Below are positions 1 to 64,000 of a stretch of 64,000 nt of DNA, piece after piece. A program made the position numbers and the translations under genes. Numbering within the stretch: position 1 is the stretch's first letter; every line of letters starts with the position of its first letter. The notes under the pieces were generated by a model. It had not been told where the DNA came from and searched no databases. It worked only from the letters and a program-made list of their open reading frames with translations. Source of the DNA: Solitalea lacus. Its GTDB lineage: Bacteria; Bacteroidota; Bacteroidia; Sphingobacteriales; Sphingobacteriaceae. The stretch is from the NCBI RefSeq assembly GCF_022014595.1, contig NZ_CP091740.1, positions 1,724,200 through 1,788,199 on the forward strand, given 5' to 3'.

Positions 1-25
1 TTAATTGTGTTGAATTCAAAAAAAT

Positions 26-66
26 AACCCCGAAAAAGTCTCAAATGAGGCCAAATCGGGGTTTTT
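26..66 (+). terminator. Hairpin with T-run, probable terminator
   Basis: AACCCCGA (26-33) and TCGGGGTT (56-63) form a perfect 8-bp stem with a 22-nt loop, and the right arm runs into a T-tract. It could end a plus-strand gene lying left of the window or be a subterminal structure of the outer insertion sequence. Positions 1-99 show nothing else recognisable. Confidence 0.45.
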
Positions 67-848
67 CATTATTTTGGTTTTGCGAAACAACAAAATAATA
101 TGCTGCAAAACTACTTATTTCCTGTCAACGAACTGCAAAGTCCCCGCGAAATTATTTTTCAGACGACCAGCTTGGGCAAACTCCGCCAGGTACTTCCACT
201 GGACCGCTTGGCAGCCCTCTTACCGGCTAAGGGCAGTGCACGTGGCGCTAAAGCCTGGCTGGCTCCAGAGGGCATGTTGGCCTTGTTGTTTTTGAAGTCC
301 TATACTGGTCTGAGTGATGAGCAGTTGATTGAACACCTGAACGGGAATTGGCAAATGCAGTTGTTTTGCGGCATGCGCCTGGCCGATAATGAACAAATCA
401 AGGATGTCACCCTGGTCTCCAGAATCCGCAGTTATGTGGCCAAACACCTGGATCTGCAGCTGTTTCAGGAAGAACTGATTCGTTCTTGGAAGCCGCAGCT
501 GAAGGAAACGCAGGTTTTGCTCTGCGATGCCACCGTGTATGAAAGCGACATGAAATACCCTACCAGCGTGAAACTGCTGTGGGATTGCTGCCTGTTCAGT
601 CATGAGTTATACGAAGATTTGTTGAAATCCTGTAAGCTAAAGCGGGCTAAAAACGCTTTTAATGAACAACAACTCAAACAATCGACTTTCAATTTACTCC
701 GTAAGAAAAGCCAGCGCAAGTCACGTCGTCGCTGCCAGCAGTTAATCAAGTTACTCACCCGCTTGAATGGCCTGATTAAGGATGTTTTTCGCTTAATGGG
801 CGACAGGCTGCAACTGGCCGGGCGGCTCCGGGAACGCTTTGACTTGGT

Positions 849-878
849 GGAGCAAGTGTTAAAGGAGCAGCGGTTCTT
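849..878. repeat. Left copy of 30-bp direct repeat (target duplication)
   Basis: The 30 bases at 849-878 recur identically at 2481-2510, directly abutting the two ends of the inner insertion sequence. Both copies encode the same part of the outer transposase (VLKEQRF), so this is a target-site duplication rather than a pre-existing repeat. Confidence 0.9.
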
Positions 879-2480
879 CCTGACTTGTCCGGGGTACTTA
901 TGATTAAAATATAAGTACTTGATATTGTTGTGTTTATTTTCATTATTTTGGCGTTTTGCTGACCTAAAGTTAAAAAGTGTATAAAATTAGGCAAATCCAG
1001 TACGCAGCAGGATCGACTTCAGTTCAAATTTATAAGATTGAAAATCGTAAAAGAGTTATTTTAAGGCATATAGGCACTGCTCGCTCTCCCGATGAACTTG
1101 CAGGTTTACTCACACTTGCTAACGATTATATCAAAACAGTTACTAAGCAACTATTCCTATTCAATGACGCTCAGTCTGACAATATTATAAACATCAAACA
1201 GACCGAGTTTATAGGCGTATATTATTCATTCTTTCATGAATTGATCTCCAAGCTGATTATTTACATTGGATTTGATAAGTTGAAAAACAACTTTCTTCTG
1301 GATCTGGTAATTATGAGAATGATTGAACCTGGATCAAAACTTCGTTCTATTGGTTTGTTGGAAGAATATTTTGGCATAAAACATCGTAGGCAAAAGTATT
1401 ATGACTCTGCTCCACAATGGTTGGACCTAAAAACAAAGGCCGAGAACATTGCTGTTAAGTTTGCTCAGGAACACTATAACTTTGACTATAACCTTGTTTT
1501 TTATGATGTAACCACACTTTACTTTGAGACCTTTGAGTCAGATGATCTGCGTAAAAATGGGTTTTCTAAAGATAACAAATCACAACAGCCACAGATTCTC
1601 ATCGCATTGATGGTAAGCAAGGAAGGATTACCTATCGGGTATGAAGTATTTCCAGGCAATACTTTCGAAGGCCATACCTTTATTCCGGTAATACAAAGCT
1701 TTATCAAGAAACACAATGTAGAAATCCTTACCGTGGTTGCGGATGCTGCAATGATAAGTACTGAAAACAGTATGGCTTTAAACGAAAATGGCATCAACTA
1801 TATTGTAGGTGCGCGGTTGGGAAATATATCTAGTGATTTACTGGCTGAAATTAATGGCAACATCACTAGAAAAGATGGACAAAATATCCGGATAAAAACG
1901 TCTAACGGGGATCTAATCTGCAGCTATTCATCCTTGCGCTATCGAAAAGATAAATATGAAATGGAGAAACAGATGGAAAAGGCAAAATATTTGATTGATA
2001 ACCCATCTAAAAACAAGAAGCTCAAGTTTACCAAATCATTAGGACAAAAAATGGAGCTCAACCAGAAGCTTATCGATAAAACCCATAAACTGCTGGGAAT
2101 TAAAGGTTATTATACGAATCTTCCAGAATCAGCGGCTAATAATCAAAACATCATAGATCGATATCACGAGCTTTACAGGATTGAGCAGGCTTTTAGGATA
2201 TCTAAAAGCGACTTGCAGACAAGGCCAATATTCCATTATAAGGAGGAGCCGATAAAGCTTCATTTATTAATATGCTTCATGGCTTTGATCATATCGAAAA
2301 ATATTGAACTAAAAACTGAAACATCTATTAAAAGCTTTATTCACGAATGTAAAAAGATAACGGACGCTCGGTTAAAGAACAAAATTACAGGAAAGGAAAT
2401 CACGATGAGAGCTAATTCAAACTCCAAAATTATAACACTAATTGAGAAACTAAATTTGCTGACCTAATTTGAACAAGTCA
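879..2480 (+). mobile_element. IS1634-family insertion sequence, complete
   Basis: This is a 1,602-bp element bounded by a 30-bp direct repeat. Its left end begins CCTGACTTGTCC and the reverse complement of its right end begins CCTGACTTGTTC, giving terminal inverted repeats of about 12 bp with one mismatch. A second similarity lies just inside, TTGCTGACCTAA, seen near both 955 and 2458. The single gene it carries is an IS1634/IS1549-type transposase. Members of that family are known for unusually long and variable target duplications, which fits the 30-bp repeat. Both ends and the gene look intact, so the insertion is probably recent. Confidence 0.88.
977..2467 (+). CDS. IS1634-family transposase
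   Basis: This is a 496-residue DDE transposase starting at a GTG (977); no better in-frame ATG precedes the conserved N-terminus. Visible catalytic blocks are the first Asp in FYDVTTLYFE (about residue 177), the second Asp in VVADAAMIS, and the Glu in the YRIEQAFRISKSDL block. The last is followed by RPIFHYKEEPIKLH, typical of the C-terminal helix of IS1634/IS1549 enzymes. The frame is open to the right end of the element, stopping 13 bp before it. It acts on the ends of its own element (879-2480). The gene has lower GC than the outer transposase it interrupts, consistent with a separate origin. Confidence 0.9.
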   Translation: MYKIRQIQYAAGSTSVQIYKIENRKRVILRHIGTARSPDELAGLLTLANDYIKTVTKQLFLFNDAQSDNIINIKQTEFIGVYYSFFHELISKLIIYIGFDKLKNNFLLDLVIMRMIEPGSKLRSIGLLEEYFGIKHRRQKYYDSAPQWLDLKTKAENIAVKFAQEHYNFDYNLVFYDVTTLYFETFESDDLRKNGFSKDNKSQQPQILIALMVSKEGLPIGYEVFPGNTFEGHTFIPVIQSFIKKHNVEILTVVADAAMISTENSMALNENGINYIVGARLGNISSDLLAEINGNITRKDGQNIRIKTSNGDLICSYSSLRYRKDKYEMEKQMEKAKYLIDNPSKNKKLKFTKSLGQKMELNQKLIDKTHKLLGIKGYYTNLPESAANNQNIIDRYHELYRIEQAFRISKSDLQTRPIFHYKEEPIKLHLLICFMALIISKNIELKTETSIKSFIHECKKITDARLKNKITGKEITMRANSNSKIITLIEKLNLLT

Positions 2481-2510
2481 GGAGCAAGTGTTAAAGGAGC
2501 AGCGGTTCTT
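2481..2510. repeat. Right copy of 30-bp direct repeat (target duplication)
   Basis: This is identical to 849-878 and directly follows the right end of the inner IS. After it the outer transposase frame continues. Confidence 0.9.
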
Positions 2511-3214
2511 GTTGGAAAATCCCGGTAAGAAACTACCCGACAGGGTATTGTCCCTGTACAAGCCTTTTGTGCGTTCCATTGTACGGGGCAAGGAAAACAA
2601 ACCCTGTGAATTTGGGGCCAAAGTGCACATGCTGCAGGTGGATGGGATCAATATCATTGAACATTACAGCTATGCGGCTTATAATGAATGTAAGCGAGTA
2701 GAAGCTTCGCTAGCCCTACATGGGCGCCTGTTCGGTACCTGTCATCAATTTGCAGGCGACCGGATTTATGCCACCAATGCCAATCGAAAATACCTGAGCG
2801 AGCGGAAGATTGCTACCGGCTTTGTGCAAAAAGGCAGAGGCGATACGCCGGAAAAGAAAACCCTGAGAGCCCTGTTGAATAAAGAACGTTCCACCCGGCT
2901 GGAGGGTAGCTTTGGAACGGAAAAGAATCACTACGATCTGCGGCGCATCAAGGCACGTAACCAGGCTAATGAAACCCTTTGGATGTTCTTTGGGGTGATG
3001 ACCGCCAACGCCGTGCGCATGGTCACTAAGCGGGAGAAGGCCCAAGCTCCCGATTTAGCCGCCTAAAACCTCCTGCCACAGCTGCCCAAGCAATCCCGCA
3101 AGGGCAAAGTGTGCCCTGTTGCATCGTTTTTTTCAAAATTTCGACCCTTTTCCACAAATCCTGCCCAGTTATCCACAAGTTGGTCGTGCTGGCCTACTCA
3201 AACTGCCACAAAGA

Positions 3215-3257
3215 AAGAAAGCGGCAACCCAAATTTTATTTGGATTGCCGCTTTCTT
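3215..3257. repeat. Long imperfect palindrome at the IS/pepE junction
   Basis: A 19-nt arm (3215-3233, with core GAAAGCGGCAACCC) pairs with 3239-3257 with one mismatch around a 5-nt loop. It sits between the end of the outer transposase and the pepE remnant. It may be a bidirectional terminator or the subterminal end of the outer element. The remainder of 3067-3465 holds the pepE remnant and otherwise nothing recognised. Confidence 0.6.
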
Positions 3258-3271
3258 CGGAATTTCCCAAG

Positions 3272-3414
3272 AGTCCCAATGTAACGGCAGCAAAAGGAAT
3301 GAAAAGAACCTCGCTTACATTATGCTTCTGTAAAAAAGAAGAAATATATTGCTTCGGGTATTCTAAGTATTTCTCTCCGGCATTGGTTGAGTTGCTAAGT
3401 AGGAGAAGATTCAT
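3272..3414 (-). pseudogene. pepE: Truncated peptidase E (dipeptidase E), N-terminal 47 residues
   Basis: The minus strand from an ATG at 3414 encodes MNLLLLSNSTNAG followed by YLEYPKQYI and VLFIPFAAVTLG. This is the characteristic N-terminus of peptidase E, a Ser hydrolase that cleaves Asp-X dipeptides. Recognisable similarity stops at about 3274, after VTLG. The frame then runs into DNA belonging to the palindrome and insertion sequence, without the rest of the roughly 230-residue protein or its catalytic Ser. It lies 51 bp downstream of ltaE on the same strand, so it probably once followed ltaE in an operon. The C-terminal part, if still present, would lie left of this window. Identification is from the N-terminal pattern only. 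Confidence 0.7.
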
Positions 3415-3465
3415 TGTATTAGGGTTTTAAAATGTTTTAAGCTTGGTTTTTTCCAATCCTTTGAG

Positions 3466-4488
3466 CTACACATCAAGAAAGTTAAGCGTGTATTCCAGCT
3501 TTTGAAGCATGGCTTCGGTAAAATCTAAATGTGTTACAAAGCGAATGTGTTGTTTGCCTGTTGATGCACATAAAATGCCGTTTTCTTTCATCTTTTCAAT
3601 AAAAGTAGTCTCTGAAATTTCATGCTTTAATTCAAAAATGACAATATTGGTTTCAACAGGCATTACCGATTGAACAAAATCACAACCGGTTAAGTATTTT
3701 TCAAGTTCCTTGGCCCTGCGATGGTCTTCCGCAATGCGTTCAATATGGTTGTCTAAGGCATAAATTCCTGCTGCAGCCAGATACCCTGCTTGTCGCCAGC
3801 CACCGCCCATTACTTTGCGTATACGCCTTGCTTTCTCGATGAAAGATTGTGTGCCTAATAAAACAGAACCAACGGGCGCTCCAAGTCCTTTGGATAGGCA
3901 AATTGAAATTCCATCGAAACAACTACCTATATCTTTTGCTGAATATCCTTTGGCAACTATCGCATTAAAAACCCTGGCTCCATCTAAGTGCAAATGCAAT
4001 CCTTTTTCCTTACATACCTCGGCAATTGTTTGCATTTCGCTAAGCTCCCAACATTTTCCACCACCACGGTTGGCCGTATTTTCAATGACCACCAGGCTAC
4101 TTTTGGGTTGATGAATATCTGTCTTATTGATGTTTGCCAGTACTTGTTTTGCAGTGAAAATTCCTCTTTCCCCTTGAATAGTACGTGTTGATGCTGCCGA
4201 GTTAAAAGCAATGCCTCCTCCTTCATAATAGTAAACATGAGCACCTTCATCACAAATAACTTCTTCCAGGGGATTGGTAAAACATTTTATGGCAATTTGA
4301 TTAGTCATGGTGCCCGACGTGCAAAATAAGGCTGCTTCTTTGTCAAAAAGTGCGGCTGCTTTTGCTTCCAATGCTTTAACAGTAGGGTCTTCACCATAAA
4401 CATCATCACCAACTTGGGCACTCATCATGGCCTCAAGCATTTGCGGTGTTGGTTTAGTTAAGGTATCGCTTCGTAAGTCAATAATCAT
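3466..4488 (-). CDS. ltaE: Low-specificity L-threonine aldolase
   Basis: This PLP-dependent enzyme (340 residues) cleaves L-threonine or L-allo-threonine to glycine and acetaldehyde in the cytosol. The start is placed at the ATG giving MIIDLRSDTLTKPT, the usual family N-terminus. A TTG seven codons upstream keeps the frame open but adds residues not found in the family. Visible landmarks are the GDDVYGEDPTV block (27-37), EGAHVYYYE with the stacking His84, LHLDGAR with Asp169 that binds the PLP pyridine nitrogen, and the Schiff-base Lys200 in CLSKGLGAPVGS. Length is normal. It is followed by the pepE remnant. Confidence in family is high; preference for L or allo substrate cannot be told. Confidence 0.93.
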   Translation of the reverse strand: MIIDLRSDTLTKPTPQMLEAMMSAQVGDDVYGEDPTVKALEAKAAALFDKEAALFCTSGTMTNQIAIKCFTNPLEEVICDEGAHVYYYEGGGIAFNSAASTRTIQGERGIFTAKQVLANINKTDIHQPKSSLVVIENTANRGGGKCWELSEMQTIAEVCKEKGLHLHLDGARVFNAIVAKGYSAKDIGSCFDGISICLSKGLGAPVGSVLLGTQSFIEKARRIRKVMGGGWRQAGYLAAAGIYALDNHIERIAEDHRRAKELEKYLTGCDFVQSVMPVETNIVIFELKHEISETTFIEKMKENGILCASTGKQHIRFVTHLDFTEAMLQKLEYTLNFLDV

Positions 4489-4586
4489 AATGAAAGATAT
4501 CGATTTCAAAATACTTCAAATAAATTCATTTAAGCAATGCTCAATTTTAGTTTAAGTTGGTTATCATTGTATACCACCAATTTACA

Positions 4587-5054
4587 ATGCAGATGTTTGA
4601 TAATGAGGATGATTTCGGATTTGATGATGGTAGCTTCGATCCAGAGGCATATAATCGGGAGCAGGCACGAATTCACAGTTTGCCTGTTTTCAAGAAAGCG
4701 GTTGAATTAGCAGAAATAACTAAAGCGATTTGTGATTCCATTGATCCTGAAAAAGATCAGTTGGAAATGAGAGATGCAATGTTATCGAATGCTTATATGC
4801 TAAGTGCAAAAGTTGCCGGTGCAGAAGGAGGAGATTTATATACTCTTCGTATGGAAAATGCTGTGATAATTAAAATTCATGCTCGGGAGCTGCTGGCACA
4901 AACCTCGTTGTGCAAAATAGATGAATTGGCTGATGAGCATTATCTGCAGCTGCTAAGGGATGAAATCAATCAATTCAGGATGTTGTTTATTGAATGGGTA
5001 AATGGATTTGATAAGAGTAATGATATTAGAGACAATTGGGGGTTGTTTTACTAG
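4587..5054 (+). CDS. Conserved hypothetical protein, acidic N-terminus
   Basis: This is a 155-residue soluble protein of unknown function. The ATG at 4587 is preferred; an in-frame TTG ten codons upstream is unlikely, and a second ATG lies two codons later. The first 25 residues are strongly acidic (DNEDDFGFDDGSFDPEAYN). The rest is predicted mostly helical, with AVELAEITKAICDSID and YMLSAKVAGAEGGDLYTLRMENAVIIKIHARELLAQT, which resembles small helical-bundle proteins. No signal peptide or membrane segment is seen. It is divergent from ltaE, with 98 bp between starts. I do not recognise a named family. Confidence 0.7.
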   Translation: MQMFDNEDDFGFDDGSFDPEAYNREQARIHSLPVFKKAVELAEITKAICDSIDPEKDQLEMRDAMLSNAYMLSAKVAGAEGGDLYTLRMENAVIIKIHARELLAQTSLCKIDELADEHYLQLLRDEINQFRMLFIEWVNGFDKSNDIRDNWGLFY

Positions 5055-5174
5055 GTTAATTACTGAATTTATTTTTTTTGTCACCTATCTTTAAATCAGT
5101 CTTTTATGAAATATTTTTTCAATAAAAATTGATGAAAATCAATTTTTATATGCGCACTTACTTGGATATTTGCA

Positions 5175-5470
5175 GTGTTCAATTACAATCAAGTAGCGGT
5201 TAGGCAGAGCAAAGTGGTTAGTTTTAGTTGTAGTTTGGTTGTGAGATTGTAATTGTTAGCAGGCGATGTTTTTGTTGAGTGATTTTTAAGATTAGCCCTG
5301 CTAAAAACATGAGGTAAGTCCGGTTGTTTGGTTTAACGTGGATTGTTTTTTTATACAGCCTTACCAAAGTGTTAAAATAAAGAACATTTGCGCCAACTGT
5401 GTAGGTTGCAAAAAATGTATTTGGTTTAGCTTTAACTATCGTTGATACACGGTGCGCTTTGTTCTTTTTC
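5175..5470 (+). ncRNA. Candidate structured non-coding RNA or long leader
   Basis: A 527-bp gap without a convincing ORF contains four consecutive hairpins. CAATTACAATC (5180-5190) pairs with GATTGTAATTG (5245-5255). TTAGCAGG (5256-5263) pairs with CCTGCTAA (5297-5304). AACAT...GGTAAG (5306-5318) pairs with CTTACC...GTGTT (5360-5373). AAAGAAC/GCGC/GTGTA (5379-5403) pairs with TACAC/GCGC/GTTCTTT (5446-5467), the last followed by a T-rich tract. A Bacteroidota-like -7 element (ATATTTGC, 5166-5173) lies just upstream. It may be an independent small RNA or the 5' leader of the YitT gene, which starts 115 bp later. No known RNA family could be matched. Confidence 0.4.
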
Positions 5471-5581
5471 CTTTGAGATTTTAAATCGACTACCTTTCCA
5501 ATTTTTTATGGCTTTTTTGATTAACATTTTAAGATGTTAATTTAATTTAATGCCAGTACCTTGCGTATCTATTTCTTATAA

Positions 5582-6424
5582 ATGAGTAAACACGTTCAAA
5601 ATTTAGCACTTATTCTTGTTGGTGGGTTTATTTTTGCTCTTGGAATCAACCTTTTCGCCTTGCCTGCTGAGCTTTCTGAAGGAGGAGTAATAGGTATAAC
5701 TATTTTATTGTATTATTATTTTGGTTGGTCGCCAGGGATAACTAATTTTCTTATAAATCTGGCTTTAATGGTGGCCGGATACAAATTGCTCGATAAACGA
5801 ACCATAGTTTATACCATCTTTGGAATCATTAGCGCTTCCATATTTTTATTTCTAACCCAAAATATAACGCACAAGTTTTCTGATGACACTTTGCTGATTG
5901 CCATTTTTGCCGGCCTTTTGGTTGGTATTGGTTTAGGTTTGGTTTTTCTTTCAGGAGGAACAACAGGTGGTTCTGCCATTATTGCCCGTATTATCAACAA
6001 ATACTTCGGAGTAAGTTTAGGACAAGCTATGCTTGCGGTTGATATTTTGGTTATTGGAGTGTCGTATTTTAAAATTGGTCCAGAGAAGACGCTTTATACG
6101 CTGATTGCGGTTTATTTGGGTGCCCGGGTAGTGGATTATATTATCGAAGGGTTCAATACAAAAAAAGCAATTACCATTATAAGCGAGAATTCTATTGAAA
6201 TTGCAGCGCGTATCAACCGTCAATTAATAAGAGGTGCCACTTTGTACAATGCTCGCGGTGCTTATACCCGTAAAGAAAAAGAGGTGGTTTATACCATTAT
6301 CTCCAAGCAACAATTATTGGAACTGAAACGCTTAGTGAATGATTGTGATCCCAACGCATTTGTTGTTGTTCATGATGTGCATGAAGTAATGGGCAAGTGG
6401 GGTATAGGAACTACCACCAAGTAA
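5582..6424 (+). CDS. YitT family membrane protein (DUF161/DUF2179)
   Basis: This 280-residue inner-membrane protein of the YitT family has unknown transport function. Residues 1-185 hold five to six hydrophobic segments. They include the family pattern GINLFALPAELSEGGVIGITILLYY and the glycine-rich LSGGTTGGSAIIARIINKYFG, typical of DUF161. Residues about 195-280 form the soluble DUF2179 domain (ITIISENSIEIAARINRQLIRGATLYNARGAYT...VVYTIISKQQLLELKRLVNDCDPNAFVVVHDVHEVMGKW), which ends in the usual G-x-G stretch. Length is normal. Upstream is the structured region at 5175-5470. It stands alone on the plus strand, with 100 bp before the next gene. Confidence 0.9.
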   Translation: MSKHVQNLALILVGGFIFALGINLFALPAELSEGGVIGITILLYYYFGWSPGITNFLINLALMVAGYKLLDKRTIVYTIFGIISASIFLFLTQNITHKFSDDTLLIAIFAGLLVGIGLGLVFLSGGTTGGSAIIARIINKYFGVSLGQAMLAVDILVIGVSYFKIGPEKTLYTLIAVYLGARVVDYIIEGFNTKKAITIISENSIEIAARINRQLIRGATLYNARGAYTRKEKEVVYTIISKQQLLELKRLVNDCDPNAFVVVHDVHEVMGKWGIGTTTK

Positions 6425-6527
6425 AAATCGTTTTAATTTTCAGGATTAATCAGCATATTCGGCCTTTACAGTTTACTTATTGGTAGGAGTAAACGATAAT
6501 AAGTTAACCTAAATCGTCAATTATTTT

Positions 6528-7610
6528 ATGATGTTCCGAAGTGTAATTTACTTTCTTTTTTGTTTTGGATTTAAGAGTTTGTATGCTCAAAATCAGCAAT
6601 CGCAATTGTTCAGTAAAGAGGTGGCTAGCAAATTGGCTGCAATGCCATTGCACTGCATTAAGACTGAATGGCCGAATAAAACCAGTCATACATCAGATAC
6701 TATTACTGATCACGTACTTTTGCCTCATCAAATTCATCCATCGTTTTATGGTTGTTTAGATTGGCACTCAAGTGTTCACGGTCATTGGATGCTGGTGAAA
6801 CTGCTTAAAATTTATCCAGATTTACCTGAAAGAGCTAAAATTATAGAGGTGCTTAACAACAGTTTTCAAGCTGAGAAAATTGAAATGGAAGCCCAATATT
6901 TTTCAAAATACAAAACATCTAAAATATTTGAACGAACCTATGGTTGGGCCTGGCTGCTCAAATTAGATCAGGAGCTTTATACTTGGGACGACCCATTGGG
7001 GAAAAAATGGTATGCTAGTTTGCAGCCATTAACGCAAACAATAAAAGAGCTTTGGACTGCTTACTTACCTAAACAAACGTATCCAAATCGTACGGGAGTA
7101 CATCCTAATACGGCATTTGGGTTAGTGTTTGCTTTAGATTGGGCAAATACGCTTAAGCAAACAGAATTTGCAGAGGTAATTAAAAAAAGGAGTAAAGATT
7201 ATTATCTGAATAATCAAAATACCCCGGCTTATTTGGAGCCTGACGGAACCGATTTTCTTTCTCCTAGCCTGGAAATAGCTGATTTAATGCATAGGGTATT
7301 GCCAAATGATAAGTTTGTTGCCTGGTTTAATAAGTTTTATACCAAAGAAGGAATTGCAAATATTGCGACATTGCCGGTAGTGAGCGACCGAACCGATTAT
7401 CAGATAGTTCATTTGGATGGACTAAGTTTAAGTCGCGCTTGGTGCATGAAAGGAATCGCCAAGCATTTGCCGGTGAATCATCAGTATAAAAAACTATTTG
7501 ACACTTCTGCCAATAAGTTTTTAAAAAGCACTCTGCCACATGTAATATCAGGGAATTATGGTGGTGATCATTGGTTGGCATCCTTTGCAGTCTATTCTAT
7601 TTTTAATTAA
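6528..7610 (+). CDS. DUF2891 family secreted protein
   Basis: This is a 360-residue protein with an N-terminal signal peptide (about 20 residues, ending SLYAQ) and a single DUF2891 domain over most of the rest. Family-typical segments are HPSFYGCLDWHSSVHGHW (near residue 75), RTYGWAWLLKLDQEL, RTGVHPNTAFGL, and the C-terminal GNYGGDHWLASFAVYS. The aromatic- and His-rich segments resemble an alpha/alpha-toroid enzyme, possibly acting on carbohydrate, but the substrate is not established. Export to the periplasm or outer membrane is expected. The start ATG at 6528 is followed by a second Met. A terminator at 7658-7680 ends the transcript. Confidence 0.85.
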   Translation: MMFRSVIYFLFCFGFKSLYAQNQQSQLFSKEVASKLAAMPLHCIKTEWPNKTSHTSDTITDHVLLPHQIHPSFYGCLDWHSSVHGHWMLVKLLKIYPDLPERAKIIEVLNNSFQAEKIEMEAQYFSKYKTSKIFERTYGWAWLLKLDQELYTWDDPLGKKWYASLQPLTQTIKELWTAYLPKQTYPNRTGVHPNTAFGLVFALDWANTLKQTEFAEVIKKRSKDYYLNNQNTPAYLEPDGTDFLSPSLEIADLMHRVLPNDKFVAWFNKFYTKEGIANIATLPVVSDRTDYQIVHLDGLSLSRAWCMKGIAKHLPVNHQYKKLFDTSANKFLKSTLPHVISGNYGGDHWLASFAVYSIFN

Positions 7611-7657
7611 AAGTATTCATTTTGCTTTAGATAAATTAAAGGGCATTTATTAAATAG

Positions 7658-7680
7658 AAAGCGGCGACAGCCGCTTTTTC
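7658..7680 (+). terminator. Rho-independent terminator after DUF2891 gene
   Basis: AAAGCGGC (7658-7665), loop GACA, GCCGCTTT (7670-7677), then T-rich sequence. It lies 48 bp after the DUF2891 stop. Confidence 0.8.
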
Positions 7681-7950
7681 AGTATGTCGGGCATGGTATT
7701 ATTCTAACAAGGTGCAAGTCCTTCAATGTTGTAAACCAAGAGATCTGGAAGTTTTTTTTGATGATTATCTTTGTGATATAAATCCGAAGAGGAAGTGAAC
7801 GCTGCTGGAGAGCATTCACCTACAATAGGATTTATGACGGTGAATATAGCTTTGAAGCCCCGCAATACCTGATTCTGTTGAGTAATTTCCTGGCTATTCT
7901 TACGATGGCCTTGTTCGGTTCCATGCGTCGGCAATAAGCCGCTGCACAAC

Positions 7951-8052
7951 TTTCACCCATTAATTAAAAACGACGTTTATAATGGGATTAAAATTGTAGA
8001 CGGGAAAATAACGCTACTCGATAAACCGGGAATTGGGGTTACAAAGATTTAG
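7951..8052 (+). pseudogene. 3' remnant of an enolase-superfamily (dipeptide epimerase-like) gene
   Basis: The 508-bp gap 7611-8118 has no intact gene. In its last part the frame from 7951 reads FHPLIKNDVYNGIKIVDGKI...LLDKPGIGVTKI and stops at 8050-8052. This resembles the C-terminal tail of L-Ala-D/L-Glu epimerase-like members of the enolase superfamily, which end in a D-x-PGxGV motif. No catalytic residues remain. A different frame at 7800-7936 reads a hydrophobic peptide ending LILLSNFLAILTMALFGSMRRQ, perhaps from another lost gene. Both are consistent with a decayed region; the assignment rests on about 33 residues. Confidence 0.4.
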
Positions 8053-8071
8053 GATTTTAGGTTGATTGTGA

Positions 8072-8109
8072 AAAAGCGCCCGGTTATAAAATTAACTTAT
8101 GGCGCTTTT
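8072..8109. terminator. Bidirectional terminator between gene remnant and lon
   Basis: AAAAGCGCC (8072-8080) pairs with GGCGCTTTT (8101-8109). A T-rich tail follows on both strands, so it can end lon, whose stop is at 8119 on the minus strand. Confidence 0.7.
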
Positions 8110-8118
8110 CTTATTTTC

Positions 8119-10602
8119 TTAGTTTGCTATTACCGGCTTCGTTTCTTCTTTTATAGTTAAATCAAGAGGATATTCAACCTTGTCATTAAGTAAAGCGAAT
8201 TCAATTACCTCCTTCATTTCCGTTACGTAATGGAATTTCAAGTCCTTGATGTAATCCGGATTGATTTCTTCAACGTCTTTTCGGTTTTGCTTGCACATAA
8301 TCACTTCCTTAATGCCTGCACGTTTAGCGGCCAAAATCTTCTCTTTGATGCCTCCAACCGGAAGCACTTTGCCACGCAAGGTAATTTCACCGGTCATGGC
8401 CAGTTGTGAGCGAACTTTACGTTGAGTAAAGGCCGATGAAAGTGAAGTTAACATCGTTATACCGGCAGAAGGTCCGTCTTTAGGAACTGCACCTGCTGGA
8501 ACGTGAACGTGTACGTCCCATAAGTCAAATAAACGTGGATCTATTCCAAATTTTTTGCCATGAGCACGTAAATAGGCTAAAGCAATTACAGCTGATTCTT
8601 TCATTACATCACCAAGGCTACCTGTTAATGTCAGTTTACCTTTGCCCGGGCTAATGCTCGTTTCAATGAATAAAATATCACCACCTACTTGTGTCCAGGC
8701 TAAGCCTGTAACAACGCCGGCAATGCTATTGTTCTCATATTCGTCTTTTTCAAATATTGATGGACCGAGTATTCTTTCTACGTCCTTTTCAGTAAGGGTA
8801 GTATTGTATTCTTCTTCTAATGCCACACTTTTTGCAACACCCCTTACGAGTGTCGCAATTTTCTTCTCAAGTGTACGCACTCCTGATTCACGTGTGTAAT
8901 CTTCAATTACACGCTCAATTATTGAGGATTTAATAGTTACATCTTTTGATTTCAAACCATGGGCTTCCAATTGTTTAGGAATAAGGTATTTTTTGGTGAT
9001 TTGAACTTTCTCTTCCACTGTATACCCGTTTACCTCAATAATTTCCATCCTATCGCGTAATGCAGGATGAATAGAGCCCAAGGAGTTGGCCGTAGCAATG
9101 AACATTACATTAGATAAGTCAAAGTCCAGTTCCACGTAGTGATCATAAAATGCATTGTTTTGTTCCGGGTCCAAAACCTCCAGTAATGCTGATGAAGGGT
9201 CACCCCGGAAATCATTGCCTACTTTATCAATTTCATCTAAAACGAAAACAGGGTTAGCAGATTTGGCTTTCTTTAAAGATTGAATAACACGGCCAGGCAT
9301 GGCACCAATATAGGTTTTGCGGTGACCACGAATTTCTGCTTCATCTCTAACACCTCCCAATGCCATTCGAACGTATTTTCGTCCAACAGCCTTTGCTATT
9401 GATTTACCTAAAGATGTTTTACCCACACCTGGAGGGCCAACTAAACACAAGATTGGTGCTTTCATGTCGTGTTTTAATTTCAACACGGCAATGTATTCCA
9501 ATATGCGATCTTTTACCTTTTCAAGGCCGAAGTGATCTTTGTCTAAAATCTTTTTCGCTCTTTTTAGATCAAAGTTATCTTTAGTGAATTCATTCCATGG
9601 CAAATCAAGCAGTAGCTCTAGGTAATTAGTAATTACAGAGTATTCAGCAGCTGCCGGATTCATACGAGCTAATTTCTCCAATTCTTTATTGAAGTGCTCA
9701 AGAACCACTTTGCTCCATTTTTTCTTGTGTGCCCGCTCGCGTAAATTTTGCACTTCCAGGTCAGGAGTATTGCCTCCTAATTCTTCCTGAATGGTTTTAA
9801 GTTGTTGATGCAAAAAATACTCGCGCTGCTGTTTATCCAAGTCAACTCTAACCTTGCTTTGAATTTGATTTTTGAGTTCGAGCATTTGCAGCTCTTTGGT
9901 TAAATGCTCTAAAACCAATTCGGCACGTTTTTTCAAATTAGTTTCTTCTAACAGCCGTTGTTTTTCTTCAACGTCAGCGTTCATGTTTGAACAAATGAAG
10001 TTGACCAGAAACGATGGGCTTTCGATATTTTTTATAGCGAATGCAGCTTCTGACGGAATATTAGGTGAGTTTTGAATAATTTGTGTTGACAGTTCTTTTA
10101 ATGAACTGATCAGAGCTTTAAAAACTTTATCTTCTGAAGTCTTAGTTTCTTCAAATAAATTGATTTTTGCCTTAAAATAAGGCTCAGACTGAATCATTTC
10201 GCCTATTGAGAACCTTCTTTTACCCTGTATAATTACAGTTGTATTGCCATCAGGCATCTGCAAGGTTTTAATAATATAGGCTACTGTCCCAATTTGATTT
10301 AAATCATCGGCTGAAGGGTCTTCAATAGCAACATTCTTTTGCGAAACGACCCCAATGATTTTGTTCGCCTTATAGGCTTCTTTAATTAGTTTAATAGATT
10401 TATCACGGCCAACCGTAATTGGAATAACGACGCCTGGAAACAGAACCGTATTGCGTAAAGGTAAAATCGGAAGAATTTCCGGCATTTCTTCTCGGTTCAT
10501 TTCTTCCTCGTCCTCAGGAGTCATTAACGGAAAAAATTCGGTTTCTTCTGTTATCATAGAATCTACGCTTTTTTTTATATCAAATGAATCGAATATGCTC
10601 AT
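8119..10602 (-). CDS. lon: ATP-dependent protease Lon
   Basis: This 827-residue Lon is a cytosolic hexameric AAA+ protease that degrades misfolded and regulatory proteins. The N-terminal substrate-binding domain spans about residues 45-250 ([17 protein letters not shown]). The AAA+ module has Walker [10 protein letters not shown] (about residue 390), Walker [12 protein letters not shown] and sensor-1 FIATAN. The C-terminal protease domain carries the catalytic dyad Ser712 in PKDGPSAG and Lys755 in GGIKEK. Length and motifs are complete. The start ATG at 10602 gives [12 protein letters not shown]. The gene is monocistronic, ending at the shared hairpin at 8072-8109. No heat-shock operator was recognised upstream (10603-10784 shows nothing else). 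Confidence 0.97.
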
Positions 10603-10784
10603 GTAAACTTTTTTCTTTTAGACTGTTTATTACATTCCTTAACAATTGATGATGGCCAATGTGTCAGTAATTAGGTAATAAGTTAGTAGCTAATGTTAAA
10701 TTTCAAGACTTGTGCCATTACAAAAATAGCCTTTATTTAACTACGATGACTGAAAAAAAGACATGTTTTTGAGCCATAAATAAG

Positions 10785-11666
10785 TTATTTTTTTTTCCCC
10801 ATTTGCATTTGCGATTTGAGCAAATAGGTGGTTGGTGTCAATTTGGTGACCTTTTTGAATATCCTGTTAAAATTGGAAAGATTGTTGAATCCCGATGATG
10901 AGCTAATTTCAGCAATGGTTAAATCTTTGTTAATTAAAAGCTTGCAAGCATTGGTAATGCGTATCTCGTTTAAGAAATTTAAATATGTTTTACGTGTTCG
11001 TACTTTAAAGTACCTGCAAAAAGCCTCTGGTGTCATATTGGCAACCTGTGCAACCTCCTCAATTGTTATTTTACGGTGGTAATGATTAATGGTGAAGGTT
11101 AAGATGTCATTCATTCTTTTTCCTTCCGATGCGTCATATGACCGTGCTGCTTTAAAATTTGATAGTTTAACAATTTCGGTTGATTTGGTCATGGAGTTAA
11201 ACATGTTGAGCAACAATAACAGACGATCAAATCCTTCAAGTTGAAATACTTCTTGAATTTGTTGTTTTATTTGTTCTTCTAATAATCCGGTAAGTTTATA
11301 GCAGTTGGTTAGGCCTGTTATAAACGATTTAATGGAGGAGGCTTCTGGTAGATTAAGAAAATCTTTTCCGAATGAATCACTGTCAAAAAAGACGGTGATC
11401 ATATGTGCTCCTAATTGCTCATCGTCATAATATTCTTGCTCGTTTTTAAATACGTGTGGAATATTGGAGCCAATTAAATAAACGTCATTGGGTTCAAAAT
11501 TGCCAATGTAGTCACCAGCTAACAGCGTACCATGACTTTTTAATATTAATGTTATTTGAACTTCCGAATGTTGGTGCAGTTTATCATAAAAGTGAGGAAC
11601 AGAGTCCTCCTGTAATAAAATAGAGTCTTTGTCTGTTTTTGGAATTTTGAATGGAATAATCTTCAT
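10785..11666 (-). CDS. AraC family regulator, probably of hydroxyproline catabolism
   Basis: This is a 293-residue transcription regulator. Residues about 20-105 form a cupin-like sensing domain (HFYDKLHQHSEVQITLIL, PNDVYLIGSNIPHVF). Residues about 185-290 form the double helix-turn-helix AraC domain. Its first HTH includes ITIEEVAQVANMTPEAFCRYFK and its second LTIAEISSSSGFNNLSNFNRIFKK, followed by the usual TPTTYL end. It is transcribed divergently from the hydroxyproline pathway genes, with 176 bp between starts, so a role as their local activator is likely by position. The inducer is not shown by the sequence; hydroxyproline or a pathway intermediate is the natural candidate. Confidence 0.88.
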   Translation of the reverse strand: MKIIPFKIPKTDKDSILLQEDSVPHFYDKLHQHSEVQITLILKSHGTLLAGDYIGNFEPNDVYLIGSNIPHVFKNEQEYYDDEQLGAHMITVFFDSDSFGKDFLNLPEASSIKSFITGLTNCYKLTGLLEEQIKQQIQEVFQLEGFDRLLLLLNMFNSMTKSTEIVKLSNFKAARSYDASEGKRMNDILTFTINHYHRKITIEEVAQVANMTPEAFCRYFKVRTRKTYLNFLNEIRITNACKLLINKDLTIAEISSSSGFNNLSNFNRIFKKVTKLTPTTYLLKSQMQMGKKK

Positions 11667-11806
11667 AACAGCAATGATTGATTCAGTAATTAAATTAGGG
11701 TTCTAATATCGAAAATTGATTCAATATTTAGTGTATGAATTTGATTTGGGTTAAAATTGTATTTGTATTGATTAATTGCTAATCATGAAGGGGTTGGTAG
11801 GACGGT

Positions 11807-11814
11807 TACTTTTG
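11807..11814 (+). promoter_or_regulatory. Bacteroidota-type -7 element for the hydroxyproline operon
   Basis: TACTTTTG matches the TAnnTTTG -7 consensus of Bacteroidota primary sigma promoters and lies 28 bp before the ATG at 11843. A clear TTTG -33 partner at the usual distance was not found, so this is tentative. Confidence 0.4.
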
Positions 11815-11842
11815 CAATGTTAACAAGCAACAAAATATAAAA

Positions 11843-12760
11843 ATGGAAAATTTAAATTGGAGCGGAGTGTTTCCTGCAGTAACTACAAAATTTACTTCAG
11901 ATGATCAAATTGACTTCGTAACGTTTGAAAAGAATATTGATGCACAGCTTGATGCTGGCGTTGATGGAATTATTTTAGGCGGTACATTAGGTGAGTCAAG
12001 TGTACTAACTAATGAAGAAAAGGCTGAATTGGTAAAATTCACCGTTAAAAAGGTAGCTGGTAAAGTTCCTGTAATTCTTAACATAGCTGAGGGTTCAACC
12101 CGAGAGGCTGTTGCACAAGCGAAAAATGCTGAGCAATTAGGCGCTTCGGGATTGATGTTACTTCCTCCAATGCGTTATAAAACTGATCACAGAGAAACCG
12201 TTGAGTACTTTAAAGCTGTAGCAAAAGCAACAACTCTACCAATAATGATCTACAATAATCCAGTAGATTATAAAACTGAGGTAACTATTGAAATGTTTGC
12301 AGAATTGGTTGAGTGCAAAAATATTCAAGCTGTTAAAGAATCAACTCGCGACGTATCAAACGTAACCAGAATGATTAGCCGTTTTGGTGATCGCTTTAAA
12401 ATTTTATGTGGTGTGGATACTTTAGCAATGGAAGAATTGTTAATGGGAGCACATGGTTGGGTTGCAGGTTTGGTTTGTGCATTTCCTGCTGAAACTGTTG
12501 CTGTTTTCCGTTTGGTTAAGGCTGGAATGATAGATGAGGCCCTTGAAATTTATCGTTGGTTCTTGCCATTACTTGAATTAGACATTCATCCAAAGCTTGT
12601 TCAGTATATCAAATTGGCTGAAACTGCAACAGGAATAGGTACTGAGTTTGTTCGTGCGCCTCGTTTAACTTTAGTTGGCCAAGAAAGAGAACAAGTTCTT
12701 TCCATTATAAATAACGGTTTGGCCAAGCGTCCGGCTTTACCTGAGTATATGAGCCTTTAA
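11843..12760 (+). CDS. Dihydrodipicolinate synthase family; likely 1-pyrroline-4-hydroxy-2-carboxylate deaminase
   Basis: This is a 305-residue class I aldolase-fold lyase of the DapA/NAL superfamily. It has the Schiff-base Lys165 in AVKEST and the catalytic Tyr137 in IMIYNNP. The substrate loop GGTLGESS (46-53) differs from the GTTGE of true DapA. Its neighbours are a 4-hydroxyproline epimerase, a D-amino-acid oxidase and an aldehyde dehydrogenase. In that setting the expected reaction is deamination and dehydration of 1-pyrroline-4-hydroxy-2-carboxylate to 2,5-dioxopentanoate (2-oxoglutarate semialdehyde). It is the first gene of the cluster, and a hairpin terminator follows 17 bp after its stop. 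Substrate assignment is by context; the fold assignment is firm. Confidence 0.88.
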   Translation: MENLNWSGVFPAVTTKFTSDDQIDFVTFEKNIDAQLDAGVDGIILGGTLGESSVLTNEEKAELVKFTVKKVAGKVPVILNIAEGSTREAVAQAKNAEQLGASGLMLLPPMRYKTDHRETVEYFKAVAKATTLPIMIYNNPVDYKTEVTIEMFAELVECKNIQAVKESTRDVSNVTRMISRFGDRFKILCGVDTLAMEELLMGAHGWVAGLVCAFPAETVAVFRLVKAGMIDEALEIYRWFLPLLELDIHPKLVQYIKLAETATGIGTEFVRAPRLTLVGQEREQVLSIINNGLAKRPALPEYMSL

Positions 12761-12777
12761 TTTCAAATTCTATATAT

Positions 12778-12811
12778 GGGCAAGCAATTAACGCCGGCTT
12801 GCCCTTTTTTT
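12778..12811 (+). terminator. Intra-operon hairpin terminator or attenuator
   Basis: GGGCAAGC (12778-12785) and GCTTGCCC (12797-12804) form a perfect 8-bp stem with an 11-nt loop, followed by seven T residues (12805-12811). It lies between the deaminase and aldehyde dehydrogenase genes. It also overlaps an in-frame ATG at 12776 that would otherwise look like the start of the dehydrogenase. Confidence 0.8.
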
Positions 12812-12823
12812 GTTTATGTTAAA

Positions 12824-14311
12824 ATGATGGGTTTACAGGAAATTCAATTAACAGACTTGCAGCAGGTAGAATCAGTAATGCAAAATGCCTTACACGCTGC
12901 AAATTCATATAAATCAATTGGCAAAGAACAAAAAGCCGATTTTTTAGAAGAGATAGCCAAGCAAATAGAGCTGTTAGGCAATGACCTTATTCAAACTGCA
13001 ATGGCAGAAACCAATTTGCCAGAAGCACGTTTAGTTGGAGAGCGTGGCCGTACTTGTAACCAGCTGAGAATGTTTGCTTCAATGGTGCGCGAAGGATCAT
13101 GGGTAGAGGCTAGCATCGATACAGCCCAGCCTCAGCGTTTGCCTCTTCCTAAACCAGACCTCCGTAAAATGTTGATTCCTTTAGGACCGGTTGTGGTATT
13201 TGGGGCTAGCAACTTTCCATTAGCTTTTTCAACAGCTGGAGGAGATACTGCATCTGCATTGGCTGCCGGTTGTCCGGTAATAGTAAAAGCGCACTCTGCT
13301 CATAGAAAGACTTCAGTTTTAGTAGCAAGTGCTATTGCAAAAGCTATAAAAATTGTTAATGTACCTGAAAATGTGTTTCAGCATGTAGTAGGCAGGTATG
13401 ATATTGGTCAGGCTTTGGTTAAGCATCCGGTAGCCCAGGCTGTGGCCTTTACCGGTTCATTTACCGGAGGTAAAGCACTTTTCGATATTGCTAACCAGCG
13501 CCATCGTCCAATTCCTGTTTTTGCTGAAATGGGTAGTGTCAATCCAGTGTGCTTATTACCTGAAAAACTTGAGGGTGAGGCTGTATCATTGGCTAAAGAA
13601 TTAGCTGCTTCGATTACGCAAGGGGTAGGCCAGTTTTGTACCAACCCAGGCTTGATGATAGCTATTGAGAGTGATGCTTTAGTTACTTTTACAGAACATT
13701 TAAAAGAAGCAATTCATCAGGTTGCCCCTGCAAAGATGTTACATCCGGGAATTGCACAATCCTACCATGAAGGGATAAGCTCGGTGTTTAGCGACGAAGA
13801 TTTAACAGTTTTAGCAGCTGTTGATAAAATCGACGATGAATCAGGGAATGCACTTGTTGCAACAGTTCCTGCCCTGGTATTTTTAGAGAGACCGTCTTTA
13901 CATCAGGAGATTTTTGGCCCGTATTCTTTGCTGGTTAAATGTAAAGATAAGGCTGAAATGTTAGCAGTTGTAAACGCTCTTGAAGGCCAGTTAACTGCAA
14001 CCATTATGGGTACTGAGTCAGATATTAACCAATATACTGACTTATTAAACAAATTAACTTCTATAGCCGGTCGTGTAATGATCAATAATGTGCCAACTGG
14101 TGTAGAGGTATGCCCGTCAATGGTTCATGGTGGTCCGTTTCCGGCAACAACCGATGCCCGTTTTACCTCTGTTGGAACATCTTCAGTTAAACGATTTGTT
14201 CGTCCGGTTTGCTTCCAGAACTTTTCTCAAAGCATATTGCCATTAGAATTACAGGATGGTAACCCAGGGCAAATTTGGAGATTGGTAGATGGAGTGTTTT
14301 CAAAATCATAA
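12824..14311 (+). CDS. Aldehyde dehydrogenase; likely 2,5-dioxopentanoate dehydrogenase
   Basis: This 495-residue NAD(P)+-dependent dehydrogenase is expected to oxidise 2,5-dioxopentanoate (2-oxoglutarate semialdehyde) to 2-oxoglutarate, the last step of hydroxyproline catabolism. Visible motifs are the cofactor-binding VVFGASNFPLAFS and PVIVKAHSAH, the Rossmann turn FTGSFTGG, the general-base Glu in FAEMGSVNPV, and the catalytic Cys in GQFCTNPG. The start is set at ATG 12824 (or 12827). The upstream ATG at 12776 is rejected because the DNA between is a terminator hairpin and the added residues are not family-like. The C-terminus ends at 14311, 28 bp before the epimerase gene. Substrate is inferred from the cluster. 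Confidence 0.9.
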   Translation: MMGLQEIQLTDLQQVESVMQNALHAANSYKSIGKEQKADFLEEIAKQIELLGNDLIQTAMAETNLPEARLVGERGRTCNQLRMFASMVREGSWVEASIDTAQPQRLPLPKPDLRKMLIPLGPVVVFGASNFPLAFSTAGGDTASALAAGCPVIVKAHSAHRKTSVLVASAIAKAIKIVNVPENVFQHVVGRYDIGQALVKHPVAQAVAFTGSFTGGKALFDIANQRHRPIPVFAEMGSVNPVCLLPEKLEGEAVSLAKELAASITQGVGQFCTNPGLMIAIESDALVTFTEHLKEAIHQVAPAKMLHPGIAQSYHEGISSVFSDEDLTVLAAVDKIDDESGNALVATVPALVFLERPSLHQEIFGPYSLLVKCKDKAEMLAVVNALEGQLTATIMGTESDINQYTDLLNKLTSIAGRVMINNVPTGVEVCPSMVHGGPFPATTDARFTSVGTSSVKRFVRPVCFQNFSQSILPLELQDGNPGQIWRLVDGVFSKS

Positions 14312-14339
14312 TATTGTCTTTGTTTTTTGTTTTTAATAC

Positions 14340-15341
14340 ATGGCGAGTAAAACATTTTTTTGTATCGATGCACATACCTGCGGTAACCCTGTAAGAGTGG
14401 TTGCGGGTGGAGGCCCTATGCTTGATGGGGCCAATATGAGTGAGAAAAGGCAACATTTTCTAAGGGAATACGATTGGATCAGAAAAGGGTTGATGTTTGA
14501 GCCTCGTGGGCATGATATGATGAGTGGAAGTATATTGTATCCACCTACAGATCCGTCAAACGATGTTGGAGTTTTATTCATTGAAACCAGTGGGTGTTTA
14601 CCAATGTGTGGACACGGAACTATTGGGACTGTAACCATTGCTTTGGAACAAGGACTCATCAGTCCTAAAACGCCAGGGGTATTACATTTAGAAGTACCCG
14701 CTGGTTTGGTGAAAATAGAATATAAGCAAGAAGGTAAAAAAGTAAAGTCGGTTAAAATTACTAATATCAAATCCTATCTGGCGGCAGAGAACTTAACCGT
14801 TGAATGTCCTGATTTGGGAGAGCTTACAATTGATGTTTCTTACGGAGGTAATTTTTATGCAATCGTAGATCCTCAGCCGAATTTTAAAGGCATTCAGGAA
14901 TACACTGCTGACCAACTAATTTCATGGAGTAGGGTGCTGCGTAATCGCATCAATGAAAAGTATTCGTTTGTACATCCTGAAAACCCCACCATTAACGGAT
15001 GTAGCCATATTTTATGGGCAGGTGATCCCTTAGATTCTACCTCAACTGCTCGCAATGCAGTGTTTTATGGTGATAAAGCCATCGACCGTTCACCTTGCGG
15101 TACCGGAACTTCTGCACGTTTAGCCCAATGGTACGCGAAGGGTAAATTACAACCCGGTGAAGAATTTATTCATGAAAGTATTATCGGGTCAAAATTTATA
15201 GGTCGGATTGAAGCTGTAACAGAATTGAACGGTAAGCCGGCAATTATTCCAAGCATTGAAGGCTGGGCAAGAGTATTCGGTTATAATACCATTACCATTG
15301 ATGATGATGATCCGTATGCACACGGGTTTCAGGTTATTTAG
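14340..15341 (+). CDS. 4-hydroxyproline 2-epimerase (proline racemase family)
   Basis: This 333-residue cofactor-independent epimerase converts trans-4-hydroxy-L-proline to cis-4-hydroxy-D-proline, the entry step of the pathway. Both active-site cysteines are present: Cys90 in LPMCGHGT and Cys253 in DRSPCGTGTSA. Two Cys residues mean an epimerase or racemase, not the Thr-containing 3-hydroxyproline dehydratase relative. The N-terminal FFCIDAHTCGNPVRVV is typical. Genes before and after encode the other pathway enzymes, which favours hydroxyproline over proline as substrate. The gap to the next gene is 15 bp, so it is translated in the same operon. No signal peptide; cytosolic. Confidence 0.92.
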   Translation: MASKTFFCIDAHTCGNPVRVVAGGGPMLDGANMSEKRQHFLREYDWIRKGLMFEPRGHDMMSGSILYPPTDPSNDVGVLFIETSGCLPMCGHGTIGTVTIALEQGLISPKTPGVLHLEVPAGLVKIEYKQEGKKVKSVKITNIKSYLAAENLTVECPDLGELTIDVSYGGNFYAIVDPQPNFKGIQEYTADQLISWSRVLRNRINEKYSFVHPENPTINGCSHILWAGDPLDSTSTARNAVFYGDKAIDRSPCGTGTSARLAQWYAKGKLQPGEEFIHESIIGSKFIGRIEAVTELNGKPAIIPSIEGWARVFGYNTITIDDDDPYAHGFQVI

Positions 15342-15356
15342 AAATTAGAAGAAAAT

Positions 15357-16613
15357 ATGTCAGCTCAAAAAGAAATAGTCATTGTTGGAGGCGGGGTAAT
15401 TGGACTTTGTTCGGCTTATTATTTAAGTAAGGCTGGGCATAAGATTACCATTATCGATAAATCTGACATGTTGAGCAGTTGTTCAATTGGTAATGCGGGT
15501 ATGATTGTGCCTAGCCATTTTATACCGTTGGCTGCTCCTGGAATGATTGCACAAGGAATTAAATGGATGTTTAGTTCTGAAAGTCCATTTTATGTAAAGC
15601 CAAGGCTGAATTTTGATTTAGCATCATGGGGGCTGAAATTTTATAAGGCTGCCAATACTGCTAAGGTTGAACAAGCCATGCCTGCATTACGTGATATCAG
15701 TTTATTAAGTCGAAGGTTGTTTGATGATTTGTCAAATGATCAGGACCTGGCATTCTCATTTGAAGGTAAAGGCTTGGTAATGTTGTGTAAATCTGAACAA
15801 ACATTGGAAGAAGAGACTCATGTTGCACATCAGGCAAACGAATTAGGCATTAAAGCAATAGTGCTTAATAGGGAAGAGGTATGGCAGAAAGAGCCTGATC
15901 TAAAACCTGATGTGATAGGAGGAGTTTTCTTTCCGGGAGATGCCCATTGCTACCCCAATGCATTTGTACAAAGCCTTCTTGTATCAGTGCAAAAACAAGG
16001 TGTTAAAATCATCCGAAACACTGAGGTAAAAGGATTTACCACAACTAAGGATAAAATTGATGCTGTAATCACAGATTCGGAACATATTAGGGCTGATGAA
16101 ATTATTGTAGCAGGAGGCTCATGGTCTTCACAGATGGTCAAAACTTTGGGCTTATCTATTCCGATTCAAGCAGGAAAAGGTTATAGTATTACTCTGGATC
16201 AACCTTCTGTAAATTTGAACTATCCATCAATTTTATGCGAAGCCCGTGTTGCTATGACTCCAATGGCGGGTAAACTACGCGTAGGTGGAACAATGGAAAT
16301 CTCAGGTATTAATTCAGATATTAATTTGAAAAGGGTAGCAGGGATAATTAAGTCAGTGCCGGAGTACTTTCCGACAATGAGTTTGCAAATGCCGAAAACT
16401 GAACAGATATGGAGTGGCTTACGTCCATGTTCTCCTGATGGACTTCCTTATATCGGTAAAAGTCGCAAATACAAAAATTTGATTGTTGCCACAGGTCATG
16501 CAATGATGGGACTTAGTTTGGCACCAGCAACAGGAGTAATTGTTCAAGAATTGATTGATGGAAACAAACCTTCTGTCAATATTGATTTGTTCTCTCCGGA
16601 TCGGTACAATTAA
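15357..16613 (+). CDS. FAD-dependent D-amino acid oxidoreductase (cis-4-hydroxy-D-proline oxidase/dehydrogenase)
   Basis: This is a 418-residue DadA-type flavoprotein. The dinucleotide-binding motif is IVIVGGGVIGLCSAYYLSKAG (residues 7-27), and the second FAD-contacting region is near the C-terminus (WSGLRPCSPDGLPYIG and ATGHAMMGLSLAPATG). It should oxidise cis-4-hydroxy-D-proline to 1-pyrroline-4-hydroxy-2-carboxylate, passing electrons to the respiratory chain or oxygen. It follows the epimerase by 15 bp and is the last gene of the cluster. With the deaminase and aldehyde dehydrogenase it completes the route to 2-oxoglutarate. Whether it is an oxidase or a dehydrogenase cannot be told from sequence. 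Confidence 0.9.
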   Translation: MSAQKEIVIVGGGVIGLCSAYYLSKAGHKITIIDKSDMLSSCSIGNAGMIVPSHFIPLAAPGMIAQGIKWMFSSESPFYVKPRLNFDLASWGLKFYKAANTAKVEQAMPALRDISLLSRRLFDDLSNDQDLAFSFEGKGLVMLCKSEQTLEEETHVAHQANELGIKAIVLNREEVWQKEPDLKPDVIGGVFFPGDAHCYPNAFVQSLLVSVQKQGVKIIRNTEVKGFTTTKDKIDAVITDSEHIRADEIIVAGGSWSSQMVKTLGLSIPIQAGKGYSITLDQPSVNLNYPSILCEARVAMTPMAGKLRVGGTMEISGINSDINLKRVAGIIKSVPEYFPTMSLQMPKTEQIWSGLRPCSPDGLPYIGKSRKYKNLIVATGHAMMGLSLAPATGVIVQELIDGNKPSVNIDLFSPDRYN

Positions 16614-16652
16614 GTTAAAATAATATAAGAGGCATTAAAAATTGGTAACTAT

Positions 16653-16702
16653 GAGAGTTATTGGGCACGGAGTATTGCTCCACTTCGTTGCCCGGCTCTT
16701 TT
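16653..16702. terminator. Probable terminator between convergent genes
   Basis: GGGCA (16663-16667) pairs with TGCCC (16689-16693). An inner GGAG/CTCC stem lies between them, an outer GAG/CTC pair surrounds them, and TTTT follows. It lies between the convergent oxidoreductase and DUF6702 genes. Confidence 0.45.
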
Positions 16703-16707
16703 AGACA

Positions 16708-17193
16708 TTAAAAGACAATTTTCTTTTTGCATTCACCTTCCTTAAACAATAAAGTTCTCTTTGCTTTTCCTGATGTAATGTTTACAATATTGGTTTGGCC
16801 TTCAAAATCGTCAATTAATACCGAATTCTGTAACTCTGCGTTTTGTAAGCCCTCGGGTAAAGGTATTTCCAGATAAACACTAAGAGTCATTCCGTTTATC
16901 TCTGTTCCAATAAACTCAAAAGGCTTAAGCTGTGATTTAGAGTTTTTAATTTGAAATGTTTGAGTTAAGTATTGCCTCAAACATGCTGTAAACTCTTTGG
17001 ACCCAACAGTTAATTTCTTCTTGTATTTTTTATTCAGTGCAGCTTCTACATCATCCCAAAATATATTCATGATTACCTCTACAGACTTGTTTTGGCTGTT
17101 GTATTCCATTTGTGTCATCGAAGTATAAAATTTATGGCTATGGCCTTTTATTGAAATAAGCAGGAATAAAAGAATGAACAGAAGCTTTTTCAT
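16708..17193 (-). CDS. DUF6702 family exported protein
   Basis: This 161-residue protein has a signal peptide (MKKLLFILLFLLISIKGHS) and a small beta-rich domain beginning HKFYTSMTQMEYN, the usual start of DUF6702 proteins. Function is unknown. It is the last gene of a minus-strand run after the M1 peptidase and HupE/UreJ-like genes, a grouping I recall from other Bacteroidota. That suggests a shared envelope process. The gap to the M1 stop is 152 bp. No catalytic motif is visible. Confidence 0.8.
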   Translation of the reverse strand: MKKLLFILLFLLISIKGHSHKFYTSMTQMEYNSQNKSVEVIMNIFWDDVEAALNKKYKKKLTVGSKEFTACLRQYLTQTFQIKNSKSQLKPFEFIGTEINGMTLSVYLEIPLPEGLQNAELQNSVLIDDFEGQTNIVNITSGKAKRTLLFKEGECKKKIVF

Positions 17194-17345
17194 GGTGCAA
17201 AGCTATTGAATTTTAAATTGTTGCATAAATGAGGGTGGGTAATTACCTTAATGATTAAGAGTACATATCGAAAAACTTATTGAAAAGGCCTCATGCATTA
17301 GCAAAAGGCCTTTCCATATAATTCCTACTGAAGTTAAAATCGTAT

Positions 17346-19685
17346 TTATTTGTTTTGTTGAGGTGCTCCAGATGATGCAGAGTTCCTTTCAAGTTGCATT
17401 AAGTTTGGTTGTTTTTCGCGCTGCTTTTGCTTGAAAAGTTGAAACTGTGATGCTACGGCTTGTGCTGGATAATTATTGTTTGTTAAATCGATATCGGCAG
17501 TTTCTTTAAATGGGTCTAAAACGAACTGTTTAACCGGTTTTTCGGTAACAAACAATTTCGAAACTTTCTGATTATTTTTTCTCCAAATTTCAGCAGGAAT
17601 GCGAATAACTTCTTTAGTTCCGTCTTCATACTCCATTTGCATTATTAAAGGCATTACTAAACCACCAATGTTTTCAAAGTCGATTAAGTAAATATTAGTT
17701 GAAGCCGACGCTGCTTGTTTCTCACTTTCGTTTAAATTACTGACAAGAGCTTGATAACGTTTACGCTCCTGGTCTGTAATTGCTAAAGCATCGTATTTGT
17801 TATAGAAATCCTGTAACTCCGGAAAGCGGTCAACTCGGTATTCCTTAATACTGCTTTGATTACGTTGGTCCGACATGGAAAGCGGTGTTTCTTTTTGTTG
17901 TTTACGCTTAGCCGTTTTTTCAATATCAGGGTTTTGTGAATCGATTTTGTACCAGCTTACATTTTTAATGGCAATATCCACTGCATCGGTTCCGTAAAAC
18001 CATCCACGCCAAAACCAGTCAAGGTCAACCCCAGATGCATCTTCCATGGTTCTAAAGAAATCGGCAGGTTGTGGATGTTTAAACTTCCAGCGTTTAGCAT
18101 ATTCTTTAAAGGAATAATCAAATAATTCACGGCCCATAATGGTTTCGCGCAAAATGTTTAAAGCTGTTGCAGGTTTACCATATGCATTATTACCAAATTG
18201 GATAATTGACTCAGAGTTCGACATGATTGGCTCTAACGTGGATTTATCACTCGACATATATTGAATTATATTGCGAGGCTCACCTCTTCTTGAGGGATAA
18301 TTTTGTTCCCATTCCTGCTCACTTAAGTACTGTAAAAAGGTATTCAATCCTTCATCCATCCAGCTCCATTGACGTTCATCTGAGTTTATAATCATAGGAA
18401 AGAAGTTATGTCCAACTTCGTGAATCACTACTGAGATTAAACCGTATTTGGTATCAGACGAATAGGTGCCATCTTTCTCGGGGCGTGGGCCATTGAAGCA
18501 GATCATAGGATATTCCATACCTCCAACTGGTCCATTTACTGAAATGGCAACAGGATAAGGGTAGTCAAATGTATAACGCGAATAAACTTCTAAAGTATGA
18601 GCAATGGCTTGAGTAGAGTACTTTTCCCAAAGCGGATTACCCTCTTTAGGATAAGCTGACATTGCCAAGACTGTTTTTCCGTTTACGTTTACACCCATAG
18701 CATCCCAAATAAATTTTCGAGAGGATGCCCAGGCAAAATCACGAACATTATCTCCATAAAATACCCAGGTCTTTTTCTCCTTAGAATGAGTTTTTTCTTT
18801 TGAGCTTGCTTCGTCTTGAGAAACAATTATTATAGGTTTTTTGGTTGAGGTTTTAGCATCCTCAAGTAAGTTTAACTGTTTTTTACTTAGTACTTGCGCT
18901 GCATTTTGCAACACACCGGTTGCCATTACAATGTGATCAGCAGGAACAGTAATACTTACTTTGTAATCACCAAATTCAAGAGCAAATTCACCAGTGCCTA
19001 AAAATTGTTTATGCTGCCATCCGTTTACATCGTCATAAACACAAAGACGAGGGAACCATTGGGCCATTTCATAAATATAGTTGCCATCTTCGGCAAAGTA
19101 TTCCATCGATCCACGCCCACCGTTTTTACGTGAATCATTGATATAGTTAAACCAATCAACAGAAAAACTAAATGTTGCACCTGGCTTTAGCGGTTGAGGT
19201 AAGTCAACACGCATCATCGTTTTGTTGATGGTAAACAATAAGGTTTTGCCAGTAGCATCTTTTACCGATCTGATCTGGTAACCGAGTTTGGTTTTAGGAT
19301 TCACTAATCGTTCAAAGCCTTCAAAACTCATGTTTTCAACCTTGCCATTCGTTTGTGTTAGGTAGCTATCTGAGTTAGTGGCATAAATGTTCTGATCAAG
19401 CTGAATCCATAAGTAAGTCAGTGCATCAGGTGAGTTATTGTGGTAGGTGATGGTTTCTGAGCCAGTAACGCTCTGATTGTCATCGTTCAACTCCACCTTA
19501 ATGTTATAATCAACTTTTTGCTGCCAGTAAGCATGACCAGGAGCCCCTGAGCCATTCCTATAATCATTCGGAGTAGGCCAAAGCTCTTGTAGTTGATGAA
19601 ATTTGTTGTCGTTGTAAATGCCTCCTTGTGCAAATAAATTAAGTGAACAACAAACACAAAAAATAAATAGTAAAGCTTTTTTCAT
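17346..19685 (-). CDS. M1 family metallopeptidase, exported
   Basis: This is a 779-residue zinc aminopeptidase-like protein with a signal peptide ending at NLFAQ. An N-terminal beta domain (about 50-270) precedes the catalytic domain. The substrate-anchoring GGMEYPMI replaces the GAMEN motif. The zinc site is HEVGHNFF (HExxH) with the downstream Glu in WMDEGLNTF. The C-terminal third lacks the helical domain of classic aminopeptidase N and ends in a Gln/Asn-rich tail. Export to the periplasm or outer membrane is expected. It lies between HupE/UreJ-like and DUF6702 genes on the same strand. Aminopeptidase activity is likely, but the physiological substrate is unknown. Confidence 0.93.
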   Translation of the reverse strand: MKKALLFIFCVCCSLNLFAQGGIYNDNKFHQLQELWPTPNDYRNGSGAPGHAYWQQKVDYNIKVELNDDNQSVTGSETITYHNNSPDALTYLWIQLDQNIYATNSDSYLTQTNGKVENMSFEGFERLVNPKTKLGYQIRSVKDATGKTLLFTINKTMMRVDLPQPLKPGATFSFSVDWFNYINDSRKNGGRGSMEYFAEDGNYIYEMAQWFPRLCVYDDVNGWQHKQFLGTGEFALEFGDYKVSITVPADHIVMATGVLQNAAQVLSKKQLNLLEDAKTSTKKPIIIVSQDEASSKEKTHSKEKKTWVFYGDNVRDFAWASSRKFIWDAMGVNVNGKTVLAMSAYPKEGNPLWEKYSTQAIAHTLEVYSRYTFDYPYPVAISVNGPVGGMEYPMICFNGPRPEKDGTYSSDTKYGLISVVIHEVGHNFFPMIINSDERQWSWMDEGLNTFLQYLSEQEWEQNYPSRRGEPRNIIQYMSSDKSTLEPIMSNSESIIQFGNNAYGKPATALNILRETIMGRELFDYSFKEYAKRWKFKHPQPADFFRTMEDASGVDLDWFWRGWFYGTDAVDIAIKNVSWYKIDSQNPDIEKTAKRKQQKETPLSMSDQRNQSSIKEYRVDRFPELQDFYNKYDALAITDQERKRYQALVSNLNESEKQAASASTNIYLIDFENIGGLVMPLIMQMEYEDGTKEVIRIPAEIWRKNNQKVSKLFVTEKPVKQFVLDPFKETADIDLTNNNYPAQAVASQFQLFKQKQREKQPNLMQLERNSASSGAPQQNK

Positions 19686-19821
19686 ATAGTTTTAGGTTGA
19701 TTATAATCATAATCGGGTCTAAAATAGTTGTATGAATTTATATAGAAAAACAGTTGTGGTAACATTTATATTGCAAAAAGAACTTGGTGTTAAAGACTTT
19801 AGCTAGTGCAATGTTTCCCTG

Positions 19822-20403
19822 TCAAAAAAAATAGTTTGTCGGAAATCGTTGCCACATCCAAATCATAGCCTGAATTAAAACCGGAACTGAAATAAGGTAG
19901 TTTATTGGTTGAGATTTGAGTTTCAGGAAACGAGCAAGCATGTAAATAATCAATAATATAGCTGTAATTATAATAATTTGACCTAGCTCCAGTCCGATGT
20001 TAAATGGCAAGAGAGTAGTGAATGCATTAAACTCCATACCCATAAATAAATCTTTTAATAACCGAGAAAATCCCATGCCATGGATCAATCCGAAAAAGCC
20101 TGAAAATAACACCCGATAGTTATTTAGTAGAGGAATAAATAAATTCTCAATACAGGTAAAAAAAATGGTAAAGGCAATCAAAAATTCAACTATGGCACCA
20201 TCTATAATAATGAGGTTAAGTGCACAAAGAGCAAGTGTAATAGAGTGGGCGATAGTAAAGGAGGTGATTATCCAAAAAATCTTTTTCCGATCTTTAATAT
20301 CATAAATAGCACAAATTGCAAAAAGGAAGAGGATATGATCGTAGCCTTCAAGATCGAGAATATGGAAAAAACCTTGCTGCAGAAATGTAATGAACTGATC
20401 CAT
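19822..20403 (-). CDS. HupE/UreJ-like membrane protein
   Basis: This 193-residue protein has about six hydrophobic segments. The N-terminal HILDLEGYDHILFLFAICAIYD, the SFTIAHSITLALCAL segment with its conserved His, and GFFGLIHGMGFSRLL match the HupE/UreJ_2 family. Relatives include nickel/cobalt permease-like proteins, and the His-containing helices suggest metal handling, but transport has not been shown for this subfamily. It starts 50 bp after the glpD stop on the same strand and precedes the M1 peptidase. A metal supply role for the neighbouring zinc peptidase is only a speculation. Confidence 0.82.
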   Translation of the reverse strand: MDQFITFLQQGFFHILDLEGYDHILFLFAICAIYDIKDRKKIFWIITSFTIAHSITLALCALNLIIIDGAIVEFLIAFTIFFTCIENLFIPLLNNYRVLFSGFFGLIHGMGFSRLLKDLFMGMEFNAFTTLLPFNIGLELGQIIIITAILLIIYMLARFLKLKSQPINYLISVPVLIQAMIWMWQRFPTNYFF

Positions 20404-20453
20404 GCAGCCAAAAATATATTCTTTCTCTAAATATTGAGACTTTTGATTAGCTG

Positions 20454-22019
20454 CTAGCTTTTAATGCGGTAGTTTTCAGCCACTTTTGAAAAGTTAGTCA
20501 GCTGAGAATCAACCCAACTTTCATCCTTGTTCAACTCACCAGCCATCATTAATGCAACCTCTCTGGCAATATTGATAGTAACCTGTGCATCTAATAAAAG
20601 AGCACGCGTTCGGCGCGCCAAAACATCCTCCAATGTCATTGCCATTTCTTCTCGAATCCCCCAAATTATTTCTGCTTTTAGATAAGGTAAGGAAGGATGA
20701 ATTTTTTCTCCCAATTCTGGACAGTCAGCATGCAATTTTCTGAGGGGAACAATATCTGATCCATAATGACGCAGATCATCATTTGAGTCAATATTATCCG
20801 TCCAACCATGGATTTTTAAATCGCTGGTAATAGATTTACGCTCGGTAAGGGAGCCAACTAAACAAGCCTTATCAATCACATCTTCACCCATTTTTCGATA
20901 GGTTGTCCATTTGCCACCTGCTACGGTTATTAAGCCTGATTCTGAAATCAAAATGCTGTGATCTCTGGATATGGTTGCCGTGTGGCCTCCATTTCCATTT
21001 TTTACGAGGGGACGTAATCCGGCAAAAACACTTTTAACATCACTGGCCGTAGGGTCCTTTTCTAAGTAGCGAGCTGCATGTTTCAATATAAAATCAATTT
21101 CTTCAGGCAGGGCTTTGGGTTCCAGGCTGGGCTCGGTAACAGGCGTATCAGTTGTTCCAACGACCACTTTATTATGCCAGGGGATAGCGAATAATACCCT
21201 TCCGTCATCTGTATGTGGAACCATAATAGCGCTCTTTCCAGGTAGGAAATCTTTGTCTAAAACCAGATGAATCCCTTGGCTTGGTGCAATGATTTTTTTA
21301 TGATTGGGATCGTCGGCTTGCATTAATGAATCTACAAAAACGCCAGTTGCGTTAATTACAACTTTGCTTTTTAGTTCAAACTCATTGCCTGAAAGAACAT
21401 CTGTGGCCAAAACTCCCGCAATGAAATTTTGTACCTTAATGAAATTAGTTACTTTGAAATAATTGACAATTGTAGCTCCATGATCAGCCGCGGTTTGTGC
21501 CAGACTTATGGCCAAACGTGCATCATCAAACTGGCCATCCTGATAAATAACCCCCCCCTTTAAACTTTCATATTCTAATGTGGGTATATGTTTCAGGGTT
21601 TCAGCAACCGAAAGAAACTCAGAAGGGCCTAATCCTAGTTTTCCTGCCAATAAATCATAAAACTTTAGTCCAATGCCATAAAAAGGGCCAGACCACCAAT
21701 TGTAATTAGGTACAATAAATGATAAGTTATGAACCAAGTGTGGGGCATTTTGAATTAAAAGGCCTCGTTCTTTTAATGCCTCAAGTACTAATGAAAGATT
21801 ACCTTGCTGTAAATACCTTACACCACCGTGTATAAGTTTCGTTGATCGGCTTGATGTTCCCTTTGCAAAGTCTTCTTGCTCGAGTAATAACGTTTTATAT
21901 CCCCGGGTTGCTGATTCAACAGCCGCACCCAAACCTGTGGCTCCACCTCCTACAATTATGATATCCCAGGTTTGCCCCTCCATCAGGTTTATAGCATCTA
22001 ACATTTGCTGGCGCTTCAT
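20454..22019 (-). CDS. glpD: Glycerol-3-phosphate dehydrogenase/oxidase (FAD)
   Basis: This 521-residue flavoprotein oxidises sn-glycerol-3-phosphate to dihydroxyacetone phosphate at the inner face of the membrane and feeds electrons to quinone. FAD-binding is by IIIVGGGATGLGAAVESATRG (residues 20-40). The GlpD signature follows as TSSRSTKLIHGGVRYL. The middle region has VVGTTDTP and FAGLRPLV, the C-terminal FAD contact is TVAGGKWTTYRKM, and the C-terminal cap domain has EMAMTLEDVLARRTRALLLDA. Length and motifs are complete. No glycerol kinase or facilitator gene is nearby. It is the first gene of the minus-strand run and may be co-transcribed with the HupE/UreJ-like gene. Confidence 0.95.
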   Translation of the reverse strand: MKRQQMLDAINLMEGQTWDIIIVGGGATGLGAAVESATRGYKTLLLEQEDFAKGTSSRSTKLIHGGVRYLQQGNLSLVLEALKERGLLIQNAPHLVHNLSFIVPNYNWWSGPFYGIGLKFYDLLAGKLGLGPSEFLSVAETLKHIPTLEYESLKGGVIYQDGQFDDARLAISLAQTAADHGATIVNYFKVTNFIKVQNFIAGVLATDVLSGNEFELKSKVVINATGVFVDSLMQADDPNHKKIIAPSQGIHLVLDKDFLPGKSAIMVPHTDDGRVLFAIPWHNKVVVGTTDTPVTEPSLEPKALPEEIDFILKHAARYLEKDPTASDVKSVFAGLRPLVKNGNGGHTATISRDHSILISESGLITVAGGKWTTYRKMGEDVIDKACLVGSLTERKSITSDLKIHGWTDNIDSNDDLRHYGSDIVPLRKLHADCPELGEKIHPSLPYLKAEIIWGIREEMAMTLEDVLARRTRALLLDAQVTINIAREVALMMAGELNKDESWVDSQLTNFSKVAENYRIKS

Positions 22020-22156
22020 AACAGTTATTACTTATCCTCAAATTAAAAAAAATAAGTTTAGGTTTCTAAGCAAAGAACCATAATCTAAATTGACTTTGGT
22101 TTAAACAGGGCAAAATGTTAATTGTTATAAAGTTGAAAGGGTATAGTTATTTGATT

Positions 22157-22384
22157 ATGAAACGCATTGTAATTATTAGCCTGGAATATATCTTTCTGTT
22201 TTTATTCTTGCTAGGACCGTTGATGAGGGTTGTGGAACAAGTAGCTCACTCTTATGGCCTTTATTTGCGGCCAATGGGACTTATAGGATTGTACATTTGC
22301 GGATTAGGAAGTATAGGGCTTACAATTACCTTATTGCTCGAAGAATTTTACTATCCTGATCCAAACAAGCCCAATATTGAATAA
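22157..22384 (+). CDS. Small two-helix membrane protein
   Basis: This 75-residue protein has two hydrophobic helices (IVIISLEYIFLFLFLLGPL and GLIGLYICGLGSIGLTITLLL) and a short polar tail. I do not recognise a family. The ATG at 22157 gives a typical MKR start; an in-frame ATG at 22115 would add 14 residues and cannot be excluded. Its layout resembles that of the other small membrane protein at 23411. It lies divergent from glpD. A hairpin at 22521-22548 follows it. Confidence 0.55.
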   Translation: MKRIVIISLEYIFLFLFLLGPLMRVVEQVAHSYGLYLRPMGLIGLYICGLGSIGLTITLLLEEFYYPDPNKPNIE

Positions 22385-22520
22385 TTTATTAACAAGCATT
22401 AAACCTTTATATAGTTACGTTGTCAAAATATAAAATTTGTTTAAACGTTTAATTAGGTAGTAAGTTGAACCGTTTCTTAAAAGAAATTGTGTTAGGTTTA
22501 GTTATAGTTTAGTTCGTAGA

Positions 22521-22548
22521 AGCCCCTTACCGTAAAAAGTAAGGGGCT
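22521..22548 (+). terminator. Hairpin after small membrane protein gene
   Basis: AGCCCCTTAC (22521-22530) and GTAAGGGGCT (22539-22548) form a perfect 10-bp stem with an 8-nt loop. No T-run follows, so termination is likely but not certain. Confidence 0.6.
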
Positions 22549-22599
22549 ACTTATTACTAATTACAATCGATTCCGGCTTTATTTTTCAACTATACAAAT

Positions 22600-22937
22600 A
22601 TGAATATTGAATTGCTGCAATCTTATTGCAAGGCTCTGCCATTTGTTACTGAGGTATAAAATGGGACGATTTGTGTTTTCTAATCGGGAATAAAATGTTT
22701 TGCGTTATGGGTTTATCCGGAGATTTTGGAGTTTCGGTTAAAGTTACTGATGAAGACTTTAGTTTAATGATTGAACGAGATGGGATAGTGCCTGCTCCAT
22801 ACCTTGCTCGTTATAAATGGATTTACATTTCAAACCCAAATGCATTGAATGAAGCTGAGTGGCAAAAAATAATTAAGGAATCATATGCACTTATAAAAGG
22901 AAAATTGCCCAAAAAGGTGCTTAATAGCCTGATTTAA
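22600..22937 (+). pseudogene. MmcQ/YjbR family protein, frameshifted
   Basis: From the ATG at 22600 the frame reads MNIELLQSYCKALPFVTE and then stops at 22657-22659. In the +2 frame the protein continues directly as KWDDLCFLIGNKMFCVMG, a long middle part, and LARYKWIYISNPNALNEAEW, ending KGKLPKKVLNSLI. Joined, this is a typical MmcQ/YjbR protein of about 112 residues, with the N-terminal LALPxVTE pattern and the C-terminal LPKK motif. The break is a single missing base at about 22654-22656. The 3' part has an in-frame ATG at 22695 but would lack the N-terminal helix. It may be a true inactivating deletion or a sequencing error. Confidence 0.8.
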
Positions 22938-23410
22938 AGTCGACTATTGTGTCGATATTCACAATAATTCGGGGCATATTAATTTGTTGGTGTTATCAGA
23001 TGAAGCTAAATGTTTTGTTGTTGTGTAGAATTTAAGGCAGTGAATCTGTGTTCAAAAATGGCAATTTGACGCTAATTTGCATGATTCTGAATCCTTTCCT
23101 AAAACAGGTGTATATAATCGTATTCAGTATAATTATTTTTAACTAATTGTTATAAATTTTAAATAAAAATTAATCATTCCAAACCTTTAAAACACTCTAA
23201 TTTTAAAGCTTTTTTAAAATTGTAAAACATTAATCAGCTAATGGGTTATTTGGTACGAAAATAGTACTATTTAAGACAAGGAATAAGTGAGTTTAGGAGT
23301 ATTTTCTTTAAAGTTAATTGTTCCTTTTTTTGCGAAAACGTTTTTGTAAGTTCTTGAATTATAGTTTTTTAACGTAACTTAACATTTTAACATAACTTAG
23401 CTGTTTAATT
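22938..23410. other. AT-rich intergenic region, no gene seen
   Basis: These 473 bp are very AT-rich and contain no ORF with coding character on either strand. They presumably hold the promoter of the small membrane protein at 23411. A short inverted repeat GTAC...GTAC lies near 23252-23270. Nothing else is recognised. Confidence 0.5.
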
Positions 23411-23635
23411 ATGAAAACTCAGTCGCACCATAGCCCACTTTATTGGTTGGTTGTGTTCTTTACAGGCCTATTTATTTTAGGGATTATGATTAAAGTAGTA
23501 TCGTTTATGATTAATCCTAAAGAGGGACTTGGACCGGTTGTTGATTCAATTGGCTGGTACCTTTTCTTACCTGGCGCTGCCGGGCTATTAATTCTGATGT
23601 TGGTTCATGCCATATTTCAGAAGAAAATGGAATAG
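23411..23635 (+). CDS. Small two-helix membrane protein
   Basis: This 74-residue protein has two hydrophobic segments (LYWLVVFFTGLFILGIMIKVV and WYLFLPGAAGLLILMLVHAIF) joined by a polar loop NPKEGLGPVVDSIG. The short N-terminus is His/Ser-rich and the tail is basic. Function is unknown. A strong terminator follows at 23665-23698, which supports a real monocistronic gene. Confidence 0.65.
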   Translation: MKTQSHHSPLYWLVVFFTGLFILGIMIKVVSFMINPKEGLGPVVDSIGWYLFLPGAAGLLILMLVHAIFQKKME

Positions 23636-23664
23636 TACGCTCAAGGCTCTCCCTAGGCTCTCAG

Positions 23665-23698
23665 AGAAAAGGCGGTTTTACTCAAAACCGCCTTTTCT
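23665..23698. terminator. Strong hairpin terminator
   Basis: A perfect stem of about 15 bp has its arms at 23665-23679 and 23684-23698 (core AAAAGGCGGTTTT) with loop ACTC. T-rich DNA lies on both sides. It ends the small membrane protein gene and may act in both directions. Confidence 0.85.
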
Positions 23699-23712
23699 AT
23701 TTATAGGTCTAT

Positions 23713-23747
23713 AAAGAAAAATCCCAATCTCTTATGAAACTGGGATT
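23713..23747 (-). terminator. Terminator for nrdA
   Basis: On the minus strand AATCCCA (23741-23747) pairs with TGGGATT (23720-23726) and is followed by a T-tract. It lies 48 bp after the nrdA stop. Confidence 0.7.
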
Positions 23748-23794
23748 AGTATTAAAAAACGTCAACTTATTTAAGGACGATTCAAGATTTTAAA

Positions 23795-26161
23795 CTATGC
23801 CGAGCAGGTAACACATCCCTCTTCCATAGTACAAACAGGTCCGCTGATTTCCTCTTCAACACCAGTATGTTGTATTATAGGTTCAATTTGTTTTTCAGCT
23901 TGTTGTTCAACTGTAAATTTAACAGCAGCATTTGCCGCCTGTGTACGTAAATAATACATGCCGGTTTTTAAACCTTTTTTCCATGCGTAAAAATGCATTG
24001 AAGTAAGTTTGGCGGTATTAGGGCTTTGTACAAATAAGTTTAACGATTGGCTTTGACAGGTGTACGCACCACGGTCAGCTGCCATGTCAATTAAAGTACG
24101 TTGCTTAATTTCCCAAACGGTTTTGTAAAGATCCTTAATATTTTGTGGGATCTCTGGAATGTCCTGAATAGAACCTTCTGCAGCAATAATTTTATTTTTC
24201 ATGGTGTTGTTCCACAAGTTTAGTGCAACAAGATCTTTCAATAAGTGCTTGTTTACAACAATAAACTCGCCTGACAATACACGACGAACATAAATATTTG
24301 AAGTATAAGGCTCAAAACATTCATTATTACCAAATATTTGTGAGGTTGAAGCCGTAGGCATTGGGGCAATTAATAATGAATTACGAATACCGTATTTCTT
24401 AATTTCTTGTTTAAGTGCCGCAAAATCCCAACGAGTAGAAGGAGTCACTCCCCACATATCAAATTGCAGAATGCCTTTTGATGCAGGTGAACCCTCATAA
24501 GTAGGATATGGGCCATCAACCTTCGATAGATCTTTTGATGCTGATAAGGCTGCAAAATAGATGGTTTCAGCGATTTCTTGGTTCAACTTCTGTGCTTCAG
24601 GAGACTCAAAAGGATGACGCAGCATAATAAACACATCCGCCAAACCTTGAATTCCTAAACCAACCGGACGGTGACGCATGTTTGAGTTGCGCGCTTCTTC
24701 AACCGGATAATAATTATTGTCAATTATCTTGTTAAGGTTCAATGTTGCCTGGTAGGTTACTTCGTAAAGTTTATTATGGTCAAACTCCCCATTGGTAACA
24801 AACTTAGGAAGTGCTAGAGATGCAAGGTTACAAACTGCAACTTCATCTTCCGAAGTGTATTCCATAATTTCGGTACATAAATTCGATGATTTAATTGTAC
24901 CTAAATTTTTCTGGTTCGATTTTTTGTTAGCTGCATCTTTATAAAGCATGTATGGGGTGCCTGTTTCTATTTGGGCATCCATGATAGCAAACCATAATTC
25001 TTGTGCCTTTATGGTTTTGCGAGCACGATCCTCTTTTTCATACTTTTCGTATAGTGCCTCAAACTCTTCACCATAGGTGTCATGTAAGCCTGGTGCCTCA
25101 TGTGGACAGAACAAACTCCAGCTGCCATTTTCTTCTACGCGTTTCATGAATAAATCAGGAATCCAAAGGGCATAGAACAAATCACGGGCACGGAGTTCTT
25201 CTTTTCCATGGTTCTTACGCAAGTCAAGGAATTCAAAAATATCGGCATGCCATGGCTCTAAATAGATTGCGAATGCACCTTTTCGCTTACCTCCGCCTTG
25301 GTCAACATAGCGAGCAGTGTCATTGAAAACACGCAACATTGGCACAATACCGTTAGATGTACCATTGGTTCCGCTAATATAAGATCCCGTTGCACGGATA
25401 TTGTGAATGCTTAAGCCAATACCACCGGCAGATTGTGAAATTTTTGCGGTTTGTTTAAGCGTATCATAAATGCCTTCAATACTGTCGTCTTTCATGGTTA
25501 ATAAGAAACATGACGACATTTGAGCTTTTGGTGTACCAGCATTGAAAAGTGTTGGAGTTGCGTGAGTAAACCATTTTTCCGACATCAAATTATAAGTTTT
25601 GATTGCCGATTCGATGTCTTCTTTGTGAATACCAACCGCCACACGCATATACATGTGTTGAGGACGCTCAGCAACTCTACCGTTTAGTTTAAGTAAATAG
25701 GAGCGCTCAATGGTTTTAAAGCCGAAGTAATCAAATGAGAAGTCACGGTCGTAAATAATGCTTGAATCCAGAATATCTGCATTTTCACGAATGATTTCAA
25801 TTATATCATCTCCAAGTAATTGAGCATTTTGGCCTGTTTTTGGATCAACATAATTATAGAGTTTCTCCATAGTTTTGGAGAAGGACTTTTCAGTGTTTTT
25901 ATGGAGATTGGAAACGGCAATTCGAGATGCCAATAAAGCATAATCAGGATGCTTTACAGTCAATGACGCAGCAGTTTCGGCAGCAAGGTTATCCAGTTCA
26001 GAAGTTGTAACTCCGTCATATAAACCCTCAATAACTTTTTTTGCCACATCAATTGGGTCAACGTGTACCGGGTCAAGACCATAATTGAGTTTTTCTATCC
26101 TGGCGGTGATTTTATCAAATTTCACCGATTCAGTTCTGCCGTCGCGTTTTATTACAAACAT
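23795..26161 (-). CDS. nrdA: Class Ia ribonucleoside-diphosphate reductase, alpha subunit
   Basis: This 788-residue catalytic subunit reduces ribonucleoside diphosphates to deoxyribonucleotides. An ATP-cone regulatory domain spans residues 1-95 ([18 protein letters not shown]...). The active-site region has SSCFLL, the Asn-Leu-Cys-x-Glu motif in [10 protein letters not shown], and the partner Cys in [11 protein letters not shown]. The radical-transfer region is present, and a C-terminal redox Cys pair is seen in [12 protein letters not shown]. Length fits a class Ia enzyme with one ATP cone. It follows nrdB by 89 bp on the same strand; nrdB is transcribed first. No NrdR box was recognised. 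Confidence 0.96.
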
Positions 26162-26250
26162 AGTTTAAGAGGTTAGAAGCGTTATTTTAAAAATAGTATA
26201 ATTAAGTTAACAGATTGATTTTGTGTGCTTCAAAGTGCTGTTAGCTTTTA

Positions 26251-27222
26251 TTAAAAGTCTTCATCTAAAGAGAAAATATTAGAGTCTTTATCAGACATTA
26301 CACCGCTTTTTTGATAATCGCCAACACGTTTTTCAAAAAAGTTGGTTTTTCCTTGTAAAGAAATCATTTCCATGAAGTCGAACGGATTGGTAGCGTTGTA
26401 AATTTTGTCGTATCCAAGCGCAACCAACCAGCGGTCGGCAACAAACTCAATGTACTGCTGCATCAGTTTAGCATTCATCCCAATTAAAGCAACAGGCAAG
26501 GCATCGCAGATAAATTCTTTCTCAATATTTACAGCATCTGTAATAATTTCGTGTACCCGTTGTTGCGAAAGTTTGTTTACCAACATGCTATATAATAAGC
26601 AGGCGAATTCGCAATGTGAACCCTCATCTCTCGAAATTAGTTCGTTAGAGAAAGTTAAGCCTGGCATTAATCCGCGTTTTTTAAGCCAAAAGATCGAACA
26701 AAATGAACCTGAGAAGAAAATTCCTTCAACAGCAGCAAAGGCTACCAAACGCTCGGCGAAAGTTCCATTCTCAATCCAACGCAATGCCCACTCTGCCTTT
26801 TTAGTTACGCAAGGAACGGTTTCAATAGCGTTGAACAAGCGGTTTTTCTCAACAGGATCTTTTACATATGTGTCAATTAATAATGCATATGTTTCAGAGT
26901 GAATGTTTTCCATCATGATCTGAAAACCATAATAGCAACGTGCTTCAGGAATTTGTACTTCACTCATGAAGTTTACCGCCAAATTTTCGTTCACAATGCC
27001 ATCACTTGCAGCAAAAAATGCCAACACATGCGAAATGAAGTGCCTTTCTCCGTCGTTAAAATTCTCCCAATCCTTCAAATCATGTGATAGGTCAATTTCT
27101 TCTGCTGTCCAGAAACTGGCTTCAGCCTTTTTATACATCTCCCAAATGGTGGGATACTTAATAGGAAGCAATACAAAACGCTCCTTATTTTCTTGCAAAA
27201 TTGGCTCTTGAACGATTTCCAT
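26251..27222 (-). CDS. nrdB: Class Ia ribonucleoside-diphosphate reductase, beta subunit
   Basis: This 323-residue radical-generating subunit pairs with NrdA. The ferritin-like di-iron site is visible as Asp in AASDGIV, Glu and His in MENIHSETY, Glu in [12 protein letters not shown], and the Glu-x-x-His pair in DEGSHCEF. The radical Tyr follows in HSETYALL, so this is a tyrosyl-radical (not Mn/Fe Phe-type) enzyme. The C-terminal tail [10 protein letters not shown] is the usual NrdA-binding peptide. Together with nrdA it forms a two-gene operon. Confidence 0.96.
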
Positions 27223-27495
27223 ATCTATATCTTTTATACTTTTCTATTAATAACAATTAAAACCAACAATCGACAGTTTTACCACTCGCTCGGCAAACAC
27301 CTGCGTTCAACACTACAACTAGGTTGAAATCATCAATTGTAAATATTGGTGGTTTAATTGGTTTGTAGTAATACTACCGCTAAAAATGATTTTTGTTTTC
27401 AATTTTAGGATTCTGCAGCAAGAATTCGGTAGGAATTTCTTCTGCGCAACGCACTTTTAAAGATTTGCTTTAGCTAACCGATTGATTTTGTGAAC

Positions 27496-27519
27496 GGATA
27501 AGCAATTGCTTGTATATCC
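27496..27519. promoter_or_regulatory. Palindrome upstream of nrdB, possible operator
   Basis: The 486-bp gap between nrdB and the receiver gene (27223-27708) contains AAGCAATTGCTT (27500-27511), a perfect 12-nt palindrome. It overlaps a flanking GGATA on the left and is followed by TATCC. It lies 278 bp before the nrdB start, so a link to nrdB is uncertain. No other feature was recognised in the gap. Confidence 0.25.
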
Positions 27520-27708
27520 AAAGAACGAAATCAAAAGTAATTACAGACACCTATTCATATCTGATTTTCTTTTCAACAAAATGTTAGAAACGTAAGGCGC
27601 TGAAATACAGAAAATTATTCTGCTATTTAAGCGGCAAAGGGTTTTAAATTTTTAATAATACGTTTTTTTAAGTATGGCAGTACTATTAAAGGTGTAAATA
27701 GATGTGTA

Positions 27709-28173
27709 TTAGGAAAGTAACTTTTGACGAAGCAAAAATTCAAGTTGGTCATTGGCGCTTGCCAAATCTTCTGTCAATTGCTTGTTCATTTTTCTTAACA
27801 TATACACGTCAAAACCGTTTTCGATATTCTGACGCAGTTCATATTCATCCCAGGGTTTGCTGATATAGCGGTAAATTTGACCTTTGTTAATAGCGTCAAT
27901 TACAGCATTAATATCGGCATAGCCTGTCAATAACATTCTTATAGGGTCAGGGTAGGTGTCAAGTATTGATTCAAGAAATTCAATACCGGTAGTTTTGGGC
28001 ATTCGTTGGTCGGTAATGAGGACATGAATCTCATTTTCTCCTAAAACTTTCAGGCCTTCTTCAGCAGAAATTGCTGTAAAAATGGTATAGTCTCTTCTAA
28101 AAGCTGCCCTAAAAGCGGTCAGGTTGTTCGGTTCATCATCGATATATAAGACGTTGATGTTTTCTTCACGCAT
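27709..28173 (-). CDS. Single receiver-domain response regulator (RpfG/CheY-like)
   Basis: This is a 154-residue protein with one receiver domain (residues about 6-122) and a short helical tail rich in Leu/Gln (MNKQLTEDLASANDQLEFLLRQ) that may form a coiled coil. The acidic pocket is in YIDDE, the phosphoacceptor Asp is in ITDQRMP, the Thr is in LLTGYAD, and the Lys is in ISKPWDE. The domain is closely similar to the receiver in the kinase at 32338 (shared FRAAFRR-, TYPDPIR-, AIDAINKG- and YRYxSKPWDE-type blocks). It is divergent from the E1/acyltransferase/kinase operon, with 125 bp between starts, and is probably part of the same signalling circuit. Confidence 0.88.
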   Translation of the reverse strand: MREENINVLYIDDEPNNLTAFRAAFRRDYTIFTAISAEEGLKVLGENEIHVLITDQRMPKTTGIEFLESILDTYPDPIRMLLTGYADINAVIDAINKGQIYRYISKPWDEYELRQNIENGFDVYMLRKMNKQLTEDLASANDQLEFLLRQKLLS

Positions 28174-28298
28174 AATCCTCAGAAATTAATTCAAGTACAA
28201 AGATTCGAATATCTAAGATAAAAATTTATATTAGAAAAGATTTTATTCAACTCCAAACCAATAAACATTAATAAAAGTTAAAGCCAAGAATCTCTATC

Positions 28299-29438
28299 AT
28301 GAATTTTCCGTATGAATTACCGCAGTTAATCAACCAAAAGCTTCATTCTTCTCAAACGCAAAATAAAGACTATCATCCTGTTTTTTTTAGATTGGGCCAT
28401 GAGCAGGACACTGCACAATTTTTAACCTTGCTCAGCACTAATCCTGTAATAAAAGTTTACGATAAGATTTTTGATCAGCTTGTTGAGTTAATGCGTATAC
28501 GTCATGTCGGAAAACAACAATCAAATATTGAACAAATTATAATCGAATACTTGGCTGGAGTTCCATTAGAAGAATATGGGGTTTGGGTGTATTATCCTTG
28601 GAATAATAAAATAGTTCACCTATTGGATGAAGAAGAATTTATCGAAGTAAGAACAAGTAGAAATAAATTAAAAATTACAAAAGAAGAACAGGATGTTTTA
28701 AAAGATAAATGCATCGGTGTTGTTGGATTGTCTGTTGGGCAAGCTATTGCTATTACTATTGCAATGGAACGAGTGTGCGGTTCTTTGCGTTTGACTGACT
28801 TTGACACTTTTGAATTAAGCAACCTGAATCGAGTTAGGGCAGGAGTTAGTGAATTGGGTGTTTCAAAAGTAGTATATTGCGCCCGTCAAATTGCTGAAAT
28901 AGATCCATTTGTTAAAATTTCATGTTTTGAACATGGAGTTTCGGCTGATAATATTAACGAGTTTTTAGGTGAGGGAGATAGCCAGATTGATTTGCTTATA
29001 GAAGTTTGTGACAGTTTGGAGATGAAGGTTATTGCTCGATTGGCAGCAAAAAATAAGTGCATGCCGATTGTTATGGAAACAAATGATAAAGGTATACTTG
29101 ATATCGAGCGATTTGATATAGAGCCTGATCGTGAACTTTTACATGGAAGAATTGAGCATATTGAAGGTGATTTGAAGGAAATTGAAAAGCAGTTGTCTTC
29201 ATTAAACCCGCAAGATCGGATTCAGTTTCTGGCAAAAATGATAGGAATGGAAAATATATCTGATCGCATGAAACTTTCTTTGCAGCAAATGGGTAAAACC
29301 ATTAATAGTTGGCCTCAATTGGCCTCTGCGGTAGTTGTAGGAGGAGGGGCTGTTACAAATATTAGTCGTCGTATTTTATTGAACACCTTAACGAAATCGG
29401 GAAGGTATTTTGTTGATGTTGAAGAAATCGTTGCCTGA
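28299..29438 (+). CDS. ThiF/E1-like adenylating enzyme (Rv1355c-like)
   Basis: This 379-residue protein has an N-terminal region (1-130) of unknown fold and a ThiF/MoeB/UBA1-type adenylation domain at about 130-375. The nucleotide-binding strand is CIGVVGLSVGQAIAI (138-152; the usual Gly-rich loop is GLSVGQ). The core DFDTFELSNLNR (167-178) contains the conserved Asp and Arg, and a further Asp lies in EVCDSLEMK. Asp-rich METNDKGILDIERFD (259-273) is typical of Rv1355c-like members, which in actinobacteria are fused to a nitroreductase domain absent here. No zinc-binding CxxC pairs and no obvious ubiquitin-like partner are seen. It is the first gene of an operon with an acyltransferase and sensor kinases. 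It would activate a carboxylate as AMP ester; the substrate is unknown. Confidence 0.85.
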   Translation: MNFPYELPQLINQKLHSSQTQNKDYHPVFFRLGHEQDTAQFLTLLSTNPVIKVYDKIFDQLVELMRIRHVGKQQSNIEQIIIEYLAGVPLEEYGVWVYYPWNNKIVHLLDEEEFIEVRTSRNKLKITKEEQDVLKDKCIGVVGLSVGQAIAITIAMERVCGSLRLTDFDTFELSNLNRVRAGVSELGVSKVVYCARQIAEIDPFVKISCFEHGVSADNINEFLGEGDSQIDLLIEVCDSLEMKVIARLAAKNKCMPIVMETNDKGILDIERFDIEPDRELLHGRIEHIEGDLKEIEKQLSSLNPQDRIQFLAKMIGMENISDRMKLSLQQMGKTINSWPQLASAVVVGGGAVTNISRRILLNTLTKSGRYFVDVEEIVA

Positions 29439-29460
29439 AATCAGAGAAATTTAATGTAAA

Positions 29461-30177
29461 ATGATCGGAATCAGAGTTTTTCGAGCTATTGATGACCCCG
29501 ACGCCTGTCAAAAGTATATTGAAGGACATCGTCGAATTTTAGAAATTCATGGCGTAGTAAAAATCACTTCATATAAGCATGATTGGGTAGATGATCCGCA
29601 TACAATGGTGATTTTAGTGGAGGAGCAGGAAAGCGGAAGAGTGATGGGGGGAGCTCGGCTGCAACTTCGAAGAAGTGGTCAGAGTTTACCAATTGAATTG
29701 GCTTTGAGTAAATACGATCCTAAGATTTTAGAGATGGTACATCAAGCCGAATTAAATGGGGGAACCTGTGAATTATGCGGTTTATGGAATTCGATGGAAG
29801 TTGCAGGAATGGGTATTGGAAGTTACATATTATCCCGCATTGGGGCAGCGATATCTACTCAATTACCAATAGCAAGTATTTTTGTGTTATGTTCTCCGGT
29901 TACCGTTCGTATGGGAAGAAGAGTAGGGGCGGTAGTTGAAAGACAATTAGGGAACAATGGGCTTTTTTATTATCCAAAAGATGATTTAATTGCAACGGCA
30001 ATGTTGTTGAGTGACTGTGATACGCTTCATCATGCTGATCCGAAAGAAAGAGAACTTATTTTCGATTTAAGAAAAACTCCTTTTCAACTTAGAACTGAAA
30101 TTGGTCCTAAGGGACAATTTGACTTGGAGTATAATGTTTTAATTAAGAACCTAAACTATAACCTGGCCAATAGTTAA
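29461..30177 (+). CDS. GNAT/LuxI-like acyltransferase
   Basis: This 238-residue protein looks like a member of the GNAT/autoinducer-synthase-like fold. RVMGGARLQLRR (residues about 60-71), followed by LPIELAL, recalls the central strand pattern of LuxI-type acyltransferases. CGLWNSMEVAGMGIGSYILSR (about 108-128) supplies the acyl-CoA pyrophosphate loop (GMGIGS). The C-terminal part contains FVLCSPVTVRMGRRVGA and a Tyr/Pro-containing YYPKDDLIATAML segment. Substrates cannot be told. It begins 22 bp after the E1-like gene and its TAA overlaps the ATG of the 7TMR-DISM kinase by one base, so the three are translationally coupled. The fold call is by motif; a role in making a signal is inference. 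Confidence 0.65.
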   Translation: MIGIRVFRAIDDPDACQKYIEGHRRILEIHGVVKITSYKHDWVDDPHTMVILVEEQESGRVMGGARLQLRRSGQSLPIELALSKYDPKILEMVHQAELNGGTCELCGLWNSMEVAGMGIGSYILSRIGAAISTQLPIASIFVLCSPVTVRMGRRVGAVVERQLGNNGLFYYPKDDLIATAMLLSDCDTLHHADPKERELIFDLRKTPFQLRTEIGPKGQFDLEYNVLIKNLNYNLANS

Positions 30178-32357
30178 TGAAAGTTATTCGTTATCTTCTT
30201 TTACTTTTATGTATTGCTTTGAGTTTTGTCTCTAAAGCTTATACCCCAACGACAGTAAAGGATGAATTTCAGGTTTATTCTTTAGGTAAATCATTAATGG
30301 TTTATGAAGATAAATCGGGTAATGAGTCCCTTCAGCAAGTAATCTCAAAATCTAAGTTTACTTTATGTAAAGAGGATGTTCCAAATTTTGGTATCAGTAA
30401 ATCTGCTTTTTGGTTAAAGTTTTCCATTCAGAATACTACACCAAAAAGTCAGCTTTTGTTATTGATTGAAAATCCTATCATAGACGAAATTGAGTATTAC
30501 CAGGTAAAAGATAATAAGACTGTTAATCAATTTGAGTTAGGCGATACTCACGCATTTAATAAACGGCAAATAGCAAACGCTAATTACGTTTTTCCAATAT
30601 CCACCGATTCCAATAATTTAATTACTGTTTATATTAAGGTAAAAAGTAACGATCAACTGCAATTGCCGGTTTTTATAGGTACCGAGCAGGCTATTTATCA
30701 ACAGTTGTTATTGCGCGATCTGCTGTTTGGAATATACTCTGGTATTATTCTCATAATGGTATTATATAACTTGTTTGTTTATGTTTCTGTAAAGGACAGC
30801 AGTTATATATACTACGTACTGTTTATTGTTTTTGTTGGCTTATCTCAAGCAACTTTACAAGGTTTTGGTTTTAGGTTTTTATGGCCAAATCAAAGTTGGT
30901 TTTCAGTTAACAGTACGATAATTATACCGGTATTCTCGGGTATAACTACAGGGCTTTTCATGAAGAAGTTCCTGCAAACAGCACTCTATGCCCCGAAACT
31001 CGATAAAGGTATTGATGTTTTTATAGGCGGTTACGTCTTGGCTCTGCTGGTTTGTTTAGCCGGATTTAACCATGAAGCGTTGCAGTTATTGCACTTGCAA
31101 GGGGCAATTGGATCCTTTTATGCCTTATATGTCGGTTATTGCATTCATAAAAAAGGAATTCGTTCCGGTCGGTTTTTCCTGATTGCAAACTCGATTTTCT
31201 TATTGGCAGTAGTAGTGTTTGTGTTACGTAATGTCAATGTTGTTCCTTACAACACTTTTACTTCGGTAATTCTTGAATTGGGTTCGGCATTTCAGGTTTC
31301 GTTACTTTCATTTGCTTTGGCCGATAAGATAAACACTTTGAAGAGGGAAAAAGAGCTTTCTCAAGAACAAGCTCTAGTGGCCTCATTGGAAAATGAAAAA
31401 CTGGTACGGGAACAAAATGTAATGCTTGAGCAAAAGGTAAATGAACGAACCGAAGAACTGCAGCAAACCAATTCAGAACTTCAGTCTACTTTAAATCAAT
31501 TGAAAGATACCCAGTCACAATTGGTGGATGCTGAAAAGATGGCCTCATTGGGGCAATTAACTGCGGGGATTGCCCATGAAATTAACAATCCGATAAATTT
31601 TGTCAGCTCTAACATAAAGCCTCTTCAGATGGATATTGATGATTTATTTTCTGTTATTGCTAAATATGAAGAGCTTGACTTAAGTTCAAATGCCGAGGAG
31701 AAGCTGAAGGAAATAGATCAGTTTAAGAAAAAGATTGATTTGGAATACGTTGGGAGTGAGATAAAATTGTTGCTTCAAGGAATTCAAGACGGAGCCGTTA
31801 GAACTGCAGAAATTGTTAAGGGATTGCGTAGCTTCAGTCGTTTGGATGAGAGTGAAATGAAGAAAATTGATGTTCATGAGTGTATTGACTCTACATTAAT
31901 AATTCTTAAACATGTAATCCCTTCTTTTATAACAATAAAAAAAGAATATAATGCCGACAAGCAGATTGAATGTTATCCTGGAAAACTGAACCAGGCTTTG
32001 CTCAATTTGTTTAATAACGCCATTCAGGCAGTTGTGCAAACCCAAAATGAAACAAACCATTCAATCACTATTAAAACAGATTGTCAAGGTGATTTTATAG
32101 GTTTGTCAATTTCAGATACCGGTATAGGAATGCCTGAGTCTATTAGGGAAAGAATTTTTGAACCATTCTTTACTACAAAAGAAGTTGGACAAGGTACCGG
32201 ACTTGGATTATCTATTGTTTATAAAATTATAGAAAAGCATCAAGGGAAAATTGAAGTGCAATCGATCCAAGGTGTGGGAACTACTTTTACGCTGCTTTTA
32301 CCATTACAATTAAAAAACGAACAAATTTATGTAGCAGATGAAGTCTTCCAAGCGTAA
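30177..32357 (+). CDS. 7TMR-DISM sensor histidine kinase
   Basis: This is a 726-residue membrane sensor. It has a signal peptide (1-22), a periplasmic 7TMR-DISMED2 carbohydrate-binding-like domain (about 30-165), and seven hydrophobic segments (about 180-385; 7TMR-DISM_7TM). A coiled coil follows (about 385-450), then a HisKA-type dimerisation domain with the phosphoacceptor His467 in [15 protein letters not shown]. The HATPase domain has an N-box near [11 protein letters not shown], the G1 box SDTGIGMP and the G2 box GTGLGLSIV. It is of the NtrB-like long-linker type common in Bacteroidota. It overlaps the acyltransferase gene by 1 bp and the next kinase gene by 20 bp. The ligand is unknown; a product of the two upstream enzymes is an attractive hypothesis. 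Confidence 0.92.
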
Positions 32358-33456
32358 AGTCATTCAAATCTTATATATAGACGACGAACTAAATAACCTA
32401 TTGGCTTTTAAAGCCGCTTTTAGGCGAGAGTTTGAAATTTATACTGCTCAATCTGCTAATGAGGGATTAAAGCTGCTTCAAGAAATTCCTGTTCAGATAA
32501 TTATTTCTGATCAAAGGATGCCCGGATGCTCTGGGGTTGAATTTTTTAGATCCATTGTAGATAGATATCCCGATCCTATTCGAATTTTAATCACAGGCTA
32601 TACCGATTCGGAGGCGTTAATTGATGCGATTAATAACGGCCATATTTATCGTTATTTAAGCAAGCCTTGGGATGAAATGGAACTTCGTAATGCAATTCAC
32701 AATGCGTTTGATACCTACCAAACCCGTAAGCAATTACAAGTTAATTATGAAGAGCTGCAAAAGACGAATGACGAATTGAGTAGATTTACGTACAGCCTTT
32801 CGCATGATTTGCGTTCACCTCTTATGTCGATTTTAGGCATTATCAAACTCTCTAAAATCGAACAGTCTGTAGTTGATCCTAATGGTTACCTTGACATTAT
32901 TGAGCAAAGTGTAAATAAGCTCGATGGATTTATTTTGAAAGTAATTGAGTATTATCAAAACTCAAGGAGTGAAAATTTAAGTGAAACCATTGAGTTTGAT
33001 ACCTTGCTATCTGAGATAGTTGAGAACTTTAAGCTTCAAAATAATACAATTAACTACCAAACAGCAATTGAACAGCCGGTTCCGTTTAGGGGAGATAGCT
33101 TCAGGATTTCGGTGATTTTCAATAACCTAATTTCTAATGCTGTTAAATATCAACGAGTTGATGAATTGGTCCCTGCAATTTGGGTAAAAGTTAATGTTGA
33201 TTCATCGCGAGCCTTGATCACTCTAGGCGATAACGGAATAGGTATTTTGAATGAGCATTTAGATCAAATTTTTAAGCTTTTCTTTAGAGCAAAAAATACT
33301 AAAAGAACAGGAAATGGTATTGGTCTTTATATAGTAAAAGATGCATTAACTAAAATAGGAGGAACAATTTCTGTTCAGTCTAAATTGAATAAAGGAACTG
33401 TATTCGAAATTTCTATTCCAAACTTGGCTGTGGAGGAGCGTGTGTTATGCGAATAA
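32338..33456 (+). CDS. Receiver-histidine kinase (REC-HisKA-HATPase)
   Basis: This is a 372-residue cytosolic protein. The N-terminal receiver domain (8-125) has the acidic pair in YIDDE, phosphoacceptor Asp58 in ISDQRMP and Lys109 in LSKPWDE. A linker coiled coil leads to a HisKA domain with His156 in SLSHDLRSPL. The HATPase domain has the N-box FNNLISNAVKY, the G1 box GDNGIGI and the G2 box TGNGIGLYIV. Phosphorylation by the upstream membrane kinase would control its own kinase output. Its receiver is nearly collinear with the separate regulator at 27709-28173, implying a duplication. It overlaps its neighbours at both ends (20 bp and 10 bp), so the set is one operon. Confidence 0.92.
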   Translation: MKSSKRKVIQILYIDDELNNLLAFKAAFRREFEIYTAQSANEGLKLLQEIPVQIIISDQRMPGCSGVEFFRSIVDRYPDPIRILITGYTDSEALIDAINNGHIYRYLSKPWDEMELRNAIHNAFDTYQTRKQLQVNYEELQKTNDELSRFTYSLSHDLRSPLMSILGIIKLSKIEQSVVDPNGYLDIIEQSVNKLDGFILKVIEYYQNSRSENLSETIEFDTLLSEIVENFKLQNNTINYQTAIEQPVPFRGDSFRISVIFNNLISNAVKYQRVDELVPAIWVKVNVDSSRALITLGDNGIGILNEHLDQIFKLFFRAKNTKRTGNGIGLYIVKDALTKIGGTISVQSKLNKGTVFEISIPNLAVEERVLCE

Positions 33457-33848
33457 TGGTGATTGATGATAGTAAAATAGATCTGTTTATTGCAGAACGC
33501 TTAATAACGCTGAGTGATATAAGTACTGATATTATTCTTTGCAGTTCTGCAGAAGACGGGCTTAAATATTTAAAGCAAAATTGTACGACTCTTGAGAAAT
33601 TACCCGAACTTATTTTACTCGATATTCATATGCCTGAAATGGATGGTTTTGAGTTTTTGGAGGAGTTCGAGCAACTGCCTTCTGCACTTGTGCAAGATAT
33701 TGGGGTGTTTTTGCTAACATCCTCTGTCGATCGGAAAGATCTGGCGCGTTCAGCGGCTAATCCTTTAGTTATGAAGCTGATCATGAAACCCTTAAATACT
33801 GAGGTATTAGCGCAATGCATTGAAAATTATTTTTTTAACCAAAATTAG
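33447..33848 (+). CDS. Single-domain CheY-like response regulator
   Basis: This 133-residue protein is a receiver domain only. It has the acidic pair in VIDDSK, the phosphoacceptor Asp in LLDIHMPEMDGFEF, Thr/Ser in LLTSSVDR, and Lys in IMKPLN. It overlaps the kinase gene before it by 10 bp and ends the operon. No output domain is present, so it probably acts by protein-protein contact or as a phosphate sink or shuttle. It belongs to the family of CheY-like regulators often paired with such kinases in Bacteroidota. The DNA-binding output of this circuit is not in the window. Confidence 0.9.
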   Translation: MRIMVIDDSKIDLFIAERLITLSDISTDIILCSSAEDGLKYLKQNCTTLEKLPELILLDIHMPEMDGFEFLEEFEQLPSALVQDIGVFLLTSSVDRKDLARSAANPLVMKLIMKPLNTEVLAQCIENYFFNQN

Positions 33849-33868
33849 TTCGTCTTTCAATAGTAAGT

Positions 33869-33895
33869 ATTACAATTTTTCTTGCTAATTGTAAT
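33869..33895. terminator. Weak inverted repeat after the signalling operon
   Basis: ATTACAATT (33869-33877) and AATTGTAAT (33887-33895) form a 9-bp stem 20 bp after the last receiver gene; no T-run follows. The rest of the 528-bp gap to the giant gene is very AT-rich, has no gene, and presumably holds the promoter of the gene at 34377. Confidence 0.3.
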
Positions 33896-34376
33896 CATTC
33901 ATTAATAATTCTTAAATAATAGTTATTTCTGAATAAATAAATTTGTTATTCAGAATAATTCTATGAATGCTAATTATTAACACCTGTGGAAATTTTTCTT
34001 AATATGACACCTTCCTTTTTTATAATTATATTGTCTTTCTAGAATAAAATCCCAAAAATAATTTTGATTATAATTTTATTAACTTTAAATTACTTATTAT
34101 AATCAATAGATAACTAAATAAGTATAGAATTTAAACTTCTGTGCTTCTTATTTATCAATGTCTAACTGAAACTTTTGATTTCTTAACATCGTATAAAACT
34201 ATAGAGAAAGTGTAGGCTATTAATATGCCTTTATGTTTCTTCATAACCATGTTCGGATTATTGATGCTACAAGCAATTGCTCTTAATTGGTTGTTGTTCA
34301 ATTAAATGAATAAATAGTACAAATTAAACCATACCCGTTTTTCGGGAACCAACAAACTAACCTTAACTGATACTGC

Positions 34377-37300
34377 ATGGAACAAAACTTCTACGCACAA
34401 ACATTACGGTTATTAAAATCTTCCGGGAGTCCCTTTCGGTTTTTAATGATCTTCTTTTTTGCCCTTTTGGGTCTACTTGGTTCAGGCTTTGACGCTAAAG
34501 GCCAACAGTCTTCCAATGGCGCCTTATGTAGTGGTACACTCGGAAGTCCGGTTGTAACCATTGACTTTGGTTATGGAACTGCCAGTAGTAACTATGGGCC
34601 TCCTCTTGCTTCAAGTGTGACCAATTATGACTATTGGTATCCTAGTATTATTCCAATTGCTCCTGATGCAGGAGATGATTTGCATGATAATAAATATGCA
34701 ATTCTTCCGCGCTTGAATTGGAATATAAGCCATAATGCTGCAAAGGATGGAAGCGGAAGGTGGACGAGTCCTGGGGCATGGCATATTTATAATCATGACC
34801 ATACTTATTGGTTAGATATACAAAATGGTATAACTCCACGGACAGACGGTTATATGTATGTGGTTAATGCCGCTTATGAGCCGGGGATTTTTTATCAAGA
34901 ACGCGTAGATCAGTTATGTGCCGGAACTACATATGAGTTTTCAGCTTATATTACTAACCTTATTAATGGTTCTTCATGTGGAAATAATGCAATTAAGCCA
35001 AATGTTCGGTTTCAAATTGAATCTACTACTGGTACAGTATTAGGTTATTATGAAACAGGGGATTTAAATCAGACAAATTGTAAAACATCTGCAAGTTATA
35101 ATCTGCCTACCTCTAATCCAACAGAATGTGTAGCTGAAAAGGATCTTTGGCAGCAGGTTGGATTTTTATTTACTATACCAGCAGGTAACTCTTCGGTAAT
35201 TATTAAGATGATTAATAATAACCCTGGAGGCTGCGGTAATGACTTGGCTATTGATGATATCAATTTTCGTCCTTGTGGCCCAACCATATCAATGCAGCCA
35301 TCTACAGATAAGCAAATTTGTATAGGTGATAACTTTGATTTTTGGGCGGTTTTAGGATCGGGTTACTCAAACCCGTACTATGTTTGGGAAAAAAGTACAG
35401 ATGGAGGAAATACTTGGTTTGATTATACAAGTCCAAGTACTAATAACAGGCTAACATTTACGAATGCTACAATAACTAATAGCGGGTATTATCGCGTAAG
35501 GGTAGGAGGTGATGCTACTTCGGTAACAAATGACAACTGTTATGTTATTTCAGATCCGGTGCGTTTAACAGTAATGCCGCTTCCATCGGTTAGTGTTACC
35601 GGCAGAAGTAGTTTATGTTTAGGAGAGTCAACAACCTTGGTTGCCGATCCAAGCAATGCTCGTAGTTATCAATGGTTCAAAGTTGGACAAGCGACTGCAC
35701 TAACAGCAAAAGGTAATTTTCCAACATATACATTCACTGCAACCAGTGTTACTCAATCGGGTGATTATTATGTTGTGGCTTATAACGATTATAACTGTCA
35801 ACAACAATCACAAAATTTCCATGTTACAGTTAACGCTCCACCTACACCTCAAATTATAGGTCCTACCAGTATTTGTAATGGAGATGAAGGTACTTTAAGA
35901 ATTTCTGGAGTTACCAACGCAGTAGCTTGGCAGTGGTATGAATGGGATGGACAGAACCGTAGGGTATTAGATGTAAATGGAACAGGTCCAACATATACCG
36001 TTCGGGGTGGATTGCAGAGTGAGTATTCTGTACGTGTTACAGATGCCAATGGTTGTTCGGCTGAATCTCCTAAGTTTAAAGTTACCGGCGGACAGCCTAT
36101 CAAAGGTAGATTTGGTTATGTTGGTGGAATTCCGCTGTGTGGAGGTAGTAGTACCACTATGTACTTCCAGTTAATAGGTAACGGTGTAGAACCAGGTTAC
36201 TTCGCATGGTATAAGGATGGTGTAATTTACAGAGATGGTCAATGGCCTCCAAATACGAATCAAATTCAGGTGGTAATTACAGAACCAGGACGTTATCGCC
36301 TGTGGGTGGAAAACTTCAATGGCTGTACTGGCTTTGCTGAGGGATGGTTGGATGTGGTTGTATATCCTCCTCCTGTACCTGAAATTGTACAATCTGGTCC
36401 GGTATCATTTTGTGGTTACGCTGGTGCTGGAGTAACATTAAGTGTTAGCGGTAGTTTTAGTACCTATCAATGGTATAAAAATGGAGTAATTATTTCAGGA
36501 GCCACTGGTGCAACTTATTATGCTACTACAAGTGGTGATTATACGGTTTGGGTAACATCCAATAATGGTTGTACAGGAGGATCTGCAACGACTACTGTAA
36601 CAGTAAACTCCGTACCAACACCATCAATTGCCCCAGCTGCAGGTCAATCTCCAACATTCTGTTCAGGCGGATCTGTTGACCTGGTAGCTACCCCGGCAGG
36701 GGCTTCAAATTATACCTGGTATCTTAACGGTACAACCCAGGTTCAAACCGGGCCATCAAATATTTTCCATGCAACTCAAGCAGGTAATTATACTGTAAAA
36801 GTTACCTCCGCACAATCTTGTGATGGTACTTCTGCTCCATTTGCAGTAACAGTTTACGATATTCCTAATCCTGTAGTTTCTCCGGGAACCTCAAGTATTT
36901 GTGCCGGAACTCCGTTGACATTATCAGTTGGTCCTATTGCAGCAGGAGCAATTTATACATGGTATAAAACAGGAAGTTCTACTCCATTAGGTACTGGTGC
37001 AACTTACCCAGTTAATGAAACAGTTGCAGGTACTTATAATTATTATGTAGTAGCTACATATTCGGGTGGTTGTTCAGAAACATCAAATAATGCCACCATA
37101 ACGGTAAATGCATTGCCGAATACAACTATAACAGCTAGTGGTCCAGCAAGTTTCTGTGCGCCGGGTAGTGTAACATTAAGCGTACCTGTACAGGCAGGTG
37201 CCACTTACATATGGTATAAAGATGGAATTGCTATTGTACCTGCAGCTACAAGCAATCAATATATAGCAACCACTTCGGGTACATATACTGTAAAAGTAAC

Positions 37301-40300
37301 CTATCCATCATCTACTTGTTTTGATACCTCCGATGATTTTGTGGTAACTGTATATGATTTCACGCCGCCGACTTTATCGACGACCACTTCAACCACCTGT
37401 AGTGGCAACATGGTAACCTTACGATTATCGAGTTACAATACCGGTGTTTATAGCTATCAGTGGCAACAAAGTGTAGATGGGGGCACTACCTGGACGAATG
37501 TATCAGGCACTCAGACCCTTGATGTAACTGCAGTAGGCACGTATAAATACCAGGTAGTGGTAGCCGAGCTGGCGCATCCAACATGTCCGAAGACGACCAA
37601 CGTACAGGATGTGGTTATTAACGCAGTACCAACGGCGGTGATCACGAGCAATATCCCTGCTCAAGTATGTAAAGGCACAACTGTGGACTTAAGTGTAACA
37701 CCGGCAGCAAATCAGGATTACCAGTGGTACATGGGCGCGGGCACAAGCAATCCGGTGGGCACCAACTCACCAACGTACACCACGGGAGTGGGAGGAACCT
37801 ATCACGTAGTGGTAACCAACAGGACCAGTACCTGTAGCACGATCTCAGGCGACTTTACGGTAACGGTATGGGACATCACCCCACCAGTGATCGTATCGAG
37901 CACGCCAAGTTTATGTGCTAACGGAACGGTAACGCTGAGCATAACCGGAGGTTCGTATGTGCCGGGCTTAGTGTATACCTGGAAACAGGGCAGCACCACG
38001 GTTCAAAGTGGCGGTCAGACCTATGTAGCCTCAGCAGCGGGTACCTATACAGTAGAGGCAACAGATGCGGGCGGTCACTGTCCAAAAACGTCGAACTCAA
38101 TTACGGTCAATCCATTGCCAACGGTGAGTCCTGTAACGCCAACCACGGTATCGTTCTGTGATGGCGGTAATGGCACTATCGGGGTAACGAATAATGCAAA
38201 TTATAACTATAGCTGGACCAAAGACGGTATCAGTATACCTGATAATACCGCGAGTATCAATGTGATCGATGGCGGAGTGTACCAGGTAACGGTAAGCGAT
38301 AAAGTGACGAACTGTCCGATCGCACCGATCAGCTTTACAGTGAATGAATGGACGTTTACAGCACCAACGCTAACAGCGAGTGCTTCAACCACCTGTAGCG
38401 GCAACACGGTAACCTTACGATTATCGAGTTACAATACCGGTGTTTATAGCTATCAGTGGCAACAAAGTGTAGATGGGGGCACTACCTGGACGAATGTATC
38501 AGGCACTCAGACCCTTGATGTAACTGCAGTAGGCACGTATAAATACCAGGTAGTGGTAGCCGAGCTGGCGCATCCAACATGTCCGAAGACGACCAACGTA
38601 CAGGATGTGGTTATTAACGCAGTACCAACGGCGGTGATCACGAGCAATATCCCTGCTCAAGTATGTAAAGGCACAACTGTGGACTTAAGTGTAACACCGG
38701 CAGCAAATCAGGATTACCAATGGTACATGGGCGCGGGCACAAGCAATCCGGTGGGCACCAACTCACCAACGTACACCACGGGAGTGGGAGGAACCTATCA
38801 CGTAGTGGTAACCAACAGGACCAGTACCTGTAGCACGATCTCAGGCGACTTTACGGTAACGGTATGGGACATCACCCCACCAGTGATCGTATCGAGCACG
38901 CCAAGTTTATGTGCTAACGGAACGGTAACGCTGAGCATAACCGGAGGTTCGTATGTGCCGAGCTTAGTGTATACCTGGAAACAGGGCAGCACCACGGTTC
39001 AAAGTGGCGGTCAGACCTATGTAGCCTCAGCAGCGGGTACCTATACAGTAGAGGCAACAGATGCGGGCGGTCACTGTCCAAAAACGTCGAACTCAATTAC
39101 GGTCAATCCATTGCCAACGGTGAGTCCTGTAACGCCAACCACGGTATCGTTCTGTGATGGCGGTAATGGCACTATCGGGGTAACGAATAATGCAAATTAT
39201 AACTATAGCTGGACCAAAGACGGTATCAGTATACCTGATAATACCGCGAGTATCAATGTGATCGATGGCGGAGTGTACCAGGTAACGGTAAGCGATAAAG
39301 TGACGAACTGTCCGATCGCACCGATCAGCTTTACAGTGAATGAATGGACGTTTACAGCACCAACGCTAACAGCGAGTGCTTCAACCACCTGTAGCGGCAA
39401 CACGGTAACCTTACGATTATCGAGTTACAATACCGGTGTTTATAGCTATCAGTGGCAACAAAGTGTAGATGGGGGCACTACCTGGACGAATGTATCAGGC
39501 ACTCAGACCCTTGATGTAACTGCAGTAGGTACGTATAAATACCAGGTAGTGGTAGCCGAGCTGGCGCATCCAACATGTCCGAAGACGACCAACGTACAGG
39601 ATGTGGTTATTAACGCAGTACCAACGGCGGTGATCACGAGCAATATCCCTGCTCAAGTATGTAAAGGCACAACTGTGGACTTAAGTGTAACACCGGCAGC
39701 AAATCAGGATTACCAGTGGTACATGGGCGCGGGCACAAGCAATCCGGTGGGCACCAACTCACCAACGTACACCACGGGAGTGGGAGGAACCTATCACGTA
39801 GTGGTAACCAACAGGACCAGTACCTGTAGCACGATCTCAGGCGACTTTACGGTAACGGTATGGGACATCACCCCACCAGTGATCGTATCGAGCACGCCAA
39901 GTTTATGTGCTAACGGAACGGTAACGCTGAGCATAACCGGAGGTTCGTATGTGCCGGGCTTAGTGTATACCTGGAAACAGGGCAGCACCACGGTTCAAAG
40001 TGGCGGTCAGACCTATGTAGCCTCAGCAGCGGGTACCTATACAGTAGAGGCAACAGATGCGGGCGGTCACTGTCCAAAAACGTCGAACTCAATTACGGTC
40101 AATCCATTGCCAACGGTGAGTCCTGTAACGCCAACCACGGTATCGTTCTGTGATGGCGGTAATGGCACTATCGGGGTAACGAATAATGCAAATTATAACT
40201 ATAGCTGGACCAAAGACGGTATCAGTATACCTGATAATACCGCGAGTATCAATGTGATCGATGGCGGAGTGTACCAGGTAACGGTAAGCGATAAAGTGAC

Positions 40301-43300
40301 GAACTGTCCGATCGCACCGATCAGCTTTACAGTGAATGAATGGACGTTTACAGCACCAACGCTAACAGCGAGTGCTTCAACCACCTGTAGCGGCAACACG
40401 GTAACCTTACGATTATCGAGTTACAATACCGGTGTTTATAGCTATCAGTGGCAACAAAGTGTAGATGGGGGCACTACCTGGACGAATGTATCAGGCACTC
40501 AGACCCTTGATGTAACTGCAGTAGGCACGTATAAATACCAGGTAGTGGTAGCCGAGCTGGCGCATCCAACATGTCCGAAGACGACCAACGTACAGGATGT
40601 GGTTATTAACGCAGTACCAACGGCGGTGATCACGAGCAATATCCCTGCTCAAGTATGTAAAGGCACAACTGTGGACTTAAGTGTAACACCGGCAGCAAAT
40701 CAGGATTACCAATGGTACATGGGCGCGGGCACAAGCAATCCGGTGGGCACCAACTCACCAACGTACACCACGGGAGTGGGAGGAACCTATCACGTAGTGG
40801 TAACCAACAGGACCAGTACCTGTAGCACGATCTCAGGCGACTTTACGGTAACGGTATGGGACATCACCCCACCAGTGATCGTATCGAGCACGCCAAGTTT
40901 ATGTGCTAACGGAACGGTAACGCTGAGCATAACCGGAGGTTCGTATGTGCCGGGCTTAGTGTATACCTGGAAACAGGGCAGCACCACGGTTCAAAGTGGC
41001 GGTCAGACCTATGTAGCCTCAGCAGCGGGTACCTATACAGTAGAGGCAACAGATGCGGGCGGTCACTGTCCAAAAACGTCGAACTCAATTACGGTCAATC
41101 CATTGCCAACGGTGAGTCCTGTAACGCCAACCACGGTATCGTTCTGTGATGGCGGTAATGGCACTATCGGGGTAACGAATAATGCAAATTATAACTATAG
41201 CTGGACCAAAGACGGTATCAGTATACCTGATAATACCGCGAGTATCAATGTGATCGATGGCGGAGTGTACCAGGTAACGGTAAGCGATAAAGTGACGAAC
41301 TGTCCGATCGCACCGATCAGCTTTACAGTGAATGAATGGACGTTTACAGCACCAACGCTAACAGCGAGTGCTTCAACCACCTGTAGCGGCAACACGGTAA
41401 CCTTACGATTATCGAGTTACAATACCGGTGTTTATAGCTATCAGTGGCAACAAAGTGTAGATGGGGGCACTACCTGGACGAATGTATCAGGCACTCAGAC
41501 CCTTGATGTAACTGCAGTAGGCACGTATAAATACCAGGTAGTGGTAGCCGAGCTGGCGCATCCAACATGTCCGAAGACGACCAACGTACAGGATGTGGTT
41601 ATTAACGCAGTACCAACGGCGGTGATCACGAGCAATATCCCTGCTCAAGTATGTAAAGGCACAACTGTGGACTTAAGTGTAACACCGGCAGCAAATCAGG
41701 ATTACCAGTGGTACATGGGCGCGGGCACAAGCAATCCGGTGGGCACCAACTCACCAACGTACACCACGGGAGTGGGAGGAACCTATCACGTAGTAGTAAC
41801 CAACAGGACCAGTACCTGTAGCACGATCTCAGGCGACTTTACGGTAACGGTATGGGACATCACCCCACCAGTGATCGTATCGAGCACGCCAAGTTTATGT
41901 GCTAACGGAACGGTAACGCTGAGCATAACCGGAGGTTCGTATGTGCCGGGCTTAGTGTATACCTGGAAACAGGGCACCACCACGGTTCAAAGTGGGGGTC
42001 AGACCTATGTAGCCTCAGTAGCGGGTACCTATACAGTAGAGGCGACAGATGCAGGCGGTCACTGTCCAAAGACGTCTAACTTAATTACAGTCAATCCATT
42101 GCCAACGGTGAGTACTGTAACGCCAACCACGGTATCGTTTTGTGATGGCGGTAATGGGACTATCGGGGTAACGAATAATGCAAATTATAACTATAGCTGG
42201 ACCAAAGACGGTATCAGTATTCCTGATAATACCGCGAGTATCAATGTGATCGATGGCGGAGTGTACCAGGTAACGGTAAGCGATAAAGTGACGAACTGTC
42301 CGATCGCACCGATCAGCTTTACCGTGAATGAATGGAAGTTTACAGCACCAACGCTAACAGCGAGTGCTTCAACCACCTGTAGCGGCAACACGGTAACCTT
42401 ACGATTATCGAGTTACAATACCGGTGTTTATAGCTATCAGTGGCAACAAAGTGTAGATGGGGGCACTACCTGGACGAATGTATCAGGCACTCAGACCCTT
42501 GATGTAACTGCAGTAGGCACGTATAAATACCAGGTAGTGGTAGCCGAGCTGGCGCATCCTACATGTCCGAAGACGACCAATGTTCAGGATGTGGTTATTA
42601 ATCCTGTACCAAGCATTAATGTTAATGCATTTCCTGCAAGCGGACTTTGTTCTGGTACTCCTTTCACGTTTATGATTTCTAATCCTGATGTTGCGAATGA
42701 AGAATATTTATGGAAACAGGATGGGGTAATTAAGGGCACACTTGCTGATATTTCATTGTCTGTAACTACAACCTCGGTTGTAACGTTAGAGGTAACAAAT
42801 AAAATCACCAAGTGTAAACAATTTTTATCATTCAATGCTGTTTTTGAGGATTATGATGCTCCTGAGGTTACTTCTTCTGTCGGATCAACATGTGGGGATG
42901 GTAAGGTAACGCTAAGCATCAATCCTTATTTAAGTAATGTTACCTATCAGTGGAAACGCAGTATAAATGGTGGGGCTTACACTAATGAAGGGGGAGGGGA
43001 ACAAAATTTTGTTGATCAATTTATTGGCTTAACAGCAGTTACTACGGTTAAGTACAAGGTTGAGGCAACAGGCCCAGCGCCTAATAATTGTGTTAAAGAA
43101 TCGAATGAAGTAACAGTAGTGTTTAACCCTGAGCCTGATGTTACAATTAATGCAAGCAGTGCTTTAGATATCTGTGACGGCGAATCGGTAACGCTTAAAG
43201 TTGCAAACCCTGTTGCACTTGATACCTACGTGTGGAAAAGAAACGGAACAACACTGCTAGGGGAAACAAGTTCAAGTTTAATTGTTGATAACAGTCCTAC

Positions 43301-46300
43301 AAAAGGTACTGCTATATATAAAGTTGAGATCACTCGTCCATCAACAACGTGTAGAGCCGAATCAGCAGAATTTACTGTTGTAATTCATAAGATAACAAAA
43401 CCTGTCGTTTCTGCTGTGGGGCCTGATGCTGTTTGTAAAGGCGGTACCGTTACTTTACAATTCGCTCCTCAGGAAAGTAATGTTAATTACCAGTGGGAAA
43501 AATCCCTCGATAATGAGGTTACCTGGAATCCTATAATAGGTGCAACAAGTAATGTGTATATTACTGATGCTACAATCGATAATACGACAGCTCATTATCG
43601 CGTAAAAGCAACAGTAGCTTCTCCAGCAGCTGTTGCCGGTAGGTGCGAGCAATATAGCAATGCATTTAAAGTTACCATTTATGATTTACCAACAGTTAGC
43701 ATTACACCTCCAACTGCAGAGTTTTGTAGAGGGGATAATGCAGATTTGAAGGTTGTTGGTCCAGATAATGTTACTTTGGATTATGAGTGGTATAATGGAA
43801 CAACTAAAGTAGGTACTGGAGATACTTATAATGCAACACTTTCAGGTAACTACTCAGTTAAAGCAATTAACAAAGTAACCAAATGCGAAGCTGTATCTAA
43901 TGTTGCTGTAGTTACAGTTAATGAATTGCCTAAGCCAATTATTACAGACGATGGAAATAGTGTAATTGATTTCTGTTCTGGAGGTAGTACGATTACTTTA
44001 AAAACAACAATTGCTTATGTTGAGTATGAGTGGTTTAGAGATGGGGTATCTGTATCGACAAGCCCTACCTATACTGTTCCAAATACAAACGACGGTAACC
44101 ACACGTATTATGTTAGAGTAAAAGATTCAAAAGGTTGTTATGGCAATTCTGATGTTCTTAAAATTAATACCTTCCAACCTGTAGTAGTTGTAGATGGTCC
44201 AACCACGGGCTGTGCTGGCACAGGTAGAAAACTATCTATTATTCTTAATGGGGTGATATTAGAATGGTGGTTTGATGATGGAGTTAACCCTCCAGTTAAA
44301 CTTGCAACGAATCAGCAGGATGTTATTGCTCTTACTACAGGTGATTATTGGGTGGTTGCCAAGGACGCAACAGGAACATGTTCAAAGACATCTGATAAAG
44401 TTAGAATCACGATTGAAGATATTAATCCTACAATAACACAAAATGCTCCAGTAAATAAGTGTGAGCAAAATGGCAATGCATTCAGATTAGACGTAAATGC
44501 ACCATTTAATGATGCAACGAAATATGACTATCAATGGTTTAGTGTAGTGGGAGGTGTTGATAATATCATTAGTGGCGCAACCCAGAATACATATAATGTA
44601 ACTAAGTCAGGTCAATATAAGGTAGTTGTTTCAAACAAATTTGGTTGTTCGGGAGATGTGACAGATGTTGTAACATTTGACCCTGTTCCTGTTGCCGATA
44701 TAATCATGCCAGCCAATGGCTGTACCCCAATTGCAGGTGTTCAATTTACTGATAATACTAATACTAACGGAGCTGTGATTCCTGTTAATGGTTATGTATG
44801 GAACTTTGGTGATGGAACCTCATTTACTGGTCAAGTTCCACCATTGCACATATATTCACTTGCCGGAACTTATAATGTAACTCTAAAAGTTACAACCAAT
44901 AAAGGATGTACTTCGGAGATGACCAGACAGTATATTTTCAGTGGTCACACTCCTGTTGTTGAATTTATTCCTGTCAACGGTGTGTTCTGTCAGGCAGATG
45001 AAGTACAGTTTACCAGTACCGGACAAACCACTTTTGGTACTGTGGGAACAGCTGCAACTGCAAAATATAAATGGGAAATAATAGATGCAGGCGGTGCTAC
45101 AATAGCAACAATACTTGATGTTGCTGATCCTAAATATAAATTCCCGGCTGCAACGATTCCTAAAACCTATACTGTTAAATTAACGGTAACAACAGAATAT
45201 TCTTGTTGGGATGATGTTGTTCATACTATTGTCATCAACCCAACTCCTTTGGTTACTTTAACTTTGCCTTCGGATATTTGTGTTGATGCTTCAGATTTGC
45301 TTTTAACAGGAAAAGGAACATCTAATTTGGTAGGTGGTTCTGAAAAATATGAAGCTTTAGCTCCGTACGCAGCTAATGTAACACAGGTTGGATCCGATTA
45401 TTACTTTAACCCGTCAGGGGTTCCAGCGAATACGTCGGTAACGATCAGATACACTTATACTTCGGCTGATAATTGTCCTGCATTTACTGATGCTGTGATA
45501 ACAGTTCGTCCAATGCCGTCTGGTGTAACCCTGACCCCTGCATTAACCCAGATTTGTGCAGACGGTGGTCCAGTTTTATTAACAGCTACAGCAACAGATG
45601 CAACTAGTTATGAGTGGCACAGTGTTATTGGAGGAGTAGACAATATTATACCAGGGGTAACAAAAAATACATACTCTACATCTGCTGCTGGGGATTACTA
45701 TGTAATTGCGAAAAGCAAATACACTTGTTCTACACAATCTGCAAATGCCACAGTAATAGTAAATCCATTGCCGATGCCGTCGATCGGTTTGCCAGCCTCC
45801 TGTCTGCCAATTGGAGCAGCAAGCTTCTCGGGCAGTTCAACCGAAACGATTACCGGCTGGAGCTGGACAGTAGTAGGAGCAGAAGGTACGCAAACGTCGA
45901 CCGTTCAGAACCCTAGCTTTAACTTTACGGCTTTAGGTGATAAGACAATCACCTTAGAGGTAACAAGCGATAAAGGCTGTAAAAAACAAGCCGTATCTAT
46001 TTATACATTTGAAGGCTTTACGCCAGTGGCATCCTTTAGCCTTCCGGCCCAGTCATGTCAGGTGGATGCGGTTCAGGTGACCAATGCCTCGACCGTGAGC
46101 CCGGTAGGCACAGTAACGTATAAATGGGAAGTATTTGAAGGCAGCACACCGGTAACGGGGATGATAATTCCAGCGGTAGCGGCTCCACAGATCACGTTCC
46201 CTCAAGCAACGACCGTAAAAACCTATACTGTTAAATTAACGCTGAACAATTCAGCAAGCTGTTCAGATGAGCACAGTGAGGATATCACGATCTATCCAAG

Positions 46301-49300
46301 TCCGGCAGTGACCTTAGATCTGCCACAGACCGAGATTTGTGCTACCCCAGGCTTAACGTTAGATTTAACCGGCACTGGAAAATCTAATTTACCTGCAGCA
46401 TCAGGGACAGAAGTGTACAGTGGCGAGGGCGTGTCATTGGTGGCCGGCAAGTATGTATTCAATCCGAATGCAGTAACGGGTCCATTGCCAAAAGTGGTAG
46501 ATATTACCTACACGTATACCTATACTACAGGAGTAGCAGCCATGCCAGGTTGTCCGGCCAGTGTGACCAAGCAAATCACGGTAAATCCATTACCTGCTAT
46601 AGCAACGCAACCAGTAGGTGCAGCGATTTGTGCGGATGGTTCAACCGCGACCTTAAGTGTGGTTGCCAACATAGTAACCGGAGCGCCGTTGCGCTACCAG
46701 TGGTATGAAACCACTAGAGGGGAATTAACGGGAGAGACCAATGCCTCGTTGGTGACCGATAAGGCAGGAACGTATTACGTAACGGTATCAAGTGATCTGT
46801 CATGTGGGATAACCTCAGCTTCGGCTACAGTAACGGTAAATCCGTTGCCGATGCCGTCGATCGGTTTGCCAGCATCTTGTCTGCCAATTGGAGCAGCAAG
46901 CTTCACGGGCAGTTCAACCGAAACGATTACCAGCTGGAGCTGGACAGTAGTAGGAGCAGAAGGTACGCAAACGTCGAACGTTCAGAACCCTAGCTTTAAC
47001 TTCACGGCTTTAGGTGATAAGACAATCACCTTAGAGGTAACAAGCGATAAAGGCTGTAAAAAACAAGCCGTATCGGTTTATACATTTGAAGGCTTTACGC
47101 CAGTGGCAGCCTTTAGCCTTCCGGCCCAGTCATGTCAGGTGGATGCGGTTCAGGTGACCAATGCCTCGACCGTGAGCCCGGTAGGCACAGTAACGTATAA
47201 ATGGGAAGTATTTGAAGGCAGCACACCGGTAACGGGGATGATAATTCCAGCGGTAGCGGCTCCACAGATCACGTTCCCTCAAGCAACGACCGTAAAAACC
47301 TATACTGTTAAATTAACGCTGAACAATTCAGCAAGCTGTTCAGATGAGCACAGTGAGGATATCACGATCTATCCAAGTCCGGCAGTGACCTTAGATCTGC
47401 CACAGACCGAGATTTGTGCTACCCCAGGCTTAACGTTAGATTTAACCGGCACTGGAAAATCTAATTTACCTGCAGCATCAGGGACAGAAGTGTACAGTGG
47501 CGAGGGCGTGTCATTGGTGGCCGGCAAGTATGTATTCAATCCGAATGCAGTAACGGGTCCATTGCCAAAAGTGGTAGATATTACCTACACGTATACCTAT
47601 GCTACAGGAGTAGCAGCCATGCCAGGTTGTCCGGCCAGTGTGACCAAGCAAATCACGGTAAATCCATTACCTGCTATAGCAACGCAACCAGTAGGTGCAG
47701 CGATTTGTGCGGATGGTTCAACCGCGACCTTAAGTGTGATTGCCAACATAGTAACCGGAGCGCCGTTGCGCTACCAGTGGTATGAAACCACTAGAGGGGA
47801 ATTAACGGGAGAGACCAATGCCTCGTTGGTGACCGATAAGGCAGGAACGTATTACGTAACGGTATCAAGTGATCTGTCATGTGGGATAACCTCAGCTTCG
47901 GCTACAGTAACGGTAAATCCGTTGCCGATGCCGTCGATCGGTTTGCCAGCATCTTGTCTGCCAATTGGAGCAGCAAGCTTCACGGGCAGTTCAACCGAAA
48001 CGATTACCAGCTGGAGCTGGACAGTAGTAGGAGCAGAAGGTACGCAAACGTCGAACGTTCAGAACCCTAGCTTTAACTTCACGGCTTTAGGTGATAAGAC
48101 AATCACCTTAGAGGTAACAAGCGATAAAGGCTGTAAAAAACAAGCCGTATCGGTTTATACATTTGAAGGCTTTACGCCAGTGGCAGCCTTTAGCCTTCCG
48201 GCCCAGTCATGTCAGGTGGATGCGGTTCAGGTGACCAATGCCTCGACCGTGAGCCCGGTAGGCACAGTAACGTATAAATGGGAAGTATTTGAAGGCAGCA
48301 CACCGGTAACGGGGATGATAATTCCAGCGGTAGCGGCTCCACAGATCACGTTCCCTCAAGCAACGACCGTAAAAACCTATACTGTTAAATTAACGCTGAA
48401 CAATTCAGCAAGCTGTTCAGATGAGCACAGTGAGGATATCACGATCTATCCAAGTCCGGCAGTGACCTTAGATCTGCCACAGACCGAGATTTGTGCTACC
48501 CCAGGCTTAACGTTAGATTTAACCGGCACTGGAAAATCTAATTTACCTGCAGCATCAGGGACAGAAGTGTACAGTGGCGAGGGCGTGTCATTGGTGGCCG
48601 GCAAGTATGTATTCAATCCGAATGCAGTAACGGGTCCATTGCCAAAAGTGGTAGATATTACCTACACGTATACCTATACTACAGGAGTAGCAGCCATGCC
48701 AGGTTGTCCGGCCAGTGTGACCAAGCAAATCACGGTAAATCCATTACCTGCTATAGCAACGCAACCAGTAGGTGCAGCGATTTGTGCGGATGGTTCAACC
48801 GCGACCTTAAGTGTGGTTGCCAACATAGTAACCGGAGCGCCGTTGCGCTACCAGTGGTATGAAACCACTAGAGGGGAATTAACGGGAGAGACCAATGCCT
48901 CGTTGGTGACCGATAAGGCAGGAACGTATTACGTAACGGTATCAAGTGATCTGTCATGTGGGATAACCTCAGCTTCGGCTACAGTAACGGTAAATCCGTT
49001 GCCGATGCCGTCGATCGGTTTGCCAGCATCTTGTCTGCCAATTGGAGCAGCAAGCTTCACGGGCAGTTCAACCGAAACGATTACCAGCTGGAGCTGGACA
49101 GTAGTAGGAGCAGAAGGTACGCAAACGTCGAACGTTCAGAACCCTAGCTTTAACTTCACGGCTTTAGGTGATAAGACAATCACCTTAGAGGTAACAAGCG
49201 ATAAAGGCTGTAAAAAACAAGCCGTATCGGTTTATACATTTGAAGGCTTTACGCCAGTGGCAGCCTTTAGCCTTCCGGCCCAGTCATGTCAGGTGGATGC

Positions 49301-52300
49301 GGTTCAGGTGACCAATGCCTCGACCGTGAGCCCGGTAGGCACAGTAACGTATAAATGGGAAGTATTTGAAGGCAGCACACCGGTAACGGGGATGATAATT
49401 CCAGCGGTAGCGGCTCCACAGATCACGTTCCCTCAAGCAACGACCGTAAAAACCTATACTGTTAAATTAACGCTGAACAATTCAGCAAGCTGTTCAGATG
49501 AGCACAGTGAGGATATCACGATCTATCCAAGTCCGGCAGTGACCTTAGATCTGCCACAGACCGAGATTTGTGCTACCCCAGGCTTAACGTTAGATTTAAC
49601 CGGCACTGGAAAATCTAATTTACCTGCAGCATCAGGAACAGAAGTGTACAGTGGCGAGGGCGTGTCATTGGTGGCCGGCAAGTATGTATTCAATCCGAAT
49701 GCAGTAACGGGTCCATTGCCAAAAGTGGTAGATATTACCTACACATATACCTATACTACAGGAGTAGCAGCCATGCCAGGTTGTCCGGCCAGTGTGACCA
49801 AGCAAATCACGGTAAATCCATTACCTGCTATAGCAACGCAACCAGTAGGTGCAGCGATTTGTGCGGATGGTTCAACCGCGACCTTAAGTGTGGTTGCCAA
49901 CATAGTAACCGGAGCGCCGTTGCGCTACCAGTGGTATGAAACCACTAGAGGGGAATTAACGGGAGAGACCAATGCCTCGTTGGTGACCGATAAGGCAGGA
50001 ACGTATTACGTAACGGTATCAAGTGATCTGTCATGTGGGATAACCTCAGCTTCGGCTACAGTAACGGTAAATCCGTTGCCGATGCCGTCGATCGGTTTGC
50101 CAGCATCTTGTCTGCCAATTGGAGCAGCAAGCTTCACGGGCAGTTCAACCGAAACGATTACCAGCTGGAGCTGGACAGTAGTAGGAGCAGAAGGTACGCA
50201 AACGTCGAACGTTCAGAACCCTAGCTTTAACTTCACGGCTTTAGGTGATAAGACAATCACCTTAGAGGTAACAAGCGATAAAGGCTGTAAAAAACAAGCC
50301 GTATCGGTTTATACATTTGAAGGCTTTACGCCAGTGGCAGCCTTTAGCCTTCCGGCCCAGTCATGTCAGGTGGATGCGGTTCAGGTGACCAATGCCTCGA
50401 CCGTGAGCCCGGTAGGCACAGTAACGTATAAATGGGAAGTATTTGAAGGCAGCACACCGGTAACGGGGATGATAATTCCAGCGGTAGCGGCTCCACAGAT
50501 CACGTTCCCTCAAGCAACGACCGTAAAAACCTATACTGTTAAATTAACGCTGAACAATTCAGCAAGCTGTTCAGATGAGCACAGTGAGGATATCACGATC
50601 TATCCAAGTCCGGCAGTGACCTTAGATCTGCCACAGACCGAGATTTGTGCTACCCCAGGCTTAACGTTAGATTTAACCGGCACTGGAAAATCTAATTTAC
50701 CTGCAGCATCAGGGACAGAAGTGTACAGTGGCGAGGGCGTGTCATTGGTGGCCGGCAAGTATGTATTCAATCCGAATGCAGTAACGGGTCCATTGCCAAA
50801 AGTGGTAGATATTACCTACACGTATACCTATGCTACAGGAGTAGCAGCCATGCCAGGTTGTCCGGCCAGTGTGACCAAGCAAATCACGGTAAATCCATTA
50901 CCTGCTATAGCAACGCAACCAGTAGGTGCAGCGATTTGTGCGGATGGTTCAACCGCGACCTTAAGTGTGATTGCCAACATAGTAACCGGAGCGCCGTTGC
51001 GCTACCAGTGGTATGAAACCACTAGAGGGGAATTAACGGGAGAGACCAATGCCTCGTTGGTGACCGATAAGGCAGGAACGTATTACGTAACGGTATCAAG
51101 TGATCTGTCATGTGGGATAACCTCAGCTTCGGCTACAGTAACGGTAAATCCGTTGCCGATGCCGTCGATCGGTTTGCCAGCATCTTGTCTGCCAATTGGA
51201 GCAGCAAGCTTCACGGGCAGTTCAACCGAAACGATTACCAGCTGGAGCTGGACAGTAGTAGGAGCAGAAGGTACGCAAACGTCGAACGTTCAGAACCCTA
51301 GCTTTAACTTCACGGCTTTAGGTGATAAGACAATCACCTTAGAGGTAACAAGCGATAAAGGCTGTAAAAAACAAGCCGTATCGGTTTATACATTTGAAGG
51401 CTTTACGCCAGTGGCAGCCTTTAGCCTTCCGGCCCAGTCATGTCAGGTGGATGCGGTTCAGGTGACCAATGCCTCGACCGTGAGCCCGGTAGGCACAGTA
51501 ACGTATAAATGGGAAGTATTTGAAGGCAGCACACCGGTAACGGGGATGATAATTCCAGCGGTAGCGGCTCCACAGATCACGTTCCCTCAAGCAACGACCG
51601 TAAAAACCTATACTGTTAAATTAACGCTGAACAATTCAGCAAGCTGTTCAGATGAGCACAGTGAGGATATCACGATCTATCCAAGTCCGGCAGTGACCTT
51701 AGATCTGCCACAGACCGAGATTTGTGCTACCCCAGGCTTAACGTTAGATTTAACCGGCACTGGAAAATCTAATTTACCTGCAGCATCAGGGACAGAAGTG
51801 TACAGTGGCGAGGGCGTGTCATTGGTGGCCGGCAAGTATGTATTCAATCCGAATGCAGTAACGGGTCCATTGCCAAAAGTGGTAGATATTACCTACACGT
51901 ATACCTATGCTACAGGAGTAGCAGCCATGCCAGGTTGTCCGGCCAGTGTGACCAAGCAAATAACGGTAAATCCACTGCCACAAATCACGACTCATCCACA
52001 GCCGCAATCGATCTGTGACGGGGAAGTGGCCACGCTGTCGGTAACGGCGACAATTGCTGCAGGTAACGTGTTTTATCAATGGTATGAACAGACTGCGGGC
52101 AAGCTGGCGGGTCAAACAGGCTCAAGCTTAGCGGTGACTAATGCAGGGGTTTATTACGTGGAAGTAACTAGCGATTACGCTTGTCCGGTGACATCAAACA
52201 CGGCAGCGGTGATCGTGAATCCACTTGCAGAGGCTCATTTTGCAATCCCTGGTTCATGTTCATCTGTAAGTGGAACTGTATTTGATGCATCAGATAGCAA

Positions 52301-55300
52301 AGTGGCTCCTCCTGCTTCTATTTTAAGATACATTTGGAACTTTGGTGATGGGTCTCCTGTAGTTACTGTTACAACACCTACAGTTACACATCCTTATAAT
52401 ACGGTTGGTCAATATAATGTTACCTTAACGGTAGAAACCAACCAGACACCTGGTTGTTCAAGCACTACATCGCAGGCTTACACTTTTGTGGGTACTAGTC
52501 CGGTTGTTGACTTCAATATAGCCAACAGTGCTATTTGTGACCAGGATTCAGTGCATCTGCAAAGTACTGCAACCGTTGCTGTGGGTAATATTAAAACTTA
52601 CGACTGGCAGTTCTTTGAAAATGGCAAACGCATAGGGGTTTTGGCTAAAAATCAGCCAGATATTTATGCAACATTCCCTAAAGATTCTGTAGATAGAAAC
52701 TACGCAGTTAAACTAGTGGTTACTACTGAGGGTGGATGTGTGGATAGTTCAGCGTTAAAACCGTTTACCATTAAAGCATTGCCTAAGATTGTATTAGACA
52801 TTGTTGACAAAGACGTTTGTTATGCACCTGGTCTGATTTCAATTAATGTTACTCCTTCAACAGGTGGAATATTAACCGGTAACGGAGTTGTAGCAGGAAC
52901 AAATCAGTTTAATCCAATGGTTGCAGGAATTGGCAAACATGCGATTAGGTTTGTTTATACAGATCCATCTTCGGGATGTTTGAGTTCGATAACTGATACT
53001 ATTTCAGTATGGGCATTGCCAACTCCAAGTATAACAACCGGAACAAATGCATTATGTAAGGGAGATACTGTTCTGTTAAAAACTCAAAAGGCTTCTTCTT
53101 ATCAGTGGTACATGGACGGAGCAGCGATTGCAGGAGCTACAGATTCTGTACTTCAAGTATATAACGTAGGTTCTCATAATTATACAGTAGAGGTAACAAA
53201 CCAATTCGGATGTTCAGCTTCTTCAACGGCAACTTTGGCAACTATTTACTCAAAACCAATTGTTGATTTCGAATTACCTGATGGCTGTTTAACAGATACT
53301 ACAGTGTTTGTCAATCGCTCTACAAATGCTGATGGTAGTCCAATGAACTACTTCTGGAAATTTGAGGATGATCCTAATAAAACATCAGATATTTATTCAA
53401 CAGACAAAGATGGAAGACACTTCTATATGTCTACAGGACCTAAGAAGGTTAAATTGGTAGTTACTACAGATAATGGCTGTACAGACAGTTTAACTAAAGT
53501 GTTTAATGTTAAAGGTGATACACCTCGAGTAAACTGGTACCTTAAGAACCGATCATCTGTTTGTGCTGGCGATAGCCTGACTTTAAGGGATACCTCAGTA
53601 ATGCGTTTAGGTGTAAGCTATGACTATAAATGGAGATTCTTTGATGGGCCTACTGAAATCAATTTAAATCAGGAAGCTCGTAATCAGATCACTGTATTTA
53701 TTCCAGATGTTTATGCTGGCAAAACATTGAGTGCAGAGTTAACCGTCACTCCAACTTATGGCTGTCCTGCATCGTTTACTAATTCGTTTGTTGTCTACAA
53801 AAAACCAACTGTAAGCTTTAGTTTGTCGATTGACAGCATGTGTGTGAATGATGCACCACTGCCACTCAATACAGGTACTCCAGTTGGCGGTGTGTACACA
53901 ATCAAGGGTGGAAAAGGTATTTATAAGAATGTATTCTACCCTGATACTGCAGGTGCGGGAGTTCATGTAATTACATATACTTACACTGATCCGGTAACAA
54001 AATGTTTTACTGCAATTAATGATACAATTAGTGTGTTTGTAAATCCACTTGCAGTTGTGAAACTGGTTGGTACGAATAATGTTTGTGAAGGCACTAAAGT
54101 GAGATTAAAAGCGGAAGGCATTGGAAGTAAATACGAATGGAGAAGAAATAATGTAGTAATTCCTGGAGCTACTGCAGTAACGTATGATGCTACTACAGCA
54201 GGTTACTATCAGGTGCGTATTATCAATAACGCTGGATGTGATGATCTTTCTGATTCAGTTCAGGTGAATATCTGGGCACGTCCGGTAGCACTGTTTGATG
54301 TACCTTCGAGCTGTATGATTGATGCAATTCAATTTACAAATACCAGTTCGATTAGTGATGGTACTACTTTGGGATATTTGTGGAACTTTGGTGATGGAGC
54401 AGGATCAATTACAACCGTTCAGAATCCACTTTACAGGTTTAAGACCCCTGGATTGAAACATATTACATTGAAAGTGTTCTCTGTTCATGGTTGCGATTCA
54501 ACTTACTCAATGGATGTAATGATTAGCGGTGAGCCTAAAGCTGAGTTTGTAATTACTTCTCCTCAGCCATATTGTGAGAAAGATGAATTGATCTTCCAAG
54601 ATAAGTCGACCGTTCCAATTGGAAGTGTTCAGAACTGGCAATGGAAGATTTTCGGTCCATCAGGTAATCAAATTGTGAATAATAAGCCAATGAACGGCCC
54701 AACAATGGTGTTCAATCCGCCAATTATACAATCGAATGTTACTTATCAGGTGCGATTGATTGTAAGTACAGGAGCGTCATGTGTTGATTCGATCACTTAT
54801 GGCTTTACCGTAAAACCAAGTCCTGTAGTTGCCTTTGCGCCGATTGACTCTGTTTGTTTGACGGTTCCATCCGTAGTTCTTAATGGTGGAACTCCACAAG
54901 ATGGAGTAGGAGGAACTGGAGTGTATAGTGGTTTAGGGGTGAAAAACGGTAGTTTCTATCCGCAAAAAGTAGGTCCAGGTACGCATATTATAACCTATAC
55001 CTTTACGGCAGCAAACTTCTGTACAGATACAGCACAACAACGAATTGTGGTGAATGAATCTCCTGTAATTGATTGTATGGACTTTGATGTACTTGTTGGA
55101 AATAGTGTGAAACTGGATATTAAGTTACTATCGAAAGAAAGTGCTAATTACACTTACAGATGGTCGCCAGCAGTTGGACTAGATAATCCGAATATCTTAA
55201 CGCCAACGGTGCTTTCTGCGACTAGCGATATGACCTATACATTAACGGTAACAAATGCTGAAGGATGTGAAAGTATCTGTAATGTACATGTAAATGTATT

Positions 55301-55571
55301 GCCAGATCTTAAAATACCTGATGTAATTACACCAAATGGTGATGGTCAGAACGATACTTGGGATATACCAGGTATTGAGAAGTACCCTGATATTGAAGTT
55401 TATGTTTATAACCGTTACGGTGATAGAATTTACTTCTCGAGAGGTTATGTTGACAGATGGGATGGTATGCGTGATGGTAAACCGGTTCCTCCGGCAACTT
55501 ACTACTACGTAATTAAGCCTAATAAAGATCAGCTTAAACCAAGAGCAGGGGCTGTAACAGTAATCTACTAA
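34377..55571 (+). CDS. Giant SprB-like repeat surface protein with type B T9SS sorting domain
   Basis: This is a 7,064-residue protein. The long N-terminal signal region (about 1-43) has its hydrophobic core at LMIFFFALLGLLGSG and ends near AKGQQ. Residues about 55-300 form a unique domain, perhaps ligand-binding (TYEFSAYITNL and NDLAIDDINFRPCG resemble CBM-like jelly-roll patterns). Then come dozens of Ig-like and PKD-like beta domains with repeated SVTxxGxYxVxV and YxWxFGDG patterns, and Cys residues spaced about one per domain. Two near-identical tandem arrays lie at residues about 1004-2741 and 3795-5866. The C-terminus is a type B sorting domain (IPDVITPNGDGQNDTW, then YNRYGDRIYFS and WDG). 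It is expected to be exported by type IX secretion and displayed or released at the cell surface, as for gliding adhesins like SprB. No porP/sprF-like partner lies beside it. Confidence 0.92.
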   Translation: MEQNFYAQTLRLLKSSGSPFRFLMIFFFALLGLLGSGFDAKGQQSSNGALCSGTLGSPVVTIDFGYGTASSNYGPPLASSVTNYDYWYPSIIPIAPDAGDDLHDNKYAILPRLNWNISHNAAKDGSGRWTSPGAWHIYNHDHTYWLDIQNGITPRTDGYMYVVNAAYEPGIFYQERVDQLCAGTTYEFSAYITNLINGSSCGNNAIKPNVRFQIESTTGTVLGYYETGDLNQTNCKTSASYNLPTSNPTECVAEKDLWQQVGFLFTIPAGNSSVIIKMINNNPGGCGNDLAIDDINFRPCGPTISMQPSTDKQICIGDNFDFWAVLGSGYSNPYYVWEKSTDGGNTWFDYTSPSTNNRLTFTNATITNSGYYRVRVGGDATSVTNDNCYVISDPVRLTVMPLPSVSVTGRSSLCLGESTTLVADPSNARSYQWFKVGQATALTAKGNFPTYTFTATSVTQSGDYYVVAYNDYNCQQQSQNFHVTVNAPPTPQIIGPTSICNGDEGTLRISGVTNAVAWQWYEWDGQNRRVLDVNGTGPTYTVRGGLQSEYSVRVTDANGCSAESPKFKVTGGQPIKGRFGYVGGIPLCGGSSTTMYFQLIGNGVEPGYFAWYKDGVIYRDGQWPPNTNQIQVVITEPGRYRLWVENFNGCTGFAEGWLDVVVYPPPVPEIVQSGPVSFCGYAGAGVTLSVSGSFSTYQWYKNGVIISGATGATYYATTSGDYTVWVTSNNGCTGGSATTTVTVNSVPTPSIAPAAGQSPTFCSGGSVDLVATPAGASNYTWYLNGTTQVQTGPSNIFHATQAGNYTVKVTSAQSCDGTSAPFAVTVYDIPNPVVSPGTSSICAGTPLTLSVGPIAAGAIYTWYKTGSSTPLGTGATYPVNETVAGTYNYYVVATYSGGCSETSNNATITVNALPNTTITASGPASFCAPGSVTLSVPVQAGATYIWYKDGIAIVPAATSNQYIATTSGTYTVKVTYPSSTCFDTSDDFVVTVYDFTPPTLSTTTSTTCSGNMVTLRLSSYNTGVYSYQWQQSVDGGTTWTNVSGTQTLDVTAVGTYKYQVVVAELAHPTCPKTTNVQDVVINAVPTAVITSNIPAQVCKGTTVDLSVTPAANQDYQWYMGAGTSNPVGTNSPTYTTGVGGTYHVVVTNRTSTCSTISGDFTVTVWDITPPVIVSSTPSLCANGTVTLSITGGSYVPGLVYTWKQGSTTVQSGGQTYVASAAGTYTVEATDAGGHCPKTSNSITVNPLPTVSPVTPTTVSFCDGGNGTIGVTNNANYNYSWTKDGISIPDNTASINVIDGGVYQVTVSDKVTNCPIAPISFTVNEWTFTAPTLTASASTTCSGNTVTLRLSSYNTGVYSYQWQQSVDGGTTWTNVSGTQTLDVTAVGTYKYQVVVAELAHPTCPKTTNVQDVVINAVPTAVITSNIPAQVCKGTTVDLSVTPAANQDYQWYMGAGTSNPVGTNSPTYTTGVGGTYHVVVTNRTSTCSTISGDFTVTVWDITPPVIVSSTPSLCANGTVTLSITGGSYVPSLVYTWKQGSTTVQSGGQTYVASAAGTYTVEATDAGGHCPKTSNSITVNPLPTVSPVTPTTVSFCDGGNGTIGVTNNANYNYSWTKDGISIPDNTASINVIDGGVYQVTVSDKVTNCPIAPISFTVNEWTFTAPTLTASASTTCSGNTVTLRLSSYNTGVYSYQWQQSVDGGTTWTNVSGTQTLDVTAVGTYKYQVVVAELAHPTCPKTTNVQDVVINAVPTAVITSNIPAQVCKGTTVDLSVTPAANQDYQWYMGAGTSNPVGTNSPTYTTGVGGTYHVVVTNRTSTCSTISGDFTVTVWDITPPVIVSSTPSLCANGTVTLSITGGSYVPGLVYTWKQGSTTVQSGGQTYVASAAGTYTVEATDAGGHCPKTSNSITVNPLPTVSPVTPTTVSFCDGGNGTIGVTNNANYNYSWTKDGISIPDNTASINVIDGGVYQVTVSDKVTNCPIAPISFTVNEWTFTAPTLTASASTTCSGNTVTLRLSSYNTGVYSYQWQQSVDGGTTWTNVSGTQTLDVTAVGTYKYQVVVAELAHPTCPKTTNVQDVVINAVPTAVITSNIPAQVCKGTTVDLSVTPAANQDYQWYMGAGTSNPVGTNSPTYTTGVGGTYHVVVTNRTSTCSTISGDFTVTVWDITPPVIVSSTPSLCANGTVTLSITGGSYVPGLVYTWKQGSTTVQSGGQTYVASAAGTYTVEATDAGGHCPKTSNSITVNPLPTVSPVTPTTVSFCDGGNGTIGVTNNANYNYSWTKDGISIPDNTASINVIDGGVYQVTVSDKVTNCPIAPISFTVNEWTFTAPTLTASASTTCSGNTVTLRLSSYNTGVYSYQWQQSVDGGTTWTNVSGTQTLDVTAVGTYKYQVVVAELAHPTCPKTTNVQDVVINAVPTAVITSNIPAQVCKGTTVDLSVTPAANQDYQWYMGAGTSNPVGTNSPTYTTGVGGTYHVVVTNRTSTCSTISGDFTVTVWDITPPVIVSSTPSLCANGTVTLSITGGSYVPGLVYTWKQGTTTVQSGGQTYVASVAGTYTVEATDAGGHCPKTSNLITVNPLPTVSTVTPTTVSFCDGGNGTIGVTNNANYNYSWTKDGISIPDNTASINVIDGGVYQVTVSDKVTNCPIAPISFTVNEWKFTAPTLTASASTTCSGNTVTLRLSSYNTGVYSYQWQQSVDGGTTWTNVSGTQTLDVTAVGTYKYQVVVAELAHPTCPKTTNVQDVVINPVPSINVNAFPASGLCSGTPFTFMISNPDVANEEYLWKQDGVIKGTLADISLSVTTTSVVTLEVTNKITKCKQFLSFNAVFEDYDAPEVTSSVGSTCGDGKVTLSINPYLSNVTYQWKRSINGGAYTNEGGGEQNFVDQFIGLTAVTTVKYKVEATGPAPNNCVKESNEVTVVFNPEPDVTINASSALDICDGESVTLKVANPVALDTYVWKRNGTTLLGETSSSLIVDNSPTKGTAIYKVEITRPSTTCRAESAEFTVVIHKITKPVVSAVGPDAVCKGGTVTLQFAPQESNVNYQWEKSLDNEVTWNPIIGATSNVYITDATIDNTTAHYRVKATVASPAAVAGRCEQYSNAFKVTIYDLPTVSITPPTAEFCRGDNADLKVVGPDNVTLDYEWYNGTTKVGTGDTYNATLSGNYSVKAINKVTKCEAVSNVAVVTVNELPKPIITDDGNSVIDFCSGGSTITLKTTIAYVEYEWFRDGVSVSTSPTYTVPNTNDGNHTYYVRVKDSKGCYGNSDVLKINTFQPVVVVDGPTTGCAGTGRKLSIILNGVILEWWFDDGVNPPVKLATNQQDVIALTTGDYWVVAKDATGTCSKTSDKVRITIEDINPTITQNAPVNKCEQNGNAFRLDVNAPFNDATKYDYQWFSVVGGVDNIISGATQNTYNVTKSGQYKVVVSNKFGCSGDVTDVVTFDPVPVADIIMPANGCTPIAGVQFTDNTNTNGAVIPVNGYVWNFGDGTSFTGQVPPLHIYSLAGTYNVTLKVTTNKGCTSEMTRQYIFSGHTPVVEFIPVNGVFCQADEVQFTSTGQTTFGTVGTAATAKYKWEIIDAGGATIATILDVADPKYKFPAATIPKTYTVKLTVTTEYSCWDDVVHTIVINPTPLVTLTLPSDICVDASDLLLTGKGTSNLVGGSEKYEALAPYAANVTQVGSDYYFNPSGVPANTSVTIRYTYTSADNCPAFTDAVITVRPMPSGVTLTPALTQICADGGPVLLTATATDATSYEWHSVIGGVDNIIPGVTKNTYSTSAAGDYYVIAKSKYTCSTQSANATVIVNPLPMPSIGLPASCLPIGAASFSGSSTETITGWSWTVVGAEGTQTSTVQNPSFNFTALGDKTITLEVTSDKGCKKQAVSIYTFEGFTPVASFSLPAQSCQVDAVQVTNASTVSPVGTVTYKWEVFEGSTPVTGMIIPAVAAPQITFPQATTVKTYTVKLTLNNSASCSDEHSEDITIYPSPAVTLDLPQTEICATPGLTLDLTGTGKSNLPAASGTEVYSGEGVSLVAGKYVFNPNAVTGPLPKVVDITYTYTYTTGVAAMPGCPASVTKQITVNPLPAIATQPVGAAICADGSTATLSVVANIVTGAPLRYQWYETTRGELTGETNASLVTDKAGTYYVTVSSDLSCGITSASATVTVNPLPMPSIGLPASCLPIGAASFTGSSTETITSWSWTVVGAEGTQTSNVQNPSFNFTALGDKTITLEVTSDKGCKKQAVSVYTFEGFTPVAAFSLPAQSCQVDAVQVTNASTVSPVGTVTYKWEVFEGSTPVTGMIIPAVAAPQITFPQATTVKTYTVKLTLNNSASCSDEHSEDITIYPSPAVTLDLPQTEICATPGLTLDLTGTGKSNLPAASGTEVYSGEGVSLVAGKYVFNPNAVTGPLPKVVDITYTYTYATGVAAMPGCPASVTKQITVNPLPAIATQPVGAAICADGSTATLSVIANIVTGAPLRYQWYETTRGELTGETNASLVTDKAGTYYVTVSSDLSCGITSASATVTVNPLPMPSIGLPASCLPIGAASFTGSSTETITSWSWTVVGAEGTQTSNVQNPSFNFTALGDKTITLEVTSDKGCKKQAVSVYTFEGFTPVAAFSLPAQSCQVDAVQVTNASTVSPVGTVTYKWEVFEGSTPVTGMIIPAVAAPQITFPQATTVKTYTVKLTLNNSASCSDEHSEDITIYPSPAVTLDLPQTEICATPGLTLDLTGTGKSNLPAASGTEVYSGEGVSLVAGKYVFNPNAVTGPLPKVVDITYTYTYTTGVAAMPGCPASVTKQITVNPLPAIATQPVGAAICADGSTATLSVVANIVTGAPLRYQWYETTRGELTGETNASLVTDKAGTYYVTVSSDLSCGITSASATVTVNPLPMPSIGLPASCLPIGAASFTGSSTETITSWSWTVVGAEGTQTSNVQNPSFNFTALGDKTITLEVTSDKGCKKQAVSVYTFEGFTPVAAFSLPAQSCQVDAVQVTNASTVSPVGTVTYKWEVFEGSTPVTGMIIPAVAAPQITFPQATTVKTYTVKLTLNNSASCSDEHSEDITIYPSPAVTLDLPQTEICATPGLTLDLTGTGKSNLPAASGTEVYSGEGVSLVAGKYVFNPNAVTGPLPKVVDITYTYTYTTGVAAMPGCPASVTKQITVNPLPAIATQPVGAAICADGSTATLSVVANIVTGAPLRYQWYETTRGELTGETNASLVTDKAGTYYVTVSSDLSCGITSASATVTVNPLPMPSIGLPASCLPIGAASFTGSSTETITSWSWTVVGAEGTQTSNVQNPSFNFTALGDKTITLEVTSDKGCKKQAVSVYTFEGFTPVAAFSLPAQSCQVDAVQVTNASTVSPVGTVTYKWEVFEGSTPVTGMIIPAVAAPQITFPQATTVKTYTVKLTLNNSASCSDEHSEDITIYPSPAVTLDLPQTEICATPGLTLDLTGTGKSNLPAASGTEVYSGEGVSLVAGKYVFNPNAVTGPLPKVVDITYTYTYATGVAAMPGCPASVTKQITVNPLPAIATQPVGAAICADGSTATLSVIANIVTGAPLRYQWYETTRGELTGETNASLVTDKAGTYYVTVSSDLSCGITSASATVTVNPLPMPSIGLPASCLPIGAASFTGSSTETITSWSWTVVGAEGTQTSNVQNPSFNFTALGDKTITLEVTSDKGCKKQAVSVYTFEGFTPVAAFSLPAQSCQVDAVQVTNASTVSPVGTVTYKWEVFEGSTPVTGMIIPAVAAPQITFPQATTVKTYTVKLTLNNSASCSDEHSEDITIYPSPAVTLDLPQTEICATPGLTLDLTGTGKSNLPAASGTEVYSGEGVSLVAGKYVFNPNAVTGPLPKVVDITYTYTYATGVAAMPGCPASVTKQITVNPLPQITTHPQPQSICDGEVATLSVTATIAAGNVFYQWYEQTAGKLAGQTGSSLAVTNAGVYYVEVTSDYACPVTSNTAAVIVNPLAEAHFAIPGSCSSVSGTVFDASDSKVAPPASILRYIWNFGDGSPVVTVTTPTVTHPYNTVGQYNVTLTVETNQTPGCSSTTSQAYTFVGTSPVVDFNIANSAICDQDSVHLQSTATVAVGNIKTYDWQFFENGKRIGVLAKNQPDIYATFPKDSVDRNYAVKLVVTTEGGCVDSSALKPFTIKALPKIVLDIVDKDVCYAPGLISINVTPSTGGILTGNGVVAGTNQFNPMVAGIGKHAIRFVYTDPSSGCLSSITDTISVWALPTPSITTGTNALCKGDTVLLKTQKASSYQWYMDGAAIAGATDSVLQVYNVGSHNYTVEVTNQFGCSASSTATLATIYSKPIVDFELPDGCLTDTTVFVNRSTNADGSPMNYFWKFEDDPNKTSDIYSTDKDGRHFYMSTGPKKVKLVVTTDNGCTDSLTKVFNVKGDTPRVNWYLKNRSSVCAGDSLTLRDTSVMRLGVSYDYKWRFFDGPTEINLNQEARNQITVFIPDVYAGKTLSAELTVTPTYGCPASFTNSFVVYKKPTVSFSLSIDSMCVNDAPLPLNTGTPVGGVYTIKGGKGIYKNVFYPDTAGAGVHVITYTYTDPVTKCFTAINDTISVFVNPLAVVKLVGTNNVCEGTKVRLKAEGIGSKYEWRRNNVVIPGATAVTYDATTAGYYQVRIINNAGCDDLSDSVQVNIWARPVALFDVPSSCMIDAIQFTNTSSISDGTTLGYLWNFGDGAGSITTVQNPLYRFKTPGLKHITLKVFSVHGCDSTYSMDVMISGEPKAEFVITSPQPYCEKDELIFQDKSTVPIGSVQNWQWKIFGPSGNQIVNNKPMNGPTMVFNPPIIQSNVTYQVRLIVSTGASCVDSITYGFTVKPSPVVAFAPIDSVCLTVPSVVLNGGTPQDGVGGTGVYSGLGVKNGSFYPQKVGPGTHIITYTFTAANFCTDTAQQRIVVNESPVIDCMDFDVLVGNSVKLDIKLLSKESANYTYRWSPAVGLDNPNILTPTVLSATSDMTYTLTVTNAEGCESICNVHVNVLPDLKIPDVITPNGDGQNDTWDIPGIEKYPDIEVYVYNRYGDRIYFSRGYVDRWDGMRDGKPVPPATYYYVIKPNKDQLKPRAGAVTVIY
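37387..42600 (+). repeat. Tandem array A: 996-bp units inside the giant gene
   Basis: Five full units (37387-38382, 38383-39378, 39379-40374, 40375-41370, 41371-42366) and a partial sixth of about 234 bp (42367-42600) follow in exact 996-bp register. Each encodes 332 residues, about four Ig-like domains. Units are nearly identical in DNA, with only a few substitutions, most in the second half of the fifth unit. A silent CAG/CAA difference at a Gln codon alternates CAG, CAA, CAG, CAA, CAG over the five units, which suggests that a two-unit block was duplicated. Confidence 0.95.
45759..51976 (+). repeat. Tandem array B: 1,077-bp units inside the giant gene
   Basis: Five full units (45759-46835, 46836-47912, 47913-48989, 48990-50066, 50067-51143) and a partial sixth (51144 to about 51976) follow with a 1,077-bp period. 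Each encodes 359 residues (PKD and Ig-like domains). Most units differ by only a few bases; the first is the most divergent. Two linked variants (Thr versus Ala before TGVAAM, and Val versus Ile in a VxANIV segment) occur together. Units 1, 3 and 4 carry Thr/Val; units 2 and 5 carry Ala/Ile. Unit 6 carries Ala and ends before the second site. Confidence 0.95.
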
Positions 55572-55590
55572 CCAGGATAAAATCAAATAC

Positions 55591-55619
55591 AAAGGCGATC
55601 TGAAAGGATCGCCTTTTTT
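55591..55619 (+). terminator. Terminator after the giant gene
   Basis: AAAGGCGATC (55591-55600) and GATCGCCTTT (55607-55616) form a 10-bp stem with a 6-nt loop, followed by T residues. It lies 19 bp after the stop. Confidence 0.88.
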
Positions 55620-55685
55620 AATTCTTATAAATATTGAATGAGTTTGGAATGTTTAAGGAGCAAATGCTAATTAGCCAGCAATTTG

Positions 55686-56306
55686 CTATAAATAGGGTTC
55701 AAGTACTTCAGCTAGCGATTCTCCCGATGCAACTAATCGAGTCTGTAAGCCTAATTTTTGGGCCGTTTCAATATGCTGAGGGCTATCATCAATGAATAAA
55801 GTTTCCTCAGGCGTGAGTTGATGATTGGATAGTACCTGTTCAAAAATAGTTGCGTGCGGTTTTCTAGAGCCCATTAAATGCGAATAGTAGTCCTTTTCAA
55901 AATAGCCCGACATATCATTAATATTCCATTCTCGTTTTAAATAATCTATTATCCAGTTGTAGTGAATTTCATTATTGTTACTTAATAGAAATGTGCGGTA
56001 TTTGGTTTTGGCCTTTAACAAAAGTTCTAAATTTCCATCATCAATACCTATTAATAACGAGTTCCATGCATCAATAATTTCTTGATAGGTTGCTTCAGGG
56101 ACGAATTTTTGTACTTCTTTAACGAAATCGTTGACGTTAATTTCTCCTTTATCCAGCTTGTCGAAAAGAGTTGATTGGGTTGTATGGCCAAAAAGTTCAT
56201 CAATATTGTTTAATCCTAGTTTTTTAAAGGATTGGCTAGTGCGTTCAAAATCAATGGAAAAGATTACGTTGCCGTAATCAAAGATTATATTTTTAATTTT
56301 TTTCAC
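55686..56306 (-). CDS. HAD family hydrolase (YihX-like phosphatase)
   Basis: This 206-residue HAD-IA hydrolase has the nucleophile Asp10 in FDYGNVI. The second Asp of the usual DxD is replaced by Gly, as in the YihX group. Motif II is TFLLSNNNEIH, the motif III Lys is in GSRKPHATIF, and the motif IV acidic pair is in TLFIDDSPQHIETA. Relatives dephosphorylate sugar phosphates such as alpha-D-glucose-1-phosphate; the substrate here is unknown. It is convergent with the giant gene and divergent from the tRNA. Length is normal and no signal peptide is seen. Confidence 0.9.
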   Translation of the reverse strand: MKKIKNIIFDYGNVIFSIDFERTSQSFKKLGLNNIDELFGHTTQSTLFDKLDKGEINVNDFVKEVQKFVPEATYQEIIDAWNSLLIGIDDGNLELLLKAKTKYRTFLLSNNNEIHYNWIIDYLKREWNINDMSGYFEKDYYSHLMGSRKPHATIFEQVLSNHQLTPEETLFIDDSPQHIETAQKLGLQTRLVASGESLAEVLEPYL

Positions 56307-56379
56307 TTAAATAAGAGTTAAAATGTTGTGATTTCGGGTGCAATTTTACATATTTGCGGACGATTTGAGAAACAAATCA

Positions 56380-56453
56380 GGACCCTTAGCTCAGTTGGTT
56401 AGAGTAGGAGACTCATAATCTTTTGGTCCGGGGTTCGAGCCCCCGAGGGTCCA
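56380..56453 (+). tRNA. tRNA with CAU anticodon, probably tRNA-Ile2 (or elongator Met)
   Basis: A 74-nt cloverleaf: acceptor stem GGACCCT/AGGGTCC with discriminator A, D-arm GCTC...GAGT, anticodon loop CTCATAA with anticodon CAT at 56414-56416, T-arm CGGGG TTCGAGC CCCCG. CCA is not encoded. Acceptor and anticodon-arm sequence resemble E. coli tRNA-Ile2 (ileX) more than elongator tRNA-Met (metT), so it may be the lysidine-modified isoleucine tRNA reading AUA. A -7-like ATATTTGC lies at about 56350-56357. A hairpin terminator follows. Confidence 0.9.
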
Positions 56454-56463
56454 CTTCCTTAAA

Positions 56464-56494
56464 AAGCTTAATCTTTAGAGATTAGGCTTTTTTT
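56464..56494 (+). terminator. Terminator after the tRNA
   Basis: AAGCTTAATCT (56464-56474) pairs with AGATTAGGCTT (56479-56489), with one G-U pair and a 4-nt loop. A T-run follows. From here to 56861 no intact gene is seen. Confidence 0.85.
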
Positions 56495-56861
56495 ATGGCC
56501 TGAGATGTGGGAATAAAATGGTTCTCAAATGGTAAAAAAAAAATAATATCCTTAATAACGGTTGATTAATAGATGCGAATCTAAAATAGTTTTCAGCAAA
56601 TACCCGTGCATCCCCTGCGAATTTGTATCAATTTAAATTCTCAAGGGATTTTTTTTGAGGTTTGTATCCAACAAAACAAACTTTATTATGGAACACCCTC
56701 TATCAACCTCATAATTTGTACTTTTCTGAATGCATTAATACTCTAAGGCTATGCTTGTAAAAATAAACAAAACTAACTTTTAAAAAGAGGTCCATGTCAA
56801 AATCAGTCACATCAACTCGGGGAGCAAAAAGTCTCTTTCCCACTAAATGTGATGACAGGTG

Positions 56862-57088
56862 ATCAAAGCCGATAAATTGGGACTGGTAAATTTTGAAGGA
56901 AAAGAAATTGTATCAGCTACCTATGAATACATTGATGATGCCGAAGAGGAACTTTTGCGAGTGAGCACTATATGATTAACCTGAAAGGCGAAATAGTAAT
57001 TCCGCTAATGTATAAGGACGCCAGAGTTGCAAATGAGGGAACGATCGCTGTAATGATTGAACCTCAAAAAAGTCTCAATCTTAATTGA
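56862..57088 (+). pseudogene. WG-repeat protein remnant, frameshifted
   Basis: From 56862 the frame reads IKADKLGLVNFEGKEIVSA and on to a TGA at 56973-56975. In the frame from ATG 56972 it continues NLKGEIVIPLMYKDARVANEG and stops at 57086-57088. The pattern (K-x-G-L-V-x-x-x-G-x-x-V, then Y-x-x-I/A, then GE-IVIP-Y) is that of WG/KWG repeats. A frameshift at about 56970 separates the halves, and no proper N-terminus is present. This is probably the tail of a decayed gene of unknown function. Confidence 0.6.
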
Positions 57089-57098
57089 AAAACAAATA

Positions 57099-57283
57099 AT
57101 GACAAGAAAATACTCTTTTTATCAGTTTTTATAGTATTTGTGACATGCAAGGAAAGCCTTCTGCAACTTGGTTTTTACTCCCAATATGGTGGGAAGATTA
57201 TTTTATTGTTGCTAATCGGGCTCATTCTTTATGGAATTTTTTCAAAAGACAAACCAAAAAAGGTAAATCCAAAAAATATTTAA
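57099..57283 (+). pseudogene. Small lipoprotein-like membrane peptide, frameshifted
   Basis: The frame ending at 57281-57283 reads KILFLSVFIVFVTCKESLLQ, then a hydrophobic segment (IILLLLIGLILYGIFS) and a basic tail KDKPKKVNPKNI. The upstream ATG at 57099 is one base out of frame with it. A single missing A in the run at 57107-57110 would give a 61-residue protein with a lipobox-like VTC. It directly follows the WG remnant and precedes the gene at 57310. It may be a true mutation or a sequencing error. Confidence 0.45.
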
Positions 57284-57309
57284 ACACAAAAAAACTTAAA
57301 CAAAAACGT

Positions 57310-58008
57310 ATGAATCCATTTTTTTTAATTCCAATTGTTGTAGTAATCGCAGGTGTAGTTTTCATGATCATTATGAATAAAAAACTTAAAACTGCAAAAG
57401 CTGAAATCAATTTAGACTCAGAAAGAACCAAGTATGAACAATACAAGCAAGAACTCTTAACCCAAGATTTTTCAAAAGTAAAACAATGGATGAAGGGAGG
57501 GAATATTGATGCAATTACATCTGCTTCTGTTCCGCAAACCACGAGCAATAAAATTCAAGAATTGGTCACTGACGGATTAAAAAATGTTGCATTATCTACA
57601 ATTGGTGTAAAGCTTAAAAGAATAGAGACCGATTGTTTTTGGGTTTTGAGTAGAAACGATTTACACTTTTTTAGCACCGATACAGTTGGTAATTTAGATG
57701 AACATATTGTGTTTGATAATTTTAGAATTGAAGAAGCCAAACTTCAATATGGCGGTATTTTGAAATCGCAATTGGGTGTTTATTCAAAATCATCCGAAGA
57801 ATATTTGCCGATAACACATATTATTACGTTCAATATAGATGGAAGTCCTTTGTCTCTCGAAATTCACGATAGATTAAATTATACAGTTGACCCAACGGAC
57901 ATGCTTAATATGAAAAAGCAGTTGGAAACCAGAGCAAAATATCAAATAGTAGGCGAAAAATTTGTAAGTATTCTGCAGAATAAATTCCCCAATTTAAAAA
58001 CAGCATAA
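57310..58008 (+). CDS. Hypothetical membrane-anchored protein
   Basis: This 232-residue protein has an N-terminal membrane anchor (FFLIPIVVVIAGVVFMIIM) and a cytosolic or periplasmic part that begins with a charged helix (TAKAEINLDSERTKYEQYKQELL). No known family is recognised. The start at 57310 (MNPFF) is preferred over an in-frame ATG at 57145, because 57145-57309 carries remnants of another small gene in a different frame and the extra residues look non-coding. The next gene, a DUF1266 protein, begins 6 bp after its stop, so the two are co-transcribed and may work together. Confidence 0.65.
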   Translation: MNPFFLIPIVVVIAGVVFMIIMNKKLKTAKAEINLDSERTKYEQYKQELLTQDFSKVKQWMKGGNIDAITSASVPQTTSNKIQELVTDGLKNVALSTIGVKLKRIETDCFWVLSRNDLHFFSTDTVGNLDEHIVFDNFRIEEAKLQYGGILKSQLGVYSKSSEEYLPITHIITFNIDGSPLSLEIHDRLNYTVDPTDMLNMKKQLETRAKYQIVGEKFVSILQNKFPNLKTA

Positions 58009-58014
58009 TCATAA

Positions 58015-58728
58015 ATGGAATTTTTTTCAAAATTTATAAGTCCTTTCAAAAGCATAAGATTAAACGAAAAAAATGCCTTAACAGGCTATTTATTAGACCA
58101 TATACTTGTAGGTACAATGTATGCCGAACAACAATCGGCATACTTGAATTCTTATGAAACAGGTTTAAGTAAGGCAAATATTTCAAAATTGGTTAAAACA
58201 TATTGGGAAATATCCAACCAAGATGAAGCAATTGAAATTCTTCAAAGATTACACGATAGAAATCAAGATGAAAATCTAAATATCGTATATAGAGCTTTTG
58301 AAAACCAAGAGAATTATGTTGAAATTTTAAAATCAAATTTACCCGATGAAGAAGATGCGTTTGTATATTATTTAAACCTATTCAGAAAACTTAAAAATGT
58401 TGTTCCCGAGTTGAAAGAACTGAATGTAATTACAGATTTTTTTCAATTAAAAAAAATTAAAGATACCGGCTGGAATTATGGTAGAGGCGCGTTTTTAGCA
58501 CGTTGTTGTTATGAATTGGGCTATCTTTCCCAAAATGAATTAATAGAATATTTAGCAAAATCCCACACTGAACTAAAAAAGTATTGTAGTACTTGGAAAG
58601 AATATACAACCAGCTATATTTTTGGAAGAGCTATTTGGGGTGGAAGCAATAATAATGGTATGATACAAATTGCAAACGACTTATTAAATAACAATAATAG
58701 TCCACTTAGAAATAAAACATACATCTAA
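58015..58728 (+). CDS. DUF1266 domain protein
   Basis: This is a 237-residue protein without signal or membrane segments. Residues about 145-225 carry the DUF1266 pattern TGWNYGRGAFLARCCYELGYLSQNE, then STWKEYTTSYIFGRAIWGG. Residues 1-140 are helical and family-unspecific. DUF1266 proteins have no established biochemical role; some lie near polymorphic toxin or immunity loci, which fits the accessory character of this stretch. It is co-transcribed with the membrane-anchored protein before it. The stop at 58726-58728 is followed by a region with inverted repeats. Confidence 0.75.
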   Translation: MEFFSKFISPFKSIRLNEKNALTGYLLDHILVGTMYAEQQSAYLNSYETGLSKANISKLVKTYWEISNQDEAIEILQRLHDRNQDENLNIVYRAFENQENYVEILKSNLPDEEDAFVYYLNLFRKLKNVVPELKELNVITDFFQLKKIKDTGWNYGRGAFLARCCYELGYLSQNELIEYLAKSHTELKKYCSTWKEYTTSYIFGRAIWGGSNNNGMIQIANDLLNNNNSPLRNKTYI

Positions 58729-58748
58729 AAATGCCGATCCCACAACCT

Positions 58749-58859
58749 GGTATTTATGAAGACGGGCTGAACGTCATAAATTCAGCGACAGGAATTCTAT
58801 CGAACGGTAGTGCAAAACTGAACTTTTTGTGCTTCGATTTTCCGCCCTTCATAAATACC
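58749..58859. repeat. 13-bp inverted repeat spanning 111 bp
   Basis: GGTATTTATGAAG (58749-58761) and CTTCATAAATACC (58847-58859) are perfect inverted copies with 85 bp between them that carries no gene. It could be a long hairpin, a small non-autonomous repeat or a cassette boundary. Confidence 0.6.
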
Positions 58860-58913
58860 CGCACGTTGTGCGATATGCTAAACCAACATCGCTTAAATTG
58901 ACAACTAAAATTT

Positions 58914-59024
58914 ATGGAAGTTGGCATTGACAAAAAGCAGTTGATTTCTGACATCACCAATGAAAATGATTTAGCGAACTCTAAAAGCACAAACGCACAA
59001 AATGAAATTGCCAAAAAACTATAG
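58914..59024 (+). CDS. Short ORF, 36 residues, doubtful
   Basis: An ATG at 58914 opens a frame of 36 polar, charged residues (MEVGIDKKQLISDITNEND...) ending at 59022-59024, 10 bp before the lipoprotein gene. It has plausible composition but no recognisable family. It may be the tail of a lost gene or a short upstream peptide. Confidence 0.25.
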   Translation: MEVGIDKKQLISDITNENDLANSKSTNAQNEIAKKL

Positions 59025-59034
59025 TATAGTAGAA

Positions 59035-59718
59035 ATGAAATTGGCGATAACCAATCTTTCCATTTTTCTTTTCTTAACAATTGCTTGGGTTTCTTGCGCT
59101 TGGTTTACCCGTGAAGAATGGCAAACTAAAAAACGTTGTGCAGAATGCGAAGCGTTGAAAAACCAAAAACAGCAGAGATTAATAGGAACTGTTGAAATTC
59201 TGTCAAACGGAAAAAACATTTTCACAGACCAACTCACAGGATTAACTTACAATCTAATTCCTTGCGACGTAAATTGTGAATCAAAAGAATTATTGCCTTT
59301 CGGCAAAATAGGTATAAAAGATTACGCTACAAGAAAACAAATATACTTCGACATTGAAGGAAAATATATTTCTGAAATAGATGAGGTTGTGTACAGCTTT
59401 GTTATCGTTCTAAATGAAAGAATATTTGTAAATCCTGAAGAAATCAAAGAAGTTACATTTGATGAAATCAAAGAAAAGTACACCGCTTTAGAGGAAGAAA
59501 CCTTTCTACTCAATGAATCACATCATGCAGGATTACGAGCGTTCCTTCCATATTATTATTCTGAACAGCAACTTAAACAACCTATACCAATAAAAGAAGC
59601 AACTTGGGAAACAAGCGACAGCACATTGATAACAGTTTGGTTTGAACAAAAACCTATAAAACAAAACGAATGGACTCCAATAGAAAGTTACCAATGGAAA
59701 AAAGGAACGGAATTCTAA
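59035..59718 (+). CDS. Predicted lipoprotein, unknown function
   Basis: This 227-residue protein has a lipoprotein signal peptide (MKLAITNLSIFLFLTIAWVSC; lipobox WVSC), so it is expected to be anchored in the envelope. The start at 59035 is preferred to the in-frame ATG at 59002 because it gives a standard short signal sequence. The mature part begins with a Cys pair (KKRCAEC) and has a Glu-rich second half. No known domain is recognised. It is bracketed by inverted 14-bp motifs, and the locus has the look of an accessory gene cassette. Confidence 0.65.
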   Translation: MKLAITNLSIFLFLTIAWVSCAWFTREEWQTKKRCAECEALKNQKQQRLIGTVEILSNGKNIFTDQLTGLTYNLIPCDVNCESKELLPFGKIGIKDYATRKQIYFDIEGKYISEIDEVVYSFVIVLNERIFVNPEEIKEVTFDEIKEKYTALEEETFLLNESHHAGLRAFLPYYYSEQQLKQPIPIKEATWETSDSTLITVWFEQKPIKQNEWTPIESYQWKKGTEF

Positions 59719-59898
59719 CCAACACAATATAAAAAGCACATCGCACAACATCGCATCGTTTTCCGTTACGTACAATTCTTTTCTACTTGGTGTATCAATG
59801 AAGTAAGAACAGTGTTTAAGTTTGATCTGCTCTTTATTTACCTCAGTTAACTCTATGCTCCAATACTTATTGATGATTAAATGGAAATCAATGTTTCC

Positions 59899-59961
59899 TA
59901 CAAATACAGCATGAAGATATTTTAAGGTTACGAGCATGTCTGAATGACCTAAACCGTTTTT
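59899..59961 (-). pseudogene. Tyrosine recombinase C-terminal remnant A
   Basis: The minus strand reads GLGHSDMLVTLKYLHAV, the pattern around the catalytic LGH and Tyr (YLH) of tyrosine recombinases. No upstream catalytic Arg or His-x-x-Arg block remains. The same frame stays open to 59533 without integrase similarity. A related fragment lies at 61025-61110. Confidence 0.55.
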
Positions 59962-60191
59962 TTAATCACAGAAAATCATGATAAAAAATTGAATATAAAA
60001 TAGTTGTATATTTTTTTCTTTGGAGAAGTTGGATTAAATATTTAAATTAAAAATCAGAATACATCTCGACTTAATCCGCTTTTTGCTTTAAGCATAATTT
60101 AATAGAACACCATAAGAGCAATCCTTTACAGTTTTTGTTCGAAAATCTACGATCCTAAAAAGGTTAGTTTAATAATTAACATTTACTCGTC

Positions 60192-60329
60192 ATGAAACAT
60201 TATTTAATCCGTTTTTTTTCTACTCTTTTTATTCGCGCCCCTGCGATTCAATGGAATAAAACCATTAGTGAGGATAGTGCGATTTTAATATCCTTGAAAT
60301 CTATTTACCTAATTTCTAAAGAACAATGA
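60192..60329 (+). CDS. Short ORF before a lipoprotein gene, doubtful
   Basis: The 45-codon frame (MKHYLIRFFSTLFIRAPAI...) begins like a signal peptide and its stop overlaps the ATG at 60326 by four bases. A one-base shift inside would expose a lipobox-like CDS, so it may be a broken lipoprotein or a translated leader. The rest of 59963-60325 has no gene. Confidence 0.25.
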   Translation: MKHYLIRFFSTLFIRAPAIQWNKTISEDSAILISLKSIYLISKEQ

Positions 60330-60868
60330 AAAATAAATTCCTATCGCTTTTATTATTAGCATTTCTTGCATTTCCTATAATGAGCTGTGAGAAGTCATCT
60401 GAGGAAATACAAAGTGTTGTTAAGCCGGTATCAAAGAGTACGGAAGCGGCTTCTGTTTATCATTATGAAAATCAAACATATGATTTAGATTATATAGATT
60501 TCAATCAGTGTAACGGCGAAGAAATTCACGTAACTGGACGGTTAAAAGTACTGTTTCATGTTACTGTAAATAATAATAATATTAAAGTTACACGAAATGC
60601 AAATACACAGGGATTAAGTGCCGTAGGATTAACCTCGGGTACCATATATCGGGTAATACAAATCGGAAACGAAGAGAACAATGGTACCTTCATAAATGGA
60701 CAGTGGAATACAACTATGGTGGTCCATGATCATTTAATAAGTCAGGGAAAAGAGGAGAATTTTATGTTAAAAAGCCTAATCCATATTAGTGTTAATGCCA
60801 ATGGGGAGTTTAGTGCAAATGTTGATAATTATAGTTTTGAATGTAATAGAATCTCGCTGATAAATTAA
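60326..60868 (+). CDS. Predicted lipoprotein, unknown function
   Basis: This 180-residue protein has a lipoprotein signal peptide (LLLLAFLAFPIMSC, lipobox IMSC). The mature region looks beta-rich, with alternating hydrophobic/polar strands (YDLDYIDFNQCNGEEIHVTG, KVLFHVTVNNNNIKVTRNAN, SLIHISVNANGEFSANVDN), suggesting a small surface beta-sandwich. Two Cys residues near each end of the domain may pair. No family is recognised. It lies between two tyrosine-recombinase remnants and is probably part of a former mobile segment. Confidence 0.65.
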   Translation: MKNKFLSLLLLAFLAFPIMSCEKSSEEIQSVVKPVSKSTEAASVYHYENQTYDLDYIDFNQCNGEEIHVTGRLKVLFHVTVNNNNIKVTRNANTQGLSAVGLTSGTIYRVIQIGNEENNGTFINGQWNTTMVVHDHLISQGKEENFMLKSLIHISVNANGEFSANVDNYSFECNRISLIN

Positions 60869-61024
60869 ATTTCCAAGAGATGACTTAATTTTCCTTATAA
60901 AACAACCTATTGTAAATTAGGGACAAAGAACAGATTCATATCTTATAAAAGGTGAAAATGAAATTTCTTTGTCCCTAATTCTTTAGCTACAATTTAGGCA
61001 AAGCATATTTCAATTGATGCATAT

Positions 61025-61110
61025 TCACGTCCACGAAGATATTTTAAGGTTACGATCGGAATGACCTAGCAACTGTTTAAGGATATGGATATCTTTTTTA
61101 TGGGCAATCT
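61025..61110 (-). pseudogene. Tyrosine recombinase C-terminal remnant B
   Basis: Just after the YedK-type stop, the minus strand reads KIAHKKDIHILKQLLGHSD and then goes out of frame relative to remnant A. The remnant A path LGHSDMLVTLKYLH is replaced by LGHSDRNLKISS, owing to a deletion of a few bases at about 61055. The DNA around the junction is closely related to 59899-59961, so both derive from similar integrase genes. Confidence 0.6.
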
Positions 61111-61115
61111 TTAAC

Positions 61116-61826
61116 TTACATTAAAAGTGCCAGTTCGGGATATTCTACTTTAGTAGTCGCATAATGGGAGTTACTATCTGAAGTAAACAAAATCTTCTTA
61201 TCAATGGAATGAGCATTCATTTCCTCCTGATCATATGGTAAAAAGTAGTGTTTAATCTCATCAGGAGTTAGATGTTCATTTAACCACTCTCGTTCCAATT
61301 CTTTAGGAACAATCAAAGGCATCCGCTTCTTGGAATTATGAATGCGTTCCATCATTGGGTTAGCTGCAATCGTTAAGATGGAATAGCTATTGATCACTTT
61401 GCCTTCACTGTTCTTCCAACTATTATAAATTCCTGCCATTGAAAACACCTCACTCTTCTGAGGGAAGATGTAAAAGGGGTATTTCTCTTTCTGAACATGC
61501 ATCCATTCGAAGAATCCTGTGGCAGGGATAATGCAGCGCTTATTTAGTATGTTGTACTTATAGGACTTTTTGTCGAATATTTCTTCACATTTAGCATTTA
61601 AAGTATTGTACTTTGCCTCATTCTCAGCAGCAAAGGCATTGAAAGGTCCCCATTGGTACAATTGAATTTCATCCGGTACTTCCTGCGTTATTACAGGCAT
61701 TAAAGGGTGAGCAAACCCATTGACATGATGAGCGGGTTGAAACATTTCACCTTCATCGTTGAATTTTGCCTTGTACCTATTTTTTAATTCGTCTTTTCCT
61801 TTAGTTTGAGAATATCTATAACACAT
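61116..61826 (-). CDS. SOS response-associated peptidase (YedK/HMCES family)
   Basis: This 236-residue protein starts at MCYRYS, giving the catalytic Cys2 that forms a covalent crosslink with abasic sites in single-stranded DNA in this family. The longer frame to 62123 is rejected because family members begin M-C and the upstream DNA is a PAP2 remnant on the other strand. Other landmarks are the Glu-containing CIIPATGFFEWM, MAGIYNSW, and the His in ERIHNSKKRMPLIVP. The core domain has normal length. It would act on DNA in the cytosol, protecting abasic sites. It sits at the edge of the decayed stretch, with remnants on both sides. Confidence 0.9.
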   Translation of the reverse strand: MCYRYSQTKGKDELKNRYKAKFNDEGEMFQPAHHVNGFAHPLMPVITQEVPDEIQLYQWGPFNAFAAENEAKYNTLNAKCEEIFDKKSYKYNILNKRCIIPATGFFEWMHVQKEKYPFYIFPQKSEVFSMAGIYNSWKNSEGKVINSYSILTIAANPMMERIHNSKKRMPLIVPKELEREWLNEHLTPDEIKHYFLPYDQEEMNAHSIDKKILFTSDSNSHYATTKVEYPELALLM

Positions 61827-61898
61827 ACATAACTGGTTAATTCCCAAACATAACAATTCCTGAATTCTACTTCCAAATTTCTCCAGATTTATTAAAAT

Positions 61899-62136
61899 GC
61901 CGGACAAACTGCTACGGCTTTTGCCGCCGTCGAGTTTTTGCGACAAGAATATAAGGATCAATCTATATGGTATATGGCATTGCGGGTTATGGGGTTGCAA
62001 CAGCAACAGGGGGGCATTACGCATGTACAATAATAAACATTGGTTCAGTGATGTTGTAGTCGGCGCAGGTATCTGCATTTTAGCTACGGAAATGGCAACC
62101 AACAAAAATATTAATTGTACCAAGTTATTACGATAA
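61899..62136 (+). pseudogene. PAP2 family phosphatase, 3' remnant with frameshifts
   Basis: Three frames together read GQTATAFAAVEFLRQEYKDQ, then YGIAGYGVATATG, then ALRMYNNKHWFSDVV and GAGICILATEMA, the C-terminal part of a PAP2 phosphatase. The breaks are a two-base gain in the TATATGGTATAT stretch (about 61968-61974) and a two-base gain in a G-run (about 62009-62014). The active-site Ser-Gly-His-Thr is changed to Ala-Gly-Gln-Thr, so the protein is also catalytically dead. The N-terminus is missing. Confidence 0.7.
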
Positions 62137-62312
62137 AACCGTTGGGCTTGGGTTGATCGTTAAGTTGTAAATATTGCAATACACCTTCGAACTTTTAATG
62201 TCTTTTTAATGTGATTTTAGTGATTTAATTTTTGTTAAAAGTCATTGAATTTCAGGATGTTTAATGTTATATTTATTTTACAGTATTCCTTTTCCAAATT
62301 AAAATCACTTTT

Positions 62313-63701
62313 ATGAAAACTTCAACACTGATCGGTTTGACCTGGCTAACTATTGCCATAGGTTTAGAGTCCTGTAATAAAAATTCAGATACGATTCCAA
62401 CTGTAATTAAAACAGAAACTCTTCCCAATTCAATTACTGCTGACAGAACTTTGGAGGAAGGAACCCAATACCTGATAGATGGTCAGTTGTATGTGAAGAA
62501 CAATGCTGTTTTAACTATTCCTGCCGGTGTCACTGCATCCTTTGTTAAAAAAGATGATGCAGCTAGTAAAGGTGTATTGGTGATCACACAAGGTTCTAAA
62601 TTAGTAGTAAATGGCACAGAAGATAAGCCGGTAGTATTTACATCTGCAGAAGTGAATAAAGCTCCTGGCGATTGGGGTGCTGTAATTATATTGGGGAAAG
62701 CACCTTTGAATATTGGTACTGGGAATGTTGAAGGATTGGTGGTTTCAGATGATACAAGGTACGGAGGCAATATTACGGATGATAACTCCGGTTCCATAAA
62801 ATATTTAAGACTTGAATATTGCGGCGGCATAAATCCAGATGCTGAAGAAGAATGGACTATAGATAAAGTAAGTGGCTTTAGTTTGCACAGCGTTGGCTCT
62901 GGAACCACGATCGATAATGTAATGGTAGCTCACTCAAAGGATGATGGATTTCAATTTGTTGGTGGTACGGTAAATGTTTCTCACCTGATTGCCTATAATA
63001 ACGGCGATGATGATTTTGATTTTGATTATGGATATACAGGCAAGATGCAATTTCTGATTTCTTACCAAACAGAACTCACTTCCAATCATGCCTTGAGATC
63101 AAATGCCTTGGAGAGTTATAATGATGCAGTACCTACACTAAATGCCCCGCTGACACGCCCGGTTATTTCTAATATGACCATTATTGGGCCGCAGGGGACG
63201 GAAATCACTAAAACAAATCTTAACCAGGGGGTTTATATACGTAAAGGAACCAGATTTGTTCTTCAAAATTCTATAATAGCTGAGTATCCGCAGGGTGGTT
63301 TAATGACTTGCCCAAGAACACGACCTGTTTTATTGCAAAATACAGGCTCTGAATTCAAGTATAACCTAGTACATAGTGACAATGTAGACAGGACTTTTAG
63401 CTACGACACAGGATCAGATCCTGCGGGATTTAATGGTATTGTTTCTGATCCTATGACGAGAGATTTTGCCTTAAATAGCACGAATCAAAATACGTTAATC
63501 CAAGCATCAGCTGATTTGAAATTAGCCAATATGTACAGTGCAAGTGGCCCTAATCTTACACCATTGGCCAACTCAGCGGCTTTAACAGGAGCTAATTTTG
63601 ATGGTCCTAATTTTGCCAGCTTCTTTATAGTGGTGCCTTACAGAGGTGCTGTGGGTAGTAATAACTGGGCATCATCCAGTAATTGGGCTATGTGGAAGTA
63701 A
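62313..63701 (+). CDS. Right-handed beta-helix-like lipoprotein
   Basis: This 462-residue protein has a lipoprotein signal peptide (ending LESC). The mature part begins with LEEGTQYLIDGQLYVKNNAVLTIPAGV and then has repeated strands with turns typical of parallel beta-helix proteins (LVITQGSKLVVNGTEDKPVVFTSA, then SIKYLRLEYCGG, GTTIDNVMVAHSKDDGFQFVGGTVNVSHLIAYNNGDDDFDFDYGYTG). Similar proteins in Bacteroidota are often mislabelled multidrug transporters. The acidic DDDFDFD and ND stretches could bind calcium. Function is unknown, perhaps carbohydrate binding or a surface role. A terminator follows at 63761-63792. Confidence 0.8.
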   Translation: MKTSTLIGLTWLTIAIGLESCNKNSDTIPTVIKTETLPNSITADRTLEEGTQYLIDGQLYVKNNAVLTIPAGVTASFVKKDDAASKGVLVITQGSKLVVNGTEDKPVVFTSAEVNKAPGDWGAVIILGKAPLNIGTGNVEGLVVSDDTRYGGNITDDNSGSIKYLRLEYCGGINPDAEEEWTIDKVSGFSLHSVGSGTTIDNVMVAHSKDDGFQFVGGTVNVSHLIAYNNGDDDFDFDYGYTGKMQFLISYQTELTSNHALRSNALESYNDAVPTLNAPLTRPVISNMTIIGPQGTEITKTNLNQGVYIRKGTRFVLQNSIIAEYPQGGLMTCPRTRPVLLQNTGSEFKYNLVHSDNVDRTFSYDTGSDPAGFNGIVSDPMTRDFALNSTNQNTLIQASADLKLANMYSASGPNLTPLANSAALTGANFDGPNFASFFIVVPYRGAVGSNNWASSSNWAMWK

Positions 63702-63760
63702 GAGGTTAGTCTCGTTACTAGTACCATAAATAAAGCAGATAAAGGATACTTTATTCATTA

Positions 63761-63792
63761 AAAATCCCGCCTTTTCAGAGACGGGATTTTTG
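63761..63792. terminator. Terminator between convergent genes
   Basis: AAAATCCCG (63761-63769) and CGGGATTTT (63782-63790) form a 9-bp stem with T-tracts on both sides. It can serve the beta-helix gene and the minus-strand gene at the right edge. Confidence 0.8.
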
Positions 63793-63855
63793 GTAAAATT
63801 TTTCACTGTTCAAACCAAGGTTCCAGACCTTTCTCAGCTTGAATATTTATCAATT

Positions 63856-64000
63856 TTACCTTTTGGTAAATATTCCATTAATATTGATCCATTCATGAGG
63901 TTCAAATTTATCTTCTGAGGTAATGTCTACATCACCATCGCCATCGATATCATGAGGACGTAACCAAAGAATCCAATTTGATACGTTATCATTGCGGTAA
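63856..64000 (-). CDS. 3' end of a gene with a calcium-loop motif, partial
   Basis: The minus strand reads from the window edge to a TAA at 63856-63858, covering 48 residues. They include NWILWLRPHDIDGDGDVDITSEDKF and a hydrophilic end EWINI...TKR. DIDGDGDVD is a DxDxDG calcium loop as in FG-GAP/dockerin/EF-hand-like proteins. The gene continues outside the window, so its family cannot be stated. Confidence 0.55.
   Translation of the reverse strand, partial: YRNDNVSNWILWLRPHDIDGDGDVDITSEDKFEPHEWININGIFTKR

Follow-up and report, generated by a model that had tools for sequence, protein, structure and literature searches.

A putative synthase-receptor module joining oxazolone-type enzymes to a 7TMR-DISM kinase in Solitalea lacus and related Bacteroidota

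An operon of Solitalea lacus, in which genes for a ThiF-like cyclase and a putative N-acyltransferase (AT) directly precede the gene of a 7TMR-DISM histidine kinase, is best explained as a synthase-receptor module whose signal is a capped N-acyl amino acid, a reading to which we assign a probability of roughly 0.6. A preliminary description, made from the sequence alone, had suggested a make-and-sense module for an acylated or amide-type molecule, and this remains the best reading, with the sensing step as a proposal. The coupling of such enzymes to a kinase would be the new element.

Organisation of the operon

The window (the whole stretch of DNA analysed, 64,000 nucleotides) contains one tight operon encoding the ThiF-like protein, AT, the DISM kinase, a receiver-kinase and a receiver, with another receiver gene lying divergently. 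All six open reading frames of the preliminary description, five tightly packed genes and the divergent receiver, were recovered at the positions given there; a 22-bp gap separates the ThiF and AT genes, and the next junctions overlap by 1, 20 and 10 bp. The features are as follows.

27709-28173, minus strand: divergent stand-alone receiver, a response regulator lacking an output domain; Response_reg 6e-19, phospho-acceptor Asp in LITDQRMP
28174-28298, no strand: intergenic region of 125 bp between the divergent receiver and the operon, from reading of the sequence
28299-29438, plus strand: ThiF/E1-like cyclase, Rv1355c/TrzS family, lacking the flavin-dependent oxidase (FDO) half; Pfam ThiF 4.9e-15, NCBIfam PRK07877
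29461-30177, plus strand: AT, FeeM/LuxI-type GNAT acyltransferase, probable N-acyl amino acid synthase from its AlphaFold model and Foldseek
30177-32357, plus strand: 7TMR-DISM sensor histidine kinase, probable receptor; Pfam, His in AHEINNP
32338-33456, plus strand: receiver-histidine kinase, probable cytosolic relay; Pfam Response_reg, HisKA and HATPase_c, with receiver Asp and H-box present
33447-33848, plus strand: stand-alone receiver at the end of the operon; Response_reg 1.7e-13, phospho-acceptor Asp in LLDIHMP

Both promoters are likely to lie inside the 125-bp region. A sigma-70 promoter and terminator scan, whose model does not cover Bacteroidota promoters, gave fewer sites than shuffled sequences, none of them usable, and no sigma-70-like site within 28174-28298. 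The operon carries neither an exporter gene nor a gene for a DNA-binding output regulator. The receiver-kinase and receivers accompany the module in most loci; a homologue of the divergent receiver adjoins it in most related loci, not always in divergent orientation, and is missing in some.

Conservation of the AT-DISM linkage

AT was found in 75 of the 395 genomes of a class survey, corresponding to 43 of 197 genera and 21 families. A DISM kinase gene lies within 3.5 kb of AT on the same strand in 74 of these 75 genomes, and in the remaining one the contig ends at AT. Conserved co-occurrence with DISM kinases, which the preliminary description had set beforehand as the test of its proposal, is thus borne out. 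After removal of near-copies (loci sharing a 60-mer), AT and a DISM kinase are linked in 148 of the 148 loci whose contig is long enough to show linkage. This linkage is not due to chance, because it holds in every one of these loci although DISM genes number only 0-5 per genome (counted in 30 hand-chosen genomes, 26 with AT and four without). The family, phylum and class draws overlap in genomes (G000, G014, G016 and G021, for example), and their counts are not additive. A presumed synthase gene is accordingly fixed beside a sensor kinase gene across species, as in a quorum-sensing pair.

Module genes that seemed to be missing at L263, L265, L268, L270 and L271 were present by tblastn, with the ThiF part of L263 lying beyond the contig end, and L232 has AT and a DISM kinase with no modifying enzyme nearby. 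Outside Bacteroidota, a cyclase without an adjoining DISM kinase occurs at L156 and L174-L176, of which L156, from a Blastocatellia MAG, is a real exception with a ThiF-FDO, a different upstream GNAT-like frame, no AT and no DISM kinase.

Exchange of the modifying enzyme and the sensor trees

The enzyme encoded beside AT varies among the 75 class loci. ThiF occurs together with an FDO (desaturase) in 41 and alone, as in Solitalea, in 21, and in nine loci its place is taken by a SAM-dependent methyltransferase from one of three families (class I in seven, ICMT in one and O-methyltransferase in one); the remainder comprise two loci with an FDO and ThiF beyond the contig end, one with no such enzyme and one in which it was unseen. 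Pfam was applied to examples of these loci. An N-acyl amino acid is the plausible substrate of ThiF, of ThiF with FDO and of the methyltransferases alike, its carboxylate being the probable site of modification.

In a tree of DISM proteins, a supported clade united 27 module sensors and two others and left 17 further DISM proteins outside, seven of the 26 non-module DISM loci (L311, L317, L318, L320, L321, L322 and L324) having been left out as they gave no BLAST match to module sensors. Strict monophyly of the module sensors does not hold (three changes), though a single clade was not rejected (AU p 0.086). Changes of chemistry were then counted on quick trees with SH-aLRT support only, with the two ThiF-cut loci scored as FDO-positive and L232 and L241 unscored. 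The sensor half of the kinase gave 11 changes, the kinase half 15 and AT 17, against a shuffled mean of about 26; at 243 random columns (four draws) the sensor tree still gave 11-13, with the kinase half kept at its full length. For the ectodomain on its own (175 columns) the count was 16, no improvement on the other genes. The sensor half thus follows chemistry better than the kinase half or AT. Because all module genes are linked, this tracking may show only their joint inheritance. In a further quick tree with SH-aLRT support only, six of the seven receptors from class I methyltransferase loci, drawn from four families, fell into one clade (SH-aLRT 100), and the seventh (L234) was placed elsewhere.

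The DISM kinase and the possibility of an external cue

The DISM kinase consists of a DISMED2 ectodomain (residues 37-167) and a 7TM region (181-384) followed by HisKA and HATPase_c, the full complement of a 7TMR-DISM histidine kinase. Pfam matched 7TMR-DISM_7TM (7e-48), 7TMR-DISMED2 (6e-33), HATPase_c and, weakly, HisKA, which at 24.1 bits stays below the cut-off of 26.9 and has an intact H-box. A structural model of residues 1-400 reached a pLDDT of 93.4, and its ectodomain resembles the RetS periplasmic domain (3jyb, Z 17.8) and, weakly, carbohydrate-binding folds. The modelled 7TM region was likened by Foldseek and VIA to Wntless, TMEM87A and GPCRs, with TM-scores by query length of 0.29-0.36 and Z scores in or near the tool's helix-bundle warning range, and these likenesses were not used.

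This ectodomain bears on the main rival explanation, in which the kinase detects an outside cue, such as envelope stress, a polysaccharide or another lipid, and turns on production of an N-acyl amino acid or oxazolone whose role is that of an antibiotic, surfactant or stress lipid rather than of a ligand for the kinase. Its likeness to RetS and to carbohydrate-binding folds would suit a cue sensor, and sensor genes commonly adjoin biosynthetic genes in regulated clusters. Induction of oxazolones by antibiotics in several proteobacteria and antimicrobial activity of Stieleria N-acyl tyrosine derivatives, both described in the accessible part of PMC12856293, point the same way. However, the linkage is near-absolute in 21 families, and a pure cue sensor offers no reason, linkage apart, why the capping chemistry should be followed more closely by the sensor half than by the kinase half. 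We consider this explanation unlikely, if the most serious of the competitors.

The acyltransferase

The synthase-receptor reading requires AT to make the acylated precursor. No Pfam or NCBIfam model matched AT at E ≤ 0.1, the autoinducer-synthase model included, giving no basis in sequence for membership of the LuxI family, and searches of PDB sequences (phmmer and profile) gave no relevant match. By contrast, its AlphaFold model (pLDDT 92.5) adopts a LuxI/FeeM-like GNAT fold, in agreement with the LuxI/GNAT-like acyltransferase first suggested. Foldseek ranked five FeeM chains (2g0b) first (E 3e-7), with the AHL synthases BjaI, LasI, RpaI and TofI close behind. FeeM also headed the VIA list (Z 16.2, rmsd 2.7, 175 aligned residues), tied on Z with the ordinary GNATs 1xeb (15.6) and ElaA (15.4) over about 146 residues and followed by BjaI and LasI (both 15.2, over 199 and 182 residues) and TofI (14.7). 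On the strength of this model, AT is a probable FeeM/LuxI-type N-acyl amino acid synthase. FeeM itself, an N-acyl amino acid synthase from uncultured soil microbes, is the best solved-structure match at 13-15% identity; FeeM is not known to be encoded beside a DISM kinase.

Homology of AT to the actinobacterial oxazolone acyltransferases is only suggestive at the sequence level. With a three-sequence profile, hhalign against the acyltransferase beside actinobacterial trzS gave E 3e-4 and a probability of 39%, with a score of 34.5 compared to a maximum of 22.3 among 100 column shuffles; single-sequence hhalign against the Rhodococcus neighbour gave E 0.017 and a probability of 2.7%. The GNAT that adjoins a stand-alone ThiF in Streptomyces (L174) was discarded as a relative, because hhalign found no similarity between it and AT. 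No AT was found in plasmids by tblastn.

The nearness of AHL synthases in the fold search raises the alternative that AT alone makes an N-acyl homoserine lactone or another non-amino-acid amide, with ThiF only recycling or inactivating it. We regard this as very improbable, given that FeeM comes first in both structure lists, that the autoinducer-synthase model went unmatched and that characterised ThiF cyclases of the Rv1355c/TrzS family use N-acyl amino acids, as stated in the accessible part of PMC12856293.

The ThiF-like cyclase

The ThiF-like protein matched PRK07877 (Rv1355c family) with an E value of 3e-132 and 442 bits over profile positions 3-339 of 722, below the full-length cut-off of 476 bits, the FDO half being absent. 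Residues R118, R121, D167, D169, N175, R178, K190 and D238 are identical in the seven homologues compared, which include one pair of near-copies; by the roles of such positions in E1 enzymes they are presumed E1/adenylation residues, with D238 presumably equivalent to D217 of TrzS. The protein thereby has the character of an Rv1355c/TyzB/OxzB-type cyclase with its presumed adenylation residues intact. No FDO, fused or adjacent, is present in the window, and an FDO query found no match in the S. lacus genome, where one 222-aa nitroreductase frame lies elsewhere; the same query matched genome G018 (29% identity) and its source, G275.

The absence of zinc Cys pairs and of a ubiquitin-like partner, remarked on in the preliminary description, was verified for the neighbourhood 25001-37000: the protein has no CxxC pair, and neither strand holds an ORF of at least 40 residues ending in GG. 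A ubiquitin-like or protein-conjugation role was set aside on the grounds of the best family, Rv1355c, and the lack of a nearby partner. A reading in which the substrate of AT and ThiF is a protein, a peptide or part of the cell envelope (altered by lipid modification, thiolation or ligation) and the kinase monitors envelope state is likewise very improbable. The E1 superfamily has protein-activating enzymes, and solved sequence relatives here include TcdA-type dehydratases, UBA5 and MoeB, but the lack of a CxxC pair and of a nearby GG-ending partner, the Rv1355c/TrzS family match, the fused nitroreductase-type domain of many ThiF relatives and the replacement of ThiF by methyltransferases in nine of the 75 class loci all argue against it.

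Relation to known systems

Like the S. lacus operon, TrzAS and TyzACB (Mycobacterium, Rhodococcus) and OxzAB (Pseudoalteromonas) place an N-acyltransferase beside an Rv1355c-family ThiF cyclase, and many Bacteroidota relatives have a ThiF-FDO fusion of the TrzS/OxzB kind. In contrast to these systems, the window lacks an FDO, AT is only distantly related to the actinobacterial acyltransferase, the DISM kinase is coupled in a fixed manner and methyltransferases can replace the modifying enzyme. Signal synthase genes adjoin genes for a membrane kinase and relay in CqsA/CqsS and LuxM/LuxN of Vibrio and RpfF/RpfC of Xanthomonas; the present module differs in synthase chemistry, in its DISM-type 7TM receptor and in its swappable capping enzymes. 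RetS and LadS share the DISMED2 ectodomain, 7TM region and kinase, and neither is known to be encoded with a signal synthase.

The Rv1355c/TrzS family of ThiF proteins serves N-acyl oxazolone biosynthesis, with biochemistry available for TrzA/TrzS and TyzABC (accessible parts of PMC10404671 and PMC12856293). The earlier view that no pathway of this composition had been described therefore needs qualification: the enzyme pair has this precedent, and oxazolone-type enzymes with a dedicated DISM kinase were not found in the open-licence literature searched, supplements excluded. The stieleriacine, thalassotalic acid and kyonggic acid clusters combine an N-acyl amino acid synthase gene with genes for ThiF and a nitroreductase, to which Stieleria adds one for a methyltransferase, and the accessible main text of PMC12479983 mentions histidine kinases zero times.

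Proposed pathway and implications

In the proposed pathway, AT would acylate an amino acid on its amino group, with an acyl thioester as donor, and the ThiF-like enzyme would adenylate the carboxylate of this N-acyl amino acid, allowing the amide oxygen to close the ring of an N-acyl oxazolone (azlactone). Because no oxidase is present here, the ring would be expected to stay saturated unless hydrolysed or otherwise used, and the product is perhaps a saturated N-acyl oxazolone. According to the accessible part of PMC12856293, a saturated cyclised intermediate accumulated in vitro with TrzS under limited O2, cyclised saturated species were not detected in cells, and no cyclised product arose when TyzA and TyzB were produced in the absence of the oxidase; these in-cell negatives speak against the saturated oxazolone being the end product. 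Together with the GNAT tie on Z and the 39% hhalign probability, they touch the identity of the product and of AT more than the synthase-receptor reading. PMC12856293 also describes hydrolysis in acid and alcoholysis in methanol. The capped, neutral and lipophilic product would exit the cell or enter the membrane and be detected by the DISM kinase, whose gene lies immediately downstream, and from this kinase a phosphorelay would run through the receiver-kinase to the stand-alone receivers. In related modules a desaturase would join the ThiF step or a SAM methyltransferase would replace ThiF, and the signal head group would therefore differ between lineages, with the sensor half of the receptor changing along.

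More broadly, we see roughly balanced odds for a Bacteroidota-wide chemical communication in which N-acyl amino acids whose carboxylate caps are interchangeable (saturated oxazolone, unsaturated oxazolone or methyl ester) act as autoinducers, read by a dedicated 7TMR-DISM clade that has co-diversified with the cap. No LuxI-type synthase is known in Bacteroidetes. Bacteroidetes strains are reported to produce AHLs (accessible part of PMC4304359), and an AHL-like product of the module could account for some of these reports and be one source of such activity. If true, the proposal would also provide the first function for natural oxazolones, whose physiological role is called a major unresolved question, and whose likeness to AHLs is noted, in the accessible part of PMC12856293. 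The existence of methyltransferase variants leads one to expect a whole family of related signals, each with its matching receptor. In the genomes sampled, the tie between oxazolone-type enzymes and one receptor-kinase type extends over 21 families of a single class, and the signalling idea is therefore directly testable in culturable genera, the module being present in Pedobacter, Algoriphagus and Dyadobacter.

An operon joining two enzymes to a DISM kinase

All six genes claimed in the preliminary description were found at their proposed positions:

27709-28173 (-), stand-alone receiver, upstream of and divergent from the operon
28299-29438 (+), ThiF-like enzyme, with a ThiF domain
29461-30177 (+), FeeM/LuxI-type acyltransferase (AT)
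30177-32357 (+), 7TMR-DISM histidine kinase (DISM kinase), with DISMED2, 7TM, HisKA and HATPase domains
32338-33456 (+), receiver-kinase, with receiver, HisKA and HATPase domains
33447-33848 (+), stand-alone receiver, with a single receiver domain like 27709-28173

Spacing is operon-like, with a gap of 22 bp between the ThiF and AT genes followed by overlaps of 1, 20 and 10 bp. The expected phosphorylation-site histidines and aspartates are all in place, and both stand-alone receivers are without an output domain. Starting 528 bp past the operon is a gene for a repetitive protein of 7064 aa that bears a T9SS type B sorting domain (34377-55571 (+); TIGR04131, E 6e-19). In three same-genus relatives (loci L056-L058) the same position is occupied by a large protein whose start is similar and which is truncated there by the ends of the loci. 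The 7064-aa protein may be one of the operon's regulatory targets, or merely the next gene.

Enzymes related to oxazolone biosynthesis

The assignment of the first enzyme as E1-like and adenylating is supported by its ThiF domain and by eight adenylation-site residues shared without change by all seven homologues compared, including Rhodococcus and Mycobacterium plasmid proteins. It matches the NCBIfam Rv1355c family (E 3e-132) through the N-terminal ThiF half only (profile positions 3-339 of 722), so that its score, 442 bits, falls short of the full-length cut-off (476). Rv1355c is TrzS, and PMC12856293 demonstrates N-acylation of tryptophan by TrzA, followed by cyclisation by the ThiF domain (ATP) and desaturation by the flavin-dependent oxidase (FDO) domain (O2) of TrzS to give N-acyl tryptazolone; tyrazolones are made by TyzACB (PMC10404671). 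The earlier view that no described pathway has this composition thus fails for the enzyme pair, which has a known relative in TrzA/TrzS, and stands for the whole combination within the literature searched.

The oxidase half is missing from the window, and an FDO query taken from genome G275 found no match in the window's own genome; the same query matched G018 (29% identity) and G275. A caution about a saturated product comes from PMC12856293: the cyclised saturated species was not found in cells, nor when TyzA and TyzB were expressed but the oxidase was not, though it built up in vitro with TrzS under limited O2. The compound may have a short lifetime, or be rapidly consumed.

AT gave no sequence family match in Pfam or NCBIfam and no relevant solved-structure sequence match. 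Structure prediction had been proposed for this putative LuxI/GNAT-like acyltransferase, and an AlphaFold model built from the window sequence and 32 relatives (pLDDT 92.5) is consistent with that class: the VIA structure comparison placed FeeM at the top (Z 16.2; rmsd 2.7 for 175 aligned residues), with BjaI and LasI near (15.2). The ordinary GNATs 1xeb (Z 15.6) and ElaA (15.4), aligned over ~146 residues, tied with these three by score, and the aligned length was greater for AHL and N-acyl amino acid synthases than for ordinary GNATs. The AT profile is co-linear over 162 columns with that of the acyltransferase adjoining trzS in Rhodococcus and Nocardia (E 3e-4, probability 39%), scoring 34.5 compared with a maximum of 22.3 in 100 column-shuffled controls. 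One module, L144, contains a tandem pair of AT genes (12430-13877), perhaps with two acyl or amino acid specificities.

Conserved linkage and an interchangeable enzyme

Genomes were surveyed in evenly drawn, overlapping samples with one genome per species. Within the window's family, a ThiF protein of this type, either stand-alone or as a ~770-residue fusion, occurs in 83/201 genomes and 17/25 genera; AT adjoins it in 40/40 of the loci examined, and a DISM kinase comes next in 39, the contig ending in the remaining one. The phylum draw (395 genomes) gave ThiF in 11 and AT in 13, adjoining in 11/11, with a DISM kinase in all nine newly examined loci. Searching the class draw with the AT profile gave AT in 75/395 genomes (43/197 genera, 21 families). 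All 75 loci were inspected, and 74 have a same-strand DISM kinase within 3.5 kb; the other contig stops at AT. Among 80 loci from Algoriphagus, Pedobacter, Mucilaginibacter, Daejeonella, Echinicola, Dyadobacter and others, the kinase is present in 74, five end too early and one, from a Blastocatellia MAG, genuinely lacks AT and kinase. Removal of loci sharing a 60-mer kept 155 of 193, comprising 148 with AT and kinase, four in which AT lies no more than 211 bp from where the contig ends, and three without AT. DISM_7TM matches are scarce (0-5 per genome in 30 hand-chosen genomes; two above cut-off in the window's genome). Gene order varies, with AT before or after ThiF and receivers at differing positions; the linkage therefore does not reflect a piece of DNA frozen in its arrangement.

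Modifying enzyme next to AT in the 75 class-draw loci (families assigned by Pfam on example loci)
ThiF and FDO: 41
ThiF alone, including the window: 21
FDO, with ThiF past the contig end: 2
Class I SAM methyltransferase: 7
ICMT-family methyltransferase: 1
Methyltransf_2 O-methyltransferase: 1
No modifying enzyme: 1
Enzyme unseen: 1

A second ICMT case (L093) came from the phylum draw, and FDO presence changes six times on the ThiF tree. The group that ThiF cyclisation targets in an N-acyl amino acid is the carboxylate, and ICMTs are carboxyl methyltransferases, so capping of the carboxylate is probably what the products have in common; for the class I and Methyltransf_2 enzymes, the carboxylate as methylation site is a guess. 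Locus L232 (4395-8693) contains AT, DISM kinase, receiver-kinase and receiver with no modifying enzyme nearby, and its signal could be an N-acyl amino acid that carries no cap.

Probable receptor kinase and proposed signalling

In a sensor-region tree, a supported clade (95/96) unites 27 module kinases with two others and excludes 17 further DISM proteins; seven more non-module DISM proteins, too distant for BLAST, were omitted. The module label changes three times, compared with 14.9 in shuffles, and a single clade was not rejected (AU p 0.086). With chemistry scored as FDO-positive, FDO-negative or methyltransferase, the module sensor required 11 changes. The figure was 15 for the kinase half of these proteins and 17 for AT, compared with ~26 in shuffles; the sensor reduced to 243 random columns, the AT length, still gave 11-13 in four draws. 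Of the seven receptors found with class I methyltransferases, six, representing four families, fall in one group (SH-aLRT 100), separate from the ThiF-type receptors of f59 and f84, the two families with both. What weakens a strong reading is that the ectodomain by itself (175 columns) required 16 changes, with 13 for the membrane part, and that gene linkage can also produce such a pattern.

We consider it somewhat probable (roughly 60%) that the operon is a synthase-receptor module. AT would make an N-acyl amino acid, whose carboxylate ThiF would activate with ATP before closing an oxazolone ring, left saturated in the window's system because the oxidase is missing. The DISM kinase would sense this product and pass phosphate through the receiver-kinase to the receivers and further targets. 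Gene linkage, enzyme classes and enzyme swapping are observed here, whereas the product, its sensing and the relay wiring are inferred. In the main competing explanation, the kinase detects something else and merely controls production. As a synthase-receptor module, the operon would work like quorum pairs of synthase and sensor kinase, differing in its oxazolone-type chemistry and DISM receptor. The enzymes and kinase type are already known. The open-licence literature searched yielded no account of their fixed pairing, of how broadly it occurs or of the swappable cap; the main text of PMC12856293 mentions no kinase or receptor, and that of PMC12479983 no histidine kinase.

In fold searches with the DISM kinase model (30177-31376), its 7TM half showed resemblance to GPCRs, Wntless and TMEM87A, with scores in or near the tool's warning range. 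Wntless is a carrier of an acylated ligand.

Cyclase loci outside Bacteroidota

None of the four non-Bacteroidota cyclase loci examined (L156, L174-L176) has such a kinase directly beside the cyclase. In L156 (1720-5153, Blastocatellia MAG), which has no DISM kinase, a ThiF-FDO fusion overlaps an upstream 370-residue frame that is GNAT-like by eye and unlike AT. A Streptomyces plasmid (L174, 7830-9628) has a ThiF of the stand-alone form, with 46% identity to the Algoriphagus query and with MerR upstream, which overlaps a GNAT gene from another family (Acetyltransf_3). Two Rhodococcus plasmids (L175, 3808-4788; L276, 2808-3788) carry a trzS homologue and adjoining acyltransferase candidate next to a GGDEF gene, a further tie of oxazolone genes to signalling, like the c-di-GMP genes that neighbour Mtb trzAS (PMC12856293).
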